Assembly (NCBI RefSeq): GCF_916618895.1
Contig: NZ_OU745391.1
Coordinates: 1,116,001 to 1,180,000, forward strand
Direction of reading: 5' to 3'
Source: Pseudoclavibacter sp. Marseille-Q3772
Lineage (GTDB): Bacteria > Actinomycetota > Actinomycetes > Actinomycetales > Microbacteriaceae
Length of the DNA stretch: 64,000 bases
The notes under the pieces were generated by a model. That model worked only from the letters and a program-made list of their open reading frames with translations. It was not told the DNA's origin and ran no database searches. The translations under genes were made by a program, and so were the position numbers. The stretch's first letter is position 1, and each line of letters opens with the position of its first letter. This document shows positions 1 to 64,000 of this stretch, piece by piece.

Positions 1-1070
1 CCGGAACCACCCGCAATCGGGGTTTCGTAGTTATACGGCCGACGGTAGATACGCTCACGCGGGTTATCGCTGCGCATCCGCCGCATATGACTCATCGGGT
101 TGATTACCGTGAAGCCCTGGGCCGTGCGCGCGGAAAAGTCCGGTTCATCGTGCTCGTTGGTGCCGGTAAGTGGCGCCCCGTTGTCGAGGCGACGCCCGAC
201 GGATGCTTCCCGTCCCTGCCGGTCAACCTCATCCCAGGTTTCAAGGTTCATGGCGATGCGCCGCAGCACGAGCGTGGTGCCGCCATTCATCCATGCTGCG
301 GCACCGGTCTGGTCACGAACCTGCACTACCTGATCGAAGTCATCAGTGTTCAACGCCGGGTTCACGGTGCCGTCGACCTGGCCGAACAGATTGCGGTCGG
401 TCGTACCGTCGCGCATTGCGCTGCGCGCGTGCCGAAATCCCCGCTGTTGCCAACGAATCGTGCTCAGCGCGCGCACGTCCTTACAGAGCACACGGGATGC
501 GTGAGCGAGCGTGATCGGGTCGTTGCTTCCGACCATGATCAGCAGCTCTCCACGAGACCAGCGGTCTTCGAGTCGATCTATCGAAAACGCGGGGATCTGT
601 TGGCAACCTGCGGGAACCGCATCCGGCCGGTAGCGCCGAATGAGCTCCGGCGAGAAACCGATCGTGACCTGGAGCCCGGCAGGGAGCTCTGACAGCTCCG
701 GTTCTTGGTCGGTGATGGGCGCCTGGCCACGCATCATCCGATTGGCACTATCGCTGACGATCCGCAGCAGATACGAAATACGCTGTGCCTCGAGCTTTGG
801 GTCGAGATCGAGAGCGATCATATTGGTAAACGCCGGCGGCGCATCGGCAACTCCCGCCTGATAGCTGCCGCTAGGCGCAACTGTCTGCGCACCGAATGTC
901 GTGCTTGCCGGCCGCCGGTCGGTGGCGAACCAACCACCGAGCCGGCCGCCCGCGGCGACCGCGGCGGCACCGATTCCGGCGCCGGCCGCGGTCGCAACGA
1001 AATCACGACGCTTCAGCGGTGGGGCGGTAGTTGCCCGTACCTCGTCGTCACGCTGTGATTCGTTAACCAT
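1..1070 (-). CDS. Dyp-type heme peroxidase, Tat-exported (3' end cut by window)
   Basis: The protein opens with a twin-arginine signal (KRRDFVATAAG followed by an Ala/Gly-rich stretch, residues 20-42), so a folded, cofactor-loaded enzyme is probably exported. It carries the family GxxDG motif as GQVDG (residues 230-234, with the distal Asp) and a SHMRRMRSDNPR segment (His328) that matches the proximal heme-His region of EfeB/DtpA-like enzymes. DyP enzymes oxidise substrates with hydrogen peroxide. The start is 5 nt after the stop of the PCuAC-type copper chaperone gene, so the two are surely co-transcribed. In Streptomyces lividans a DyP (DtpA) and a PCuAC-like chaperone (ECuC) also lie together in a copper-handling locus. 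About 356 codons are visible and the C-terminus lies beyond position 1. Confidence 0.9.
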   Translation of the reverse strand, partial: MVNESQRDDEVRATTAPPLKRRDFVATAAGAGIGAAAVAAGGRLGGWFATDRRPASTTFGAQTVAPSGSYQAGVADAPPAFTNMIALDLDPKLEAQRISYLLRIVSDSANRMMRGQAPITDQEPELSELPAGLQVTIGFSPELIRRYRPDAVPAGCQQIPAFSIDRLEDRWSRGELLIMVGSNDPITLAHASRVLCKDVRALSTIRWQQRGFRHARSAMRDGTTDRNLFGQVDGTVNPALNTDDFDQVVQVRDQTGAAAWMNGGTTLVLRRIAMNLETWDEVDRQGREASVGRRLDNGAPLTGTNEHDEPDFSARTAQGFTVINPMSHMRRMRSDNPRERIYRRPYNYETPIAGGS

Positions 1071-1075
1071 AGAAA

Positions 1076-1702
1076 CTAGTGTCCCGAGTGCTCTGTCTCG
1101 CCATGGTCATGACCACTGTGATCACCGTGGTCGTGACCACTGTGGTCACCGTGCTCGTGACCACCATGCTCGTCGTCTGGCGCGTAGGTCTCCTGTCCAC
1201 CGGTGTATTCGCGAGCGCTGATCTCCACCTCACACTCGCTGCCGTCAGCAAGGTTGAGCGTCATCGTGTACGGATGCGAAGGTTCGATGGGCTCATCCAG
1301 CTTCATGAGCATGATGTGGTCATGACCCGGCTCAAGCGTCCACGATTCACCGGGCTTAATAGTCGGCATCTCCGGCTTCTTCTGCATCATGCTCGAGCCG
1401 TCGGACTGCACAATGGTCTCGTGAAATTCGGCCATTCCGGCATGTGCGAACTCCACGCCTGCAAGCGTCACTTCCTGGTCTCCGGTGTTTTCGATCGTGC
1501 CGAACACACCGGTCATACCCGAATCGGTCGCCTTTACCCACATGTCGTGGAAGACCAGACCGTGCTGGGCCGCATCCTGCGACGCTCCGGTGGCAGCAGA
1601 TTCACTCGCGCTCGGAGTTCCCGAGGCGCTGCAGCCGGTCAGTGCGGCCAGTGCGAGCATGCCAGCGGCGGCAGTTGCGAGGGTTCGGTTCAAAACGTTC
1701 AT
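1076..1702 (-). CDS. PCuAC-family copper chaperone lipoprotein with His-rich tail
   Basis: Predicted 208-aa lipoprotein with signal and lipobox LTGC (Cys24). The PCuAC (DUF461) domain covers about residues 45-170. Copper-ligand candidates His94, Met105/106, His127/His129 and Met131 fit the family's spaced His/Met pattern, including the PGHDHIMLM segment. The last 30 residues are a Gly/Asp/His repeat (HEHGDHSGHDHGDHSGHDH) that is a likely extra metal-binding tail. The family delivers Cu(I) to cytochrome oxidase CuA sites outside the membrane. The ATG at 1702 was chosen because AAAGGA lies just upstream and the signal peptide starts there; a longer in-frame start adds 24 unlikely residues. It is followed directly by the DyP peroxidase gene. 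Confidence 0.9.
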   Translation of the reverse strand: MNVLNRTLATAAAGMLALAALTGCSASGTPSASESAATGASQDAAQHGLVFHDMWVKATDSGMTGVFGTIENTGDQEVTLAGVEFAHAGMAEFHETIVQSDGSSMMQKKPEMPTIKPGESWTLEPGHDHIMLMKLDEPIEPSHPYTMTLNLADGSECEVEISAREYTGGQETYAPDDEHGGHEHGDHSGHDHGDHSGHDHGETEHSGH

Positions 1703-1792
1703 CAATAAATCCTTTGGTATAGCGGTTGTGGCCCCTTGCCACAACACAAATGAAACGGTGATTAGGCGCCACATTTCGGGCGCTCAAGGAAT

Positions 1793-1815
1793 CGGTTGCC
1801 AAGATCAGGCAACCG
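1793..1815 (-). terminator. Hairpin after the membrane-protein gene
   Basis: Perfect 8-bp stem CGGTTGCC / GGCAACCG with a 7-nt loop, 7 nt beyond the stop of the leftward membrane-protein gene. The tail is only moderately T-rich. It lies between that gene and the PCuAC gene, so it may separate or attenuate the two. Confidence 0.5.
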
Positions 1816-1821
1816 CTGGTG

Positions 1822-2481
1822 CTACACCAACACCGGTGGGGCTCTCCCCCGCCGAGTTCGAATGATCCACTGAGCGATCGCCAACGGTCGCCGAACGGAA
1901 ACGTACTGGCGCAGCGAAGGCAGCCGGATCACACCGATTTGAACCGGCGCTAATGCATCCCATACCCGAACCGCGACACCGTGTGCCCAGGAGGCTACGC
2001 GCATGATGCAGTCGTAGCCGTACCAGAACAGCAGTGTGCTGAATAACGCTGCAACCAGGTGAGCAACGAGCATCCAGCCGGCTCCGTGTTCGGGGATGGA
2101 TGCGGCGGGGGCGGATGCCAAGCCGGTTCGGATCTGCGCAGCGGCTTCTTCCACCGAATGGTGATGGTCCGAGTGCGCGGGTGCCCCGTGCAGTCCGCCA
2201 TCAATCGTGAAGATCAGGTGAAAACACAGCTGCGAAAGCGTAACTGCCGCCGCAGAGCGCCACCTCGACCAGCGACGGCCAACCAGCGGCACGGCAAGCG
2301 CCGCAGCTAGCACTAAGGCGACCAGGACTACTGCCAGCGATGGTTGCGCGCCGTGTGCAAGCCCGTGCAGTGCGGCTGCTGGAACTGTTGCCGCGGCAGC
2401 CACGAACCATCCCCGCAGCAAAACCGCCCCGCCACGCCGTGCGGGCGCAGGGGCGACGATGCCGTCGAAATGCTGTGACAC
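1822..2481 (-). CDS. Membrane protein with His-rich loop, copper cluster
   Basis: Predicted 219-aa protein of no family I recognise. It has about four hydrophobic segments (roughly residues 18-42, 47-67, 77-95 and 136-166). Between the third and fourth segments is an extracytoplasmic-looking loop with HGAPAHSDHHHS, a plausible metal site. The GTG at 2481 is preferred because AGGA lies 7 nt upstream; an earlier in-frame start adds 37 residues that do not look like protein. Position just upstream of the copper chaperone and DyP genes suggests a copper-related envelope role, comparable to CopD/YcnI-type partners elsewhere, but this is inference from context only. Confidence 0.6.
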   Translation of the reverse strand: MSQHFDGIVAPAPARRGGAVLLRGWFVAAAATVPAAALHGLAHGAQPSLAVVLVALVLAAALAVPLVGRRWSRWRSAAAVTLSQLCFHLIFTIDGGLHGAPAHSDHHHSVEEAAAQIRTGLASAPAASIPEHGAGWMLVAHLVAALFSTLLFWYGYDCIMRVASWAHGVAVRVWDALAPVQIGVIRLPSLRQYVSVRRPLAIAQWIIRTRRGRAPPVLV

Positions 2482-2620
2482 GTGAACTTCCTGAACAGAC
2501 TCAGCTCGCGCAATTGCGAATAGTTTCAGGATACGCTGCTGCCGGCGCGCACACGCGACTGCCCCACCGCATCCGGCCGCGTACGACCGCACAGATCAAC
2601 GCAAAAGGACTAGAGAAACG

Positions 2621-3616
2621 TTAGCCGGCGTAGACGCTGCGATAGCCCGCTTCGCTCTCCTCGAGGTCGCCGTCGTGCCCGGCGATATGTGCTCGACGTC
2701 CGAGGATGAGCGCATAGGCGAGATAGGCGCCCAGTGCCAGCGCCCCGATTCCGATCTTGATGGCCCACGGCCAGTCCTGGCGCGTAACGAATCCCTCGAT
2801 CAATCCAGAGAGGAACAGGAACGCGGTCGTTCCGATGGCCACGATTACCAGGCGTCGCCCGGCGCGACCGACCGCGTCCATCCGCGGCTGCTGCCCCGGC
2901 ACGATCATCGCCCAAAACAGTGACAGGCCGGTCCCGGCGGCAACAAACACCATTGTGAGCTCCAATAGCCCGTGCGGAGCGATCCACAAGAAGAACGCGT
3001 CGAGATGGCCAACGTGCCCGAGGACCGCCGCCGAGGTTCCCAATGCCACCGCATTCTGTACGAGAGCGACGACCGGGAAAATACCCGTGATCCCAAGCAC
3101 GATTGCCTGGGCAGCAATCAACGCGTTATTGGTAAACACCTTCGCCGCAAACGCAGATTCGCTGTACTCGGAGTAGTAGTTGATGAAGTCTTCTTCGGCG
3201 TAGGTCTCCAGCTGTGCTTCCGACCCGTAGAACGACAGCAGTTCCGGATGCTGCTGGTGCAGACCGAAGGTCAGTACGCTCACCAGCACGGCAAAAGCGG
3301 CCGCACCAAATGACCACCATCGAACCGAATAGAGCGCAGCCGGCAGCTGTTCGACAACAAACTCGCGGACGATCAACAGCGGATTGCGCCGAGCCCTGGT
3401 GAGTCGACGCCTCGCCTTGGCAATCTGCACCGACAGCCATACGGACTGCGCAGTATCTCCAGTAGCGGTGCGCAGCGCAGAGAGATCGCTCGCGGCCGCC
3501 TGATATCGCTCGATGAGCTCGTCGATCTGCGCACCACTGAGCGAACCGGAACGGGTCAACTCCACCATCCGGTTCCACTCATCGCGCCGTAGCGCCGTGA
3601 ACGCGTCAATCTCCAT
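2621..3616 (-). CDS. SpoIIM/DUF95-family integral membrane protein
   Basis: Predicted 331-aa protein. The N-terminus MEIDAFTALRRDEWNRMVEL and the following Arg-rich helical region are typical of the actinobacterial stage II sporulation protein M-like (DUF95) family, followed by five to six membrane segments from about residue 95 on (SVRWWSFGAAAFAVLVSVL, NNALIAAQAIVLGITGIF, and others). Family members in non-sporulating actinobacteria have no proven role but sit with RDD-domain and MoxR/DUF58 genes. The ATG at 3616 matches the family's N-terminus. The divergent RDD gene starts only 16 nt away, leaving almost no room for two separate promoters. Confidence 0.85.
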   Translation of the reverse strand: MEIDAFTALRRDEWNRMVELTRSGSLSGAQIDELIERYQAAASDLSALRTATGDTAQSVWLSVQIAKARRRLTRARRNPLLIVREFVVEQLPAALYSVRWWSFGAAAFAVLVSVLTFGLHQQHPELLSFYGSEAQLETYAEEDFINYYSEYSESAFAAKVFTNNALIAAQAIVLGITGIFPVVALVQNAVALGTSAAVLGHVGHLDAFFLWIAPHGLLELTMVFVAAGTGLSLFWAMIVPGQQPRMDAVGRAGRRLVIVAIGTTAFLFLSGLIEGFVTRQDWPWAIKIGIGALALGAYLAYALILGRRAHIAGHDGDLEESEAGYRSVYAG

Positions 3617-3632
3617 GTGATGAAATGCTCTC

Positions 3633-4490
3633 ATGTCCAGATCAACACGAGGCTCCACGCCGAGTTACCGAGACGACGATGTCGTCATCGGCGAGGGTGT
3701 TGCGCTCGCCGTCCCCTCGGCAAGCCTGATGGCTCGTGCCGGTGGTGCGCTCCTGGATGGGATCGTGTACGTCGGCAGCATGGTCGCTTCGCTCATCGCT
3801 GTGTTCTGGTTCATCACTCGATTTGCGGTGGAGCAGCCGATCGAGGATGCGTGGCTGCCGGTTGTGCTGATCACGTGGGCTGTGTTGTGGCTGGTGATCA
3901 TCCCCATGGCAATCGAGGTGGCGACACAGGGTCGATCGCTGGGCAAGCTCGTATTTGGGTTACGCGTCGTTCGGCTGGATGGCGGTGAGATCGCATTTCG
4001 CCACGCATTCGTGCGCGCGCTGGTCGGTTTCGGCGAAACGTATCTGTCCGGTGGCGCCATTTCGGCGTGCTGCGGCCTGTTCACGACTCGAGCGCAGCGC
4101 TTCGGGGACCTGCTGGCGGGAACCTACGCTCAGCTTGAGCGTGTTCCCCAGCCGTCGCCGCTCCAGCTACACTTACCAGCGTCGCTGTATGCCTGGGCAC
4201 AGATTGCGGATGTCACCCGTATCCCAGATGTCGTCGCGCGCCGCGTGCACGAGTTCTTCCTACAGGCCCACCATCTCACACCGCAGGCACGAACCCAGGT
4301 GGCCGGCGAGCTGGCTCGGGCCTGCCGCCCGTATGTGCATCCGATTCCGGATGTGGATGCGGAAACGTTCCTTACGGGCGTGAGTGTGGTCCGGCGCGAT
4401 CGGGAGTATTCGAGTGCTCGAAACCGTGCCGAACGCACGCAACGGCTCATCACATCCAGCAACACGGTGACCGGGTTCCCGGTTCGCTAA
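3633..4490 (+). CDS. RDD-family membrane protein
   Basis: Predicted 285-aa protein. The RDD domain (about residues 22-165) has the family's Arg and Asp residues in SLMARAGGALLDGIVY and the GRSLGKLVFGLRVV segment, with three membrane helices. It is followed by a soluble C-terminal part of about 110 residues with no domain I recognise. RDD proteins are often proposed as transport or membrane-stress components, unproven here. It diverges from the SpoIIM-like gene with a 16-nt gap; these two families are frequent neighbours in actinobacteria. There is no convincing ribosome-binding site before the ATG; TGAAAT six nt upstream could be a -10 for a leaderless start. Confidence 0.85.
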   Translation: MSRSTRGSTPSYRDDDVVIGEGVALAVPSASLMARAGGALLDGIVYVGSMVASLIAVFWFITRFAVEQPIEDAWLPVVLITWAVLWLVIIPMAIEVATQGRSLGKLVFGLRVVRLDGGEIAFRHAFVRALVGFGETYLSGGAISACCGLFTTRAQRFGDLLAGTYAQLERVPQPSPLQLHLPASLYAWAQIADVTRIPDVVARRVHEFFLQAHHLTPQARTQVAGELARACRPYVHPIPDVDAETFLTGVSVVRRDREYSSARNRAERTQRLITSSNTVTGFPVR

Positions 4491-4497
4491 ACACCAA

Positions 4498-4523
4498 GCG
4501 GCGGAGCCGAATGGCCCCGCCGC
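4498..4523. terminator. Bidirectional hairpin between RDD gene and aldehyde dehydrogenase
   Basis: Eleven-base arms GCGGCGGAGCC / GGCCCCGCCGC (one mismatch) with a GAAT loop, 8 nt after the RDD stop. On the minus strand the hairpin is followed by TTGGTGTTT, so it suits the leftward dehydrogenase gene best, but it probably serves both convergent genes. Confidence 0.65.
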
Positions 4524-4564
4524 GGTGATGCGCCTAGACGACCCGCATGGGGCCGCCCGGCGAA

Positions 4565-6037
4565 CTAGTTGTCGTATGGGTTCGACATGGCCGAGTACTT
4601 CATGGTGAGGTACTCGTGGATGCCCTCGAAGGAGCCTTCCTTACCGACACCGGACTGCTTGATTCCGCCGAACGGTGCGGCAGCGTTCGACGGCAAACCG
4701 GTGTTGATCGACACCATGCCGCATTCGATCTGGTCGATCATGCGCTGCGAACGGTCGAAGTCCTTGGTGTACACGTACGACATCAGACCGAACTCGGTGC
4801 CGTTAGCGAGCTCGACGGCCTCTTCTTCGCTCGAGAAGGTAACGATCGGCAGTACCGGGCCGAAGATCTCTTCACGGAAGATATCTGCTTCCGGGGAGAT
4901 ATCGGTGAGCACTGTGGCGTCGTAGAAGTAGCCTTCGCCCTCGCCCTTCTTACCACCAACAACAACCTTGGCGCCGCGCTCTACGGCGTCATCTACGAGC
5001 GAGGCAACCTTGTCGACTGCCTTTGCTTCAGCCAACGGGCCGATGACGACGCCCTCTTCGGTACCGCGACCCATCTTGAATGCGCGAACGCGGTCAGCAA
5101 CACGCTTGGTGAACTCTTCGGCGATGGTGTCCTGTACAAGGATGCGGTTCGCCGCGGTGCATGCCTGACCGATGTTGCGGAACTTCGCGTCGATAACACC
5201 CTGCACGGCCTTGTCGAGGTCGGCGTCCTCGAACACGAGGAATGGTGCGTTACCGCCGAGCTCCATCGAGGTGCGCAGCACGTTCTCGGCAGCTTTCTTC
5301 ATGAGGTTGACGCCCACGCCGGTCGAACCGGTGAAGGAGATCTTGCGCAGTCGGGGGTCTTCCATCACGGCGTCGGATACACCACCGGTGTCACGGGTGG
5401 TGATCACGTTCACGACGCCCTTGGGGAGACCAAGCTCTTCGAGGATCTTGACGAAGTACAGCGTGGTCAGCGGGGTGAGGGATGCGGGCTTGACGACCAC
5501 GGTGTTACCGGCCGCCAGGGCCGGCGCGATCTTGCGGGTGGCCATCGCCAGCGGGAAGTTCCAGGGGGTGATCAGGAAGCAAGGGCCGACCGGGTGCTGC
5601 GAAACCAGCATGCGCTGGGTGCCTTCGGGATTAATACCGTAACGGCCGGTGATGCGCGCAGCTTCTTCCGAGAACCAGCGCAGGTATTCGGCACCGTAGT
5701 TAACTTCGCCCTGGGCTTCGTTGAGCGGCTTACCCATTTCGAGGGTCATCAGCAACGCAAACTCGTCGCGTCGGGCGATGACCTCTTCGTATGCCTTGCG
5801 TAGCAGCTCACCACGGTAACGCGGAGTTGTGCGTGCCCATTCATCCTTCACGGCAACGGCGGCGTCCAGCGCGGCAACGGCCTGCGCCGGCGTTGCATTA
5901 GCGATGCGCACAAGTTCCTGTGCGGTCGAGGGGTCCTGAACAGCGAACGGCTCGTTCTCACCGTCAACCCATTCGCCGTTAATGAACAGCTGCGTGGGGA
6001 TCTTGGCGAGGAGGTCTGCCTCACTTGGGTAGGTCAT
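4565..6037 (-). CDS. gabD: NAD(P)-dependent succinate-semialdehyde dehydrogenase
   Basis: Predicted 490-aa aldehyde dehydrogenase, full length for the GabD/SSADH group. Visible hallmarks are the cofactor motif FTGSTGVG (about residue 235), catalytic Glu259 in MELGGNAP and nucleophile Cys293 in GQACTAANR. It would oxidise succinic semialdehyde to succinate, the last step of GABA breakdown, although substrate is inferred from overall resemblance. AAGGAG lies 7 nt before the ATG. It stands alone; a GabP/AnsP-like permease gene is 48 kb away in the window, so no operon link is visible. Confidence 0.9.
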   Translation of the reverse strand: MTYPSEADLLAKIPTQLFINGEWVDGENEPFAVQDPSTAQELVRIANATPAQAVAALDAAVAVKDEWARTTPRYRGELLRKAYEEVIARRDEFALLMTLEMGKPLNEAQGEVNYGAEYLRWFSEEAARITGRYGINPEGTQRMLVSQHPVGPCFLITPWNFPLAMATRKIAPALAAGNTVVVKPASLTPLTTLYFVKILEELGLPKGVVNVITTRDTGGVSDAVMEDPRLRKISFTGSTGVGVNLMKKAAENVLRTSMELGGNAPFLVFEDADLDKAVQGVIDAKFRNIGQACTAANRILVQDTIAEEFTKRVADRVRAFKMGRGTEEGVVIGPLAEAKAVDKVASLVDDAVERGAKVVVGGKKGEGEGYFYDATVLTDISPEADIFREEIFGPVLPIVTFSSEEEAVELANGTEFGLMSYVYTKDFDRSQRMIDQIECGMVSINTGLPSNAAAPFGGIKQSGVGKEGSFEGIHEYLTMKYSAMSNPYDN

Positions 6038-6356
6038 CGATGACTCCTTCGTATTCCACTAGTCGGTGGTACTCAAACGCCGCGACTTCCTGCACGGCGA
6101 TGCTTCCGACGCTACACCCCGGAAACACTGTCAATCCTAGTGAGTCCGCACTGAACACTGCCTTCACATTGTGCACGAGGACAACCTGTTCTCGGCTTAC
6201 GGAATGACTCGATGCCCACACGGTTCAATATGGAGGATGACGCAACTACGCGCGCACACACCTACGATAGTGAAGCAATTGGAAGTGCGCGACGCGGCGT
6301 CGCGCTTGATCCGCCGGTAAGCTCCCGGCCAAGCGAACCACATTGGAGGAGCACTT
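6038..6356. other. Divergent intergenic region, 319 bp
   Basis: This gap must hold the promoters of the leftward gabD and the rightward lipoprotein gene. A TTGACA is readable on the minus strand near 6130, but no well-spaced -10 accompanies it. GGAGG near 6345 is the lipoprotein ribosome-binding site. No RNA gene or strong hairpin was seen. Confidence 0.4.
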
Positions 6357-6959
6357 ATGGAATCCGCACGTATCAAACGAAGCACCGCGGTACTGGCTGC
6401 GCTCGCAGCCGCTGGACTGCTGTTGTCGGGTTGCGCCGGTGACAACTCACGCACCGAGGACGACAAGCAGGATCGCCGGCAGAGCGAGCCGAAGGCGCCG
6501 ACTGAGGAGACTCCAGACACCCCTGACAACCCTGGGCTGACCGGAGATCCCGGAATGACCGAAGACCCGTTCCAGGAGCCCGAAGACCAGGACGTCTTCG
6601 ACATCAAGCTCGGTGATTGCATTACCGACACCCAGGATGAGGGTGAGGTCCAGAGCCTGCCGACAGTTGCCTGCTCGCAGCCGCACACGTACGAGGTCTT
6701 TAACGAGTTCGATCTCGAGGGTAGCGGCTCGTTCCCCGGCGAAAAGGGCATGGAGAAGGACATCGTAGACCAGTGCTACGGCAAGCCGTTCGAAGAGTTC
6801 GTTGGCCGCCCGTATGACAGCAGCGCGCTCGATGTGCTCTACCTCCACCCCACCGAGCTCTCCTGGAAGCAGGGCGACCGTACCGTCAGCTGCCTGGTCT
6901 TTGAGGGCGACGGCACCGGCAACAAGACCACCGGTTCGCTGAAAGGCTCGAACCTCTAA
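6357..6959 (+). CDS. Lipoprotein with septum-formation-like domain
   Basis: Predicted 200-aa lipoprotein. The signal and lipobox LLLSGCAGD put the acylated Cys near residue 26, followed by an acidic Pro-rich linker. The C-terminal domain starts at FDIKLGDCITD and contains LPTVACSQPHTYEVF, which matches the actinobacterial 'septum formation' (Septum_form) domain with conserved cysteines. The domain's name derives from distant similarity and its function is not established. GGAGG precedes the ATG by 7 nt. A GC-rich 12-bp palindrome follows at 6981-6992. Confidence 0.75.
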   Translation: MESARIKRSTAVLAALAAAGLLLSGCAGDNSRTEDDKQDRRQSEPKAPTEETPDTPDNPGLTGDPGMTEDPFQEPEDQDVFDIKLGDCITDTQDEGEVQSLPTVACSQPHTYEVFNEFDLEGSGSFPGEKGMEKDIVDQCYGKPFEEFVGRPYDSSALDVLYLHPTELSWKQGDRTVSCLVFEGDGTGNKTTGSLKGSNL

Positions 6960-7047
6960 CCGCATCCGCTGTAATCAACCGCTGCCGGCAGCACTCGTTT
7001 GCGCGCCTATCGGGGTTGGCGACTTGTATTCGTGAGACACTCACCCC

Positions 7048-7728
7048 ATGGCGACGACCCCGACGATCAACCGAAACCGACGCAGCAACGAGGCACTGCA
7101 TCCTGACCGCCCCTGGGTGCGGGTCGTGCGAGTGCTGTTGGGGCTCGGAACGCTCGCTGCGGTGGCATGGAATATTTACCGCGCTGCGACGGGTCTATCG
7201 GAATCGAGCGTGATCGAATCATGTTCGCACTTCACCAACCAGGCGAACGTCGTGTTCGGACTCGTTGTCCTTTGCGGTGCCGTTCGTTCGCGGAAATCAC
7301 TGCCATCATGGTGGGACGATCTGCGCGGTGCGGCCGCGTTCTACATGGTGATGACGGGGCTCATCTATGCGCTGTTGGTTGCCGAACCGGGAGAGCTCGG
7401 ACGCTGGGATCTCGACCCGGCGAACATCATGCTGCACCGCGTCACACCGGTTGCCGGTCTAATCGGCTGGCTCCTGATTACGCATACCCGCAAGCAGGGT
7501 TGGGGACGACCACTCGCCTGGCTCGCGTTCCCGCTCGCCTACCTCATCTACACCTGGGTTCGCGGCGCGAGCGCGAATTGGTATCCGTACGGTTTTCTCG
7601 ACCCGACGCGACCTGGCGGCTGGTCGACGGTATTTGCCACTACGGCACAGGTGTTTGTCGCGTTTCTCGCCATCGCCGTAATCGTGCATCTGCTTGGCAA
7701 TCTGCGCGCCGCCCTGGCACACCGCTAG
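7048..7728 (+). CDS. Pr6Pr-family integral membrane protein
   Basis: Predicted 226-aa protein with about six membrane helices. The motifs SHFTNQANVVFG, ANIMLHRVTPVAG and the WYPYGFLDP block after a YTWVRG helix are characteristic of the actinobacterial Pr6Pr (FAR-17a/AIG1-like) family, whose biochemical role is unknown. Its TAG stop overlaps the stop codon of the convergent ABC exporter gene in the palindrome CTAG (7725-7728). Confidence 0.85.
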   Translation: MATTPTINRNRRSNEALHPDRPWVRVVRVLLGLGTLAAVAWNIYRAATGLSESSVIESCSHFTNQANVVFGLVVLCGAVRSRKSLPSWWDDLRGAAAFYMVMTGLIYALLVAEPGELGRWDLDPANIMLHRVTPVAGLIGWLLITHTRKQGWGRPLAWLAFPLAYLIYTWVRGASANWYPYGFLDPTRPGGWSTVFATTAQVFVAFLAIAVIVHLLGNLRAALAHR

Positions 7729-9467
7729 TCAACGAGTTGCTGTTGCCACAGCTCACGAAAGCGACCGGGAGCCGAAACCAGCTCATCCCATGTGCCTCGC
7801 TGCACAATCTCGCCAGCATCCATCACCAGGATTTCGTCGAGCTCACGCACTGTTTCGAGTCGGTGCGCGATAACGACGAGGGTTGCCGAAGCGGCACGTA
7901 GTTCGTGTACGAGGGCTGCCTGGGTGAGCGGGTCCTGGTAGCTTGTGGCCTCGTCCAGTATCAGGATGCGGTCACGGTCGTTGAGTTCGCCGTCACCGCG
8001 CTCGTCCACATGCCACAACCGCAGTAGTGTACGCGCGATGGTGAGCCGCTGCCGCTGCCCGCCGCTGAGTTCGGCACCGCGACGACCGACCTTCACATCC
8101 AGATCAACGTCGAGCTGAGCAAGCTTGCACGCGCGTCGAATGGCATCTTCATTGGCCTCGGGCGCGGCCAACAGTAGGTTCTCTCGCACAGTGCCACCGT
8201 GCACGAACGGGTCCTGATCGGCCATCGCAACGATCTTGCGCACCGAGACCGAGCCGAGTGCGCGCGCATCGGTTCCGTGCAGGCGCACTTCCCCGCTCGT
8301 GGGATCCCAGAACCGCTGTGCCAAGCGCGCCACGGTCGATTTGCCAGAGCCACTCACCCCAACGATTCCGATACTGCCACCCGCGGGTACCGCAAATGAG
8401 ACGTGCTGCAGAATCGGCGTGCCATCGGCGTGCACACTCACATCCGCAAACTCGAGTGCTGCCACATTCACGCCAGGGGTCGCGGATGCGGGGGTCGCTG
8501 GCTCGTCAACCGGGGGTTTGCGGTCGGCAAGTTCGCGTACGCGCTCCGTGGCGGCAAGCCCGGCCGGTAGCGATGTTGCTAACCGGACCACCGCATCCAC
8601 ACTCGCCGCCGAACCGATGACGAGCGATGCTGCCGCGAGCGCACCCGGCAGCCTCGCCACATCCGCAGAACTGACGGCCAGTGCAACCGCGATCATGATG
8701 AGCGTGCCACCCCATACGCGCAGATCGATTCCGCCGGCGCGCAATCCGTTCGCGCGTGCGGCTTGACGCAATTGTGCGCCGAGTCGCTCATCGAGGTGTG
8801 CGAGTTCATCGCTTCGCAGCTGGTGCGCCTCGTACATTTCGATCTCATCGCGAAGTCGCACGGTGTCGGCGATATGCGCTGCGATGTGTGTGCGCGTTTC
8901 AACAACGGCGCGTGCCAATCCTCGTCGGCCAGCGGCGACGAGCAATAGCACCGAAGCGAGCAGCACTCCGGCAAGAGCCACCGCCATGATGGGCCCTGCC
9001 AGCCAGGCGGCCGCGCATACGGCCGCTATCGGCACCACGGCAGCGGTGAGTACGGGGGCGATGGTGTGGGCGAAGAACACCTCGATGCGGTCTACATCCC
9101 GCACGGCCGTCTGGTACACCCGCGTCGATCCGAGCCGGTCCAGGCCGCCCGGCGCCAGTGGAATCAGCCGGTCAAGCAGCCATACCCGCAGCTCCCCCAG
9201 GAGCGAAAATGCGGCAAGATGCCCGGTGAGCTGTTCGATATAGCGCAGCACCGCTTTCACGATCGCAGCGAGTGCAACGACCCCGACGATGGTGATCACG
9301 AAGGCCGCATCGGTGTGCGCGCCGGTGGCAATGCTCGCGACGGCCCAGCAGGGCAGCGCGATGATGAGCAGCCCGAGCAGGTGCCCGATCGTGCGCGCAA
9401 GCACCGAGAATGTGAGGGTGCCCGTTGCCGGTCGGGCGAAGTTCAGCAGCCACCACACGGTACTCAT
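7725..9467 (-). CDS. ABC exporter half-transporter, second subunit of heterodimer
   Basis: Predicted 580-aa fused permease-ATPase of the CydC/exporter type, with six membrane helices in the first 300 residues and a C-terminal nucleotide-binding domain. Walker A reads GVSGSGKST, the Q-loop is in MADQDPF, the signature is LSGGQRQRL, Walker B is ILILDEAT and the H-loop is VIAHR, so the ATPase site residues look intact. Two oddities are an extra acidic segment (HVDERGDGELND) between signature helix and Walker B, and a D-loop that reads SYQD where SALD is usual. Its start overlaps the stop of the upstream partner by 4 nt. The substrate is unknown; CydDC-like thiol export and siderophore handling are possibilities. 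Confidence 0.85.
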   Translation of the reverse strand: MSTVWWLLNFARPATGTLTFSVLARTIGHLLGLLIIALPCWAVASIATGAHTDAAFVITIVGVVALAAIVKAVLRYIEQLTGHLAAFSLLGELRVWLLDRLIPLAPGGLDRLGSTRVYQTAVRDVDRIEVFFAHTIAPVLTAAVVPIAAVCAAAWLAGPIMAVALAGVLLASVLLLVAAGRRGLARAVVETRTHIAAHIADTVRLRDEIEMYEAHQLRSDELAHLDERLGAQLRQAARANGLRAGGIDLRVWGGTLIMIAVALAVSSADVARLPGALAAASLVIGSAASVDAVVRLATSLPAGLAATERVRELADRKPPVDEPATPASATPGVNVAALEFADVSVHADGTPILQHVSFAVPAGGSIGIVGVSGSGKSTVARLAQRFWDPTSGEVRLHGTDARALGSVSVRKIVAMADQDPFVHGGTVRENLLLAAPEANEDAIRRACKLAQLDVDLDVKVGRRGAELSGGQRQRLTIARTLLRLWHVDERGDGELNDRDRILILDEATSYQDPLTQAALVHELRAASATLVVIAHRLETVRELDEILVMDAGEIVQRGTWDELVSAPGRFRELWQQQLVD

Positions 9468-11218
9468 GTGTTCACCTGCATTCCTGCGGCGCGTTCGAAT
9501 GCGGTCAGTGCATCGCGGTAGTAGCCCGGCTGTTCGCGGAGTTGTTCGGGGGTTCCTGCAGCGGTAATCTGCCCGTTCTCGATCACCAGGATGCGGTCGG
9601 CGTCGAGCGTGGTGTCGATACGGTGGGCGATCTCCACCACGGTTTTTCCATGGCCGTACTCGCGAAGCGCAGCGCGAAGCTGCGCTTCGGTTTCGCGGTC
9701 GAGGTCGGCAGTGGCTTCATCGAGCAGCAGGACCGGACGATCGCGCAGGAGCACTCTGGCGAACATCAATCGGCGTTTGGCTCCACCAGACAGCACGTTG
9801 CCCTGTGCACCAACCGAGGCGTCGAGGATCTGCGGGCTGTCCGCATCCTGACCGGCCATGGTGAATCGTGCTCGTTGTAGCGCTGTTTGCAGTTCGGCAT
9901 CGGATGCGTCGGGTCGCGCGAGCTTGAGGTTGTCGCGAACGCTTCCACTCACGATGGCCGCATCCTGCCCCATCCTGGTGGTGTGCGCGCGTCGCGTGTG
10001 GCTATCGACGCGGACTCCGTCGTATCGGATGCGTCCCTGCGCGCTGCTTAGACCGGCGAGGCATCGCAGCAGCGTTGATTTTCCGGAACCGGAGGGGCCG
10101 ACGATGACGGTGCGTTTACCTGCGGGCAGGACGCAGTTGATGTGTTTCAGGATTGGGTTTCCGCCGGCTTCGATTTCGACATCGTGGCAGCTGATGCGCG
10201 GTGCGCCTTGGAACGTTGCGTTCTCGTCCGGTTGTTGCTCTTGAGCAGGTTCGTGGATGCTTCGGGCACGGTTGATGAGGCGGTCGAGCTGGTCTCTGCG
10301 TGCGCGACCGGCGAGTCCGACATAGAACGTGCGCCCGGTTCGGTCGATTGGTTCTTGTAGCAGCACGGTGAGCAGAATGCCCGCCAGTGCCGCACCAAGC
10401 GAGATCTGTCCTGCGGCAAGCTGCCCGCAGCAGAGTCCGATGGCGAATGCGCCGAGCAGCACCGCAAATACGGTGTCGTTGACGATGATCATCCGCTGGT
10501 TTTGGATGAGCAGTCGTCCCAGTTCGTGCATGGATGCGCGGGCAGATTGCGCGAATCGGTCGCGTTCGCGGTCGGCGGCTTCGAGGCGAACGAGCGTTCC
10601 CATCCCGTCGATCATCTCGAGGTAGCGTTCGGTGGCGGCGGCCTCTTTGCGTCGGTATTCGGCGTTTGATTGCCGCAGGAGTTTGCCGGCGATCGTGATG
10701 CAACCGGGAACGAGTGCGACAAAGACGGCAAGGGCGAGCGCGCTGAGTGGGTTGACGATGATTGCCCAGCCGATGACCACCAGCAGCGGTGCCGAGAACG
10801 AAGCGAATGTGGGCGCGAGACACGTTGCCCGATAGCCGGCTGTTTTCTCAACCGCTGCCGTGGCCGCGTCCACGACCCCGCCTTCGGTGAGCGGCCGTTG
10901 CTCGGGGCTAGCTGCTGGTCCTCGGAAGATGCGTATTGCTGCTGCGATGACCTTCGTGCGCCAGTGTGCTTCTTCGCGCGCCTGGATGCGACCGGGTAGG
11001 GATTCAGCGATCGCGTTGAGTGCTGCAGCGGCCACCACAGCGAGGGCTGCGAGCAGGAGCGGCACCGTGGCGGCTGCAGGCTCGACATGGTGTTCACCGC
11101 TTGGAATTGCCGCGTCGATTGCCCGCGCGATCGCGGCTACAGCCAGGATGAGCGCGATCGTTCGCATCCAGATTAGGGTGGCTGCGGCCCACGCACCTCG
11201 CGGTGCCGAGCGCACCAT
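9464..11218 (-). CDS. ABC exporter half-transporter, first subunit of heterodimer
   Basis: Predicted 584-aa fused permease-ATPase. The membrane domain covers residues 20-310. The nucleotide-binding domain has Walker A GPSGSGKSTLL, Q-loop TRMGQD, a signature with the unusual continuation LSGGAKRRL, Walker B VLLLDEATADLD and H-loop IAHR. It is translationally coupled (4-nt overlap) to the second half-transporter, so the pair should form a heterodimer. The start is uncertain. ATG at 11218 is given, but GTG at 11233 abuts a GAAGG and is also possible. No substrate clue comes from the neighbours, a Pr6Pr protein and an aldolase on the other strand. Confidence 0.85.
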   Translation of the reverse strand: MVRSAPRGAWAAATLIWMRTIALILAVAAIARAIDAAIPSGEHHVEPAAATVPLLLAALAVVAAAALNAIAESLPGRIQAREEAHWRTKVIAAAIRIFRGPAASPEQRPLTEGGVVDAATAAVEKTAGYRATCLAPTFASFSAPLLVVIGWAIIVNPLSALALAVFVALVPGCITIAGKLLRQSNAEYRRKEAAATERYLEMIDGMGTLVRLEAADRERDRFAQSARASMHELGRLLIQNQRMIIVNDTVFAVLLGAFAIGLCCGQLAAGQISLGAALAGILLTVLLQEPIDRTGRTFYVGLAGRARRDQLDRLINRARSIHEPAQEQQPDENATFQGAPRISCHDVEIEAGGNPILKHINCVLPAGKRTVIVGPSGSGKSTLLRCLAGLSSAQGRIRYDGVRVDSHTRRAHTTRMGQDAAIVSGSVRDNLKLARPDASDAELQTALQRARFTMAGQDADSPQILDASVGAQGNVLSGGAKRRLMFARVLLRDRPVLLLDEATADLDRETEAQLRAALREYGHGKTVVEIAHRIDTTLDADRILVIENGQITAAGTPEQLREQPGYYRDALTAFERAAGMQVNT

Positions 11219-11303
11219 GTCTGAAACCCACACCCTTCGAGTCTGCCTTGGATGAGGTGCTCACTCAACGTGAGCGATCTGTTCGCCAGATTTCGTGGTT
11301 TCG

Positions 11304-11330
11304 TTGACCGTTACCGGGGCGGCCTAGACT
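11304..11330 (+). promoter_or_regulatory. Weak candidate promoter of the aldolase gene
   Basis: TTGACC (11304-11309) and TAGACT (11325-11330) are 15 bp apart, shorter than the preferred 17. They lie about 95 nt before the aldolase ATG and nothing better is seen in the 190-bp gap. Confidence 0.3.
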
Positions 11331-11423
11331 TGGAGAATCCGGTTCATTATTTCTTCCGCGCCCGCACTGTCGGCGCGTGGTCAGGTACTGAGCGCAGGTT
11401 TTGTAGCAGGAAGGTCAGAGTAT

Positions 11424-12239
11424 ATGCACCAGTCAGCAACGCTTCCGAAGACGTTTAAGCAGGTGATGGCGGAGTCGGAGCGCACGCTGATCGGCGTGTG
11501 GCTGTGTTCCGGGTCGACGATGGTTACCGAGATCGCGGCTGGCTCTGGGCTTGACTGGCTCATGATCGATGGCGAGCACGCACCGCTTTCGCTTGAGACG
11601 GTGCAGCGACAGCTGCAGGTCGCTGCCGCGTATTCGGTGACGCCTGTGGTGCGGGTGCCGACGAACGACAAGGTCATTATTAAGCAGTATCTGGATCTGG
11701 GCGCGCAGAGTCTGATCGTACCGATGGTCAATTCGGCGGCGGATGCGGCGGATGCGGTTCGAGCGTTGCGGTATCCGCCGGCGGGTGTGCGCGGTGTGGG
11801 TGCGGCGTTGAGCCGCGGTGCCCGCTGGAATCGCGTAGATGATTATTTGCACCGGGCGAACGATGAGTTGGTTTCGCTGGTGGTGCAGATTGAATCGCAG
11901 CAGGCGGTGGAGAACGTGACCGAGATCGCGGCCACTGACGGCGTCGATGGCGTGTTCATTGGGCCGAATGACTTGGCGGCGTCGATGGGGTTGTTGGGTC
12001 AGCCCCGACACCCGGAGGTGCGTGCACTCATGCAGCAGGTGGTGGAGGCCACCCGCGCCGTAGGCAAGCCGGTTGGTATTACCGAGTTCAATTTGGATAC
12101 TGCGCAGAGCTATGTGGATGCGGGCCTGGACTTTGTGCTTGCCGGTGCGGATGTGGCACTGCTCGCGCGAAGCACCGAGGCCTTGGCTTCGCGGTTTATT
12201 CCCGGCGGTTCGCAGCGACCGGAGCGCGCCAGTTATTAG
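11424..12239 (+). CDS. HpcH/HpaI-family class II aldolase
   Basis: Predicted 271-aa aldolase of the 2,4-dihydroxyhept-2-ene-1,7-dioate / 2-keto-3-deoxy-L-rhamnonate aldolase group, near the family's usual 255-270 aa. Visible blocks are GLDWLMIDGEHAPLS (metal/catalytic His-Glu region), GAQSLIVPMVNSA, ALSRGARWN and VDGVFIGPNDLAASMG. Members cleave 2-oxo-4-hydroxy acids to pyruvate (or a keto acid) plus an aldehyde with a divalent metal. AGGAAGG lies 9 nt before the ATG. No pathway partners adjoin, so the physiological substrate is open. Confidence 0.85.
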   Translation: MHQSATLPKTFKQVMAESERTLIGVWLCSGSTMVTEIAAGSGLDWLMIDGEHAPLSLETVQRQLQVAAAYSVTPVVRVPTNDKVIIKQYLDLGAQSLIVPMVNSAADAADAVRALRYPPAGVRGVGAALSRGARWNRVDDYLHRANDELVSLVVQIESQQAVENVTEIAATDGVDGVFIGPNDLAASMGLLGQPRHPEVRALMQQVVEATRAVGKPVGITEFNLDTAQSYVDAGLDFVLAGADVALLARSTEALASRFIPGGSQRPERASY

Positions 12240-12298
12240 ACGCCTGACGAGCGCCGAGGTTGATCAACTTGTGATCACCACGGCCGAGCGGAACGAAT

Positions 12299-12341
12299 AA
12301 GCCCCCTACTTCCCGATATTTACACGGGAGGCAGGGGGCTT
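12299..12341. terminator. Bidirectional terminator between aldolase and tRNA-Ser
   Basis: Long hairpin with outer arms AAGCCCCCT / AGGGGGCTT (9 bp) and inner arms CTTCCCG / CGGGAGG around the loop ATATTTACA. It follows the aldolase and also lies just past the 3' end of the leftward tRNA-Ser, so it can end both transcripts. Confidence 0.75.
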
Positions 12342-12347
12342 AGCCAT

Positions 12348-12438
12348 TGGCGGTGACGGTGGGATTTGAACCCACGGTAGGGGGTTGCCCTACACGACAT
12401 TTCGAGTGTCGCACCTTCGGCCGCTCGGACACGTCACC
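12348..12438 (-). tRNA. tRNA-Ser (anticodon CGA)
   Basis: On the minus strand the acceptor arms GGTGACG / CGTCACC pair fully. The anticodon stem CGACA / TGTCG encloses CTCGAAA, giving anticodon CGA (reads UCG). A long class II variable arm (TAGGG..CCCTA) and the T-arm GTGGGTTCAAATCCCAC are present. Discriminator G is followed by an encoded CCA (12350-12348). Confidence 0.96.
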
Positions 12439-12523
12439 GTCGAGCTACTTTACACGGGTGTGGCCCGTTTCACAATGCGGGGTCACGACTTGCGGCGCAG
12501 CAAACTACGTCGCAGGCCCCACG

Positions 12524-12529
12524 TAGGCT
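12524..12529 (+). promoter_or_regulatory. -10 hexamer of leaderless radA
   Basis: TAGGCT lies exactly 6 nt before the radA ATG, which has no ribosome-binding site. The expected transcription start coincides with the start codon. The same spacing is seen at RNB, tilS and other genes in the window. Confidence 0.55.
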
Positions 12530-12535
12530 GGTCGC

Positions 12536-13861
12536 ATGGCAAAACCACGCGCACGCAAACCCGACTTCGTCTGCAGTGAATGCGGTCACGAGGTCGTTAA
12601 ATGGGTTGGCCGCTGCCCCGAATGCCAAGCGTGGGGAACCATCGTCGAACGAGGCACCCCGTCCGGGTTCACGCACCGTGCATCCGCCATCGCGCCGGCC
12701 ACCCCGGCACGACCAATCACCGAAATCACCGCCACCGGCGCATCCCACTACCCCACCGGCATCGGTGAGTTCGACCGCGTCCTCGGCGGCGGCATCGTTC
12801 CAGGCGCTGCCATCCTGCTGTCGGGCGAACCGGGCGTGGGTAAGTCCACGCTGCTGATCGAGACCGCTTCCAAGGTCGCTGCCACCGGTGCCACTGTGCT
12901 CTACGTCAGCGGCGAAGAGTCGGCAAACCAAGTGCGGATGCGCGCGGAGCGCACCGGCTCACTGCAACCCACCCTCTTTCTCGCCAGCGAAACCGACCTA
13001 GAGACCGTCCTCGGTCACATCGAATCGGTCAACCCTGCCCTGCTCATCCTCGACTCGGTGCAAACCATCGCCTCCGCTCATGTCGATTCGCTCGCGGGGC
13101 AACCCAGCCAGGTACGCGAGGTCGCATCCACCATCATCCGCACTGCAAAACAGCGCAATATGCCGGCAATCGTTGTCGGGCACGTCACTAAAGACGGTAA
13201 CGTCGCCGGCCCCCGCCTGCTCGAACACTTAGTGGATGTCGTCGCCCACGTCGACGGCGACCGACAAACCGCACTACGCTTCGTGCGCACGCTGAAGAAC
13301 CGGTATGGCCCAACCGACGAAGTTGGCTGTTTTGAGATGCAGGGCGAGGGGATGCGCGAAGTGCCCGACCCTTCCGCGCTCTTTGTGAGCCAGCGCGAAA
13401 CGCCGGTCGCCGGATCAGCCATCACCATCGCGCTCGAGGGCAAGCGCGCGCTCCCCGTCGAGATTCAGGCGCTCGTCGTGCCGACCGCAGCCCCGAACGC
13501 CCGCCGAGTTGTTAACGGCGTGGACCCGTCCCGCGTGGCTATGTTGCTGGCCGTGCTCGAGCGCCGCTGCGGCATTGTGCTCGCGGATCATGATGTGTAT
13601 GTGGCCACCGTGGGTGGTGTGAAACTTGTCGAACCTGCCGCCGACCTCGCGATCGTCGCTGCGCTCGCATCCGCGAAATCAAACAAACCGCTGGCCGCCA
13701 AACACGCGATCATCGGCGAGGTCAGTCTTGTCGGTGAGATCCGCGGTGTTCCTGCCGAACGCCAACGCTTTTCCGAGGCAAGCCGGCTCGGGTTCACCAA
13801 CCACATTGGCCCCGATGCGGGCACGGTTCGCGATGCGCTTGCCCACGCAATCCGCAGCTAG
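12536..13861 (+). CDS. radA: DNA repair protein RadA (Sms)
   Basis: Predicted 441 aa, normal for RadA, a RecA-related branch-migration ATPase acting on recombination intermediates. The N-terminal zinc finger has two Cys pairs (CSEC at residues 13-16 and CPEC near 28-31). Walker A is GEPGVGKST, the RadA-specific KNRYG motif sits in LKNRYGPTDEVG, and the C-terminal Lon-like domain covers about residues 290-441. There is no Shine-Dalgarno sequence; TAGGCT 6 nt upstream suggests a leaderless mRNA. Confidence 0.96.
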   Translation: MAKPRARKPDFVCSECGHEVVKWVGRCPECQAWGTIVERGTPSGFTHRASAIAPATPARPITEITATGASHYPTGIGEFDRVLGGGIVPGAAILLSGEPGVGKSTLLIETASKVAATGATVLYVSGEESANQVRMRAERTGSLQPTLFLASETDLETVLGHIESVNPALLILDSVQTIASAHVDSLAGQPSQVREVASTIIRTAKQRNMPAIVVGHVTKDGNVAGPRLLEHLVDVVAHVDGDRQTALRFVRTLKNRYGPTDEVGCFEMQGEGMREVPDPSALFVSQRETPVAGSAITIALEGKRALPVEIQALVVPTAAPNARRVVNGVDPSRVAMLLAVLERRCGIVLADHDVYVATVGGVKLVEPAADLAIVAALASAKSNKPLAAKHAIIGEVSLVGEIRGVPAERQRFSEASRLGFTNHIGPDAGTVRDALAHAIRS

Positions 13862-13877
13862 CACCTAGGCAGAGGGC

Positions 13878-14546
13878 TTAGGCCAGCGAGAAATACACCG
13901 GTTCGGATGTGATGCCGGCAACCGATACGGTCAGGCTGTAGTAGGCACCGCCGCCGACCGCCGCGGGGCGTTCACCATCGCAGGTGTCTGGTGTCGACCG
14001 CTCACGCACCCACTCAAGCTGCGGTGAGGTGACTTCTTTACCCGGATCGAGCTGCACTACCTGCGGTTTTGCGTTCTTCTGGCAGTGCGTCGATACCCAA
14101 ATCACGTCCTCACCGGACTTAATCGTGAATTCCTGCGCCGACGTCCCAACATCCATGACACACGGATTCGCCCCCGTATTGCGCAGCTTCAACGACAGCT
14201 TCGGTTTCGCATCGGCCGCGTAGCTCTCCGCGTCAACAATGGCGGTCACTTTCACATCGTTCCCGGTACACACTGGCGGAGTCGCCGGTGTGCTCGGAGT
14301 CGGCTCCGCGCTCGGCGTGTGTTCTTCGTTTGGTTCGGTAGCGGATGCATCGGGCTCGGCCGTGTGGTCAGTGGCAGGCGGTGCTTCACTCACGGTAGGG
14401 CTGCCGGACTCTTCATCCGACGGTCCGCCCGTGACCCGTGACACGACCCACCAGCCGAGAAGCACGACCGCCACTAACGCCAGTAACGCGACCAGCCGCC
14501 GACGACGATAGACGGCCGCGGACGGGCGATCGGATGTGGCGTGCAT
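13878..14546 (-). CDS. Membrane-anchored hypothetical protein (DUF4232-like domain)
   Basis: Predicted 222 aa. A short cytoplasmic Arg-rich head precedes one membrane helix (LVALLALVAVVLLGWWVV). A Glu/Thr/Pro-rich linker of about 60 residues and a C-terminal extracytoplasmic domain with four cysteines (about residues 92-222) follow. The domain resembles the beta-sandwich DUF4232 type, but I cannot name a function. The ATG has no ribosome-binding site and is preceded by TAGAAT with a 6-nt gap, so translation is probably leaderless, which supports this start. Confidence 0.75.
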   Translation of the reverse strand: MHATSDRPSAAVYRRRRLVALLALVAVVLLGWWVVSRVTGGPSDEESGSPTVSEAPPATDHTAEPDASATEPNEEHTPSAEPTPSTPATPPVCTGNDVKVTAIVDAESYAADAKPKLSLKLRNTGANPCVMDVGTSAQEFTIKSGEDVIWVSTHCQKNAKPQVVQLDPGKEVTSPQLEWVRERSTPDTCDGERPAAVGGGAYYSLTVSVAGITSEPVYFSLA

Positions 14547-14552
14547 GCCTCG

Positions 14553-14558
14553 ATTCTA
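14553..14558 (-). promoter_or_regulatory. -10 hexamer of leaderless small anchored protein gene
   Basis: On the minus strand TAGAAT precedes the ATG at 14546 by exactly 6 nt. No ribosome-binding site is present. Confidence 0.5.
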
Positions 14559-14591
14559 CGAAGCGCAGCCTCGTATTGCGCCAGCAACGGC

Positions 14592-14627
14592 GAAGAGCGG
14601 CCGAGTCCGTAGACTCGACCGCTCTTC
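14592..14627 (-). terminator. Strong hairpin after the 5'-nucleotidase gene
   Basis: Sixteen-base arms (GAAGAGCGG, one mismatch, CGAGTC) around a 4-nt loop, 38 nt beyond the nucleotidase stop. No long T-run follows, so it may act as a GC-type terminator or protect the mRNA end. Confidence 0.65.
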
Positions 14628-14665
14628 TTGGCCACCGAATGTGATGTCAGTGGCTCAGTTCGTGT

Positions 14666-17467
14666 TTAGGCGTTGCGCTGGCGACGGATCGTCAGCACGG
14701 CACCTGCGGCGGTCGCAGCTGCAGCAGCAATTGCTAGACCGTGAATGAGCGAGTCGTCCGCACCGGTTACGGCAAGGCCGTTGCCGTTCTCGTCGCCTTC
14801 GGCGATGCCGGCGGTCTCATCAGTACCGGGGATGTCCTCTCCCGGAGCGACTCCTGCTTCCTCGACGACCTTGAAGCCAGCCTCTACGGTCACATCACCC
14901 TGGGTGATGATGATCTTGTAATCACCGGCTGGGAACGGCAGGTTGTCCTTGATCAAGTTGCCGTTCCGGTCGAACTCTGCCCAGGTCAACACGCCCGAAG
15001 CCTCGCCGTTCTCATCGATCTCGACGTCGAACTCGGTCTTGTCGCCAGCGGGGGTTACCAGGTGTGCGGTAACTGGTTCGCCAGGAACGAAGTTGCCAAC
15101 GATCCACTGGATACCCTTGACCGACTGCGATTGGGTTACCTCGTCAACGCGAACCTTGACAAACGGGTCAGCGTGTTCGACGACTTCAATGGCCGCGCGT
15201 GCTTCAACACCGTCCTGCGTGGCAACCACCTCGTGCGTTCCCGGGGTCGCATCCTCCGGAACGTTGAAGGTATGGACCGCAGTACCGTTGTCATCGGCGG
15301 CGGCCGATCCAACCGAAACGGGTGTCGAGTGGAACTCGAAGTTGACCTTGGCGCCCGGCTTGAATCCGGTCGCGGTGGCCGTAATCTGATCGCCCGGAGC
15401 CACCGAGGTCTTGTCAATCGTTACCGTGGCAGTACCTTCAGATTCACCCGGGGTTTCGGGTGTGGTTACAGTGAGCGGCAGGTTCACGGTCGAACCGCTG
15501 TCCTGGGCAACAACCTGGATGGTGTAGTCACCGGCAGCGACCGATTCCGGAACGGTGAAGGTAACCTCGGCGCTGTTGTTCTCTCCGTTTGCGGTTACAC
15601 CGGTGATCTCGCCTTCGCCGATGACATTGCCGTCGAGCTTTACCTCAACCTTGCTGTCAGCAGTGAAGTTCTTCGAGCGCAGGTCAGTGCCCTGAACCGT
15701 GAAGGTCTTCTCTGCGCCCGCTGCAACGGTCGGCGCAGCGTCACCGTCGAAGTAGTCCTTAACCTCGAAACCGTTACGGGTGGATTCCGGCTTGAGTTCC
15801 TGGTTGGGCAGCGACTTCACGTACCCAACGAATGCGTCGAGGTCAACCGAACCGGTGTCGTAAACGTTGTCTGCCTTCGTCAGCGAGTGGAAGTTGTCAC
15901 CACCGGCTGCGAGGAAGGTCGGCATAACAACCTTGTAGGTTGCGTTCGGGTCGAGTGCCTTGCCATCGATGTAGATCGAAGTGATGCGCGATCCTTCGGC
16001 GAGGTCAGTGTTGTAGGTGTAGTCAACGTTGCTCGACATACCGAGCTGCAGGTACGGACGTCCCGGAACGTTACCGTCCTTGTCACGCTGCCACTGCTGT
16101 TCGAATACTTCCTTGAGGTACTCACCCTTGATCGACACGATCGCGAGGTTGTTCACGAACGGAAGTACGGTCTGAGCGTCCTTGTAGGTGAGGGTGCCAT
16201 CACCGGCGATGTCGGCACGCAGACCACCCGGGTTCATAATCGACAGGTCGGCCTTGGTCTCCTCGGTGCCTACGTTGTTGGCCCAGTTGTGCATCGAGTC
16301 AGCAACAACGCTACCGAGGGTGGATTCCTGCGCACGGTCGTCACCGCCGACGTTACCGTTTTCCCATGTGTACGCGCGGCTAATGTCGTCGTTCACGACA
16401 CCGATCTTCTCCGCGCCGAGCACCTCGGCCTTGGCGAGTGCATCCTGCTGAACTCGGACAACATCGTCGTAGATTGCCTGCGATTCTGGGCTCAGGCCAT
16501 CGCGGTTGAATACCGGTTCTTTGTCAGCGAACGTCTCAACCACTGACGAGTCAGCGTTGACAACCTTGCCCGACTCATCCACGGTCAGCACTACCTGTCC
16601 GAACGCGTCAGCATAGGACGCAGCCTGAACAACCGGACGGGTGCTGTCACCGTTAGGCGCGTCGTAGTTGTACTTCTGGTGGGTGTGCGCGTGGTAGATC
16701 GCCGAAACCTTCGGCGAAGTGCCCGTCACCATCGAGTTGAAGACCTCGTTAGCCGCGTTCTCTTCGTAGCTGCCCGAGCTAGGGCCACCCTCGTGGTACG
16801 AAGCGACAAGGATGTCTGCTTCGCCGTTCGACTCGTCGCCGTCAGTGAGCAGGTCGGCGTACTTGTTAACACCTTCAACCGGGTCGCTGAAGGTGACGCC
16901 TTCAATACCCGAAGGGGTTACAGCCGAAGGGGTGGCTGCGGTCACGGCGCCGATTACACCAACGCGCAGGCCGCCTGCTTCGACGATCTTGTACGGGTCG
17001 AGTAGCAGTTCACCGTCCTTGGTGACGTTGGTGGCGAGCATGTGGCCGAGTTCCTGCTGGATAGCAACAGCGTCGTCCTGTCCCTTGTCGAACTCGTGGT
17101 TTCCGGCGGTGTAGACGTCTACACCAAGTGCCTTAAGTGCATCCTTCGAAGGCTGGTCACCGTCAACCGACGACTCAAACTCCGAAGCACCAAACTGGTC
17201 ACCACTGCTGATAATGACGGTGTTGTCTGCGCCATAGGCATCCTGTGCGGTGAGTACACCAGCGGCGAATGCATCAACCTTGGTGATGCGACCGTGGAAG
17301 TCGTTGAAACCGACCAGGTTGATCTGGGTCTTACCCTCAGTGGGCTGAATGATCTGACCGTCGGTGCGGGCTTCGGCGTTAGCCGGAGCGACGAATGCGG
17401 TAAGGGCAAGCGCCGAACCCGCGAGGGTTGCGGCGAATCCCTTCACCGTTGTTGCGAAGCGAACCAC
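14666..17467 (-). CDS. Secreted, cell-wall-anchored 5'-nucleotidase / metallophosphatase
   Basis: Predicted 933 aa. A Sec signal ends at APANAEA. The metallophosphatase domain has NDFHGR, SSGDQFG, GNHEFD and HAHTH metal-binding motifs, then the 5_nucleotid_C domain (about 340-540). Then come Ig-like modules and a C-terminal LAVTGAD sorting signal, hydrophobic helix and RRQR tail, which fits sortase anchoring of the LAxTG type. UshA-type enzymes release nucleoside and phosphate from nucleotides outside the cell. The GTG at 17467 is chosen because AAGGAG lies 5 nt upstream. The last two modules are paralogous to those of the nuclease encoded next door, and a PHO-box-like repeat lies 45 nt upstream. 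Confidence 0.92.
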   Translation of the reverse strand: MVRFATTVKGFAATLAGSALALTAFVAPANAEARTDGQIIQPTEGKTQINLVGFNDFHGRITKVDAFAAGVLTAQDAYGADNTVIISSGDQFGASEFESSVDGDQPSKDALKALGVDVYTAGNHEFDKGQDDAVAIQQELGHMLATNVTKDGELLLDPYKIVEAGGLRVGVIGAVTAATPSAVTPSGIEGVTFSDPVEGVNKYADLLTDGDESNGEADILVASYHEGGPSSGSYEENAANEVFNSMVTGTSPKVSAIYHAHTHQKYNYDAPNGDSTRPVVQAASYADAFGQVVLTVDESGKVVNADSSVVETFADKEPVFNRDGLSPESQAIYDDVVRVQQDALAKAEVLGAEKIGVVNDDISRAYTWENGNVGGDDRAQESTLGSVVADSMHNWANNVGTEETKADLSIMNPGGLRADIAGDGTLTYKDAQTVLPFVNNLAIVSIKGEYLKEVFEQQWQRDKDGNVPGRPYLQLGMSSNVDYTYNTDLAEGSRITSIYIDGKALDPNATYKVVMPTFLAAGGDNFHSLTKADNVYDTGSVDLDAFVGYVKSLPNQELKPESTRNGFEVKDYFDGDAAPTVAAGAEKTFTVQGTDLRSKNFTADSKVEVKLDGNVIGEGEITGVTANGENNSAEVTFTVPESVAAGDYTIQVVAQDSGSTVNLPLTVTTPETPGESEGTATVTIDKTSVAPGDQITATATGFKPGAKVNFEFHSTPVSVGSAAADDNGTAVHTFNVPEDATPGTHEVVATQDGVEARAAIEVVEHADPFVKVRVDEVTQSQSVKGIQWIVGNFVPGEPVTAHLVTPAGDKTEFDVEIDENGEASGVLTWAEFDRNGNLIKDNLPFPAGDYKIIITQGDVTVEAGFKVVEEAGVAPGEDIPGTDETAGIAEGDENGNGLAVTGADDSLIHGLAIAAAAATAAGAVLTIRRQRNA

Positions 17468-17512
17468 ATGAACTCCTTGCAAGAGCGAACACGAACTCGC
17501 CCAGCATCACCC

Positions 17513-17534
17513 GTGAAGGTAACGACAAGGTAAA
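17513..17534 (-). promoter_or_regulatory. PHO-box-like 11-bp direct repeat upstream of the 5'-nucleotidase
   Basis: On the minus strand TTTACCTTGTC is followed directly by GTTACCTTCAC, eight of eleven positions identical. Contiguous 11-bp direct repeats are the architecture of actinobacterial PhoP boxes. A related GTTACCT unit lies upstream of the nuclease gene. Binding is inferred, not shown. Confidence 0.5.
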
Positions 17535-17611
17535 AAACAGAAGTCATTCAGGCTGCATCCTTATCGACCCCTGAATTGTGCACGCTGTGTGGGACAAACG
17601 GATACGGAAAT

Positions 17612-17652
17612 ACGACGGATGGGACGGGCCCGAAACCCACCCCATCCGTCGT
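17612..17652 (-). terminator. Terminator of the NucH-type nuclease gene
   Basis: Perfect 12-bp arms ACGACGGATGGG / CCCATCCGTCGT, 26 nt after the nuclease stop. On the minus strand they are followed by ATTTCC. It should isolate the nuclease gene from the downstream nucleotidase gene, which therefore needs its own promoter. Confidence 0.7.
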
Positions 17653-17678
17653 TATCGCCCGTTCAGGCTCGCTGCCCG

Positions 17679-20600
17679 TTATGCCTTGCGACGGCGCTGC
17701 AGCATCACACCGGCACCCGCGAGGGTGAGGACGATCGCGAAGCCGGCAAGAACCGAGAGGTCCTGCGCACCGGTTTCGGCAAGTCCGCCCTTGCCCGAAC
17801 CAGGCTCGCCGTCACCAGGCTTCGCCGGGTCGGTTGCGTCGGTAGCTGCCGGCGCGCTCGGGTCAACGGGTGCACCATCCGCGGTCACAATGAACTTCGC
17901 CTCAACGGCCTTGTCACCCTGTACCAGGACGATGGTGTACTCACCCTCAGGGAACGCCAGGTTGTCCTCGATGATGTTGCCATCCTCGTCGAACGTTGCC
18001 CAGGTCAACGTTCCCGAAGCGTAGCCATCACCGTCGATCTCAATGTCGAACTTCATCCGCTCACCGTTCGGCAGAACCAGGTATGCCTCAGCCTGCTCAC
18101 CCGGAGTGAGGCCACCCGCGAGCCACTCGACACCCTGCTTCGACTCTGCCGGCGAGTAGCGCGGGTGCTCAACCACCACGAACGGTTCTACCGGAGCCGG
18201 AGTCTCAGTCTCAGTCGGAGCCGGAGTCTCAGTTTCCGTCGGAGCCGGAGTCTCGGTTTCCGTCGGAGCCGGAGTCTCGGTTTCCGTCGGAGCAACTACC
18301 CCAATATCGGTGCGTGCCTCGAGGTCACCCTGCAGGGCAACCACTTCGTGCATTCCCACAGTTGCGTCTGCCGGAACATCGAAGGTGAGGGTGGCGACAC
18401 CGGATGCATCAGCGGTGGCTGACCCGATGGCTACCGGAGTCGAGTGGAACTCGAAGTTCACCGGCTCGTTTGGTTTGAAACCGGTGGCAGTTGCGGTAAC
18501 TCTGCGCTGGCCCTGGTTAACGACTGAGTCGTCCACGGTAACCGCAGGGTTCAGCGGCACCTCCGGGGTCTCGGTCTCAGTCGGAGCCGGGGTGTTGGTC
18601 TCGGTCGGAGCCGGAGTCTCGGTCTCGGTCGGAGCCGGAGTCTCGGTCTCGGTCGGAGCCGGAGTCTCAGTTGGCTCCGGAGTTGCAATCGGCTCCATGA
18701 CAATCGAGAAGTTCGGCTGGCCGAAGGATTCCGTCAGGTCAACACGGTTCACACCGTACTTGCCGTCACCGAGGTCGGTCACCGCAAGCTTAGTTGCGCC
18801 GTTCTTCGCAGTCACAGACTTGATCTTGTAACCATCCTTGGCGGTGACCTTGACGCCCAACTGGTCGCCGAGGAAGGTGTGCTCGCTACCGTCAGCATTC
18901 ATTGCGTGGTATGAGTCACCCGTGCCCGAGCCGTACTTCGCGACTGCGGACTCGTCACCGTCGAAGAACTCAACCGAAGCAAGTCCGTCCTGGCCCGCGG
19001 TCTCACCGTCAAGCACAACCTTCGCCTTTGCGGTTACCTGCGAAAAGCCAACTACGAGCTCTGCAGGCGAAGCGGCACTGGCTTCCGGAATCTCCACGGT
19101 TGCCATCGGGTACTTGTTGCCCTGTACGCGAGCGTTGCTGGTCTTGCCGGTGGCCGCGTCGATGTAGGTCGCGTCTTCCGACTTGATCTGCACAATCTTC
19201 ATGCGCGAATCATCGGCGTCGTTGAAGTACTGCGAGCGCTGGTTAGCGATCGGGAAGTACACCTCAGCGGTGCCCGGAGCCATACCCGCAAAGTGGTAGG
19301 TGCCATCCTTGTCGGTGGTCATCCACCACTTGCCAGCCGCATCCTTGACGTATACGTACCCCTTGTCGACCTGCAGCTCGCCCTCATCGAGGGTGTTGTT
19401 CGGCTTGTTATCGCGGTAGAACTGTACGTTCAGCGCGGTCGTCGGCTTTGGTTCGGGAACGTTGAAACCAACGATTTCCGGGTTGTGGTCGGATGCACGG
19501 AACGGGTCGGCACTGTACAGCTGCGTCACGTTGTAGTTGTTGCGGCTGTACTCGAGCGCGATTGGCTCGTAAGCGTTGATCGTCCAGATTTCCTGGTCGG
19601 TCACAAGCTTCGCTGCTGCTGGCGAGGCGAAGATGTGGTCGAGGGAGCCGACCATGCCACCGAAGAGGTAGGACTCGTCGGATTCGCTCGCGAGCAGGTC
19701 AACGTAGCCAGCGTCGGTGATCGTGGTGATCGGGGTTTCCTTGGCGTAGGCGTTGAAGTCACCTGCGAGGAAAGCAAGATCAGTGCCCTGCTTCTGCTGC
19801 TGTGCAGTCGAGAACTCAATTACTGCCTTAGCCTGGCGGGTACGGTCACCATTCCAACCGCCGGTGTTGTTCGACGGGTTGCCATCGTCGTCAGGCGAGG
19901 CGTTGTCGCCGCTACCCGAACCACCCTTTGACTTGAAGTGGTTGGCGATCACAACGAACTTGGTGTCGGGGTCCTTCACGGTCGCGAAAGTCGCTGCCAG
20001 CGGAGCGCGTGCGTTCGTGAAGTCCGGGCTGTCGAGGATTTCGGTCGAGCCATCTACATAGCTGACCGCATCCTTCTTGTAGATGATTCCGGTGCGGATG
20101 ACGTCGTCACCGGTTGCCGGAATCGATGCCGGCGACGGTACGTACGACCAATTTCCACCCTTCGCGTTCAGCGCTTCAACAAGCTTCTTGATCGCGTCGT
20201 CACGGTCCTTACCGAAGTCCGAAGAGTCTTCGATCTCCTCGAGAGCAACCACAGATGCATCCAGCTGGTTGATCGCGTTAACGATCTTGCTCTGCTGCTG
20301 CTCGAAGCTATCCGCATCGAAGGCGCCGCGCATCTTGCAGCGGTTGGCGGTCGTGGGGTTGCCTTCGCGGTCCGTGTACGGCTTGCACTTCGGGTCGGTG
20401 TTACCCAGCGTCGGGAAGTAGTTCAGCACGTTGAACGATGCCACGGTGACATCGGTTCCGAGCTTCGGCGCAGCCTCACGTACGTCCGAGAACGCAACCG
20501 GCATGTTCTCGGTACCGACCTGCTGCTGAGTTGGCTGCAGGCGCCACTTGTCGAAGCTGTAGTCCAGGACGACGCCCTCGTTGAAGGTCGCTTCCGCACC

Positions 20601-21950
20601 GACCGTGACCGGGTGGTCAAGGTCGAGGTACGGCAGCGGCGACTTCTTTGCATCGGCGTTCTTCATGTAGTCCCAGGTGGAACCGTCGTCAAGCAGAATT
20701 GCCCGAGCTTCGTTGTCCTCGACCTGAGCCTTTGCCTCGGCTGAATCAGGAGCACCGACAGCGGTGGGCTGCTTGAGCGGGGTGTCACCGAACGCGAGAC
20801 CGATCTCGCCGTAGGTGTTCAGGCTGTAGTTGTCGGTGACGACCAGTCCGGTGGGCTTGAGCAGCATGCCCTCGTAGTTCTCACGAGCGCCCTTGTCAGC
20901 CCATGCCTGCTGGTCGATTTCCTTCGGAGTTACGGTTCCGAGCGAGTTCGACAGCACCTCAACCTTGGATGCGGTGAGTTGGGTCGCATTATAGTACTCG
21001 GATACCTGCCCGGTTACCGTGACCGAGTCGCCGATCTTGACCTGCTTCACGAAGCTGAGGTCCTTGTTGTAGACGAACACACCGGTGGATCCGGTGTGTT
21101 CGGCCGGAGCGGTTCCGTCAGCCATCTGGATGTAGAAACCGTTCTTGTTGCCGGTCGGGTATACGGCCGTAACCACACCCTGGGTGGTGACCGTCTTGCC
21201 ATCCAGCGGGCTCGCATCCGAAGTGCCCTGAATCTCGGCAATGGTGGTGTCAGCGCTCGGGGCTTCGGTGGGAGTCGGAGTTTCGGTCGGAGCCGGGGTG
21301 TCAGTCGGCTCTGGAGTCTCGGTCGGAGCCGGGGTTTCGGTCGGCGCGGGTGCTTCACCTGCGGATCCGGACTTCTGCGGCGTTGGCTCGCCTGCAGAGA
21401 AGTCGTCGGCGTTGTTGTCGGTGTCGACCTTCGGGTCCTTACGAGCGATCGAGGTGGTGTTCGAGGTTCCGGCCGCTGCCTTGCCCTCAAACTTCTTCGC
21501 ACCGCCCCAGCCGACGAGGTCGATGACGTTGCCGCTAGCGTCAACGAGCTCGATGGCGGCGCCCTTCGCACCAATTGCCATTTCGCCCACGAGGTCGGCA
21601 TCTACGTCTTGCGTGCCGCCGTTACCCGCTGCCTGGCTTACGAGGAAGTAGTCACCGGGCTGGATCGTTCCAGAAAGCGTCGTTGGAGGTGTGTATGCCG
21701 AACCGCCAGTGGACTGACCGTTCAGTACCCAGCCGTCGAGCGAAACTGGCTCGCTCGACAGGTTGTAGAGCTCGATGAAGTCTTGTTTGTACGCAGCGCC
21801 ACTGTTGCCGCCGCCGCCGTAGACCTCGTTGATCACTACCGATTTGGAAGGAGCTGCTGAGGCCTCTTGAGGCGCGAGCCCAACCAGCCCGGTTACACCG
21901 AGCGCAAGGGCCGTCGCCGAAGCCACCAAGTGCTTCAGATACTTGTTCAC
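17679..21950 (-). CDS. ExeM/NucH-family extracellular nuclease, cell-wall-anchored
   Basis: Predicted 1423 aa. The order is signal peptide (cleaved near EASAAPSK), lamin-tail domain (about 40-180), Pro/Thr linker, OB-like nuclease accessory region, then an endonuclease/exonuclease/phosphatase domain. That domain has ASFNVLNYF, ALEEIED, NHFKSKGG, AGDFNAY, SLDHIFA and SDHNPE, all the catalytic blocks. Two further Pro-Thr-Glu repeat linkers flank Ig-like modules, and the end is LAETG plus helix and RRRKA tail, a sortase signal. It should degrade extracellular DNA. GTG at 21950 is chosen over an earlier GTG because AAAGG lies 6 nt upstream and the signal peptide begins there. Three contiguous GTT-type 11-bp repeats lie upstream. 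Confidence 0.93.
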   Translation of the reverse strand: MNKYLKHLVASATALALGVTGLVGLAPQEASAAPSKSVVINEVYGGGGNSGAAYKQDFIELYNLSSEPVSLDGWVLNGQSTGGSAYTPPTTLSGTIQPGDYFLVSQAAGNGGTQDVDADLVGEMAIGAKGAAIELVDASGNVIDLVGWGGAKKFEGKAAAGTSNTTSIARKDPKVDTDNNADDFSAGEPTPQKSGSAGEAPAPTETPAPTETPEPTDTPAPTETPTPTEAPSADTTIAEIQGTSDASPLDGKTVTTQGVVTAVYPTGNKNGFYIQMADGTAPAEHTGSTGVFVYNKDLSFVKQVKIGDSVTVTGQVSEYYNATQLTASKVEVLSNSLGTVTPKEIDQQAWADKGARENYEGMLLKPTGLVVTDNYSLNTYGEIGLAFGDTPLKQPTAVGAPDSAEAKAQVEDNEARAILLDDGSTWDYMKNADAKKSPLPYLDLDHPVTVGAEATFNEGVVLDYSFDKWRLQPTQQQVGTENMPVAFSDVREAAPKLGTDVTVASFNVLNYFPTLGNTDPKCKPYTDREGNPTTANRCKMRGAFDADSFEQQQSKIVNAINQLDASVVALEEIEDSSDFGKDRDDAIKKLVEALNAKGGNWSYVPSPASIPATGDDVIRTGIIYKKDAVSYVDGSTEILDSPDFTNARAPLAATFATVKDPDTKFVVIANHFKSKGGSGSGDNASPDDDGNPSNNTGGWNGDRTRQAKAVIEFSTAQQQKQGTDLAFLAGDFNAYAKETPITTITDAGYVDLLASESDESYLFGGMVGSLDHIFASPAAAKLVTDQEIWTINAYEPIALEYSRNNYNVTQLYSADPFRASDHNPEIVGFNVPEPKPTTALNVQFYRDNKPNNTLDEGELQVDKGYVYVKDAAGKWWMTTDKDGTYHFAGMAPGTAEVYFPIANQRSQYFNDADDSRMKIVQIKSEDATYIDAATGKTSNARVQGNKYPMATVEIPEASAASPAELVVGFSQVTAKAKVVLDGETAGQDGLASVEFFDGDESAVAKYGSGTGDSYHAMNADGSEHTFLGDQLGVKVTAKDGYKIKSVTAKNGATKLAVTDLGDGKYGVNRVDLTESFGQPNFSIVMEPIATPEPTETPAPTETETPAPTETETPAPTETNTPAPTETETPEVPLNPAVTVDDSVVNQGQRRVTATATGFKPNEPVNFEFHSTPVAIGSATADASGVATLTFDVPADATVGMHEVVALQGDLEARTDIGVVAPTETETPAPTETETPAPTETETPAPTETETPAPVEPFVVVEHPRYSPAESKQGVEWLAGGLTPGEQAEAYLVLPNGERMKFDIEIDGDGYASGTLTWATFDEDGNIIEDNLAFPEGEYTIVLVQGDKAVEAKFIVTADGAPVDPSAPAATDATDPAKPGDGEPGSGKGGLAETGAQDLSVLAGFAIVLTLAGAGVMLQRRRKA
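18187..18294 (-). repeat. 24-bp in-frame tandem repeats (ETETPAPT linker), block 1
   Basis: About four copies of a 24-bp unit encode ETETPAPT near the nuclease C-terminus. Several units differ by only one or two bases, so the array is recent and could change length without breaking the reading frame. Confidence 0.85.
18571..18678 (-). repeat. 24-bp in-frame tandem repeats (ETETPAPT linker), block 2
   Basis: A second array of about four ETETPAPT-type 24-bp units in the same nuclease gene, separated from block 1 by an Ig-like module. The similarity of the blocks allows recombination between them that would delete that module. Confidence 0.85.
21261..21352 (-). repeat. Degenerate PTETP/APTE linker repeats, block 3
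   Basis: Pro-Thr-Glu linker between the lamin-tail domain and the nuclease accessory region. The units are 12-24 bp and more diverged than those in the two C-terminal blocks. Confidence 0.7.
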
Positions 21951-22002
21951 CACGAACCTTTCGATTGCCGAATCCGCTAACACAGCGTCCTCAAGCTATG
22001 GC

Positions 22003-22035
22003 TCCAGGCTAACAATCAGGCAACGGACAGGTAAC
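22003..22035 (-). promoter_or_regulatory. Three contiguous 11-bp GTT repeats (PHO-box-like) before the nuclease gene
   Basis: On the minus strand GTTACCTGTCC, GTTGCCTGATT and GTTAGCCTGGA follow one another without gaps, 53 nt before the nuclease start. A further GTTACATGAAC lies upstream at 22064-22074. The 11-bp phasing and GTT head match the design of PhoP sites and the repeat before the 5'-nucleotidase gene. Confidence 0.5.
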
Positions 22036-22117
22036 GCTAATGTGAAGCAAACGATTACCAAATGTTCATGTAACGCGGGCGCGTCCTCTGGTATCGAAGC
22101 TCGGGGACGTGGCCTAC

Positions 22118-22621
22118 CTATAGTTGCATCAGCATGCGAGTGTTTCCGAGTGTGTTCGGTTTCACCCACGGCAGGTCCAAGAACTCGGCCATACCCGCAT
22201 CCGGAGAATGCAACATCTGCCGGTATGTGGGCTCATCCACCACGTGTTCATCAACGGCAGCGAAACCGAACTTCGCGAAAAAGTCCGTCTCAAACGTCAG
22301 GCAGAACAAGCGCTCGAGCCCCAACTCACGCGCCTGCGCCATCAACCCACGCACGATGCATCCGCCGATACCGCGACCGCGCGCATCCGCACTGGTCGCA
22401 ACCGTACGGATCTCGCCCAAGTCGCGCCACAACACGTGCAACGCACCGCAGCCGAGGATCTCACCGCGCTCATCCTCAACAACCACAAACTCCTGAACCG
22501 CCTCGTACAGCACCACGAGGTCCTTGCGCAGGATGATGTTCTGCTCGACATAGGGAGCAATGAGCGCGTGAATCGCCACCACATCGGAGGTGCGAGCGCG
22601 GCGGGTAGTAAGGCCGTTCAT
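22118..22621 (-). CDS. GNAT amino-acid N-acetyltransferase (short ArgA type)
   Basis: Predicted 167 aa, the size of the stand-alone ArgA-like acetyltransferases of actinobacteria (Rv2747 type). GNAT features include the acetyl-CoA loop ADARGRGIGG and the preceding strand GEIRTVATS, then LFCLTFETDFFAKFGF. Such enzymes make N-acetylglutamate for arginine synthesis. The ATG at 22621 (MNGLTTRRAR) is chosen because the 29 residues encoded upstream do not fit the family. It diverges from the Ppx/GppA gene with 85 bp between starts. Confidence 0.85.
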   Translation of the reverse strand: MNGLTTRRARTSDVVAIHALIAPYVEQNIILRKDLVVLYEAVQEFVVVEDERGEILGCGALHVLWRDLGEIRTVATSADARGRGIGGCIVRGLMAQARELGLERLFCLTFETDFFAKFGFAAVDEHVVDEPTYRQMLHSPDAGMAEFLDLPWVKPNTLGNTRMLMQL

Positions 22622-22693
22622 CGTTATATTGTGCGCCCTCGCGCGATTTTTTGCAGGCCGTTGGCACGGCGACGCTGCCTGCGGATGTGGTCG

Positions 22694-22699
22694 TAGAAT
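22694..22699 (+). promoter_or_regulatory. -10 hexamer of leaderless ppx
   Basis: TAGAAT lies 7 nt before the ATG at 22707 and overlaps the alternative ATG at 22698, which argues for the downstream start. Confidence 0.5.
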
Positions 22700-22706
22700 G
22701 ATCCGC

Positions 22707-23654
22707 ATGCGTTTGGGCGTCCTCGATGTTGGTTCTAATACCGTTCACCTGCTCGTTGTGGACGCACATCCCGGTGCGAGACCGGTGCACTTCTCCTCTA
22801 TTAAGTCGACGCTGCGGCTCATGCAATACCTCGAGCCGAACGGCGCGATCTCCGATGCCGGTTGCGAACGAATCATGGAGACGCTGCGCAACGCGAAGAA
22901 GCACATCGAGAAGTCAAATATTGATGAACTGCTGCCGATGGCAACCAGCGCGCTGCGTGAAGCGAAGAACGGTGAGAAGCTGCTCAAACGTATTCGCAAA
23001 GAAGTCGGCATCAACCTGCAGGTGATGTCGGGGCCGGATGAGGCGCGAGTCACCTTCCTTGCGGTACGTCGCTGGTTCGGATGGGCAGCGGGGCGCATCA
23101 TGCTCGTCGACATCGGCGGCGGCTCGCTCGAACTCGCGATCGGTAGCGATGAGCTCCCCGAACACGCAATGTCCCTCCCCCTGGGAGCCGGGCGCATGAC
23201 CAGAATGTTTTTAAAGTCAGACCCGCCGAGCGATAAGGAACTCGACTCGCTACGGGCCCACATCCGCGAACACCTCCCCTCAGCGCAGCGTGAGTTCGGC
23301 AAACTCGATCGAGCCGACCAGTTCGTCGGCTCCTCGAAAACCATTCGCTCGCTTGCGCGCCTTGCCGGATCGGTGACCGATGGGGTTGGGCCGGATGACC
23401 TGATTAGTCTCACCCGCTGGCGCCTGGATGATTGGCTGCCGCGGATGGCGAAGATTCCGGCCGATGCTCGCCGCGCCCTGCCCGGCATCACTCAGGACCG
23501 TTCATTTCAGATTGTCGCCGGTGGGTATGTGCTCTCCGAGGTGATGCACGCCTTCGATATCGAGCGGCTCAACGTCTCACCGTGGGCGATGCGCGAAGGT
23601 GTGCTGCTTGACTACCTTGACCGACTGCCGCAGGGAATCGGTAACGGCCGCTAG
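22707..23654 (+). CDS. ppx: Ppx/GppA family phosphatase (exopolyphosphatase-like)
   Basis: Predicted 315 aa, the length of the short single-module actinobacterial Ppx proteins. The ASKHA fold motifs are LGVLDVGSNTVHLLVVD (phosphate 1), IMLVDIGGGSLELAIG (phosphate 2) and LPLGAGRMTRMF. The family removes phosphate from polyphosphate or pppGpp; which is used here cannot be read from sequence. The start is set by a TAGAAT -10 seven nt upstream and by the family N-terminus MRLGVLDVGSNT. Confidence 0.9.
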   Translation: MRLGVLDVGSNTVHLLVVDAHPGARPVHFSSIKSTLRLMQYLEPNGAISDAGCERIMETLRNAKKHIEKSNIDELLPMATSALREAKNGEKLLKRIRKEVGINLQVMSGPDEARVTFLAVRRWFGWAAGRIMLVDIGGGSLELAIGSDELPEHAMSLPLGAGRMTRMFLKSDPPSDKELDSLRAHIREHLPSAQREFGKLDRADQFVGSSKTIRSLARLAGSVTDGVGPDDLISLTRWRLDDWLPRMAKIPADARRALPGITQDRSFQIVAGGYVLSEVMHAFDIERLNVSPWAMREGVLLDYLDRLPQGIGNGR

Positions 23655-23684
23655 GGTTCCGGATTGTGGATACCGGCGGGGTCA

Positions 23685-25469
23685 CTAGCTAGACGCACCG
23701 ATCAGTCTGTGTGCCGTCAACATCAAATGGGTATCTAAACCTCGCTGTCCGCGGTGCCAGCCTGTCCCCATGATTGATGCAATGCGATCCAGGCGCTGTC
23801 GAACCGTGTTCTCATGCACATGTAATTGGCGCGCAGCACCGGCAACCGAATGTCCCGCATCCAGATACACCGCGGCTGTGGCAACTAGCTCCGTGCCGTG
23901 CTCGCGGTCATATTCCAATAGCGGACCGAGGTGTTGCGTGATCGCCCGCTTCGTCGGCTCAATCGTGACCTGCGAGAGAAAGGCACCGACCGCACCGAAC
24001 GAATCCAACGACACCATGACCTGCGGGTAGTTTGATGCGCGAGCGGCCTGTACCACGCGCAATAGCAGCTCGTACTCTTCCGGAATGATCGCGATCGGAT
24101 GCATCTTCGGGGAATGCCCGACCAGCAGGTTCCCGTGTCGGCGCGCACCCGTGGCAGTCATTGCCGTTTCGAGATGACGAAACGCGCGCTCGGGCATAAC
24201 CGCCACCATCCGTTCACCAACAAAGCCGCGAAGTAGCGACCCACCGAAATCAACCTCGAGCCGATGCTCGAACGCAGCCACCGATGACTCGCTACCGTCG
24301 ACGATCAGGATGCGGTACGGCTCACCATCGCGGATACCAAACTCGGCCAACCGTGCGCGCGAGATTGCACCGAGTCCTCCCGGCGGCGGCGACAGCAGCT
24401 CGGCGAGCATGTCCTGCGCACGGCGTTTCGTATCGCCGCGAGCGCGACGCTGTGAGCGGAGCAGCGCACCAAGGATATTGCCGCACTCGACGAGCAACTG
24501 TGCCTCGAGTGCGCGCCCGCGCGCATCCAGCTGCGGGTCTTGCGCGGCGATAATGGCGCCGACCGTCTCGCCTTGACTCGTTGCCGCCATCACAACCACG
24601 CCCGTACCGTCACCTCGATTGGCGTACATCGGTTCGCTCGACTTTGCCGAAAGCGCAACGAGCGCGCGCTCGCCATCGCTGATTGTTGCCGCGGAGTCAC
24701 GTAGGTCGAGTTGGACGCTGAGATCAATCGCTTGCAGCTCACGACCGAGCGCTGCCGATAGCTGCTCGCGGAGGGTGGCGAGGCTGTCCTCGTCCGCGAG
24801 CGCTTGAACTAACGCGCTATGGACCAGGGCGATCCGCTCTCGAACTTCGAGTGAGCGTTGGTTTTCGAGAAGGTCGGTACGGATGGTGGTGAGTCGGCGG
24901 GCGAGTCGCTCTGCGCGGGCGACGTTTTGCAACCAGCGAGCGGCGAGTGTTGCCAGCGTATTGAGCGCGAACACATCTTCTGCCGGGAACGGTGCGTCGC
25001 TGCGGTTCGCGACGTACAGGGTGCCGAACACATCCTCATCCTCAAGCAGCGCAACGCCGAGCATTGCCCGTAACCCCTCGGATTGAACACCTTGATCGGT
25101 TGTGTCGGTGTGCGTGAAATACGGGTCGAGCAGATAGTTGCGGGTCTGCATCGGCACATCTGGGTTCATCCCTCGTCCAAAAATGCCGCCCTCGCGGTCG
25201 CTGTGGAGCGTACGGAACTCGTGTGTGTAGATGCCGTCACTGGCGACCACTCGCTCAACGCCATGTTCCCGGCGAAGCAGGAACACCGCATCCGCCCCGA
25301 GCGTGGTGCGAGTGCGGGCGATGAGATAGCGCAGCGCGTTTGCCCGCGACATACCTTCCGGTGCGGTGGCGAACATATCGACGATCGCGGTAACGAGATT
25401 GCGCAATCGTCGTTCGGCGGGGGCGAGGTTCGGCGGGATGAGGATCTCGTCGCGGATCGACTCTTGCAT
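23685..25469 (-). CDS. GAF-domain regulator with PucR-type C-terminal HTH
   Basis: Predicted 594-aa transcription regulator. A GAF-like sensor domain spans about residues 25-180, a linker helix region follows, and the C-terminal PucR HTH (about 520-580) has the typical LDAGHSVAGAARQLHVHENTVRQRLDRI block. It diverges from the alcohol dehydrogenase - Baeyer-Villiger monooxygenase - esterase operon with 116 bp between starts, so it most likely controls that operon, sensing a small molecule through GAF. The start MQESIRDEIL was chosen as the last ATG before conserved sequence; the 31 residues encoded upstream would overlap the shared promoter. Confidence 0.85.
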   Translation of the reverse strand: MQESIRDEILIPPNLAPAERRLRNLVTAIVDMFATAPEGMSRANALRYLIARTRTTLGADAVFLLRREHGVERVVASDGIYTHEFRTLHSDREGGIFGRGMNPDVPMQTRNYLLDPYFTHTDTTDQGVQSEGLRAMLGVALLEDEDVFGTLYVANRSDAPFPAEDVFALNTLATLAARWLQNVARAERLARRLTTIRTDLLENQRSLEVRERIALVHSALVQALADEDSLATLREQLSAALGRELQAIDLSVQLDLRDSAATISDGERALVALSAKSSEPMYANRGDGTGVVVMAATSQGETVGAIIAAQDPQLDARGRALEAQLLVECGNILGALLRSQRRARGDTKRRAQDMLAELLSPPPGGLGAISRARLAEFGIRDGEPYRILIVDGSESSVAAFEHRLEVDFGGSLLRGFVGERMVAVMPERAFRHLETAMTATGARRHGNLLVGHSPKMHPIAIIPEEYELLLRVVQAARASNYPQVMVSLDSFGAVGAFLSQVTIEPTKRAITQHLGPLLEYDREHGTELVATAAVYLDAGHSVAGAARQLHVHENTVRQRLDRIASIMGTGWHRGQRGLDTHLMLTAHRLIGASS

Positions 25470-25486
25470 GTAGTTATTTCTACCAC

Positions 25487-25517
25487 TTGATACGTAATGT
25501 GTAGAACTCCATACAGT
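25487..25517 (+). promoter_or_regulatory. Candidate promoter of the ADH-BVMO-esterase operon
   Basis: TTGATA (25487-25492) and TACAGT (25512-25517) lie 19 bp apart in the 116-bp divergent gap. The wide spacing is compatible with an activator-dependent promoter. The region is AT-rich compared with its surroundings. Confidence 0.35.
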
Positions 25518-25585
25518 ATTTCGTCTTGCGAGGGAGCAGACTCGATGCAAGCCGACAGGCAAACCCTCGAATCAACGGAGATTTC

Positions 25586-26722
25586 ATGACTACTGCTACC
25601 CGCACCATCCGCGGCGCCGTGCTGAACGAAATCGGCGCCGACGCACCATTTGCAACCTCGCGCCCGATCACCATCGACACGATCGAGCTGACCGCTCCCG
25701 GCCCCAACGAACTGCTCGTTCGCGTAGAGGCCGCCAGCATCTGCCACAGTGACCTGTCGGTAGTGAACGGCTCGCGCCCACGCCCGGTGCCAATGCTGCT
25801 CGGCCACGAAGCCGCCGGCATCGTTGAAGAAGTCGGCGAAGGCGTCACCGACATTGAGGTTGGCCAGCGCGTTGTGCTTACCTTCCTGCCGCGCTGCGGC
25901 GAATGCCGCGAGTGCAAGACCGACGGTAAGCTGCCCTGCTCGCGCGGTTCGGCAACCAACGAAGCCGGAACGCTGCTTGAAGGTACCGAGCACCTGACCC
26001 GTAACGGCGGCGAAGAGGTCAAGCACCACCTCGGCTGCTCCGGTTTCGCCGACTACGCCGTCGTCGACCGCCGCTCCATCGTGCCCGTCGGTGACGATGT
26101 GCCGCCGACCATCGCGGCCGTGCTCGGCTGCGCGGTGCTCACCGGTGGTGGTGCGGTACTCAACGCTGCGAAGCCTACCGCTGACGACACCATCGCTATC
26201 GTCGGGCTCGGCGGCGTCGGAATGGCAGCACTGCTGACCGCGATCGCGCAGAGCCCGCGCGAAGTCATCGCCGTCGACATGAACGAAGACAAGCTCAAGC
26301 TCGCTCGCGAATGGGGTGCAACCCAAACCTACACCTCGGTTGAAGCCGAAGAGCAGGGCATCACCGCCGACTTCGTGATCGAGGCGGTCGGTCACCCGCG
26401 CGCATTCGAAACCGCGTTCAAGATGATCGGCTTCGGCGGCACCATGGTCACCGTTGGCCTGCCCGCGCCGGGCGCCATGAGCGAGGTCGAGCCGGTGAAG
26501 ATCACCGGACGCGCCGAAACCATCATCGGCTCCTACCTCGGTTCCGCCGTGCCCAGCCGCGACATCCCCAAGTTTGAACAGCTGTGGCGCGAGGGCAAAC
26601 TGCCGCTCGAAAACCTCATCAGCAACGAAATCTCGCTCGACGACATCAACGAGGGCATGGATGCGCTGGCCTCCGGCAGCGTGCTCCGTCAGGTCATGCT
26701 CTTCGACAAGTCGGCGAACTAA
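25586..26722 (+). CDS. Zinc-dependent alcohol dehydrogenase
   Basis: Predicted 378-aa medium-chain dehydrogenase. Catalytic zinc ligands are visible as Cys in ASICHSD and His-Glu in LLGHEAAG. The structural zinc site is the four-Cys cluster around RCGECRECKTDGKLPC, and the NAD(H) fold has VGLGGVG followed by Asp in VIAVDMN, indicating NAD+ preference. It should oxidise an alcohol to the ketone used by the monooxygenase encoded next. GGAG lies 5 nt before the ATG. The gap to the next gene is 105 nt without a clear terminator. Confidence 0.92.
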   Translation: MTTATRTIRGAVLNEIGADAPFATSRPITIDTIELTAPGPNELLVRVEAASICHSDLSVVNGSRPRPVPMLLGHEAAGIVEEVGEGVTDIEVGQRVVLTFLPRCGECRECKTDGKLPCSRGSATNEAGTLLEGTEHLTRNGGEEVKHHLGCSGFADYAVVDRRSIVPVGDDVPPTIAAVLGCAVLTGGGAVLNAAKPTADDTIAIVGLGGVGMAALLTAIAQSPREVIAVDMNEDKLKLAREWGATQTYTSVEAEEQGITADFVIEAVGHPRAFETAFKMIGFGGTMVTVGLPAPGAMSEVEPVKITGRAETIIGSYLGSAVPSRDIPKFEQLWREGKLPLENLISNEISLDDINEGMDALASGSVLRQVMLFDKSAN

Positions 26723-26827
26723 CCCCATCCGCCCGACTACAAAACCGCGAGTCGGAACGACAACACTCACCAGCATCCATCCACCTCGCCAGCACGGCGC
26801 TGGCACACCAACAGAACAGGAAACCTA

Positions 26828-28312
26828 ATGACCAAGCACTACCGTGTAGCAGTCCTCGGCGCTGGCCTCGGCGGCCTCGGCATGGGCGCATCGCTCGTAC
26901 GCGCTGGCATCGAAGACTTCATCATTTTTGAGAAGGGCGACGGCGTTGGCGGCGTATGGCGCACCAACACCTACCCGGGCGTAGCCTGCGACACGCAGTC
27001 CCACGCCTACTGCTACAGCTACTTCCTGCACCTGCGCGCATCCTCGATGTACGCACCGGGATCGGACATGCACAGCTACAACGTGCAGCTCAAGGATGCA
27101 TTCGGTCTCGAAAAGCACATCAAGTACAACGCTGAGGTCGTCGCCGCAAAGTGGAACGAAGCAAACGCGAACTGGGAGATCACGCTGCGCGACGGCGAGC
27201 AGGTCACCGCTGACTTCTTCGTACCGGCATGGGGCCAGCTAAACGCACCGAAGACCCCGAGCTGGCCGGGCCAGGAGAAGTTCAAGGGTATTCAGTTCCA
27301 CTCGGCTGAGTGGGACCACAGCGTTGACCTCACCGGCAAGAAGGTCATCTCGATCGGTTCGGCCGCCTCGGCCGTGCAGTACCTGCCGGAGATTGCCAAG
27401 GTTGTTGGCCACCTCGACGTGTTCCAGCGCTCGGCAAACTACATCCTGCCGCGCGACGAAATTGTATTCACCGAAGAGCAGCTCGACGCCTTCGAAGAGC
27501 ACCCCGAGACCTACGAAGAGTCGCGTCGTGAGATCTACGAGGCTCGTGAAGCTGGCTTCGACCGCACCCGCACCGGTACCGACAGCAACGCTGAAGGTGC
27601 GCAGGAGGCCGTGAACTACATGAAGTCGGTCATCAGCGACCCGGTTCTGCAGGAGAAGCTCACCCCAACCTTCGAGTTCGGTTGCAAGCGCATCCTGCGC
27701 ACCTCGGCCTACTACCCCACCTTCCTGCGTGACAACGTCACGCTGGTAACTGAGGGCATCAGCCACTTCACCGAGAACGGCATCGTCACCACCGACGGTG
27801 TTGAGCACGAAGCCGATGTCATCATCTACGGCACCGGCTTCTACTCGCAGAACTTCCAGGGCGACCTGGAGATCGTCGGACGCGACGGCGTCACCCTCGC
27901 CGACCGCTGGGGCGAAGAAGATGCCGAAGCATTCGTTGGCGTGACCGTTGACGGCTTCCCGAACATGTTCCTGGTCTACGGCCCGAACACGAACCTGAAC
28001 CACAACTCGAACGTGGCCATGTTCGAGATCCAGCACGACTACATCATTGACGCGCTCAAGAAGCTCGACGGCATCGAGAACGTGGCTGCGGAAGTACGCC
28101 CGGAGCGTCTGCGCTCGTTCAACGAGCAGGTGCAGGAAGAGATGAAGGGCTCGTCCTTCTCGAGCGAGTGCTCGAGCTGGTACAAGAACTCGAAGGGCAA
28201 GGTCATCAACAACTGGTCGGGCAACGTTGAGGAATACCGCGACTGGGCCGGCGAGTTCAAGCCCGCCGACTACACCATCACTTCAGCTGGAGAGCCGGTG
28301 ACCGTAGCGTGA
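26828..28312 (+). CDS. Baeyer-Villiger-type flavin monooxygenase
   Basis: Predicted 494 aa. It has the FAD Rossmann motif GAGLGGLG (residues 11-18), the NADPH motif SIGSAASA, and between them the type I BVMO fingerprint F-x-G-x3-H-x3-W-D at Phe152, Gly154, His158, Trp162 and Asp163. It would insert oxygen next to a carbonyl, turning a ketone into an ester or lactone using NADPH and oxygen. It is somewhat shorter than the classic 540-aa cyclohexanone enzymes. The flanking alcohol dehydrogenase and esterase genes fit a complete alcohol -> ketone -> ester -> acid plus alcohol route. AGGAAACC precedes the ATG. Confidence 0.93.
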   Translation: MTKHYRVAVLGAGLGGLGMGASLVRAGIEDFIIFEKGDGVGGVWRTNTYPGVACDTQSHAYCYSYFLHLRASSMYAPGSDMHSYNVQLKDAFGLEKHIKYNAEVVAAKWNEANANWEITLRDGEQVTADFFVPAWGQLNAPKTPSWPGQEKFKGIQFHSAEWDHSVDLTGKKVISIGSAASAVQYLPEIAKVVGHLDVFQRSANYILPRDEIVFTEEQLDAFEEHPETYEESRREIYEAREAGFDRTRTGTDSNAEGAQEAVNYMKSVISDPVLQEKLTPTFEFGCKRILRTSAYYPTFLRDNVTLVTEGISHFTENGIVTTDGVEHEADVIIYGTGFYSQNFQGDLEIVGRDGVTLADRWGEEDAEAFVGVTVDGFPNMFLVYGPNTNLNHNSNVAMFEIQHDYIIDALKKLDGIENVAAEVRPERLRSFNEQVQEEMKGSSFSSECSSWYKNSKGKVINNWSGNVEEYRDWAGEFKPADYTITSAGEPVTVA

Positions 28313-29262
28313 GCAACCTCATTCCGCTCGAACAGGTAGCCGAAGACCAGCGCGCAGTCGTCGCTGCGTACCGTGAGGCCGGAGGCAAGTCTTTCCAGGA
28401 CTTCCCCATCGAGGTTTCTCGTGACAACTACGAGAAGTCGTCGGCGGCAAACGGGCTTGAGCGCGATGAGGTCGCCTCGGTTGAGGACGTCAAGATCGAC
28501 GAGTTCCAGGTGCGGGTGTATGACCCGCGCGAGCAGCGGGATGCATCCTCGCCCGTCCTCGTGTTTGCGCACGGGGGCGGCTGGGTCACCGGCTCGCTGG
28601 AGACGCACGACCCGGTGTGCCGTCGCCTGGCGACGCTGACGGGTCTACCGGTTGTTGCCATCGATTACCGTCTCGGACCGGAGTTCCCTTTTCCTGCCGG
28701 ACACATGGACTGCCGCCGTGCGGTCGAATGGGTTCGCGATGAGGCGCAGGCTCGTAGCTGGAACCCGCAGCGCATCGTCACCATTGGCGACAGCGCCGGT
28801 GGTGGACTTGCGACAGTGCTGGCGTACCTGCCGGAGATGCAGGTCGAGGGCACGAAGGTGACCGCTCAAGTGCTGCTGTACCCGGTGCTGGACATTGCCG
28901 AAGAGAGCGTTGGCTACGAGCGCATCGCTGAGGGCTTCCCACTAACGGCTGACACGATGCGCTGGTTTGCCGAGCACCTGCTCGCCGACCCGGCAGATGC
29001 GCGTGACGAGCGAGTTTCGCCCGCGCAGCACGTCAAGGTTGGTGACGCCCCGCAGCCGCCGGCGCTGGTTTTGGCGCTCGGCCTCGACCCGCTCGGTGTT
29101 GAAGCCGTTGAGTACGCGCGTGTGATTGCGCTCAACGGCACGCACGTTGAGTTGCTGCACCTGCCGAACCACGCGCACGGGCTCTTCACATCCGCAGGCA
29201 AGATTGCCATGGGTGCCAAGATGCTCGAGCGTTCGGCGCAGTTCATCGCTGAGCACGCGTAG
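28309..29262 (+). CDS. Alpha/beta-hydrolase esterase (HSL family)
   Basis: Predicted 317-aa esterase. It has the oxyanion-hole motif HGGGWVTG, nucleophile Ser in GDSAGGG and catalytic His in LPNHAHGLF, as in the hormone-sensitive-lipase group. The GTG start overlaps the monooxygenase TGA stop (GTGA), so the two are translationally coupled. It should hydrolyse the ester or lactone produced by the Baeyer-Villiger enzyme. Confidence 0.92.
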   Translation: MSNLIPLEQVAEDQRAVVAAYREAGGKSFQDFPIEVSRDNYEKSSAANGLERDEVASVEDVKIDEFQVRVYDPREQRDASSPVLVFAHGGGWVTGSLETHDPVCRRLATLTGLPVVAIDYRLGPEFPFPAGHMDCRRAVEWVRDEAQARSWNPQRIVTIGDSAGGGLATVLAYLPEMQVEGTKVTAQVLLYPVLDIAEESVGYERIAEGFPLTADTMRWFAEHLLADPADARDERVSPAQHVKVGDAPQPPALVLALGLDPLGVEAVEYARVIALNGTHVELLHLPNHAHGLFTSAGKIAMGAKMLERSAQFIAEHA

Positions 29263-29395
29263 TTCGCTGGCGGCGCAGCGCCGGCGTTCGGCGGTTCGCT
29301 GACGTTCAGCGGTTCTCTGGCGGCGCACCGCCGGCGCACTGCGTTGCGGACGCACTGTCAGCGCACTGTCGGCAGCTCTGGCTCCCTCTCCCGTG

Positions 29396-29473
29396 CCAAA
29401 CTGTCTCACTTTTCGGGGTCACACGACGAAATACCCCTCAAACCCCCGAAAAGTGAGACAAAACGGCACGTGA
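29396..29473. repeat. 78-bp palindromic element, copy 1
   Basis: Identical over 78 bp to the copy 264 bp to the right and in the same orientation. It contains perfect 17-bp inverted arms, TGTCTCACTTTTCGGGG (29402-29418) and CCCCGAAAAGTGAGACA (29444-29460), with a 25-nt spacer. Confidence 0.95.
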
Positions 29474-29659
29474 GGTGGACCCAGGAGTTCAGTGGCAGGG
29501 GCTTAGAGGTGTAGACGTCGGGAGCACCGGCTGGAAGGCGGCCGGCAGAGGATGTCAGGCAGCCGGATGGGTGAGACAAGCTGCCGGCGACCGAGAGAGC
29601 AGCGGACTGAGGATGTCGCCTGAGAGCCGGCAGAAGCAACGCACCACGCAGCTATCCGA

Positions 29660-29737
29660 CCAAACTGTCTCACTTTTCGGGGTCACACGACGAAATACCC
29701 CTCAAACCCCCGAAAAGTGAGACAAAACGGCACGTGA
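29660..29737. repeat. 78-bp palindromic element, copy 2
   Basis: Perfect direct repeat of 29396-29473, including the same 17-bp inverted arms and the CCAAAC and GGCACGTGA flanks. The 186 bp between the copies contain no recognisable gene. Confidence 0.95.
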
Positions 29738-29861
29738 ATGGTAGGGGCGGGTAGCGGACGGGGGTAAGAGGGTGTTGGGGTGTAGGGGTACTGGCTGCTG
29801 GGTATCGGGGGTCTAGGTGTGTAGCGGTATTAGGGGTGTAGAGGGTCAGGCAGCAGAGAGA

Positions 29862-29900
29862 AGGGGTGGTGGGGATGTAGAAAACATCCCCACCACCCCT
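29862..29900 (-). terminator. clpC terminator hairpin
   Basis: Perfect 17-bp arms AGGGGTGGTGGGGATGT / ACATCCCCACCACCCCT with a 5-nt loop, 76 nt beyond the clpC stop. On the minus strand a TCTCTCTG tail follows. Confidence 0.8.
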
Positions 29901-29975
29901 AAACGTTAAAAGCGAGCGCCGGCTAGCCAATGCGACCGGCGAGCGTCAGTCAGCGGGCAGCTCGCCAAGCGGCAG

Positions 29976-32519
29976 CTACTCCTCAGCCGCGTCGTCCCGG
30001 CCAGCGATCGACGCACCAGCCTCTGCGATTCCCGCCGCGGTGTTCCCCTCGGCAGCCGCAGCCGACACACGCTCGGGGCGCTTCACATCAAACCCGAATT
30101 CGCCGTCGGCATAGTCGACCGCCACGTGGTCGCCGCCGCGCAGTTCGCCACGCAGGATGAGCTCCGACAGCTGGTCTTCGACCTCCTGCTGCATCGCACG
30201 GCGCAGCGGTCGCGCACCCAGCGCCGGGTCGTACCCGATCTTGATGAGCTGTTGACGCGCCTCGTCCGAAATCTCGATCGTCATGTCCTGGTCGAGCATG
30301 CGATCGGCCAAACGCTTCGTGAACAGGTTGACGATCTCCAGCAGTTCCTTCGGCGAAAGCTGCGGGAACACGATCGTGTCGTCAACACGGTTGAGGAACT
30401 CCGGCTTGAAGTGCTTCTTGAGCTCTTCGTTCACCTTCGCCTTCATGTTTTCGTATGACGTCTGCGTGTCACCCTCAACCTGGAATCCAACCGGCCCACC
30501 GGCGATGCCCTTGGTACCGAGGTTCGTGGTCATGATGATGACGGTGTTCTTAAAGTCGACCACGCGCCCCTGCCCGTCGGTCAGTCGGCCCTCTTCGAGG
30601 ATCTGCAACAGCGAGTTGAAGATATCGGCGTGCGCCTTCTCGATCTCGTCGAACAGCACAACTGAGAACGGCTTACGACGCACCTTCTCGGTAAGCTGTC
30701 CGCCCTCTTCAAATCCAACGAACCCAGGAGGCGCTCCGAACAGTCGCGAGACCGTGTGCTTTTCACCGAACTCCGACATATCGAGCGTGATCAGCGCGGA
30801 CTCGTCATCAAACAGGAACTCCGCCAGTGCCTTTGCGAGCTCGGTCTTACCTACACCGGTCGGTCCGGCGAAGATAAACGAACCGGATGGACGGTTCGGG
30901 TCTTTCAGGCCGGCACGCGTACGACGAATTGTGCGCGAGAGCGCCTTGACGGCCTCATCCTGACCGATAACCCGCTGGTGCAGGGCCTCTTCCATAAATA
31001 CGAGCCGCGCGGTCTCTTCTTCGGTGAGCTTGTACACCGGAATACCGGTGGCCTGCGCGAGCACCTCGGCAATGAGCCCCGAGTCGACCGTGCCGGTTGC
31101 CTGCACTTCGCCGGCCTTCCACTGCTTCTCGAGTCGCAGGCGCTCGCCGAGCAGCTGCTTCTCGCTATCGCGCAGGGATGCGGCTTCTTCGAAGTCCTGG
31201 GTGTCGATCGCGGTTTCCTTCTCGGCACGTACCTTGGCGATCTTCTCGTCGAGTTCACGCAGCTCCGGCGGCGACGAGAGCACTGAAAGGCGCAGTCGGG
31301 CACCGGCCTCGTCGATCAGGTCGATGGCCTTGTCAGGCAGCTGTCGGTCGGATACATAACGGTCGGAGAGCTGCACCGCCGCGACAATCGCCTCATCGGT
31401 GATGGTGACCTTGTGGAATGCTTCGTACTTGTCGCGCAGTCCCTTCAGGATATTGATGGTGTGCTGCACGGACGGCTCGTCAACAAGCACCGACTGGAAT
31501 CGACGCTCAAGCGCCGCATCCTTTTCAAAGTGCTTCTTGTACTCGTCGAGCGTGGTCGCACCGATGGTCTGCATCTCGCCGCGAGCCAGCATGGGCTTGA
31601 GGATGTTGGCAGCGTCGATGGCGCCTTCGGCCGAGCCTGCACCAACCAGGGTGTGGATCTCGTCGATAAAGACGATGATGTCACCGCGGGTCTTGATCTC
31701 TTTGGTGACCTTCTTCAGGCGCTCTTCGAAGTCACCGCGGTAGCGCGAGCCAGCGATCAGCGAGCCGAGGTCGAGCGCGTACACCTGCTTGTCTTTCAGG
31801 GTTTCGGGCACTTCGCCGGCAACGATCGCCTGCGCGAGCCCTTCGATCACCGCGGTCTTACCGACGCCAGGTTCACCGATGAGTACCGGGTTGTTCTTGG
31901 TTCGGCGCGAGAGAATCTGCATCACGCGTTCGATCTCTTTCTCGCGGCCGATCACCGGGTCGAGCTTGTTTTCGCGCGCGAGCTGCGAGAGGTTTTCGCC
32001 GAACTGGTCGAGTACCGCCGAGCCCTTGACGTTCGCGTTCGAGGCCGAGTTGTCAGCTCCAACACCGACGGTCTCTTTGCCCTGGAAGCCGGCAAGCAGC
32101 TGAATCACCTGCTGACGCACCGAGTTCAGGTCTGCACCGAGCTTGACGAGCACCTGCGCGGCGACGCCTTCTCCTTCGCGGATCAGCCCGAGCAGCAGGT
32201 GCTCGGTGCCAATGTAGTTGTGCCCCAGTTGCAATGCTTCACGCAGCGAAAGCTCCAGCACCTTCTTCGCACGCGGCGTGAAGGGGATGTGGCCACCGGG
32301 CTTGTGCTGCCCCTTGCCGATGATGTCTTGCACCTGTTCGCGCACGGCTTCGAGCGAGATGTCGAGCGATTCGAGCGCCTTTGCTGCCACACCGTCACCC
32401 TCGTGAATGAGGCCGAGCAGCAGGTGCTCGGTGCCAATGTAGTTGTGGTTGAGCAGCTTCGCCTCTTCCTGGGCGAGCACGATCACGCGGCGGGCGCGGT
32501 CGGTAAAGCGTTCAAACAT
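29976..32519 (-). CDS. clpC: ATP-dependent Clp protease ATP-binding subunit ClpC
   Basis: Predicted 847-aa AAA+ unfoldase. Two Clp_N repeats cover residues 1-145. D1 has Walker [10 protein letters not shown] and Walker B in [13 protein letters not shown], a UVR-containing middle domain follows, and D2 has GPTGVGKTE and [11 protein letters not shown]. The length and UVR motif separate ClpC from ClpB and ClpA. It feeds substrates to ClpP1P2, not encoded here. GGAG lies 10 nt before the ATG, and a sequence matching the ClgR operator lies about 100 nt upstream. Confidence 0.97.
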
Positions 32520-32613
32520 GCAGGCATCTCCTTCGGCTGCTGGCGCTGCCTAATCGGGTACAGCGGTGCCAGTGCTTCGAGAGTAGCGTTCAGGATGCGG
32601 TGATCGCGCGTTC

Positions 32614-32631
32614 GTTCGCCCTTGGCGTGAT
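32614..32631. promoter_or_regulatory. ClgR-type operator upstream of clpC
   Basis: Read leftward, ATCACGCCAAGGGCGAAC fits the corynebacterial ClgR consensus WNNWCGCYNANRGCGWWS at every defined position. Read rightward it contains GTTCGC-N5-GCG, the Streptomyces form. ClgR activates clpC and clpP in actinobacteria. The consensus is recalled, and binding is inferred. Confidence 0.6.
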
Positions 32632-32659
32632 CGGTCGTGGATGCGCGTGCTCGAGCACG

Positions 32660-32971
32660 CTAGCGGCTTGCGGGTGCCGGTGGTTCGCCCGTGTGAGCGG
32701 ATGCGGTCTGAGCGTCGGATGCGGGTTCACCCGCGGATGCGTCCGGTCGCGACCCGGCACCTGCCGAGCCTGCGCTCGTCCCTCCGACCACATCCGAACC
32801 GGCGGCCGCACCCGTACCGTTCGCTGCAAAGTCGCGTTCAACCTCGGCATGGATTTGGCGTACTTTGCGATCAGCGTTCATTGCGGCGTACAGGATGAGC
32901 CCGAATAGCGCGCCGATGATGAGCGTCGGCACGATCGACCACAGCGCGTTCAGCCACCATTCTTGGTTCAC
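32660..32971 (-). CDS. Small single-pass membrane protein downstream of lysS
   Basis: Predicted 103 aa. The N-terminal segment SIVPTLIIGALFGLILYAAM is a membrane helix, then a short charged region (DRKVRQIHAEVERDFA) and a low-complexity Gly/Ala/Ser/Pro tail. No function can be assigned. It starts 21 nt after the lysS stop in the same direction, so it is probably the last gene of the operon. A perfect 16-bp palindrome (32645-32660, GCGTGCTCGAGCACGC) overlaps the stop codon. Confidence 0.65.
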   Translation of the reverse strand: MNQEWWLNALWSIVPTLIIGALFGLILYAAMNADRKVRQIHAEVERDFAANGTGAAAGSDVVGGTSAGSAGAGSRPDASAGEPASDAQTASAHTGEPPAPASR

Positions 32972-32992
32972 AGTTTCAGCTCCGCTTCCGAG

Positions 32993-34495
32993 TTACTTAA
33001 CCAGTGGGAAGAGGACGGTTTCGCGGATGCCGAGCCCGGTGAGGGCCATCAGCAGGCGGTCGATTCCCATTCCCATGCCACCTGCCGGGGGCATTCCGAA
33101 CTCCATCGCGGTTAGGAATTCTTCGTCGAGCTGCATGGCTTCGTCATCACCTCGGGCGGCTTCGCGTGCCTGTTCTACGAAGCGTGCCCGCTGGTCGACC
33201 GGGTCGATCAGCTCGGAGTAGCCGGTGGCCAGCTCGAATCCACGCACGTAAAGGTCCCACTTCTCGACAACGCCATGCGTAGAGCGGTGCTTCGCGGTGA
33301 GCGGCGAGGTGTCGATCGGGAAGTCCATCACAAACGTCGGCCGCTCGAGCTCACCCTTCACGAAGTGTTCCCACAGTTCTTCGACGAGCTTGCCGTGCGT
33401 GGGCAGCGTCACCTCGACGCCCTCGCGAGCGGCGATGCCGCTGAGTTCCTCCACCGACGTGTCCGGGGTGACCTGCACGCCCGAGCGCTCCGAAAGCGAT
33501 TCGTACATCGAGATTCGCGGCCACTCACCACCAAGGTCGAACTTGGTGCCATCTGCCCAGGTCACGACCATGGATCCGTCGCCCGACACGGCCTTCGCAG
33601 CGTTCTGCACGAGCTCTTGGGTGAGGTCGGCGATTGAGTTGTAGTCGCCATAGGCCTGGTATGCCTCGAGCATCGCGAATTCGGGCGAGTGGGTCGAGTC
33701 GGCACCTTCGTTGCGGAAGTTGCGGTTGATCTCGAACACGCGGTCAAGACCGCCCACCAGCGCGCGCTTGAGGTACAGCTCGGGTGCGATGCGCAGGTAC
33801 AGCTCGGTGTCGAAGGCGTTCGAGTGGGTCGAGAACGGGCGTGCAGCTGCACCACCGTGCAGGGTCTGCAGCATGGGCGTCTCAACTTCGGTGAAGCCGT
33901 GGGCGGCAAAGGTTTCACGAAGCGACGCGTTGGTCGCCGCACGGGTCTTTACCATTTGCCGCGCGCCCTCACGGGTGATGAGGTCGAGGTAGCGCTGTCG
34001 CACCCGCACTTCTTCGCTGAGTTCTGCGTGCAGTGTCGGCAGCGGCCGTAGCGACTTGGATGCCATCTTCCATTCGGTCGCCATCACCGAGAGCTCTCCG
34101 CGACGCGAGGAGATCACCTCGCCAGATACGAAGACAACGTCGCCGAGGTCAACAAACTCCTTCCATTGTGCCAGCGCCTGCTCGCCAACTTCGGCGAGCG
34201 AGAGCATCGCTTGAATCTTCGCTCCGGTACCGGATTGCAGCGCAGCGAATGCCAGCTTCCCGGTGTTGCGGATGTGCATGACGCGCCCAGTTACGCCAAC
34301 GGTCTCGCCGGTTTTCTCATCCGCGCTCAGACCCTGGTGCTTGGCGACGACCTCGTCGATGGTGGTCGTGATCGGCAGCGCAAGCGGGTAGGGTGCGAGC
34401 CCAGCTTCAATCATGCGGTCGCGCTTTTCGAGGCGCACCTGCTTCTGTTCCGAAATTTCTTCGGCGGTGAGGGCTGCCTGCTGGGCGTTAGACAT
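32993..34495 (-). CDS. lysS: Lysyl-tRNA synthetase, class II
   Basis: Predicted 500 aa. The N-terminal OB-fold anticodon-binding domain (about 55-165, with [19 protein letters not shown]) is followed by the class II catalytic core. Motif 2 appears as [21 protein letters not shown] and motif 3 as [18 protein letters not shown] stands 6 nt before the ATG. It is the penultimate gene of the long leftward block and follows panC with a 69-nt gap, as in related actinobacteria. Confidence 0.97.
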
Positions 34496-34564
34496 TCTTG
34501 CTCCTGGTTGGGATGCGGTTTGGCAACTGGGTTTGTGCGTGGCGGTCGCGAGGGTAGTTGCGCG

Positions 34565-35419
34565 TTAACGAAAGGTCATGGATCGGTTGTCGATCAATCG
34601 GGTGGTTCCCACTCGGGCCGCGGTGAGCGCGAGCACATCCCCACGGTAGTCGGAATCGATTGGCGTGAAGGTGTCACGAGCCACAAACTGGAGATAGTCC
34701 ATCGTAACGAGCGGTTGCGATTCGTACACGGCTTCGGCGGCCGCGCGCGCCTTGGCGAGCGTGTGCTCCCCGGTTTCTGCGCTCGCCACCTGCGCCGCTG
34801 CCGCGAGGGCTTGCGAGAGCACGAGCGCACGCACGCGATCTGCCCCATCCAGGTAGGTGTTGCGGCTGGAGCGGGCTAGGCCGTCGTGTTCGCGCACGAT
34901 GGGGTGGGCGACGATCTCGACGGGAATGAGGAGTTCGCGAGCCATGCGCTGTATCAACGCGAGCTGCTGCGCATCCTTCTCACCGAATACCGCAAGATCG
35001 GGGTGCACACAGTTGAACAGTTTTGCGACGACGGTGAGCACGCCGTCAAAGTGTCCGGGCCGGTAGGCGCCCTCCAGGATGCGGCCGGCTTCGCCCGCGC
35101 TGATGACGGTGGTAGCCGGCCAATTCGGGTACATTTCGTCGACGTCCGGATGCAGGCAGTAGTCGACCCCCGCCTGTTCGAGCAGTTCCATGTCGTGATC
35201 GAACGGTCGCGGGTAGCGCTCGTAGTCTTCGTCTGGGCCGAATTGCAGCGGGTTGACAAAGATCGATACGACGACGGTGTCGGCTTGCTCCTTCGCGAGG
35301 TTGATGAGCGCGAGGTGCCCGTCGTGGAGGGCCCCCATCGTTGGTACGAGCGCGATTCGTCCGAGCTCAGTGCGATCAGCGAGGGTGGATGCGGCGGCTG
35401 CGGTCAGAAGTTCGGTCAC
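34565..35419 (-). CDS. panC: Pantothenate synthetase
   Basis: Predicted 284-aa enzyme joining pantoate and beta-alanine with ATP. The HIGH-like ATP motif is in VPTMGALHDGHLALI, the pantoate pocket is in VSIFVNPLQFGPDEDYERYPR, the FGEKDAQQL segment follows, and the KMSKS-like loop is in LARSSRNTYL. The GTG start has no ribosome-binding site, but TACCAT lies 7 nt before it, so an extra leaderless transcript is likely inside the operon. panB and panD are not in the window. Confidence 0.95.
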   Translation of the reverse strand: MTELLTAAAASTLADRTELGRIALVPTMGALHDGHLALINLAKEQADTVVVSIFVNPLQFGPDEDYERYPRPFDHDMELLEQAGVDYCLHPDVDEMYPNWPATTVISAGEAGRILEGAYRPGHFDGVLTVVAKLFNCVHPDLAVFGEKDAQQLALIQRMARELLIPVEIVAHPIVREHDGLARSSRNTYLDGADRVRALVLSQALAAAAQVASAETGEHTLAKARAAAEAVYESQPLVTMDYLQFVARDTFTPIDSDYRGDVLALTAARVGTTRLIDNRSMTFR

Positions 35420-35426
35420 GTACTCA

Positions 35427-35432
35427 ATGGTA
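35427..35432 (-). promoter_or_regulatory. -10 hexamer of leaderless panC
   Basis: On the minus strand TACCAT lies 7 nt before the panC GTG in the 35-nt gap after the DUF2520 gene. No Shine-Dalgarno sequence is present. Confidence 0.4.
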
Positions 35433-35454
35433 GATCTGCGCGGTCACCGGCAGG

Positions 35455-36165
35455 CTAAGCTTCAGGAACCTGCGGATCGGTCGGACGCTGATCTGCCAGC
35501 GCATTATCTGTGGCCGAACGCACCAGGCTCGACAGCACAAAACCGGGCTTCTCCACACCGATTCCAGCCAATAGCTCGGTGGCCTGATTCACAATCGATC
35601 GCGTAAAGGACGTGGCCGTCGTGATCGCCTCTGCGTAGGTCGGTCGATCCTGCTCTTGAATAACGACCGGTTCGGCACCCAACTCCACCACCAGCGCCTG
35701 GGCAATGGGCAACACCGGCCGCGGTGCCGTGACCGCACACCACGCCTCCTGTAGCCGCGCAAGGTCAATCGACGTACCGGTGACGTCGATCGCCGGATGA
35801 ATTGCCAGCGGGATCACTCCCTGATCCAACGCCGCACCCAAGGGCGCTGTGCCAAGGCCAGCGCAGGTATGCAGCACCAACTGTCCTGAAACCCAAGCAC
35901 GCGCCCGGGTGAGGGTGTCGATGCGCTCGACCAGCGCATCCTCATCCTCGGCCAGTATCACCAGTTCGCTGCGTTCAACGACCTCGCGCGGATCGAGCTG
36001 CGGCACACCGGGGAACATCGCCTGCACGCGCTCGCGTTCGCTCGTGTCGTCAATGGCGAACCCGATTAGCGCATGCCCGGCACCGGCCAGCCCACGCGCG
36101 AGCACCGCACCGATCGGCGCGCTGCCCACCACTCCGACGCCGAGGCGTCCATCACGCTGTTGCAT
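35455..36165 (-). CDS. Rossmann-like and DUF2520 domain oxidoreductase-like protein
   Basis: Predicted 236 aa. An N-terminal Rossmann-like domain (GVGVVGSAPIGAVLARGL) is followed by the helical DUF2520 domain. This is the Rv3603c type, which sits beside panC in mycobacteria too, so a link to pantoate or coenzyme A metabolism is plausible but unproven. The ATG overlaps the stop of the upstream PH-domain gene by one base (TAATG). Confidence 0.85.
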   Translation of the reverse strand: MQQRDGRLGVGVVGSAPIGAVLARGLAGAGHALIGFAIDDTSERERVQAMFPGVPQLDPREVVERSELVILAEDEDALVERIDTLTRARAWVSGQLVLHTCAGLGTAPLGAALDQGVIPLAIHPAIDVTGTSIDLARLQEAWCAVTAPRPVLPIAQALVVELGAEPVVIQEQDRPTYAEAITTATSFTRSIVNQATELLAGIGVEKPGFVLSSLVRSATDNALADQRPTDPQVPEA

Positions 36166-38225
36166 TACCGGGCTCGGCCTTGCGGCGGTTGCTGTTGGTG
36201 GGGCGGCTGCTGCCGAGGCGGTTGCTGCGGCGGATGCGGGTGGCGCGGTGCGGGCGATTGCCCTCCGCGAGCTGCGGCATTGCGCTGCTGCCAATCCCGC
36301 TGCGCCGCAAGCACCTGCACGGCGTGCTGGGCCGGAGCCCGGCCCTGCTTGGCCGCATCCTCAACCTCAATCTGCGCTGCATTCATCATCATGTACGCGC
36401 GCGACTCTTCCCAGCGATGCGAGGTGTCACGCGAGGCGGCATCCACGCAGAACCGGGAGAGGTACTCAAACAAGCGCGTGGCCTCATTCGCGGCCAAGCC
36501 GGGGATGCGCGAAACTGCTGGACCCCGGATCGTGGCACACTGCACGTGCGCAACCCCGAGCATCCGCTCAATCGGAGAATCACCCGTGATAACACTCTGG
36601 ATGCGTTCCGGCGGCGTGAGCACGAGCTTGCGCGTGAGCCGGCCGTCGCGAATCATCACCAAACCCGGCAGAATCGCATACCCAAGCCGACGCCATTCGA
36701 ACGGATGCAGCCAGAACGACCGGTTGCTCACCCCGTGGAATCCTTCACGGCGGCCCGCTTTGAGCCCCTCGGCAATGAGGTGCGACACTTGGGGGTTCAC
36801 GTTCATCGGCAGCAGCAGTGCAATCAGCCGCTGCACATCGTCGAGGTTTCCGACCGGCAGCGGAGTCGTGCGCATCGCGGCGGCCGCGCTCTGCTCGCTA
36901 TCCGAAGCAAAACTAAATCGAGCATCGATGCGGTTCACCCGCACCCGGTACCAACCGCCCATTCGCCACAGGAACGGCTGGGAGATTTCGACCGAGTGGA
37001 TGCGGCCAGGCGGCACGGTCTCGCTCACTTTGTTCGCCACACCACGAGAGATACGGATGCCGTCGGGCGAGCCGGCGATGGTGTAATTAAGCGAGCCCAA
37101 CGCGGAAGTGACGCCGACCGCGACCATCGGAAACACCAGCATCAGAACCCAACCGAAGATCATGAAGCCGCCCATGATCGGCACAAACTCCGGCACATTA
37201 TCTTCGTGCATCGCTGTGCTGAACACGACAAAGAACACGATCAATGCCACGGTGAGGAACACGAACGGCAGCAGCCACGCCATCGCGTTCGCCATACCCA
37301 CGCGCCACGGGCGCACTCGCACCAGCTCTGGGTCCTGATCGAACAGGTCGTCGAAATTGGTGAGGTCGTCCAGGACGCCGTTGATGTAGTCACCGAGCGA
37401 GCTGGATTGCACCCGTTTGGGTGCTTGGGATGCGTGTTGCTGCGTATTGGCGTGCGGCTGCCCTGGGGCGTGTGGCTGCCCGATTGTCTGCGGCTGCCCG
37501 GTTGCGGATGCGCTGCTGCCCTCCATCCGGTTCGCCGACCGCGCATTCGCTGCGAGTCGACGCGCGCCCGAAGCACGCCGCAGGATCTCCGCGCGCAACC
37601 GCTCAGCCTCATCCCGACCGATACAGTCGAGGCTGATAGCGCCGTCGCTATCGCCACCACCGTCGTTGAACTCCAGCGAAGTAAGCCCAAACAGCCGGGC
37701 GCCGATCGAGCGCTTGAGGTTAATCGACTGCAAGCGGTCGAGGCGGATGCGGCGGTACTGGCGGGTAATGATGCCCTTGCGCAGCTCAAACACTTCGTGG
37801 TCCACGCGGAAGCGGTGCGAGCGTACATGCAGCCAGACCAAAATCACGGCCGGAAGCCAAATCACTGCGAGCACGATCGCAAGCACCAGCGTGATCTGAC
37901 CGCGCACATCGTCGTCGTGAGACACCATCGACGACGCCAGCATGATGATGACAAACCAGAACATACCGAACGTGAATTGCACATTGGTTCGGACCGCGCT
38001 CAGCGGGTGAAGCCGGTGCCACTCACCGTCGGCAAGGTCGGTGAGCGGACGCTGCTGACCTGGCTGCTGTGGGAGCTGCTGGTGGCCGGGGCGCTGGGGA
38101 CCCTGGTGCTGCTGTGGTCCGTGCATTCCCGAGGGCTGTTGCGGACCCGGTCCGGGCTGCGGGAACTGCGCACGCGGCTGCCCCTGCGGACCCCACTGGT
38201 GGTTGCCGGGATACTGGTTCGTCAT
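36165..38225 (-). CDS. PH-domain (bPH2, YdbT-like) membrane protein
   Basis: Predicted 686 aa. A Gln/Pro/Gly-rich N-terminus of about 60 residues precedes a membrane pair near 80-130 and a first bPH2 domain (VFELRKGIITRQYRRIRLDRLQ style, about 140-200). A second linker and membrane pair (about 310-380) and further bPH2-like domains to residue 600 follow, then a Gln/Pro-rich tail. It is the larger partner of the YdbS/YdbT pair and is coupled to the smaller one (TAATG, one-base overlap). Function is unknown. Confidence 0.85.
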   Translation of the reverse strand: MTNQYPGNHQWGPQGQPRAQFPQPGPGPQQPSGMHGPQQHQGPQRPGHQQLPQQPGQQRPLTDLADGEWHRLHPLSAVRTNVQFTFGMFWFVIIMLASSMVSHDDDVRGQITLVLAIVLAVIWLPAVILVWLHVRSHRFRVDHEVFELRKGIITRQYRRIRLDRLQSINLKRSIGARLFGLTSLEFNDGGGDSDGAISLDCIGRDEAERLRAEILRRASGARRLAANARSANRMEGSSASATGQPQTIGQPHAPGQPHANTQQHASQAPKRVQSSSLGDYINGVLDDLTNFDDLFDQDPELVRVRPWRVGMANAMAWLLPFVFLTVALIVFFVVFSTAMHEDNVPEFVPIMGGFMIFGWVLMLVFPMVAVGVTSALGSLNYTIAGSPDGIRISRGVANKVSETVPPGRIHSVEISQPFLWRMGGWYRVRVNRIDARFSFASDSEQSAAAAMRTTPLPVGNLDDVQRLIALLLPMNVNPQVSHLIAEGLKAGRREGFHGVSNRSFWLHPFEWRRLGYAILPGLVMIRDGRLTRKLVLTPPERIQSVITGDSPIERMLGVAHVQCATIRGPAVSRIPGLAANEATRLFEYLSRFCVDAASRDTSHRWEESRAYMMMNAAQIEVEDAAKQGRAPAQHAVQVLAAQRDWQQRNAAARGGQSPAPRHPHPPQQPPRQQPPHQQQPPQGRAR

Positions 38226-38698
38226 TATAGACCAACCCGTCGGGTCTCAGCCACACGGATCAGGTGATCACGCAAACCTTCACTCTCAGCTTTCGTAAGC
38301 CCGGGGATCGACGCCGAGCTCGCGGCCGTAACCACATTAAGCGTGTAAATCTTCAGCATGATGTCCAAGGTGCCCTGGTGCACATCGATGTGCTGCAGGC
38401 GTCCGTAGGGAACCGCCTTCTGCGTCCGGTACATCACTCCGCGACGTACCAGCAGATCATCCTGCCGCAGCGCATAGGCAATCGAGCGAACTCTCGCGAA
38501 TGCCAGCGGCAGGCTCAGCAGTGTCACCAGCGCTGGAACCGCCGGAATCAGCCACCACGGGCCCTCAAGAAACACCCCGAGAGCAACCGCAATCGCGGCC
38601 CAAATCAGCAGCCCAACCAGCATGCTGGATACGGTTCTGAACGCGAGCTTCGGCGAAATACTGTGCCACTGAATGGCGGCAGGCTGCTGGTGATTCAT
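38225..38698 (-). CDS. PH-domain (bPH2, YdbS-like) membrane protein
   Basis: Predicted 157 aa. Two membrane helices (about 19-60) are followed by a bPH2 domain with LLVRRGVMYRTQKAVPYGRLQHIDVHQG, the family hallmark. The ATG at 38698 was chosen because GGAAAG stands 7 nt upstream; a GTG at 38746 would add 16 residues without a ribosome-binding site. It pairs with the larger PH protein just downstream. Confidence 0.85.
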   Translation of the reverse strand: MNHQQPAAIQWHSISPKLAFRTVSSMLVGLLIWAAIAVALGVFLEGPWWLIPAVPALVTLLSLPLAFARVRSIAYALRQDDLLVRRGVMYRTQKAVPYGRLQHIDVHQGTLDIMLKIYTLNVVTAASSASIPGLTKAESEGLRDHLIRVAETRRVGL

Positions 38699-38748
38699 CA
38701 TGCTTTCCGTTGTCGAAATGATCTGGAGATGGTCAGGTATCGGCACGG

Positions 38749-39291
38749 TTACGCCGCGCTCATCTGCGGGTCTGATGCCTCTTCTCCCTCACCGGGATCA
38801 TGAGGCGGCAACACACACCACGATTCCACTAAAAGCCCCGCAACAACAAGTAAGACCGCCGCAATCAAACTCACGATGGACTCTCCCATCCGGTCGCCCG
38901 TCACCGTGCGTGTGCCGAGGAATAGTGCGACCGCACCGCATCCGCCCGCAAACATCGACCCGGCCAGCGAAACCGCCTTCGCATAGGCGAGCGCGAAGGT
39001 GGCCCACTCGCCCGGCACCCGCTTGGCACTCGCATCCCGCACCAGCGCGGCCGTATCCTCACCCGCGCGAGCCGCCTCGTGAACGCGCGCCAATGCCCGC
39101 GTGTAACGACGCACCGGCAACCCCAGCACAATCGCCACCACCGCAAGCACCAGCAGCGTCACGCCCAACAGCACCGAGGGCACGAACACCGGCGCGCCCG
39201 ACACCGTCAGCCACGTCTCAACCGCCCACACAACCACGCCCGAAGCGAGCGCGACCAGCAGCAGGATTAGCGGATTCGTGCGGGCGCTCAT
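38749..39291 (-). CDS. DUF3180 membrane protein
   Basis: Predicted 180 aa with four membrane helices (about 6-25, 36-58, 105-128 and 133-155) and a cytoplasmic middle segment. DUF3180 proteins are found beside folK in actinobacteria, and here the start overlaps the folB-folK stop by 4 nt (ATGA). Its role is unknown. Confidence 0.85.
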   Translation of the reverse strand: MSARTNPLILLLVALASGVVVWAVETWLTVSGAPVFVPSVLLGVTLLVLAVVAIVLGLPVRRYTRALARVHEAARAGEDTAALVRDASAKRVPGEWATFALAYAKAVSLAGSMFAGGCGAVALFLGTRTVTGDRMGESIVSLIAAVLLVVAGLLVESWCVLPPHDPGEGEEASDPQMSAA

Positions 39292-40313
39292 TCGGTTTCC
39301 GCCCGGTAACGCACCGCCGAATCGGACACGTGCTGCAGCAACTCGCGGACGCTGCCGCGACCGGGAACACTCGCGTGCGGTTCGATCTCGAGCCACGGTG
39401 TGAGCACAAACGCTCGCTCGAACGCGCGCGGATGCGGAAGCTCAAGTTCGTCGTCGCGCAGCTGCAGGCCGCCATGGTCAATGATGTCGAGGTCAAGGGT
39501 GCGATCACCCCAGCGCTCGGTGCGCACGCGACCGTGGTTCGCCTCGATCTGCTGCAGTTCGTGCAGGAGCTCGTGGGCGGCGAGATCGGTGAGCACCGTC
39601 ATGACCGCGTTCAGATAGGCGGGCTTGTCGGCATCAACCCCGTGTGTGGTGAGTGCGGGGGTCTCGTACAGGCTCGAACGCTGTGCCGGCCACACGCCTT
39701 CGAGCGCCTCGATCTCATCCATCGCCTGGCGAATATTCGCCTCGCGATCGCCGAGGTTCGAGCCGAGCGCGATCACCGTGCGCGCATGTGGCGTGCGGGA
39801 TGCGGCCGGCTGCGGGCCCTCGGGACGGTAGCGCAGGATCGAGATCGCCACATCGTCAAAGCGCAATTTGACCGGGGCCTGCGGCTTGTGCACGGTGATT
39901 CGCACTGCCTGCGGGCCGGCGAACGCAAACGTCACCGCGGCCAGGCGCTCGGCGAGCGTTTCGAGCAGATCAACCGGTTCGCGCATCGCGACCTCATACA
40001 GGGCGCGCATGAGGTGACCGTAGTGGACCGTGTCGGAGATTGCATCCGACTCTGCTGCCGCGCGAGTATCAACCCACACCTCGGCATCGATGAAGAAATC
40101 CTGCCCGGTTTTGCGCTCGTGCGCGAATACGCCGTGGCGGCCGTGAACGTGCAGCCGCGAGATCACAATGCGGTCGAGTTCCGGCTGCGGCAATGCGGGA
40201 TGCGCCTGCGGGCCGGGCCGGTTCGGCGCCAGCCTGATTGCGGCCTCGGCTGGGTGCACTGCCGTCGTTTCTGGTGCTGCCGTGTTGGGCGTAGTGGTTT
40301 TTTGGTCGGTCAT
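39288..40313 (-). CDS. folK: Bifunctional dihydroneopterin aldolase / HPPK (FolB-FolK fusion)
   Basis: Predicted 341 aa. After a Pro/Ala-rich N-terminal extension of about 45 residues, the FolB domain (about 46-165) has VHGRHGVFAHERKTGQDFFIDAE split over its conserved strands and LLETLAERLA. The FolK domain (about 178-330) has VIALGSNLGDRE, the ATP loop WGDRTLDLDIID and LPHPRAFERAFVL. Together they convert dihydroneopterin to 6-hydroxymethyl-dihydropterin diphosphate. The start overlaps the folP stop by 4 nt. Confidence 0.95.
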   Translation of the reverse strand: MTDQKTTTPNTAAPETTAVHPAEAAIRLAPNRPGPQAHPALPQPELDRIVISRLHVHGRHGVFAHERKTGQDFFIDAEVWVDTRAAAESDAISDTVHYGHLMRALYEVAMREPVDLLETLAERLAAVTFAFAGPQAVRITVHKPQAPVKLRFDDVAISILRYRPEGPQPAASRTPHARTVIALGSNLGDREANIRQAMDEIEALEGVWPAQRSSLYETPALTTHGVDADKPAYLNAVMTVLTDLAAHELLHELQQIEANHGRVRTERWGDRTLDLDIIDHGGLQLRDDELELPHPRAFERAFVLTPWLEIEPHASVPGRGSVRELLQHVSDSAVRYRAETE

Positions 40314-41146
40314 GCGCGAGTGGTCTCCTCGCCGCTGGCTGCGCGCCATGCCCGCACCACGTCGATCGCCACGCGCGATGCCTGCGTGTTGTGGACGCGC
40401 ACGCCCCACACGTCACGCTCGGCGCACAATGCGGAGATGACCGCGGTCGGTAGGTCGCGCTCGGTGACGCTTGCTTGCTCCGGCAGTAGCGCGCCGGTGA
40501 AGCGTTTGCGGCTGGCGCCGATGAGTAGGGGGTGGCCGAGCGCTTGGAAGCGGTCGAGGTGGTGCAAAATCGCCCAGTTGTCGTCGCGGTCCTTGGCGAA
40601 CCCCAGCCCCGGATCGAGGATGATTCGTTCGGGTGCGACGCCTGCGTTAACGGCGCGATCACGCATCTGGATGAGCTCGCTGAGCACCTCGCTCGCGGTG
40701 TCGGAGTAGGTTGCCAAGTCGTTCATGACCACCGAGTGCCCGCGCCAATGGCTGAGGATATAGCGAGCGTTGTGTTCGGCTACCACTTCGAGCATTCGTG
40801 GGTCGGCTAGGCCGCCGGAGACGTCGTTGATGATGACGTCTGGACTGAGCTGTAGGCATGCGGCCGCGGTTTCCGCGTACATGGTGTCGACCGATACCGT
40901 GATCTGCTCGGCGATGAGGGACTCGACCACTGGGAGCACGCGAGCCGACTCCTCCGGCTGCGGAACGCGCATTGCGCCGGGTCGAGTGGATTCGCCGCCC
41001 ACATCGATAATGCTGGCGCCGAGGGCGATCTGCTGTTTTGAGTACTCAACCGCGCTGCGCGTGCGTTCTTCGGGTGCTGCCTCGTGGGCGCCGCCGTCGC
41101 TGAACGAATCGGGAGTGACGTTGCACACGGCCATCAACTGAGTCAT
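40310..41146 (-). CDS. folP: Dihydropteroate synthase
   Basis: Predicted 278-aa TIM-barrel enzyme joining the pterin diphosphate with p-aminobenzoate, the sulfonamide target. Blocks are MAVCNVTPDSFSDGG, GASIIDVGGESTRPGA, INDVSGGLADPRM, ILDPGLGFAKD and LIGASRKRFTG. The ATG at 41146 matches the family N-terminus. There is no Shine-Dalgarno; GAGAAT 7 nt upstream could be the -10 of a leaderless promoter. Such a promoter would be needed because a 1.09-kb island now separates this gene from folE. Confidence 0.95.
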   Translation of the reverse strand: MTQLMAVCNVTPDSFSDGGAHEAAPEERTRSAVEYSKQQIALGASIIDVGGESTRPGAMRVPQPEESARVLPVVESLIAEQITVSVDTMYAETAAACLQLSPDVIINDVSGGLADPRMLEVVAEHNARYILSHWRGHSVVMNDLATYSDTASEVLSELIQMRDRAVNAGVAPERIILDPGLGFAKDRDDNWAILHHLDRFQALGHPLLIGASRKRFTGALLPEQASVTERDLPTAVISALCAERDVWGVRVHNTQASRVAIDVVRAWRAASGEETTRA

Positions 41147-41283
41147 GGACGCTATTCTCTCGCACCCGCGCGCTACCCGCATCCCGCCGTATAGCTCCGC
41201 TACCTGCATCCTGCCCCCCCTATCAGCCTGGCTCCCGGCCCGCTCTCGCCTCCCTCCTCCCTCCTGCCCTGGCCCCTGGCCCG

Positions 41284-41358
41284 TCAGAACTGTCACCAAA
41301 ACCGCCCATAATCCGTCATTCCGGCCCAATTCCGCCCAAATTGGTGACAGTTCCGACA
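41284..41358 (+). repeat. Left 75-bp inverted repeat of the DUF559 island
   Basis: Contains perfect 13-bp arms GAACTGTCACCAA (41287-41299) and TTGGTGACAGTTC (41341-41353). The four differences from the right copy all fall in the central spacer, so the arms are the conserved part. Confidence 0.93.
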
Positions 41359-41360
41359 CC

Positions 41361-42200
41361 TCACCACCGCAAAACCGATAACAAATAGGGAGTCAGCTCC
41401 TCCAGCTGGTACATGACCTGCACGTAACTGAGCCGGAGGACGCGGTACCCACGAGCTTTCAGCGTGACATCCCGCGAACGATCCGCGTGAAAACGCGCGC
41501 CGGTCCCGTGAAACTCAAACCCGTCGATCTCGACAACGGTGTTGCCGACGAGAAAATCCACGATGCCCACCCCACCGATCGCCACTTGCGTCGCGAACGC
41601 GAAACCGTGCTCAACCAACCAAAGCCGGAAAATCGTTTCAATACCCGACCCGGCGCCGCGATCAGAAAGCTCCCACGCACGGCGCCCCTGCACTCCCGCG
41701 CTCAAACACACGCGCTCCAGCTCCCAGTCATGATGGGTTCTGCTATTGCGTAACGCATCGAGCGCGATCACCCTGTCGAGCTGCGTGGCTGTGCGCAGCA
41801 CGACCGCGAGCGCCGTGAGCGGCGCGTCCACACTCGTTCGGCAGGGATGACTATTTGCGCGTCGCAGCGCGATCGGCTGCAGTCCCGGGCTGGTTTTGAT
41901 TCGGTCAACCCTTGACGCGCGTACCTGAAGTTCCGGGGTGTCACGGATCCAGTAGCCGCCCAGTCGGAGCGCGTTGAGCCCGGTCAGCACTCCTCCGGCT
42001 CTAACAGCGCGGACGACCTCGTGCTTAGCAGCATCGTTCTTGAACCACCCTCGGCGGATAGGTTCTAACAGGCCGACCTTAATGAGTTTTCGGCGTTCGT
42101 TGAGTGCGATGCCGGCGCGCTCGAGTTGCTGGCCCGAGACGACGCCGAAGTTGTTATCGCAGCACCGCTGGGCGCAGTTGGCAGCTTCAAAGTAGGTCAT
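41361..42200 (-). CDS. DUF559 (Vsr/PD-(D/E)XK-like) endonuclease-domain protein
   Basis: Predicted 279 aa. The N-terminal third resembles the winged-helix antitoxin domain of AbiEi-type proteins (GVVSGQQLERAGIALNERR, then LLEPIRRGWF). The C-terminal DUF559 domain (about 185-279) keeps the nuclease pattern: Glu188, Asp215 in GIVDFLVG, and Glu224/Asp226 in VVEIDGFEFHG, then RDVTLKARGYRVLRLSY. DUF559 is related to very-short-patch and restriction-like nucleases; cellular roles are not established. The ATG has no ribosome-binding site but TATAAC lies 7 nt upstream, so the gene carries its own leaderless promoter. Confidence 0.85.
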   Translation of the reverse strand: MTYFEAANCAQRCCDNNFGVVSGQQLERAGIALNERRKLIKVGLLEPIRRGWFKNDAAKHEVVRAVRAGGVLTGLNALRLGGYWIRDTPELQVRASRVDRIKTSPGLQPIALRRANSHPCRTSVDAPLTALAVVLRTATQLDRVIALDALRNSRTHHDWELERVCLSAGVQGRRAWELSDRGAGSGIETIFRLWLVEHGFAFATQVAIGGVGIVDFLVGNTVVEIDGFEFHGTGARFHADRSRDVTLKARGYRVLRLSYVQVMYQLEELTPYLLSVLRW

Positions 42201-42207
42201 GCAGCCC

Positions 42208-42213
42208 GTTATA
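42208..42213 (-). promoter_or_regulatory. -10 hexamer of the leaderless DUF559 gene
   Basis: On the minus strand TATAAC (five of six consensus bases) precedes the ATG by 7 nt. It lies inside the island, so the gene is expressed independently of the folate operon. Confidence 0.55.
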
Positions 42214-42298
42214 GCGGCGAGAACGGGTAGTGAACTCGCGGGAGATGCCGGGCTGTGGATAGATGAGTTTCCACAGGTGCCGCGGTGCAGGGGAAGTT

Positions 42299-42373
42299 TG
42301 TCGGAACTGTCACCAATTTGGGCAGATTTGGGTCGGAATGACCGATTATGGGCGGTTTTGGTGACAGTTCTGA
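42299..42373 (-). repeat. Right 75-bp inverted repeat of the DUF559 island
   Basis: Inverted copy of 41284-41358 with four substitutions and no gaps. It has the same perfect 13-bp arms (42304-42316 and 42358-42370). It lies 68 bp beyond the folE stop. Confidence 0.93.
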
Positions 42374-42441
42374 TCAGAGGAGGACAGGAGGGAGGGGTGG
42401 AAGGAAAGTGGCGACGTGGGAGGTGCGGAGGAGAGGGAGGG

Positions 42442-43038
42442 TTAGTCGGCGCGGTTGGCGCCGAGCGAGAGCATCCGCAGTACATCGGCACGCTGCTGCG
42501 AGGATGCGAGCTCACCGCGTGCAGCAAGAGTCACGGTTTCGGAGTCGGCCTGGCGCGGCCCACGGTCGGAGACGCAGCCCTGTCGCGCTTCAACCACGGC
42601 AACTGCGCCACGCGCATCAAGACCAAGCATGAGCGCGTCCACCAGCGTGTCCCCGAAGTTCTCTTGCAAGGTCGGTCGCGCCGCACAGGTTTCGACCAGA
42701 TCGTAGAGCCGTCCGAGCCCAACAATGGAGTCCCCCGGCAGATACGCCAGTTGCACCCAGCCATCAAACGGCAGCAGGTGATGCTCACAGAGCGCACGGA
42801 AGCGAATATTGCGCAGCAGCACAACCTGCGCGTCTGCGCGCGCGGCGCCCTCGAGGGGGATGCGGTTCTCGCGCAGGGCGGGCACCGGATCGACCCCGAC
42901 TCCGGCAACAAACTCGCCGAGCGCAGCTGCAACCCGGTGCGGAGTCTTGGCGTACTGCGGCGAATCGACATCCAGTCCGCAAGCTGCCAATAGTTCACGA
43001 ACTGCAGCCGCCGCCCGCTCCGATTGCACCCGGGTCAT
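42442..43038 (-). CDS. folE: GTP cyclohydrolase I (divergent active site)
   Basis: Predicted 198 aa, first enzyme of folate synthesis (GTP to dihydroneopterin triphosphate). Zinc ligands are present as Cys84 and His87 in ALCEHHLLP and Cys155 in RQGCVSDRG. The Gln-Glu of PTLQENF and the Arg of the last motif are kept. The residue two before Cys155, His in E. coli FolE (His179), is Gln153 here, and the Ser-Lys pair of the family is Gly-Arg in IVGLGRL. GGGGAG stands 4 nt before the ATG and overlaps the end of ftsH, so the two are co-transcribed. Confidence 0.92.
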   Translation of the reverse strand: MTRVQSERAAAAVRELLAACGLDVDSPQYAKTPHRVAAALGEFVAGVGVDPVPALRENRIPLEGAARADAQVVLLRNIRFRALCEHHLLPFDGWVQLAYLPGDSIVGLGRLYDLVETCAARPTLQENFGDTLVDALMLGLDARGAVAVVEARQGCVSDRGPRQADSETVTLAARGELASSQQRADVLRMLSLGANRAD

Positions 43039-43047
43039 CAAACTCCC

Positions 43048-45222
43048 CTAGAGCCGAGGTGAATCGCCGTCGAGCACTTCGGGTCCGGCAGGACCGTCAC
43101 CGGCAACCGGTCCGGGACCGCCATTCCCCGGCAGCGGACGCTCGGGCCCACCGGGCAGGCCGTCTCCCGGCAGCGGCTGTCCAGGCCGACCGACACCAGG
43201 AGCACCAGCACCAGGAGCACCAGCACCACCTGAACCACCAGGTGCGCCGCCGGCAACATCGGTCGGGCCCTCGGGCGTACCGGCGTGCGATACCGGTGCC
43301 TCAACACCGGATGCGGGCAGGTGCGGCTTCAGCGGAACCGGCGGCCGCGAGCTAATCGGCCGGTCGGGCGACGAAAGCCATTGATCGCGCTCGGGCAGCT
43401 TCTCAATATCGGCGAAGATTTCGGCCAGCCGTTCATGCCCAATGGTTTCGTATTCGAGCAGTTCCGCAGCGAGCCGGTCAAGCACGTCACGGTTGCGGTC
43501 GAGCACCCACCATGCTTCCTGCTGCGCGTTCTCGAGCAGCGCCTGCACCTCGCGGTCAATCAGGTGCGCGGTCTCGTCAGAGTATGGCGAACCCTGCGAG
43601 CGCGAGTACGGTGAGTCGCCATCGTTATCACCGAACTTGATGGCACCAACGGAGTTCGACATTCCGTATTCGGTGATCATCTTGCGCGCCGTCTTGGTCG
43701 CCTTCTCGATGTCGTTGGATGCACCCGTGGTCGGGTCGTGGAACACGATCTCTTCGGCAATCCGCCCGCCCATCGCATAGGTGAGCTGGTCAAGCAGCTC
43801 ATTGCGCGTCACCGAGTATTTGTCTTCCAGCGGCACAACCATGGTGTATCCCAGGGCTTTACCGCGCGGCAGAATGGTGATCTTCGTTACCGGGTCGGTG
43901 TGACGCAGCGCTGCCGCAGCAATCGCGTGTCCACCCTCGTGGTACGCGGTGATCAGCTTCTCTTGATCGTTCATCACGCGGCTACGACGCTGCGGACCGG
44001 CGATAACCCGGTCGATGGCTTCGTCAATCGCACGCGCATCAATAATCTGTGCGTTCATTCGCGCAGTGAGCAGGGCCGCCTCGTTCAGCACGTTCGCGAG
44101 GTCAGCACCGGTGAATCCGGGGGTCTTGCGGGCAACAACGGCCAGATCGACATCGTCGGCAATGGGCTTGCCCTTGGCATGCACCATCAGGATGCGGCGA
44201 CGGCCCTCGAGGTCTGGCGCGTCGACCCCTACCTGACGGTCAAATCGACCGGGACGCAACAGTGCCGCATCCAGCACATCCGGACGGTTCGTTGCAGCGA
44301 TCAGAATCACGTTCGTGTTCGCGTCGAACCCGTCCATCTCAACGAGCAGCTGGTTCAGCGTTTGTTCGCGTTCGTCGTTACCGCCGCCGAGACCAACACC
44401 GCGCTGGCGACCAACCGCGTCGATCTCGTCGATGAAGATAATCGCGGGCGCATTCTGCTTGGCCTGTTCGAACAGGTCACGCACACGACTCGCACCGACA
44501 CCGACGAACATCTCAACGAAGTCAGAGCCCGAAATCGAGTAGAACGGCACTCCGGCCTCGCCGGCAACAGCCTTTGCGAGCAGGGTCTTACCGGTTCCCG
44601 GAGGTCCGTACAGCAGCACACCCTTAGGGATGCGGGCACCAACCTGCTTGAACTTCGCGGGTTCCTTCAAGAACTCCTTAATTTCAGCGAGTTCCTCGAG
44701 CGCCTCATCGGCTCCGGCGACATCAGCGAAGGTAACCTGCGGGTCTTCCTTCGACACCAGCTTGGCGCGCGACTTGCCAAACTTCATGACACCGCCGGCG
44801 CCACCGCCCTGCATCCCGGACATCATGATCCAAACAAAGAACACGATGAGCATGATCGGGAACAGCAGCGTCAGCGCAGTGGACAGCCAGTTCGGGCCGG
44901 GCACCTCGTCGTTGAAGTGACCGCTGATCTCGGCGTTATCGACCGCCTTCACCACCGTGTTGGCGCGCGCATCAACGAAGTAGAAGTGCAGTCGTTCGCC
45001 GTACTCTTCGTGCGGTTTCTCGAGCTGCACATTGACCCGGTTGTCGCCGGAGACAATGGTTACTTCTTTGAGCTTCTGCTCCTTAACGACCGCAAGACCC
45101 TGCTCGGTGGTCACCTCGGTATCACCCTGCTGGTTGATAAGGCTGAACCCGACACCGATCGCGATGACGGCTATGAGCACGATCACGATCGGGCTCTTCA
45201 CAAGTTTCTTCAAAGTCTTCAT
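43048..45222 (-). CDS. ftsH: Membrane AAA+ zinc protease FtsH
   Basis: Predicted 724 aa. The first membrane helix is [17 protein letters not shown] (about 10-27) and the second [18 protein letters not shown] (about 115-132). The AAA+ domain has [23 protein letters not shown] and the [12 protein letters not shown]. The protease motif is HEGGH, satisfying HExxH, with a downstream zinc Asp in ASNDIEKAT. The last 80 residues are a Pro/Gly-rich disordered tail. The ATG at 45222 (MKTLKKLVK) is chosen because the 32 upstream residues are Cys-rich and atypical. It leads the ftsH-folE part of the block. Confidence 0.96.
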
Positions 45223-45415
45223 GAACGCGCGCTCGCGCCCTTTCGTTGTGCCGGCGACAGTTTGTTGGCAGCGGACTGCGTAGCACTGCGCGCAGGCACA
45301 ACCACAGGTCGCGCACAAACGACACAGTGCAATTCCCGAGATTCTACCGGTCGCGACCCGCTCAACGACAGCAATGCACGCAGGTGCGCTAAAGGCGAAC
45401 GACGCTTGCGCGGGT

Positions 45416-45421
45416 TAGGCT
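45416..45421 (+). promoter_or_regulatory. -10 hexamer before the RNB pseudogene
   Basis: TAGGCT stands exactly 6 nt before the ATG at 45428, the same spacing as at radA and tilS, indicating a leaderless start. Confidence 0.5.
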
Positions 45422-45427
45422 CGCCGC

Positions 45428-46936
45428 ATGAATGACCGGTCAACGCTCAGCTTTGCCCCGATCCGCAAACACTTCGAACTTCCCGACAGCTACCCGGCTG
45501 ATGCTGAGCATGAAGCTCAGGCTGCGACCGACAAGTACCCAGACTCGCGCGTCGATGCCCGCAATATCGAGTTCGTAACCATCGACCCGGCCGGATCCCT
45601 CGACCTCGACCAGGCGGTGTGCATCCAACGCCTCGACACCGGCTATCGCCTGCACTACGCCATCGCCGATGTTGGCGCGTTCGTCGCCCCCGGCGGCGCC
45701 CTCGATCGCTAGGTCCACGAGCGCGGCCAAACCATCTACCTTCCCGACGGCAATGTACCGCTGCACCCGCGCATCCTGTCGGAACAGCGCGCATCGCTCG
45801 TCGCAGGCGAAGATCGTCCCGCCGTGTGGTGGCAGATTGATACGGATGCGGCCGGTCACCTCGTGCGTGCCCGCGTCTGTCGCGCGCATGTGCACGTCCG
45901 CGAACGCTTCGACTACGAGACGCTGCAGGCGCAGTACGACCGCGGCGAGCAGCTCCACCCCGCGATTTCACTGCTTCCCGAGTGGGCGGAACTTCGCGCC
46001 TCGGTCGCCCGCGAGCGCGGCGCGATCGAACTGCAGCTTCCAGAACAAGACCTCGAGCACATCGACGGCCACTGGCAATTACGCTTGCAGCCGCGCACCA
46101 GTATGGATGCGTGGAACGCTCAGTGTTCGCTGACCACGGGCATGGTCGCCGCTGAGATTATGATCGCCGCCCGGATGGGGATTATTCGCACGCTGCCTTC
46201 GCCGAGCGAGCGAACGGTGGCGCAGTTCCGGGATGTTGCCCGCAGTTTGGGGGTTACGGTCGGTGAGGATGCGAGCCCTGGCGACGTGCTGGCATCCTGC
46301 GCCCCGAACACTCCCGAGGCGCTTTCGCTGCATACTGCGGCCACGAAGCTATTGCGCGGCGCCGGATACGCGACGATGACCGGCGAGCTGCCGGACGAGA
46401 CATGGCATGCCGGGGTGGGCGCCCGATATGCGCACGCGACCGCGCCGCTGCGCCGGCTCGTTGATCGGTATTCGAGCGAACTGTGTTTGGCGATTACGGA
46501 TGGGGCATGGGTCACGCTGGATGAGCATGGCGCGACCCTGCCGGATGATGCCGCGACTGAACGCATCCCGAACGAGCTCTTGAATGAGCTGGAGGCACTC
46601 CCAGGCATCATGCAGCGTTCGGGCAGACTCGCGGCAGATGTGGACAACTCGGCCATCAACCTGGCGGAGGCCGTGGCACTGCAAGACCGGATCGGTGAGG
46701 TCTTTACCGCGGTTCGGCTGCGCGGCAGCGATGACCGCCACCTCGCCGAGGTGTATGTGCCCGAGCCGCCGGTGATTGCCCAGTGCGCGGGTGCGGTACC
46801 CGCCGGGGAGCGCATCGAAGTGCGGCTAACCGAGGCTGCTCCGGCGCGGCGGCGCGTGCGGTTCGTCTATCCGGCAGCGGATGCGGGCAGCAACACGGAC
46901 GCCCGCAGCGAGCCACCTAGCACCAGCCGGCAATAA
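45428..46936 (+). pseudogene. RNB-domain ribonuclease (RNase II/R type) with in-frame amber stop
   Basis: One reading frame runs from 45428 to 46936 and is interrupted once, by TAG at 45710-45712 (codon 95). Before it the catalytic RNB segment SLDLDQAV, with its clustered Asp residues, is intact. After it the frame continues without change (VHERGQTIYLPDGNVPLHP onward) to a normal RNB-family C-terminus, for about 502 codons in all. Family members commonly have Glu (GAG) at this site, so a single G-to-T change explains the stop. The product of the first part would lack most of the active site. Readthrough or a sequencing error are alternatives. It lies on the opposite strand between hpt and ftsH, which are usually adjacent. 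Confidence 0.8.
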
Positions 46937-46947
46937 CCACCCGGCGC

Positions 46948-47574
46948 CTAGACCTCATCCGCGAACCCGGGCGTGATCACCTTTCGCGCGGGCTCGATTG
47001 GGCGCTGCTCATCGTCTTCGCTACCGCCAAACGCCGACGGCTTCAGCACAACGACGTCGGTGAGGTTGCGGTACCGTTCGGCGTGGTCGAGGCCGTACCC
47101 GACAACAAACTCGTTCGGCACGTCAAAGCCGATGTAGCGCACCGAAACATCGGTCTTCAGCCGCTCAGGCTTGCGCAATAGCGTGCAGATTTCTACCGAG
47201 CGGGCTCCGCGCGATTCCAGGTTTCGCTTCAGCCAGGTGAGGGTGAGCCCGGAATCGATGATGTCCTCGACGATGAGCACATCGCGCCCGGTGAGGTCAG
47301 AATCGAGGTCTTTCAGGATGCGGACCACACCCGACGAGACGGTGCCTGATCCGTACGATGACACTGCCATCCAGTCCATTTCGAGATCGATTTCGAGTTC
47401 TCGAGCGAGGTCCGAAACCACCATCACGGCGCCCTTCAGCACGCCCACGAGCAGCGGCTTCTTGCCTCGGTAGTCGCGTTCGATATCGCGCGCAAGTTCG
47501 GCGATGCGTTCAGCGATCTGTTCGGCGGTGAGCAGGACTTCGCGGACTTCTTCGGAAATGGCGCTGGCTCGCAC
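46948..47574 (-). CDS. hpt: Hypoxanthine phosphoribosyltransferase
   Basis: Predicted 208 aa. The PRPP-binding loop [14 protein letters not shown], the GVLKGAVMV loop and the [21 protein letters not shown] segment identify a hypoxanthine/guanine salvage enzyme. The GTG at 47574 is chosen because AAAGG stands 6 nt upstream; the longer open frame upstream overlaps the tilS end and looks non-coding. It lies downstream of tilS with a 166-nt gap, the normal actinobacterial order. Confidence 0.94.
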
Positions 47575-47740
47575 GGCTGACCTTTCGGTTCGAAGCTGGT
47601 CGGCGGACGTGCATGCGACCGCCGCGGTTGTGTACGTCGAGCCTATATCGCGCGCGCGATCTGCGGGCGGTTTCGATGGCAAACGTCCAGTTGTCGACAC
47701 ACGGACGCGGCCACACCAGTCAGGCGACCGGCGGATGCGA

Positions 47741-48763
47741 TTACACCTGCTCGTCCTCGGCCTCGTCGCTGCCTGCCGCACCGAACAGGATCCTGCCGGC
47801 AGCGCGCTCCACCCGAATACCGGGCAAATCAATCGGACCCTGACCCCGCCACTCCGTTGCCAGCGCGGTAACGGCCATCGTGTGTGCCCGGCTCAGCGAG
47901 ACGCCGAATCCCTGCTCAGCGACGGCCCGACAGATGCGCTGCCGGAGCGCGGCCGGCTGCGTCACCAAACCACCGACGTCGACGGTGACGCGACCATCCG
48001 CATCCGTACCGACAATCTCATGCGCCCATTCCAGTGCGAGCGCGTCAAGCGTTTCAGAGTCTTCGCGCAGGGTGGTTGCAGTTCGCGCCAGCGCTTCGGC
48101 GATGCCGGGCCCGAGTTCGCGCTCGAGCATCGGCATGACGGTGTTGCGGATGCGCACGCGGCGGTAGCGTTCGTCGTCGTTCATGGGGTCGTGCCACGGC
48201 TGCAGGTTCTGGTCGGCGCACGCCTGTTCAGTCTCGGCGCGGCGGATGCCCAGCAGCGGACGCACGAGGGACTCATTGACCACGGCCATACCGTGCAGGG
48301 ATTTTCCACCGGAGCCGCGGGCGAGGCCGAGCAGCACAGTTTCGGCTTGGTCGTCGAGAGTGTGGCCGAGCAGCACCCATTGCGCGTTGAGTTCGTTGCG
48401 CGCACGGTCGATCGCGGCGTAGCGGGCGGCGCGAGCGGATGCTTCGGGTCCGGCACCTTCGTCGGTTACTTCGATCGTTTCGATCACGACGGGGTCGAGG
48501 CCAAGTTCGCGGGCCTGGGATGCGGCGCGTTCAGCCTGCTCGGCGGAACCCGGCTGCAATTGATGATCGACAATCACCGCTCCTACCCGCATCCCCGCTC
48601 GCGGCACCTCGAACGCGGCACCCGCGGCAAGTGCGAGCGAATCGGGGCCGCCGGAGAGCGCAACAAGCACCAGGTCGCCTTCTGCCGCAACCCCGCGCAA
48701 CGCAGTGCGGATGGCACGCCGAATATCGGCTACCGGTGGGGTGAGGCGCGGGCGATCAATCAC
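47741..48763 (-). CDS. tilS: tRNA(Ile)-lysidine synthase
   Basis: Predicted 340 aa. The N-type PP-loop SGGPDSLALAAG (about residue 38) binds ATP, and HTLDDQAET and the Arg-rich RYRRVRIRNTVMP segment follow. It makes lysidine at position 34 of tRNA-Ile(CAU). It is shorter than the E. coli protein because it lacks the long C-terminal domain, as usual in actinobacteria. The GTG start has no Shine-Dalgarno and is preceded by TAGGCT with a 6-nt gap. Confidence 0.94.
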   Translation of the reverse strand: MIDRPRLTPPVADIRRAIRTALRGVAAEGDLVLVALSGGPDSLALAAGAAFEVPRAGMRVGAVIVDHQLQPGSAEQAERAASQARELGLDPVVIETIEVTDEGAGPEASARAARYAAIDRARNELNAQWVLLGHTLDDQAETVLLGLARGSGGKSLHGMAVVNESLVRPLLGIRRAETEQACADQNLQPWHDPMNDDERYRRVRIRNTVMPMLERELGPGIAEALARTATTLREDSETLDALALEWAHEIVGTDADGRVTVDVGGLVTQPAALRQRICRAVAEQGFGVSLSRAHTMAVTALATEWRGQGPIDLPGIRVERAAGRILFGAAGSDEAEDEQV

Positions 48764-48769
48764 CCGGTC

Positions 48770-48775
48770 AGCCTA
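48770..48775 (-). promoter_or_regulatory. -10 hexamer of leaderless tilS
   Basis: On the minus strand TAGGCT precedes the tilS GTG by exactly 6 nt. Confidence 0.5.
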
Positions 48776-48848
48776 TCGGGTTTGGGATGCGGTCGGTACA
48801 GGTCGATGCGTTTCTCCCGCGGGTGCGCACAGCTCATCACCGCTCCCC

Positions 48849-48921
48849 CGGACAAACGGCGCAAATGCGACCCGGCAACCCGTATATCAGGATGCCCACC
48901 CTTATGTTCGCCATTTGTCCG
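48849..48921. repeat. 73-bp palindromic element between tilS and ppa
   Basis: Arms CGGACAAACGGCG (48849-48861) and CGCCATTTGTCCG (48909-48921) pair at 12 of 13 positions across a 47-nt spacer, with CCCC and GGGG just outside. Its size and design match the palindromes at 29.4 kb and around the DUF559 island, but the sequence differs. Confidence 0.7.
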
Positions 48922-49057
48922 CAAGGGGCCGGCGCAACAGCAGCAAGCCGCCCCAAGGAATCGTGCGGGTACGGCCCCGCTAGGCTAGTGCTATCGCAAC
49001 CGCGCGTTGCTGCACACACGACCAAGCACATCCATCAACCCCGTTAAGGAGCACTCA

Positions 49058-49546
49058 ATGGGCACTTACGATGTCGTCATCGAAATCCCCCGTGGCAGCC
49101 ACAACAAGTATGAGGTCGACCACGAGACCGGCCGCGTCTACCTCGACCGTGTGCTGTTCACCCCGTTCGTTTACCCGATCGACTACGGCTTCTTCGAGCA
49201 CACCCTCGCCGATGACGGCGACCCGCTCGACGCCCTCGTGCTGCTCGAGTACCCGGTTTTCCCCGGTGTCGGCCTCAAGGTCCGCCCCGTCGGTGTCTTG
49301 CGCATGTCCGATGAAGCCGGTGGCGACGACAAGATTCTGTGCGTCCCCCACAAGGACCCGCGCTTTGCTCACATCCAGGAGCTCGCCGACGTGCCTGAGA
49401 ACACCCGTGACCAGCTGAAGCACTTCTTCGAGCACTACAAGGACCTCGAACCCGGCAAGTGGGTCAAGGTTGATTCCTGGGGCACCGCGGCCGAGGCCGA
49501 CGAGATCATCCAGCGTTCACTCGCTGCCTACAAGCCAGCCGAGTAG
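49058..49546 (+). CDS. ppa: Inorganic pyrophosphatase
   Basis: Predicted 162-aa family I soluble enzyme hydrolysing pyrophosphate. Motifs are [12 protein letters not shown], the acidic metal site [12 protein letters not shown] and [19 protein letters not shown] stands 7 nt before the ATG. A strong terminator follows. Confidence 0.97.
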
Positions 49547-49563
49547 CTCTTAGCGGGTACGAC

Positions 49564-49600
49564 AACGGGGATGCAGTCAGCTGCATCCCCGTTTTGTCTT
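49564..49600 (+). terminator. Rho-independent terminator of ppa
   Basis: Perfect 13-bp arms AACGGGGATGCAG / CTGCATCCCCGTT with a TCAG loop and a TTGTCTT tail, 18 nt after the ppa stop. It also lies just past the end of the convergent M23 peptidase gene. Confidence 0.9.
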
Positions 49601-49623
49601 GCGTGTGCTTTCGGTCCGGATCG

Positions 49624-51015
49624 TTACGAGTAGTACATTCCCCGGTCACCGAGCCAGATCAGCGGGTCGATCGGTTCGCCTCCCACTTCAATCTGGAAGT
49701 GCAGGTGGCATCCGGTCGAGGGCCCGGTGGTGCCCGCGTAGGCAACGACCTGACCGGCCGATACGTGCTCCCCGGGGTAGGCAACAAAGCCACCCTCGGT
49801 GATGTGCGCATTCATGAACACGGTGCCGTCCGCGTCTTCATAGACGAGCAGATTGCCCCAGCCGTCCATATAGCTTGCCAGGGTGACCACACCATCGGTG
49901 ACGGCGTAGATCGGCGCGCCGCAGGTACCGCCCGGAACAACGATGTCGATACCAGTGTGCATCTTCCAGTAGCCGTAGACGGGGTGCAGCCGCGGCCCGA
50001 AGTAGTCGGTGAGCCAACCGGCCGGGTCCATCGGATAGGCATACTTACCCGACTTCGGGTTCGACCCGCCTCCGCCGGAGGGCGCCGGGGGCGGTGAGTA
50101 CGATCCACCGGATGCGGCCGCGTTTTGCTGTGCTTCTTCCGCGGCCTTGCGGCGTGCCTCTTCGGCCTGACGACGAGCTTCTTCAGCCTTGCGGCGGCGT
50201 TCTTCTTCCTGGCGCTTACGCTCCTCTTCGCGCAGCCGTTCGCCCTCTTTATAGTCGGCGGTCACGACATCGCGGTGTTCCATGAGCGGCTTGAGCATCG
50301 CCTCAAGCTCGGAACCCTTGGAGACTTTCTGATCGCGCTTACGCTGTACGTTCTGTTGCGCGGCGACTGCGGCTTGATAGCTGGACTGCGCTTCCGCTTC
50401 GAGCCGCTCGAGCTCTGCAAGCGCTTCCTTGGCCTGGCCGGCCAGCTGATCGGCATTATTGCGCGCGCTCAGCGCTTCTTGGTAGACCTCATCGTTGTGC
50501 TTACCGAGCTTGGAGACAGTGGACATCCCCCGCAGGAACTGGTCAGCGTTCTCTGGTTGCGCCAGCAATTGCACGGTCGGGTCACTTGGCAGATTATTCA
50601 CCATTGCCGCGGTGTAGGCGCCGGCTTCGCTCTCTGATTCGTCCGCCTTCGCCCGCGCCTCTTCTGCCTGCGTCTGCAGTGTGTGAGTTTGTGAGCGCTG
50701 CTCAGTGGCCGCGTTCTGGGCACTCGCATACGCAGCTCCGGCCGCATCCGCTTCTTTCTCTGCCTCGGCGACCTGCACTTTGAGGTCTTCGATCTGACCG
50801 CGGATCTCGGCGATCAGGGCGTTCTGTTTGTCGACGTCGTCCTGGGCGGCAACAACGTCGTCCCAGGTTGCGTATTCATCGAGGGGCTTCTTATCTGCGG
50901 CGCTGGCCATCGAACCGGGCGCAAGCACCCCGAACACCATCGCTCCGGCAATCACCGCGAGCAGGCCAGGGCGCGCCTGGCGTCGCGCAGCGCGGCCAGA
51001 TGCGGAAGAAGCCAT
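49624..51015 (-). CDS. Secreted M23 (LytM) peptidase with coiled-coil region
   Basis: Predicted 463 aa. A Sec signal ends near MASAADKK, then a long coiled-coil region (about 55-300, ending in an Arg/Glu-rich EERKRQEEERRRKAEEARR helix) and a Gly/Pro linker. The C-terminal LytM domain (about 330-450) has HTGIDI and HLHF zinc motifs, both complete. Such EnvC-like proteins cut peptidoglycan cross-links or activate amidases in cell separation. The upstream region is AT-rich with GTCAC repeats. Confidence 0.92.
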   Translation of the reverse strand: MASSASGRAARRQARPGLLAVIAGAMVFGVLAPGSMASAADKKPLDEYATWDDVVAAQDDVDKQNALIAEIRGQIEDLKVQVAEAEKEADAAGAAYASAQNAATEQRSQTHTLQTQAEEARAKADESESEAGAYTAAMVNNLPSDPTVQLLAQPENADQFLRGMSTVSKLGKHNDEVYQEALSARNNADQLAGQAKEALAELERLEAEAQSSYQAAVAAQQNVQRKRDQKVSKGSELEAMLKPLMEHRDVVTADYKEGERLREEERKRQEEERRRKAEEARRQAEEARRKAAEEAQQNAAASGGSYSPPPAPSGGGGSNPKSGKYAYPMDPAGWLTDYFGPRLHPVYGYWKMHTGIDIVVPGGTCGAPIYAVTDGVVTLASYMDGWGNLLVYEDADGTVFMNAHITEGGFVAYPGEHVSAGQVVAYAGTTGPSTGCHLHFQIEVGGEPIDPLIWLGDRGMYYS

Positions 51016-51341
51016 GAAGTTCTCGATTCTGTGGCGGGAATGGATGCGGTTCAGCTGGTCACAAATGTCACCTTGCGCACATGAGGCACAGTTTTCACAT
51101 TAGTAACATCGAAAACAGTAGCGACAATGTTGCAAATATGTAACCCCTGCCCGGCGTTTGCGTGATTTTTCAGAACAAACCCACCGCGCAGCCGCATCCC
51201 AATCAGGCAGTCGCCAACTCGGATCAACGGACCGAACGACGCAAACCTCGACGGTCCCCACTCGTTTTGCGAGAATCGACTTGCGCGGCTAAGCATTTTG
51301 CGCTTAGGATTTCACCTTGGCGGTTCTGCGGAACAGCTTTT
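51016..51341. other. Divergent intergenic region, M23 gene to tRNA-Glu
   Basis: 326 bp. The left half is AT-rich and holds GGTCACAAATGTCACC (51057-51072, an interrupted palindrome and GTCAC direct repeat) and GTTTTC/GAAAAC arms (51091-51116), which may be control sites of the M23 gene. The right half holds the promoter of tRNA-Glu. No riboswitch was recognised. Confidence 0.4.
51281..51310 (+). promoter_or_regulatory. Promoter of tRNA-Glu
   Basis: TTGCGC (51281-51286) and TAGGAT (51305-51310) with an 18-bp spacer, about 31 nt before the tRNA 5' end. Confidence 0.55.
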
Positions 51342-51414
51342 GGCCCCATCGTCTAGAGGCCTAGGACACCGGCCTTTCACGCCGGCAACACGGGTTCGAA
51401 TCCCGTTGGGGTCA
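51342..51414 (+). tRNA. tRNA-Glu (anticodon TTC)
   Basis: Acceptor arms GGCCCCA / TGGGGTC pair with one G-U. The anticodon stem CCGGC / GCCGG encloses CTTTCAC (anticodon TTC), and the T-arm is CGGGTTCGAATCCCG. No encoded CCA. Confidence 0.96.
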
Positions 51415-51469
51415 CGGTGGCAACACCGTAGAAAAACTGGTATGTTAAATCGTCGCAACAATTCAATAA

Positions 51470-51543
51470 GGCCCTGTAGCGCAGTTGGTTAGCGTGCCGC
51501 CCTGTCACGGCGGAGGTCGCGGGTTCAAGTCCCGTCAGGGTCG
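51470..51543 (+). tRNA. tRNA-Asp (anticodon GTC)
   Basis: Acceptor arms GGCCCTG / CAGGGTC. The anticodon stem CCGCC / GGCGG encloses CTGTCAC (anticodon GTC), and the T-arm is CGGGTTCAAGTCCCG. Discriminator G, no encoded CCA. Confidence 0.96.
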
Positions 51544-51621
51544 CGAGTGCGTCGCCCTCGTCTGTAGAGCAACTAGAGTGGCTCAGGATGAGGGCGTTTC
51601 GCTCAGTAGCGCAAGCTACTT

Positions 51622-51697
51622 GGCTCTGTAGCTCAGTTGGTAGAGCGTTCGACTGAAAATCGAAAGGTCACCGGATCGACGCCGGTCGGAGCCACCA
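51622..51697 (+). tRNA. tRNA-Phe (anticodon GAA), atypical T-loop
   Basis: Acceptor arms GGCTCTG / CGGAGCC, anticodon stem TTCGA / TCGAA around CTGAAAA (anticodon GAA), encoded CCA at 51695-51697. The T-stem ACCGG / CCGGT encloses ATCGACG, so position 54, almost always T, is A. Confidence 0.95.
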
Positions 51698-51700
51698 CAA

Positions 51701-51747
51701 GACCCCCGGCACAACCTGAATGAACTAGCCCCGGGGGTCGTTTCTTT
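51701..51747 (+). terminator. Terminator of the tRNA cluster
   Basis: Nine-bp arms GACCCCCGG / CCGGGGGTC around a 21-nt loop, followed by GTTTCTTTCC, starting 4 nt after the tRNA-Phe CCA. Confidence 0.8.
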
Positions 51748-51776
51748 CCTCCCGCACTCCGAGCTGCCGCTGCCGC

Positions 51777-52448
51777 CTACCCGTCAAGGTCATCTGTGCA
51801 TGGCAGTCTGGCGAAGTTATCTGCATCCCGTCGATTACCGGCAACGAGGATGTGATCACCGCGCTGCAGGGCAACCTCGGGCAGTGCAATCTGCCAGGTG
51901 CCACCCGGGTGGCGAACGCCCGTCACGTGCACGCCGTAGTTACGGCGCAACCGTAGGTCGCCGATGGGCGTACCGAGCGCAAACTCCGGCGCGAGCTGTT
52001 GGGTGATTACAAAATCGTCGGCGATCTCAACGTATTCCTCGAGCCGGCCTCGCAACAGATGGGCGGTCCGGCGCCCCATATCCGTCTCTGGCTTGACAAC
52101 ATGCTTGACGCCGAGCTGGGTGAGGATCTCGGCGTGCTGCTCGGATACTGCTTTCGCCCAGATATTGGGCACTTTGAATTTCTGCAGCAGGCCGGTGACC
52201 AGGATGCTTGCTTCGATGCTGCCGCCAATCGCCACAACAGCCGTCTCAAACTCGGGTACCGAGAGTTTGCGCAGCGTGGGCTCATGAGTGGCGTCTCCCC
52301 GCACAACGTGGGTGATCAGCCCGTCCAATGCCTGCACGACATCGTCGTCGGGGTCGATACCGAGTACCTCGACACCGTCCTTCATCAGCTCCGTCGCCAC
52401 CGCCGTGCCGAACCGGCCCAACCCAATAACGCAGACGGTCTCGGACAT
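51777..52448 (-). CDS. trkA: Potassium uptake regulatory subunit (KtrA/TrkA, RCK)
   Basis: Predicted 223 aa. An RCK-N Rossmann domain (CVIGLGRFGTAVATEL, ligand Asp in GIDPDDD) is followed by an RCK-C domain (about 140-215). It gates the membrane subunit encoded just upstream in response to nucleotide. The ATG at 52448 begins at the usual MSETVCVIGLGRFG; no clear ribosome-binding site was seen in the 22-nt gap after the TrkH stop, so coupling is likely. Confidence 0.93.
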   Translation of the reverse strand: MSETVCVIGLGRFGTAVATELMKDGVEVLGIDPDDDVVQALDGLITHVVRGDATHEPTLRKLSVPEFETAVVAIGGSIEASILVTGLLQKFKVPNIWAKAVSEQHAEILTQLGVKHVVKPETDMGRRTAHLLRGRLEEYVEIADDFVITQQLAPEFALGTPIGDLRLRRNYGVHVTGVRHPGGTWQIALPEVALQRGDHILVAGNRRDADNFARLPCTDDLDG

Positions 52449-52470
52449 GCGGCTGTTTCGCCCAAGTGAA

Positions 52471-53925
52471 TTACGCAATGATTGGCCTTTCTTCTGGAAG
52501 TTCATAGGGCAGCGGTCGCACCGCGGGCACCATGGCCGCGGCAATGGTTAACGGCCCCAACCGGCCGATGAACATGAGCGCGGTGATAGCGATCTTGGCA
52601 ATATCGGGCAGATCAGTCGTAATTCCTGTGCTCAATCCGACAGTTCCCCACGCACTGGTGACCTCGAGCAAAATCTGGTCAAGAGTGAATTCGGTCGTAG
52701 CCAGCAGGAGCATCGACACAGCGGCGCACAAGCCCACGGCCACCACACCGATTGCGGCCGCACGGCGAACCACCTGGTCGTGAATGCGTTTGCCAAAAAT
52801 CTGTACTGCACCCTCACCGCGAATGACGGCCACGATGGTCGCAGCAATCACCATGAACACGGTCAGCTTGATTCCGCCAGCCGTCCCCGCGGGTCCACCG
52901 CCGATAAATTGCAGCAGATCGGTGAACAACAGCGTCTCCGATTCCATCTGACCGAATTCAAGGGTGTTGAAACCTGCGGTGCGCGTTTGCACTGATTGAA
53001 AGAAGCTCGCAAGGATGCGCGTGCCGAAGTCATACTGACCAATCGTCGCGGGATTCCGCCACTCAAACACGAGGAATGACAGGGTGCCCAGGAGCAACAG
53101 CGCAGGCGTCGCCGTAAGCACCATTTTCGCCGTGAGGCTCAGCCGATTCCACTTGGGGCCGAACTTCAAGATCTGCGCGATCACCGGGAACCCGAGCCCA
53201 CCGGTAATAATCGCCAGCGCCACCGGGATGCAGACCCATGGCGAGTCGACAAAACGAACGAGATTGCCCTCGAAGGTTGAGAATCCTGCATTGTTGAACG
53301 CCGATACGGCGTGAAAGACCGCATCCCAAATCGAACCAATCGGATCGAGACGGTGAACGCACACGAGCGCCAGGTACAGCAGCACAGCAACCGTCGCCTC
53401 ACAGACAACAACCAATCGCACAATTGAAGTGAGCACCGTTCGAGCGTCGTCAAAGTCAATCGTGCGCGACTCAGCGGCCGCAACCATTCGTGCCTGTAAC
53501 CCCATCCGCCGCGTCAATGCAATTCCGATGATCGAAGCGAAGGTCATCACCCCGAGGCCGCCGAGCTGAATAAGCACAAGAATCACCAATTGACCGAAGC
53601 CGCTCCACGCGATGTGGGTGTCCACGGGTGATAGACCGGTGACGGTCATGGCGCTGGTAGCCACGAAGATGGTGTCGATTGGTCGCGCCGATTCGCCAGT
53701 TGAGCTGATCGGCAGCATGAGCAGCAGACTGCCGATCGTAATGACCGTCAGAAACGCAAACACCACTTGCTGCGGTGGGTTCATGCGCGGCGCATACGAA
53801 ACTGAGCCATCCAGCCGTCGGTGCGGTCTGGGCGTCACGCGAAGTGTGCGCAACGGCGCTCTTCGAGGGTTCGAGGAGCTGGGATGAGGTCCAACCACGG
53901 CGCACAAATCTAGCAGCAAATTCAT
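52471..53925 (-). CDS. trkH: TrkH/KtrB-family potassium transporter
   Basis: Predicted 484 aa. Four membrane-pore-membrane repeats have selectivity-filter turns TSAMTVTGLSP, VSAFNNAGFST, QTRTAGFNT and TSAWGTVGLSTG, each with the conserved Gly. It forms the potassium (or sodium-coupled potassium) channel with the RCK subunit encoded next. The N-terminal start is uncertain: GTG at 53838 or ATG at 53784 would remove 29-47 residues of Arg/Pro-rich sequence. Confidence 0.93.
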   Translation of the reverse strand: MNLLLDLCAVVGPHPSSSNPRRAPLRTLRVTPRPHRRLDGSVSYAPRMNPPQQVVFAFLTVITIGSLLLMLPISSTGESARPIDTIFVATSAMTVTGLSPVDTHIAWSGFGQLVILVLIQLGGLGVMTFASIIGIALTRRMGLQARMVAAAESRTIDFDDARTVLTSIVRLVVVCEATVAVLLYLALVCVHRLDPIGSIWDAVFHAVSAFNNAGFSTFEGNLVRFVDSPWVCIPVALAIITGGLGFPVIAQILKFGPKWNRLSLTAKMVLTATPALLLLGTLSFLVFEWRNPATIGQYDFGTRILASFFQSVQTRTAGFNTLEFGQMESETLLFTDLLQFIGGGPAGTAGGIKLTVFMVIAATIVAVIRGEGAVQIFGKRIHDQVVRRAAAIGVVAVGLCAAVSMLLLATTEFTLDQILLEVTSAWGTVGLSTGITTDLPDIAKIAITALMFIGRLGPLTIAAAMVPAVRPLPYELPEERPIIA

Positions 53926-54054
53926 CGCGGCAGCACAACTTTTTTTCGGTCACGACGCCGTCACATGCCGTCGTCAATTGACTGCCCCGAACAGTCCGGC
54001 GCACCAATGACGGCCACCCCGGTGCGTATCACGCTTGCCTAGGGGACGAATTGT

Positions 54055-54085
54055 CACTTGACACGTTTCAAGTGCGGGATAATGT
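54055..54085 (+). promoter_or_regulatory. Promoter and operator of the amino-acid permease gene
   Basis: CACTTGA (54055-54061) and TCAAGTG (54068-54074) form a 7-bp inverted repeat with a 6-nt spacer. It contains a consensus TTGACA (54058-54063), followed by GATAATGT (54078-54085) as the likely -10. A regulator bound here would block the promoter. Confidence 0.5.
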
Positions 54086-54156
54086 AAGGACATACGCGCA
54101 TCGCTGCGCACCGAATACGTTTTCCTGCGCCCATTGGGCCGCGCAATTGGAGCCAA

Positions 54157-55638
54157 GTGAGTACCTCATCCACCGCGCAGTCAACCGAACCGGCTGGCGA
54201 TAACAAACTAAAGAACCGTCACATCACGATGATCACCCTCGGTGGGATCATCGGCGCCAGCCTGTTCGTTGGCTCCGGCAACGTCATTAAGACCGTCGGC
54301 CCCGCAGCGCTGCTCTCCTATGGGATCGGTGGCCTGCTGGTCATTCTCGTCATGCGAATGCTGGGCGAGATGGCAATTGCCCGTCCCGCGGTCGGGTCGT
54401 TTATGGAGTACGCCCGCCAAGGAGTTGGCCCGTGGGCCGGTTACCTGATCGGCTGGCTGTACTGGTATTTCTGGGTCGGCGTGATCGCTTTCGAGGCCGT
54501 CGTTGGCGGGCAGACGCTCAACGGCTGGTTCCCGATGATCCCGGAATGGACCTTCTCGCTGGTCATCCTGGCAGTGTTCACGATCGTGAACCTCGTGTCC
54601 CTGCGCTCGTTCGGCGAGGTCGAGTTCTGGTTGGCGAGCATCAAGGTCGTCACCATCATCGTGTTCCTGCTCTTCGGCGCGCTGTTCGCGTTCGGCTTGT
54701 GGCCCACTGCCTCGTTCTCGGTGGGCAACCTCGTCGCGCACGGAGGCTTTGCGCCTGAGGGCGTCTGGCCGATCATTAGCGGTGTCGCCCTGGTGATCTT
54801 CTCGTACTTCGGAACCGAGATCGCGGTCATGGCCGCCGCCGAATCCGAAGACCCGAAGGGCGGCGTGGTCAAGGCCAGCAACACGGTGATCTGGCGCATC
54901 ATGCTGTTCTACCTGGGCGCCGTATTCGTCATCCTGTGCGTGGTGCCGTGGAACGAACTGCCGGACCCCGACTCATCCGGACCGTTCGCATTCGTATTCG
55001 GCAAGATCTTTGGCAGCATCTTCGGGCCGCAGGCATTTGATATCGCCGCCGGTGTGATGAGCGCGGTCATCCTCACCGCAGTGTTCTCGGTGCTGAACTC
55101 GGGACTGTACTCGGCCTCGCGGATGTTTGCGGCGCTGTCGGATGAGGGGCTGGCACCGAAGTTCATCGGCACGCGCACCAAGAACGGTGTGCCCTGGGTT
55201 GCCATCCTGGCCTCGACCTCCGGCGGACTACTTGCCGTACTGGTGAACTTCTTGGCGCCGGAGACCCCGCTATTCGAATACATCATGAGCTCCGCCGGTC
55301 TGGTCGCGCTACTGGTGTACTTCTTTATTGCGCTGACCCAGTGGCGGATGCGCTCGAGCATGTCGCAACGCGAACGCGACTCGCTCGAACTCAAGACCTG
55401 GCTGCATCCGTTACCGGCCATCGTGGTCATGATCGGTGTGGTCGCCATCACCATCATCATGTGCTTCAACGACACCGGTCGCCAACGGGTGTTGCTCACC
55501 TTCGCAGCCGTGGCCATCCTGCTGGTGTTCTGGCCGATGGCCCGGCGCAACCTGGTCTCATCCGGCCGCCTGGACCACAAGTTCCACACCGAGGTGCTGC
55601 AAACGGTCGGAGATTCCTCACCGAACCGCGCGCGCTAA
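54157..55638 (+). CDS. APC-family amino-acid permease (GabP/AnsP-like)
   Basis: Predicted 493 aa with twelve membrane helices. The family motif ITLGGIIGASLFVGSG opens helix 1, and VGSFMEYARQGVGPWAGYLIGWLYW covers helices 3 region in two parts. It is a secondary amino-acid transporter of the AAT group; GABA, proline, or asparagine could be substrates and cannot be told apart here. The GTG start has GGAG 4 nt upstream. An inverted-repeat operator overlaps its promoter and a terminator follows. Confidence 0.88.
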   Translation: MSTSSTAQSTEPAGDNKLKNRHITMITLGGIIGASLFVGSGNVIKTVGPAALLSYGIGGLLVILVMRMLGEMAIARPAVGSFMEYARQGVGPWAGYLIGWLYWYFWVGVIAFEAVVGGQTLNGWFPMIPEWTFSLVILAVFTIVNLVSLRSFGEVEFWLASIKVVTIIVFLLFGALFAFGLWPTASFSVGNLVAHGGFAPEGVWPIISGVALVIFSYFGTEIAVMAAAESEDPKGGVVKASNTVIWRIMLFYLGAVFVILCVVPWNELPDPDSSGPFAFVFGKIFGSIFGPQAFDIAAGVMSAVILTAVFSVLNSGLYSASRMFAALSDEGLAPKFIGTRTKNGVPWVAILASTSGGLLAVLVNFLAPETPLFEYIMSSAGLVALLVYFFIALTQWRMRSSMSQRERDSLELKTWLHPLPAIVVMIGVVAITIIMCFNDTGRQRVLLTFAAVAILLVFWPMARRNLVSSGRLDHKFHTEVLQTVGDSSPNRAR

Positions 55639-55680
55639 TCGCGCACCAACCGCACGACCAGCACAGCGGTCACCCACGAC

Positions 55681-55726
55681 TGGTGGGGAGTGACATATAG
55701 CCGCTCCCCACCATCGTTGTTTTCTA
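55681..55726 (+). terminator. Terminator of the permease gene
   Basis: Perfect 10-bp arms TGGTGGGGAG / CTCCCCACCA around a 13-nt loop, then TCGTTGTTTTCT. Confidence 0.8.
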
Positions 55727-55849
55727 CAACGAAACCTAAAAAGCGCTGTCACATTTCCCCAGGAACCGGCAAGAGCCGCGCCATACACTGGCAAAGTTAC
55801 CCAGCGGTCGCGCACCGCGCATACCGCGTACGCAAGGAGGATGCCGGTA

Positions 55850-56980
55850 GTGACTGACCCCGCACACGAGACCGTCTCCATCCTGCAACCCGACGGTTCA
55901 ATCGCCCCCAGCCCAGCTGCTGAGCCGTACCTCGAACGGCTCGAGACGGCATCCGATGAACTGTGGCTAACCGCACTGCGCGCCATGACCCTAACGCGCG
56001 CCTTCGACCGCGAAGCCACCAACTTGCAGCGGCAGGGGCAGCTCGCCCTCTACGTTCCCTGCGAGGGACAGGAGGCGGCGCAGGTGGGGTCAGCACTGGC
56101 CACGCGCGACCAGGATGCAATCTTCCCCTCCTATCGCGAACATGCGGTTGCCTTCACCCGCGGCCTCGATCTCATCAAGGTGCTGTCGCTGCTGCGTGGC
56201 TGCACGAACGGCGGCTGGGACCCGGCCGAGGAAAACGGCCTACGCAACTACGTGCTGGTAATCGCATCCCAGGCGTTGCACGCCACCGGCTACGCCATGG
56301 GCCAGGTATTCGACGGCGCCAGCGGTACCGGCGACCCAGAGCGCGACGAGGCGACCATCGTCTACTTCGGTGACGGCGCAACCAGCCAGGGCGACCTCAA
56401 CGAAGCACTGGTATTCGCCCGCAGCTTCAACACTCCGCAGGTGTTCTTCCTGCAAAACAACCACTGGGCAATTTCGGTACCGGTGCGTGTGCAGTCCCCC
56501 GTACCGCTGTATCGGCGCGCGCACGGGTTCGGGATGCCCGGGGTACAGCTGGACGGCAACGATGTGATGGCAAGTTGGGCGATTACCGGCCACCACCTCG
56601 ATGAAGCACGCGCAGGATCCGGTCCCGCGTTCATCGAAGCACTCACCTACCGCGTCGGGCCACACACCACCAGCGACGATCCGACCAAATACCGCCAGGC
56701 AAGCGAAGAGGAACACTGGCGCTCGCGCTGCCCGATCGCGCGCCTGGAACGGTACCTGCGCAACCAGGGCGTCGAGTCCGCATACTTCGACGAGCTGACC
56801 GAAGAAGCCGCCGATTACGCGGCCGATATGCGCCGACGAGCACTGGCACTTCCCGAGCCCGACCCGCGAACGATGTTCGAGCATCCGTACGCCACCGAAC
56901 ACACCGCGATTTCGGCACAGCGCGAAGCCTTTGAAACATTCGAAGCATCGTTCGACGACGCTTCCGGAGGTGCCCGATGA
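55850..56980 (+). CDS. 2-oxoacid dehydrogenase E1 component, alpha subunit
   Basis: Predicted 376 aa. The thiamine-diphosphate motif starts at GDGATSQGD and ends at the Asn-Asn of FFLQNNHWAIS, and the phosphorylation-loop-like segment RVGPHTTSDDPTKYR is present. As actinobacterial pyruvate dehydrogenase uses the unrelated single-chain AceE, this alpha/beta type is more likely a branched-chain 2-oxoacid dehydrogenase. GTG at 55850 is chosen because AAGGAGG stands 9 nt upstream; the ATG at 55841 abuts that site. It overlaps the beta-subunit gene (ATGA). Confidence 0.9.
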   Translation: MTDPAHETVSILQPDGSIAPSPAAEPYLERLETASDELWLTALRAMTLTRAFDREATNLQRQGQLALYVPCEGQEAAQVGSALATRDQDAIFPSYREHAVAFTRGLDLIKVLSLLRGCTNGGWDPAEENGLRNYVLVIASQALHATGYAMGQVFDGASGTGDPERDEATIVYFGDGATSQGDLNEALVFARSFNTPQVFFLQNNHWAISVPVRVQSPVPLYRRAHGFGMPGVQLDGNDVMASWAITGHHLDEARAGSGPAFIEALTYRVGPHTTSDDPTKYRQASEEEHWRSRCPIARLERYLRNQGVESAYFDELTEEAADYAADMRRRALALPEPDPRTMFEHPYATEHTAISAQREAFETFEASFDDASGGAR

Positions 56981-57963
56981 ACGAGCAATCGGTAACGCTC
57001 CCGCTCGCGAAAGCACTCAACCGCGCCCTTCGCGACGCGATGCAGGACACCGATCGTGTGCTGTGCATGGGGGAAGATATCGGCAACCTCGGCGGGGTGT
57101 TTCGGGTCACCGAACACCTGCAGGCTGAGTTCGGGCCGCAGCGGGTCATCGATACCCCGCTGGCCGAGTCCGGCATCATCGGCACCGCGATCGGCCTGGC
57201 GATGCGCGGCTATCGGCCCGTGTGCGAGATTCAGTTCGACGGGTTCGTGTTTCCCGGCTTCGATCAGATCACCTCGCAGCTCGCGAAGATGCACGCACGT
57301 ACCGGCGGTGCCGTGCGCCTGCCCGTGGTGATCCGCATCCCGTACGGTGGTCACATCGGCGCGGTTGAGCACCACCAGGAAAGCCCGGAGGCATACTTCG
57401 CGCACACCGGCGGCCTGCGGGTAATCGCCCCATCCACGCCCAATGATGCCTATTGGATGCTCCGGCAGGCGATCGACTGCGATGATCCGGTGATCTTCCT
57501 CGAACCGAAGGGTCGCTATTGGCCCAAGGGCGAGATCGATCTGCGCCAGCCCCCGGCGGCGATGGACGCGGCGCGTATCGCTCGCGTCGGATCGGATGCG
57601 ACGATCATCGGCTGGGGCGCGCAGACCAGTATGAATCTGCAGGCTGCACAGCTCGCCGCCGAAGAGGGCCGCGATCTTGAAGTGATCGATGTGCGCAGCC
57701 TCTCCCCCGTCGACTGGCAGCCGCTGGTCGACTCCGTCGAGCGCACCGGCCGCGCGGTCGTGGTACAGGAAGCCCCCGGCCACGCCTCGGTCGGTAGCGA
57801 AATCGCCGCTCAGCTCACCGAGCGCTGCTTCTACTCGCTCGAGGCCCCCATCCTGCGAGTCGCCGCCTACGATGTCCCCTTCCCACCCGCCCGACTTGAG
57901 CAGCACTACCTGCCGAGTGTTGACCGCATCCTGGATGCCGTCGACCGGGCCTTTGCTTACTAG
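56977..57963 (+). CDS. 2-oxoacid dehydrogenase E1 component, beta subunit
   Basis: Predicted 328 aa. It has the conserved [15 protein letters not shown] and [19 protein letters not shown] segments, the [18 protein letters not shown] block and a transketolase C-terminal domain (about 200-320). It pairs with the alpha subunit (4-nt overlap) to decarboxylate a 2-oxoacid. GGAGG stands 6 nt before the ATG. Confidence 0.94.
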
Positions 57964-57980
57964 AACCCCAGGAGTACACC

Positions 57981-59321
57981 GTGACCGTGGTAAATCTGCC
58001 CGATGTGGGCGAGGGTTTAACCGAGGCAACGATTGTGCAGTGGCACGTCGCAGCCGGCGATAGCGTCGAAGTGAACCAGGTCATTGTCGAGATCGAGACG
58101 GCAAAGTCGCTCGTTGAACTCCCGAGCCCGGTATCCGGCACGGTCACGAAACTGCTCGTGGCCGAGGGCGACGAAGTCGAGGTGGGTCGCCCTATCCTCG
58201 ACCTACAAACGAGCGAAGCGGATACCGAACAGCAGGCTCCGAAACCGGCTTCCGAGCAGGGGGATGCGGATGGGAGCGGCGGCGCCAACCTGGTCGGGTA
58301 CGGCACCGTCACCGCACCGACCTCGAGACGCGCGAAGCGACGCGCTGCTGACAAGCCCGCATCCACCACACCGTCGACACCGACTACCACCAAGCCCGCA
58401 GGCGCGAGTCAGCCCGCTGCCAGCACCGCTGCACCCGCGCGCGCAGCAAGCGCCACCGGACTGCCGGTGCTTGCGAAACCGCCGATCCGAAAGCTCGCGA
58501 AGAACCTCGGGGTTGATCTCGCGCAGGTGCAACCCTCGGGTGCCTCCGGTGAGATTACCCGGCAGGATGTGGTGCACCACGCCGAACAGGCGCGGGTGTT
58601 CCAGAACATCGAAACTCCGCAGTGGAGCCCGCAGCGCGAGGAGCATCACCCGGTTGCGGGTGTGCGCAAGCAGATCGCACAGAACATGGTGAAGTCGATG
58701 TTCACCGCCCCACATGTGACGCTTTTTGTGGATGTTGATGCCACGCGCACGATGGAGTACGTCAAGCGGCTGAAGAACTCACCGGACTATGCCGATGTGA
58801 AGATCTCCCCGCTGCTGATCGTCGCCAAGGCGGTGATGTGGGCGATTCGCCGCAACCCGACCACGAACGCCACTTGGACCGACAGCGAGTATGTGGTGAA
58901 GCACTTCGTGAACCTCGGTATTGCCGCAGCGACGCCGCGCGGCTTGATTGTGCCGAACATTAAGGATGCGCACCAGCTGTCAATGCGGCAGCTGGCGGGC
59001 GCGCTCGAACACCTGACGATCACCGCTCGCGAAGGGAAAACACCGCCAGCGGATCAGCAACACGGCACGTTTACGATCACGAATGTTGGTGTGTTCGGGG
59101 TCGACACCGGAACCCCGGTGCTCATGCCGGGTGAGGTCGGTATTCTCGCGTTCGGCGCGGTGCGCCCCAAGCCGTGGGTGGTGAACGATGAGGTGCAGGT
59201 GCGCCAGGTGACCACCCTTGCCGCATCCTTCGATCACCGCCTCGTCGACGGTGATGTTGCCTCGCGGTTCCTGGCGGATGTGGCCACCATCCTCGAAGAA
59301 CCCGCACTGCTGCTCGACTAG
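57981..59321 (+). CDS. 2-oxoacid dehydrogenase E2 acyltransferase
   Basis: Predicted 446 aa. One lipoyl domain (about 1-76) has the target Lys in [14 protein letters not shown]. An Ala/Pro-rich linker, a peripheral-subunit-binding domain (about 160-200, [14 protein letters not shown]) and the catalytic domain with [11 protein letters not shown] near the C-terminus follow. It transfers the acyl group to coenzyme A. AGGAG stands 6 nt before the GTG. No lipoamide dehydrogenase (E3) gene follows, so E3 must be shared with other complexes. Confidence 0.94.
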
Positions 59322-59369
59322 CGCAGCAGCGTGCAGGGTGCTCAGATGCTGTTCGCGCAGGATGGCAGT

Positions 59370-60245
59370 ATGAGTACTTCTCCCGTCAGCATCGGTTTCC
59401 TCGGCCACGGCACCATCGCCAATGATTGCAAGCTGTTCCTTGCGCCCGAGCTTGAACGCGGCGATATCCGCATTGCTGGCGCGGTGGTGCGCGACCCCGC
59501 GAAGTACACAGGAGAGTCGGTGCCGTACCCGATTCGGGATGCATCGGCGCTCGACGACCTGCTCGTCGCAGCAGACATCGTGGTCGAGTGCGCCGGCGTT
59601 CCGGCGATTCGCGAACACGGCCCCGCCGTGGTCGCGTCCGGCACTCCCCTGCTGCTGACCAGTGTCGGCGCGCTGGCGGATCTGGAGCTGCTGCGACAGC
59701 TGCTGAGTGCGCCCGGAGAGCTCGTGGTCACCAACGGCGCGATCGGCGGGTTCGATGCGCTCAGCGCTGCGGCCGAGGCCGGCGGAATCGACGAAATCTC
59801 CATCCAGACCTCGAAGCTCGCAAAAGCGTTGGTGCGTCCGTGGATGAGCGACGAGGAACGAGCCCGGCTCGAATCCCTCACACCGGTTGACGGCCCGATC
59901 GAACTGCTGCGCGGCACGCCGCGGGATGCGATTGAGAAGTTCCCTGCGAATGTGAACGTCACCGTCGCCCTCGCCTGGGCAACTCGCGACTACCTCGGCC
60001 CGCACCCGACCGCCGCGGAGCAGGTCGAGGCAATGGACCGGTCGCTTGCACGCGTGGAGGTTCGGGTGATGGCGGATGCGGCCGCGACGCTGAGCTCGCA
60101 TGTGATTCGGTGTGCGGGTTCGGCCGGTGAGTACGTGTTCCATTTCCAGAACGCGCCCTCGAAGACGAACCCGCGCACGAGCGGGTTCACTGCGATGTCG
60201 GTCGTCCGGGATCTGCGGGAGTGGATCGCGCGTCACACCGATTAG
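59370..60245 (+). CDS. Aspartate dehydrogenase-like protein (DUF108)
   Basis: Predicted 291 aa. The Rossmann start SIGFLGHGTIAND, the middle VVECAGVPAIREHGPAVV and the C-terminal NAPSKTNPRTSGFTAMSVV block fit L-aspartate dehydrogenases. These make iminoaspartate for NAD synthesis or deaminate aspartate. nadA and nadC are not adjacent, so the role is open. AGGA stands 7 nt before the ATG at 59370. It follows the E2 gene by 48 nt and could be read through from it. Confidence 0.82.
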   Translation: MSTSPVSIGFLGHGTIANDCKLFLAPELERGDIRIAGAVVRDPAKYTGESVPYPIRDASALDDLLVAADIVVECAGVPAIREHGPAVVASGTPLLLTSVGALADLELLRQLLSAPGELVVTNGAIGGFDALSAAAEAGGIDEISIQTSKLAKALVRPWMSDEERARLESLTPVDGPIELLRGTPRDAIEKFPANVNVTVALAWATRDYLGPHPTAAEQVEAMDRSLARVEVRVMADAAATLSSHVIRCAGSAGEYVFHFQNAPSKTNPRTSGFTAMSVVRDLREWIARHTD

Positions 60246-60269
60246 GCGCACGCACGATCCACGCTCGCA

Positions 60270-62480
60270 CTAGTGAATCACCGGTGCCCGCAGGTCACGC
60301 ATACTGCGCGATGTCGACTTCTTCGCGATACCAAGCCAGGTGACCAGTAGCGATACTCCAAGCAGGGTAAGCAGCAGGCCGATCTGATGCCACATGATCT
60401 GCATATCGCCGCCGTACATGGTTTGCCGCAGCGCAGTGATGGTCCAGCTCATCGGCAAGTACTGGTGCACGGCTACCACTACCGGCGGCATACTCTCGAC
60501 CGGGAAGGTACCGCCAGCACCGGTGACCTGCACCACGAGCAGCAGCAGACCGATGAACTGTCCGGTGCTATCGAGCCAGGTACGCAGTGCTTGGAAGAGC
60601 GCCGCGAACGAGATGGAGCTGATGACGAGCACCATCCACACCAGTCCGGGTCGTTCCATGTGCAGGCCCACGGGGCCGTGCAGCAGCCAGGTGAGCAGCG
60701 TCATTTCAATGAACCCGATGAGTGCGGGCACCAGCCAGCCGGCGAACGCGACCGGCAGCGGGTTTCGCATCGCGGTGACCGCACGCTTGGAGAATGGGTT
60801 CACGATCAGGAAGATCGTGAACACGCCGAGCCATGCCGCGAGACTGACGAAGAACGGGGCAAGACCCTCGCCGTAGCCGGCTGCCGTGGTAAACGCATCC
60901 TTCGACATCGCCACCGGGTTGCCGAGCGTCTGCGCCTGTCGGTCGCGCAGTGCTTCACCCGCGGCCGGGAGTTTCTGGGCGCCTTCGCTGAGCTTGTCAC
61001 GAATCTGGTTGGCACCGTCGACGGCCTGCGGGAGCTTGCCTGCGAACTCATCGAGCTTCGAAGCGAGCAGCTCGGCGCTGTCGTCAAGTTGGGAAACTCC
61101 GTCAACGAGCTGCGGTGCAGCATCAGCAAGCTGCTGGGTACCGTCGGCGAGCTGGCCCGAGCCATCGGCGATCTGATCGATACCGTCGGCGAGTTTGTTG
61201 CTGCCCTGCGAAAGACGCGAGGCACCATCGCTGGCCTTACCCACCGCATCCTTCAATAGCCCGGATGCGTCAGCCAGCTGTGCGGCGCCATCGGCCAGGC
61301 GCTGGGAACCGTCGGCGAGCTGATCGAGCTGGTCAAGTTTCTCGCCAACGCGATGCTTCACATCATCGACGCGATCGATGAGCCCGCCGTCAAGCGCGGC
61401 ATCAACTTCAGCAACGATCGCATCGATCTCTGCTTCGGTGTAGCCGCGGTCAATCAACCGCTGCCTGGCATCCTGGCGGATCTCGTCCTTAACGCCCTCA
61501 AGTACGGTGAAATCGTCGCGGATGCGGTCACCGATCTCGGCAATCTGCGCGTTGCCATCGGCAACCTGTTTTGCACCGTCAGCGAGCTGCTGTGCTTTAT
61601 TGGGCAGCTCAGCGACCTTGTCGTTGAGCTCACCAAGGCCGTTATTGAGTTCTTGTGCTCCGGATGCGAGGTCGCTCGCGCCGGTCGAAGCCTGTTGCGA
61701 TGCGTCGGCGAGCTTATGCGCACCCGAGTTGAGCTGATTCGCCTGATCCGGCATCTGCGCCGTGGATTCGCGCAGGCGCTGGGTGCCTTCATCGTGCAGT
61801 TTGTTGGCGCCTTCGGCCAATTTGTCTGCTGCGTCGGAGGCTTGGCTGAGCTTTTCGGCAAGTTGGTTCACTGCCGACGCTCCGCGAGCAAAACCGTCGT
61901 GGGCGCTATTGAGACCAAAGAGCAGCTTTCCCGCGGCCTCTTCGCCGATCTTGGATGAAATCTTGCTGACGAGTTCGTCCGCGACCGCTTCTGCGATGGT
62001 GGTACCGAGGTAGTTGTTCGCATCATTCGTGGTGACCTCGAATGCTGCGGATGTGGGGGTCTCGGACACTGCGCTCGTCAGGTTTTCGGAAAACTCATCG
62101 GGGAAGGTCACGGCGAAGTAGAACTCGCCGGATTCGACACCGGACTTTGCGGTCTGCTCATCGACGAGCTGCCAACCGATGCGGCCATCCTTGACGAGTT
62201 CATCCGCGACCTCATCACCGAAGTTCTGAAGTTTGCCGTCCACCATCGCGCCGTCGTCTTCGACGACGAGCGCGGCCGGTACGGTTTCGAGGTTTCCCTG
62301 CGGGTCTTTGTTCGCCCAGAGATAGACGCCGGCGTACAGCAGCGGCACGCTCATCAGCGCGATCAGCGCGATGACGTTAAACGGGCGGGAGAAGATGCGG
62401 GCGAGTTCGCTGCGCACGAGCTGCAAGAAACTCGTTGAGCGCACGAACTGCGAGAGTCGATCGTTGTGGTTTGGAGTCAT
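60270..62480 (-). CDS. YhgE/Pip-domain membrane protein with coiled-coil ectodomain
   Basis: Predicted 736 aa. One N-terminal helix (VIALIALMSVPLLYAGVYLW) is followed by a large extracytoplasmic region of about 460 residues. It is built largely of LADGxxQLADG-type heptad repeats (coiled coil, about 190-490). Five to six C-terminal helices of the ABC-2 permease kind follow. This is the YhgE/Pip architecture, related to phage-infection protein and to EsaA/MmpL-like export partners; substrates are unknown. The ATG overlaps the stop of the ATPase-like gene by 4 nt, so the two are made together. Confidence 0.9.
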   Translation of the reverse strand: MTPNHNDRLSQFVRSTSFLQLVRSELARIFSRPFNVIALIALMSVPLLYAGVYLWANKDPQGNLETVPAALVVEDDGAMVDGKLQNFGDEVADELVKDGRIGWQLVDEQTAKSGVESGEFYFAVTFPDEFSENLTSAVSETPTSAAFEVTTNDANNYLGTTIAEAVADELVSKISSKIGEEAAGKLLFGLNSAHDGFARGASAVNQLAEKLSQASDAADKLAEGANKLHDEGTQRLRESTAQMPDQANQLNSGAHKLADASQQASTGASDLASGAQELNNGLGELNDKVAELPNKAQQLADGAKQVADGNAQIAEIGDRIRDDFTVLEGVKDEIRQDARQRLIDRGYTEAEIDAIVAEVDAALDGGLIDRVDDVKHRVGEKLDQLDQLADGSQRLADGAAQLADASGLLKDAVGKASDGASRLSQGSNKLADGIDQIADGSGQLADGTQQLADAAPQLVDGVSQLDDSAELLASKLDEFAGKLPQAVDGANQIRDKLSEGAQKLPAAGEALRDRQAQTLGNPVAMSKDAFTTAAGYGEGLAPFFVSLAAWLGVFTIFLIVNPFSKRAVTAMRNPLPVAFAGWLVPALIGFIEMTLLTWLLHGPVGLHMERPGLVWMVLVISSISFAALFQALRTWLDSTGQFIGLLLLVVQVTGAGGTFPVESMPPVVVAVHQYLPMSWTITALRQTMYGGDMQIMWHQIGLLLTLLGVSLLVTWLGIAKKSTSRSMRDLRAPVIH

Positions 62481-63226
62481 GATGCTTGAGTTCCCTCTGT
62501 CGACGAGGAAGACGAACTGTTGACAGGTGCTTCTCGCTGGAATGCCATGGGCGCCTCTTCGGGCGCCAGGTGGATGTGGTCGGCTTCGTTGAAGTGGTCT
62601 CGCAGGATCTCTTCTGCCGCTGTCGTACCGGTGATGCACAGCACGGCGTACCCGCGACTGGCGACATGCTTGCTGTATTCGTACACATCGCCCGCTGCAC
62701 CGCCGTGTCGGTCGGGGGTGGTGATGATGACGGCTTCGGTTTCCGGGCGCAGTAGCGCCAATTCGGTCAGCGCCACCATCCGCACGCTGGGCGGCAGCTC
62801 GATCATGTGCCAATCGCTGTAGTCGCTGATTCCATGCCGGTCGAGGAACCGCTGCACGCGGCCCGCGGTGGCCACGCGGCCGATATAGGTGTATTCCTCG
62901 GCGACGGTGCGACGCAGCGTGACGTAGTCATCTGGTTCACTCACCGTCGGGGCATCGACAATCGCGATCCGCTGTTTCAATTTGCCGCGCAGCCGGCGAC
63001 CGTTATAGGTGACCTTCCCGCGCGAGGGGCGCATCTGCCCGCCGGCGACTAGCGCCAGCACTGTTGGCGCCTGGTCGGTTGGGCATGCCTGTACCGTCAC
63101 TTCGCCGGAGCGAACTGTGAAGCTAGTGACCGGCAGGATGGGGCGGCGCGTGCCTACCTGAACCTGCTGCAGAGCAATCTCCACGACGGTTTCCTCTCGA
63201 GTTTCAATGGCCGGCGATACATTCAT
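62477..63226 (-). CDS. Degenerate ABC-ATPase-like protein partnered with YhgE
   Basis: Predicted 249 aa. The order of elements copies an ABC nucleotide-binding domain: a leading strand pair (about 15-45), PSRGKVTYNGRRLRG (residues 67-81) after the P-loop site, a helical region and a Walker-B-like strand EAVIITTPDR (164-173). The P-loop reads ACPTDQAPTV, without GxxGxGKS/T. The LSGGQ region reads ELPPSVRM, and the strand ends Thr-Pro-Asp where Asp-Glu is needed. It therefore should not hydrolyse ATP in the usual way. The C-terminus is Ser-rich. It is coupled to the YhgE/Pip gene and divergent from a TetR gene. Confidence 0.78.
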   Translation of the reverse strand: MNVSPAIETREETVVEIALQQVQVGTRRPILPVTSFTVRSGEVTVQACPTDQAPTVLALVAGGQMRPSRGKVTYNGRRLRGKLKQRIAIVDAPTVSEPDDYVTLRRTVAEEYTYIGRVATAGRVQRFLDRHGISDYSDWHMIELPPSVRMVALTELALLRPETEAVIITTPDRHGGAAGDVYEYSKHVASRGYAVLCITGTTAAEEILRDHFNEADHIHLAPEEAPMAFQREAPVNSSSSSSTEGTQAS

Positions 63227-63262
63227 CGAATCCGGGTGGTACGGCAACCAAGATTAATCTAG

Positions 63263-63276
63263 ACTGACCAGTCAGT
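63263..63276. promoter_or_regulatory. TetR operator palindrome in the divergent promoter
   Basis: ACTGAC-CA-GTCAGT, a perfect inverted repeat of 6-bp arms. It sits 37 bp before the ATPase-like gene and 43 bp before the TetR gene, in an AT-rich stretch where both promoters must overlap. Confidence 0.65.
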
Positions 63277-63318
63277 GCAAGAATTAATTTGCTGCACCCA
63301 GCCAATCGGGAGGGAACC

Positions 63319-63894
63319 ATGGCGCGCCCCAATCGTACTCGAGAACTGATCCTTGATGCAGCCGTTACGCTCGCCGCCGACCAGGGCATTTCATCCACCT
63401 CAATGGATGCAATTGCCGAGCAGGCGGGCGTAGCCAAGGGTTCGCTGTACTACAACTTTGCGAGCAAGGACGAGCTGTATTCGGCGGTGTTTACCCATAT
63501 GCGCGAGCGGATCGAATCTGCGCTTGCCGAAGCGCGCGAGGCCGATTCCCAAGAAGGCTCACCCGCCGCCCGCGCCACCCGAGCACTCGTCGACGTGTTC
63601 TTCGAGGCTCCCAATGCCGCCCGTCTCGCAATCGTTGAACTGCTACGCACCGATCGCGCCTGGGCCGACAACGCCCGAGCACTCCGAACCTCGCTCGTAG
63701 CCGAGTTCAGCCGTGCCATCCGCGCGTCAAAACCGAACCTGGATCGCGAGTTCGATGCGGATACGGCAGCAGTCGCCCTCCTTGGCGCGGTGCTCATGTC
63801 ATCTCTGGACTGCATCGCTTTCCGCGCCGAAACCTCGAAAACCGGACTCATTGCATCCCTCGAACACCTCGCAGAACACGGACTCGCCCACTAG
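63319..63894 (+). CDS. TetR-family transcriptional regulator
   Basis: Predicted 191 aa. The N-terminal HTH (about 5-50) has TRELILDAAVTLAADQGI, MDAIAEQAGVAKGSLYYNF and then KDELYSAVF, the TetR signature. The C-terminal ligand domain is not specific. GGGAGGG stands 5 nt before the ATG. It diverges from the ATPase-like/YhgE pair and very likely represses it and itself through the palindrome between them. Confidence 0.93.
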   Translation: MARPNRTRELILDAAVTLAADQGISSTSMDAIAEQAGVAKGSLYYNFASKDELYSAVFTHMRERIESALAEAREADSQEGSPAARATRALVDVFFEAPNAARLAIVELLRTDRAWADNARALRTSLVAEFSRAIRASKPNLDREFDADTAAVALLGAVLMSSLDCIAFRAETSKTGLIASLEHLAEHGLAH

Positions 63895-63995
63895 GGGAAC
63901 CATCAGCGGGATGGAGTAGACAGAAGGTAGCGCTGCGCACACGCGCGACGATCCATTCGGCACTCCGAACAGCGTCACAACCAGAGAGGATCACA

Positions 63996-64000
63996 ATGTC
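63996..64000 (+). CDS. Start of a further gene, cut by window end
   Basis: ATG at 63996 is preceded by AGAGAGGA with a 5-nt gap, a good ribosome-binding site. Only the first codon and two bases are inside the window, so the product is unknown. Confidence 0.45.

Follow-up and report, generated by a model that had tools for sequence, protein, structure and literature searches.

A DUF559 gene enclosed by two inverted palindromes was identified at the folE-folP junction of a 64,000-nucleotide stretch of Pseudoclavibacter DNA (the window), and its product is probably (we estimate about 60%) the resident endonuclease of its own private, REPIN-like family of 50-100 bp palindromes. Computation yielded the layout, the gene-specific arms, their dispersal, their near-constant or stepped spacing, the fold predicted for the protein and the finding of no Y1 transposase in the genus; the DUF559 system would bind these arms, nick or cut them and copy them. 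With this layout and with palindromes that recur elsewhere, it looks like a self-spreading repeat system of a type not described so far; because its enzyme is unrelated to RAYTs, we regard it as new in kind, with a mode of operation resembling that of a known system.

As the preliminary description of this DNA had claimed, positions 41284-41358 and 42299-42373 form an inverted repeat of 75 nt, complementary at 71 of the 75 positions (95%), the 13-nt arms GAACTGTCACCAA are perfect within both elements, and the stop codon of the DUF559 gene ends at 41361, 2 nt from the end of the left element at 41358. The 73-bp bounds of both elements in Table 1 were set by their outer TCAG/CGGA ends. A TATAAC promoter of its own had also been assigned to the gene. 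The motif does lie at 42213-42208 on the minus strand, 7 nt before the ATG, but a sigma-70 scan did not report it, and the promoter is therefore only putative.

The neighbors of the gene are folE (PF01227) and folP (PF00809). Its product belongs to the DUF559 family (PF04480; 31.1 bits against a Pfam cut-off of 20.6), NCBIfam offered no family for it, and a 62% match across 60% of its length was obtained to a Gulosibacter bifidus protein. Both an AbiEi and a Vsr fold were recognized in the predicted structure, according to which a DNA-binding half resembling AbiEi antitoxins is fused to a nuclease of the Vsr type. The best structural match of the predicted nuclease domain is the homing endonuclease I-Bth0305I, and the acidic residues E188, D215, and D226 of the nuclease are invariant in both alignments; a sequence search of the PDB with the window protein gave weak matches only, the best being 3hrl (E 0.084). 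Positions 28500-50000 of the window had no match in Rfam, and no intron was seen at the locus. The unit had initially been described as mobile or defence-type. In a defence or addiction unit, DNA would be cut by the nuclease, and the palindromes would label self or serve as antidote sites. We judge this highly improbable: AbiEi and Vsr relatives are tied to defence or repair and PADLOC returned weak AbiEi matches, but the window gene adjoins folE and folP and has no AbiEii nucleotidyltransferase partner as a direct neighbor, the palindrome families look like dispersed repeats, and nothing pointing to a role in defence emerged.

The source genome (G000) is a single contig of 2.0 Mb in which a protein search identified three DUF559 genes; with the window protein, the other two share 38% and 33% identity. 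Each of the three genes has its own dispersed palindrome family, termed A, B, and C. For family A (AACTGTCACCAA arms), which belongs to the window gene, the exact two-arm pattern retrieved 6 palindromes from the genome and the reversed-pattern control 0, whereas a single arm with one mismatch allowed gave 28 matches, compared to 8 for the reversed control; 9 palindromes were built from these single-arm matches, 2 of them flanking the window gene. Family B (AATGGCGAAAATA arms; 21 matches, reversed control 0), which comprises 11 elements of 73 bp, encloses the second gene (C1:1558682). Family C arms (CCAAACTGTCTCACTT; 38 matches, reversed control 0) are found on both sides of the third gene (C1:1800638), those upstream being degenerate, and the 30 of the 38 arm matches with loci given correspond to at least 27 distinct elements, of which 25 measure 77 bp. 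Elements of this family form local groups of direct copies about 140-260 bp apart, some with duplicated flanks. The window itself harbors two C elements and one B element, all of them between ORFs (Table 1). Thus, all three genes of this genome are distinct and have arms on both sides, degenerate upstream in the case of C, which is the gene linkage that is seen for REPINs and RAYTs.

Table 1. Features of the window and their coordinates
Feature	Position	Strand	Remarks
ORFs around the family C pair	28309-29262, 29976-32519	+, -	esterase-like (28309-29262) and ClpC-like (29976-32519); names by eye
Family C element, first of direct pair	29393..29469	.	its DUF559 gene at C1:1800638
Family C element, second of direct pair	29657..29733	.	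its DUF559 gene at C1:1800638
Family A palindromic element, 3' side of DUF559 gene	41284..41356	.	arms AACTGTCACCAA / TTGGTGACAGTT, arm-to-arm 53 bp
DUF559 gene	41361..42200	-	279 aa; ATG 42200-42198
Vsr/EDxHD-type nuclease domain, residues 184-279	41364..41651	-	predicted structure
AbiEi-antitoxin-like half, residues 1-180	41661..42200	-	predicted structure
Family A palindromic element, 5' side of DUF559 gene	42301..42373	.	inverted relative to the 41284..41356 element
ORFs around the family B element	47741-48763, 49007-49546	-, +	TilS-like (47741-48763) and pyrophosphatase-like (49007-49546); names by eye
Family B element	48849..48921	.	its DUF559 gene at C1:1558682

Arms of DUF559 genes also recur in other genomes. 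The sister species (G001) is the congener with the closest folP, and counts for this genome cover about 0.6 of its 2.1 Mb. The arms of all four of its DUF559 genes recur: the L074 family, which is that of the folE-folP gene, gave 15 matches (control 1) and seven elements, the L114 family 9 matches (control 1) and four elements, and the L079 family 7 matches (control 2), and for L093 two similar elements were found de novo, without a control. Two of these four genes have the repeat on one side only, so that the gene linkage is only partial in this genome; at the folE-folP gene, two direct copies are located on one side and none was found on the other. In G038, 79 arm matches were obtained (control 0), of which 70 were paired by hand into 35 elements, leaving 9 arms unpaired, and two of these elements lie beside the gene. 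Outside the class, the gene of G093 is located between two near-perfect palindromes of about 50 bp that have eight further copies in this genome (12 matches, reversed control 2). All nine arm families tested, which were chosen for their clear arms, occur again away from their gene, in two cases weakly.

Two pairs of orphan-like palindromes were noted in G001, at C2:101830 and C3:52191 (CAAAGTGGTGCA) and at C2:246740 and 247918 (GACTTTGCACAGT), within L206-L237. Within the portion of the genome that was retrieved, neither pair could be assigned to a DUF559 gene, and they may represent orphan families or belong to a gene in the unsampled rest. One intergenic stretch contains A and C elements in G000 (L041 ~6272, C1:1816271) and L114- and L074-type elements in G001 (C3:102771-105202), suggesting a shared insertion hot spot.

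DUF559 homologues were identified in 42 of 79 genomes, the source genome included, at 102 places in all. Their surroundings were analyzed by matching the left flank to the reverse-complemented right flank, and shifted windows of the same loci were used as controls. Among the relatives, 63 of the 102 places were taken, namely, the 3 of the source genome and 60 that were mostly the best-scoring ones; a score of at least 25 was reached at 26 of these 63 loci and in 2 of 236 shifted controls, and a score of at least 30 at 20 loci and in 0 of 236 controls. The other 37 loci scored below 25 in this two-sided test, which counts against the reading as a resident endonuclease. Across the phylum, 49 of the 149 genomes drawn, again with the source genome, had a homologue, and 29 places, one per genome, were selected, one of which did not have enough flank. 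Of the resulting 28 loci, including 3 that are cut by contig ends and for which the assumed gene position may be off, 9 scored at least 25 and 6 at least 30, each compared to 1 of 110 control windows, which in this test overlap the gene. Four named plasmid loci, scored without controls, gave 39 (Tsukamurella tyrosinosolvens), 30 (Actinomyces oris), 15, and 20. The question raised at the outset was whether the 75-bp element repeatedly flanks DUF559 genes: palindromes do so at many loci in many genera, with arms that differ per locus. The 78 other genomes lack the exact two-arm pattern of the window gene, and in a contig set, which may exclude the source genome, it was found in one stretch, a lone 54-bp palindrome of Plantibacter flavus; since the arms are gene-specific, such a search for the exact element is uninformative. 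An inspection of the listed arms by eye revealed no shared GTAG or CGTC tag, such as REPs have at their foot.

The arms thus change from locus to locus while the enclosed gene is a DUF559 gene, among loci with inverted flanks that were picked by this gene. This observation bears on the possibility that an unrelated transposase mobilizes the palindromes as miniature inverted-repeat elements, with the DUF559 gene as a passenger. Such elements would account for the terminal inverted arms, the near-constant length, and the dispersal, but not for the enclosure of this gene at locus after locus with changing arms. In addition, no target-site duplication was detected in 16 solo A and B elements (mean of 0.88 nt as compared to 1.39 nt in shuffled flanks, with element bounds assumed at the outer arm ends), and a transposase search, which covered the Y1 family alone, detected Y1_Tnp (PF01797, IS200/RAYT) in 0 of 11 congeneric genomes, while 5 of 14 control genomes were positive. 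We therefore consider a passenger gene very unlikely.

The DUF559 gene looks vertically inherited, whereas the palindromes disperse. The orthologue of the window gene in G001 is located between the same genes, folE and folP, the regions of the other two G000 genes align to G001 regions that hold L079 and L114, and the tree pairs all three G000 genes with their G001 orthologues with a support of 100/99 to 100/100. There is therefore little sign that the small mobile unit postulated in the preliminary description has moved recently in its entirety, given that the three genes are syntenic in the sister species; what disperses are the palindromes of 50-100 bp. No excision or new insertion was seen in the genomes compared. 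A comparison of the folE-folP junction in relatives, which had been proposed as a check for an empty site, revealed a short junction with no DUF559 gene in between in 3 of 10 congeners, the gap between match ends being about 50 nt in G006, 120 nt in G007, and 180 nt in G003. The gap amounts to 1.1-6 kb in five others, and none of these eight junctions gave a DUF559 match. At this junction, the gene is codirectional with folE and folP in G000 and runs against them in G001 and G004, and G004 carries a DUF559 protein of another clade there. The folP of G009 (L204) was matched in two pieces in different frames that meet at about residue 119-120, due to either an assembly error or a lesion. A free-standing EDxHD homing endonuclease that invades its target by gene conversion, leaving palindromes as by-products, would be in agreement with the short junctions devoid of the gene in three congeners and with I-Bth0305I being structurally the closest to the nuclease domain. 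It is nevertheless a very doubtful explanation, as it does not explain the gene-specific, dispersed arms of near-constant spacing and as the loci are syntenic between the sister species.

In the three G000/G001 orthologue pairs, the arms are unrelated, and the AbiEi-like part of the proteins is 42-47% identical, compared to 62-70% for the nuclease part. Corresponding values for three closer pairs are 86 versus 98%, 91 versus 93%, and 90 versus 90%. The proteins of L080 and L081 are 90% identical, with both parts diverging equally, and their loci have unrelated far upstream flanks and no shared palindrome, which counts against the main reading. A near-perfect palindrome of about 75 bp downstream of the gene at L121, L132, and L123 has been retained between G007 and G008, changes in one arm being compensated in the other, and in G009 its place is taken by a stretch of N. 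For 35 loci with arms picked and typed by hand, some from one-sided palindromes, arm and protein similarity did not correlate (rho -0.02; 671 of 1000 permutations as high); our reading is that the arms are saturated at these distances. Solo elements of G000 were absent from the orthologous G001 spacer at all 4 loci examined, and no base-exact empty site was seen when these 4 loci were aligned base by base, because the spacers are too diverged. Recognition of the ends by the encoded protein, one of the two options originally suggested besides a protein acting in trans, appears to be the best reading, and there is indirect support for cognate recognition.

The main rival is a regulator with a regulon of operators. 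According to this explanation, the DUF559 protein acts as a transcription factor that controls its own gene and a regulon, with the palindromes serving as operators at both, and the nuclease domain is secondary. There is precedent in AbiEi antitoxins, which, according to the accessible text of PMC7319586, repress their own promoters by binding to inverted repeats, and at many loci an element is indeed located upstream of the gene. However, the elements are 50-100 bp long and are also found downstream of the stop codon, between convergent ORFs (29393-29733), and in local clusters, they were not kept in the sister species at any of the 4 loci examined, and the nuclease residues E188, D215, and D226 are invariant in both alignments. 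We thus consider the regulator rather unlikely and favor a resident endonuclease.

Further information on how such an endonuclease may act comes from the spacing of the arms. The arm-to-arm distance is near-constant within a family, while the spacers vary. This distance is 53 bp in 6, 54 bp in 2, and 52 bp in 1 of the family A elements, 48 bp in 11/11 for family B, 59 bp in 7/7 for the L074 family, and 49 bp in 4/4 for the L114 family. The 35 hand-matched pairs of G038 have distances of 81 bp (25 pairs), 82 bp (5 pairs), 70 bp (4 pairs), and 93 bp (1 pair), and these steps of 11-12 bp, which are roughly helical, suggest that two proteins are bound to one face of duplex DNA. The hairpin potential of the spacers was mixed, with mean z values, derived from single-base shuffles and, for C and G038, from the folding of 25 of 27 and of 15 elements, respectively, of -2.5 for A, -1.6 for B, -1.2 for C, and -0.4 for G038, so that single-strand folding is not clearly what is selected.

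In the mechanism proposed, the AbiEi-like half would bind duplex DNA at both inverted arms of a single repeat, with the near-constant spacer length holding two monomers in helical register, and the Vsr-like half would nick or cut at the bound repeat. It counts against this mechanism that REase-fold nucleases are not known to join strands by themselves; the copying of the repeat into further intergenic sites, singly or as a local tandem unit, would fall to host repair or replication. The gene would lie between or beside copies of its repeat and be kept at its locus by vertical descent. The DNA-binding half would drift together with the arms, and orthologous genes would thereby come to be associated with unrelated repeat families in sister species. 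The net effect would be like that of REPIN/RAYT with an unrelated enzyme.

This reading suggests what a domain of unknown function may do and leads to the prediction of a group of nucleases that are sequence-specific and act at two sites. In the accessible text of the literature searched, RAYTs, which are Y1 transposases, are the one enzyme family so far tied to the spread of REP-like palindromes. If an unrelated enzyme with palindromes specific to each gene were the second, REP-like spread would become testable by comparison, with many natural protein-arm pairs available for specificity swaps.

The literature compared comprises the accessible text of PMC3116915, PMC3710099, PMC7319586, PMC11079077, and PMC3733652; no published link of DUF559, Vsr, or AbiEi to dispersed palindromes was found in the sources covered, most subscription journals lying outside the search. 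AbiEi is described in the accessible text as binding pairs of 23-bp inverted repeats (PMC7319586), but its known sites are just 3 or 13 bp apart, closer than most arms observed here, a point against the proposed binding. The AbiE toxin-antitoxin system differs further in that the AbiEi-like half is here joined to a nuclease, with no AbiEii toxin as a direct neighbor. Vsr, DUF559 (PF04480), and I-Bth0305I share the nuclease fold and the conserved residues, but the gene studied here is tied to private dispersed palindromes and has no intron at its locus. With MITEs, the palindromes share that they are short, noncoding elements with terminal inverted repeats; they differ in that no target-site duplication was detected and in that the enclosed gene is not a known transposase.

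The closest resemblance is to REPINs, which, in the accessible text of PMC3116915, are inverted palindromic doublets with conserved spacing and a variable spacer that are dispersed, form tandem clusters, and have a distinct single-copy gene; REPs with no linked transposase, the CGTC repeats, are also on record (PMC3733652, accessible text). The palindrome families described here are likewise dispersed inverted doublets of conserved spacing, with tandem clusters and a distinct single gene. Membership in REPIN/RAYT fails, as no Y1 transposase was found in the 11 congeneric genomes, and the analogy stands. The enzyme is an AbiEi-Vsr protein, whereas RAYT is a Y1 HUH tyrosine transposase, and the stepped spacing suggests recognition of duplex and not of single-stranded DNA. 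At about even odds, in our estimation, these AbiEi-Vsr nucleases constitute an independent, phylum-wide counterpart of REPIN/RAYT in Actinobacteria, which would propagate private families with paired duplex arms in helical phase and renew these arms so fast that sister-species orthologues come to have unrelated repeats.
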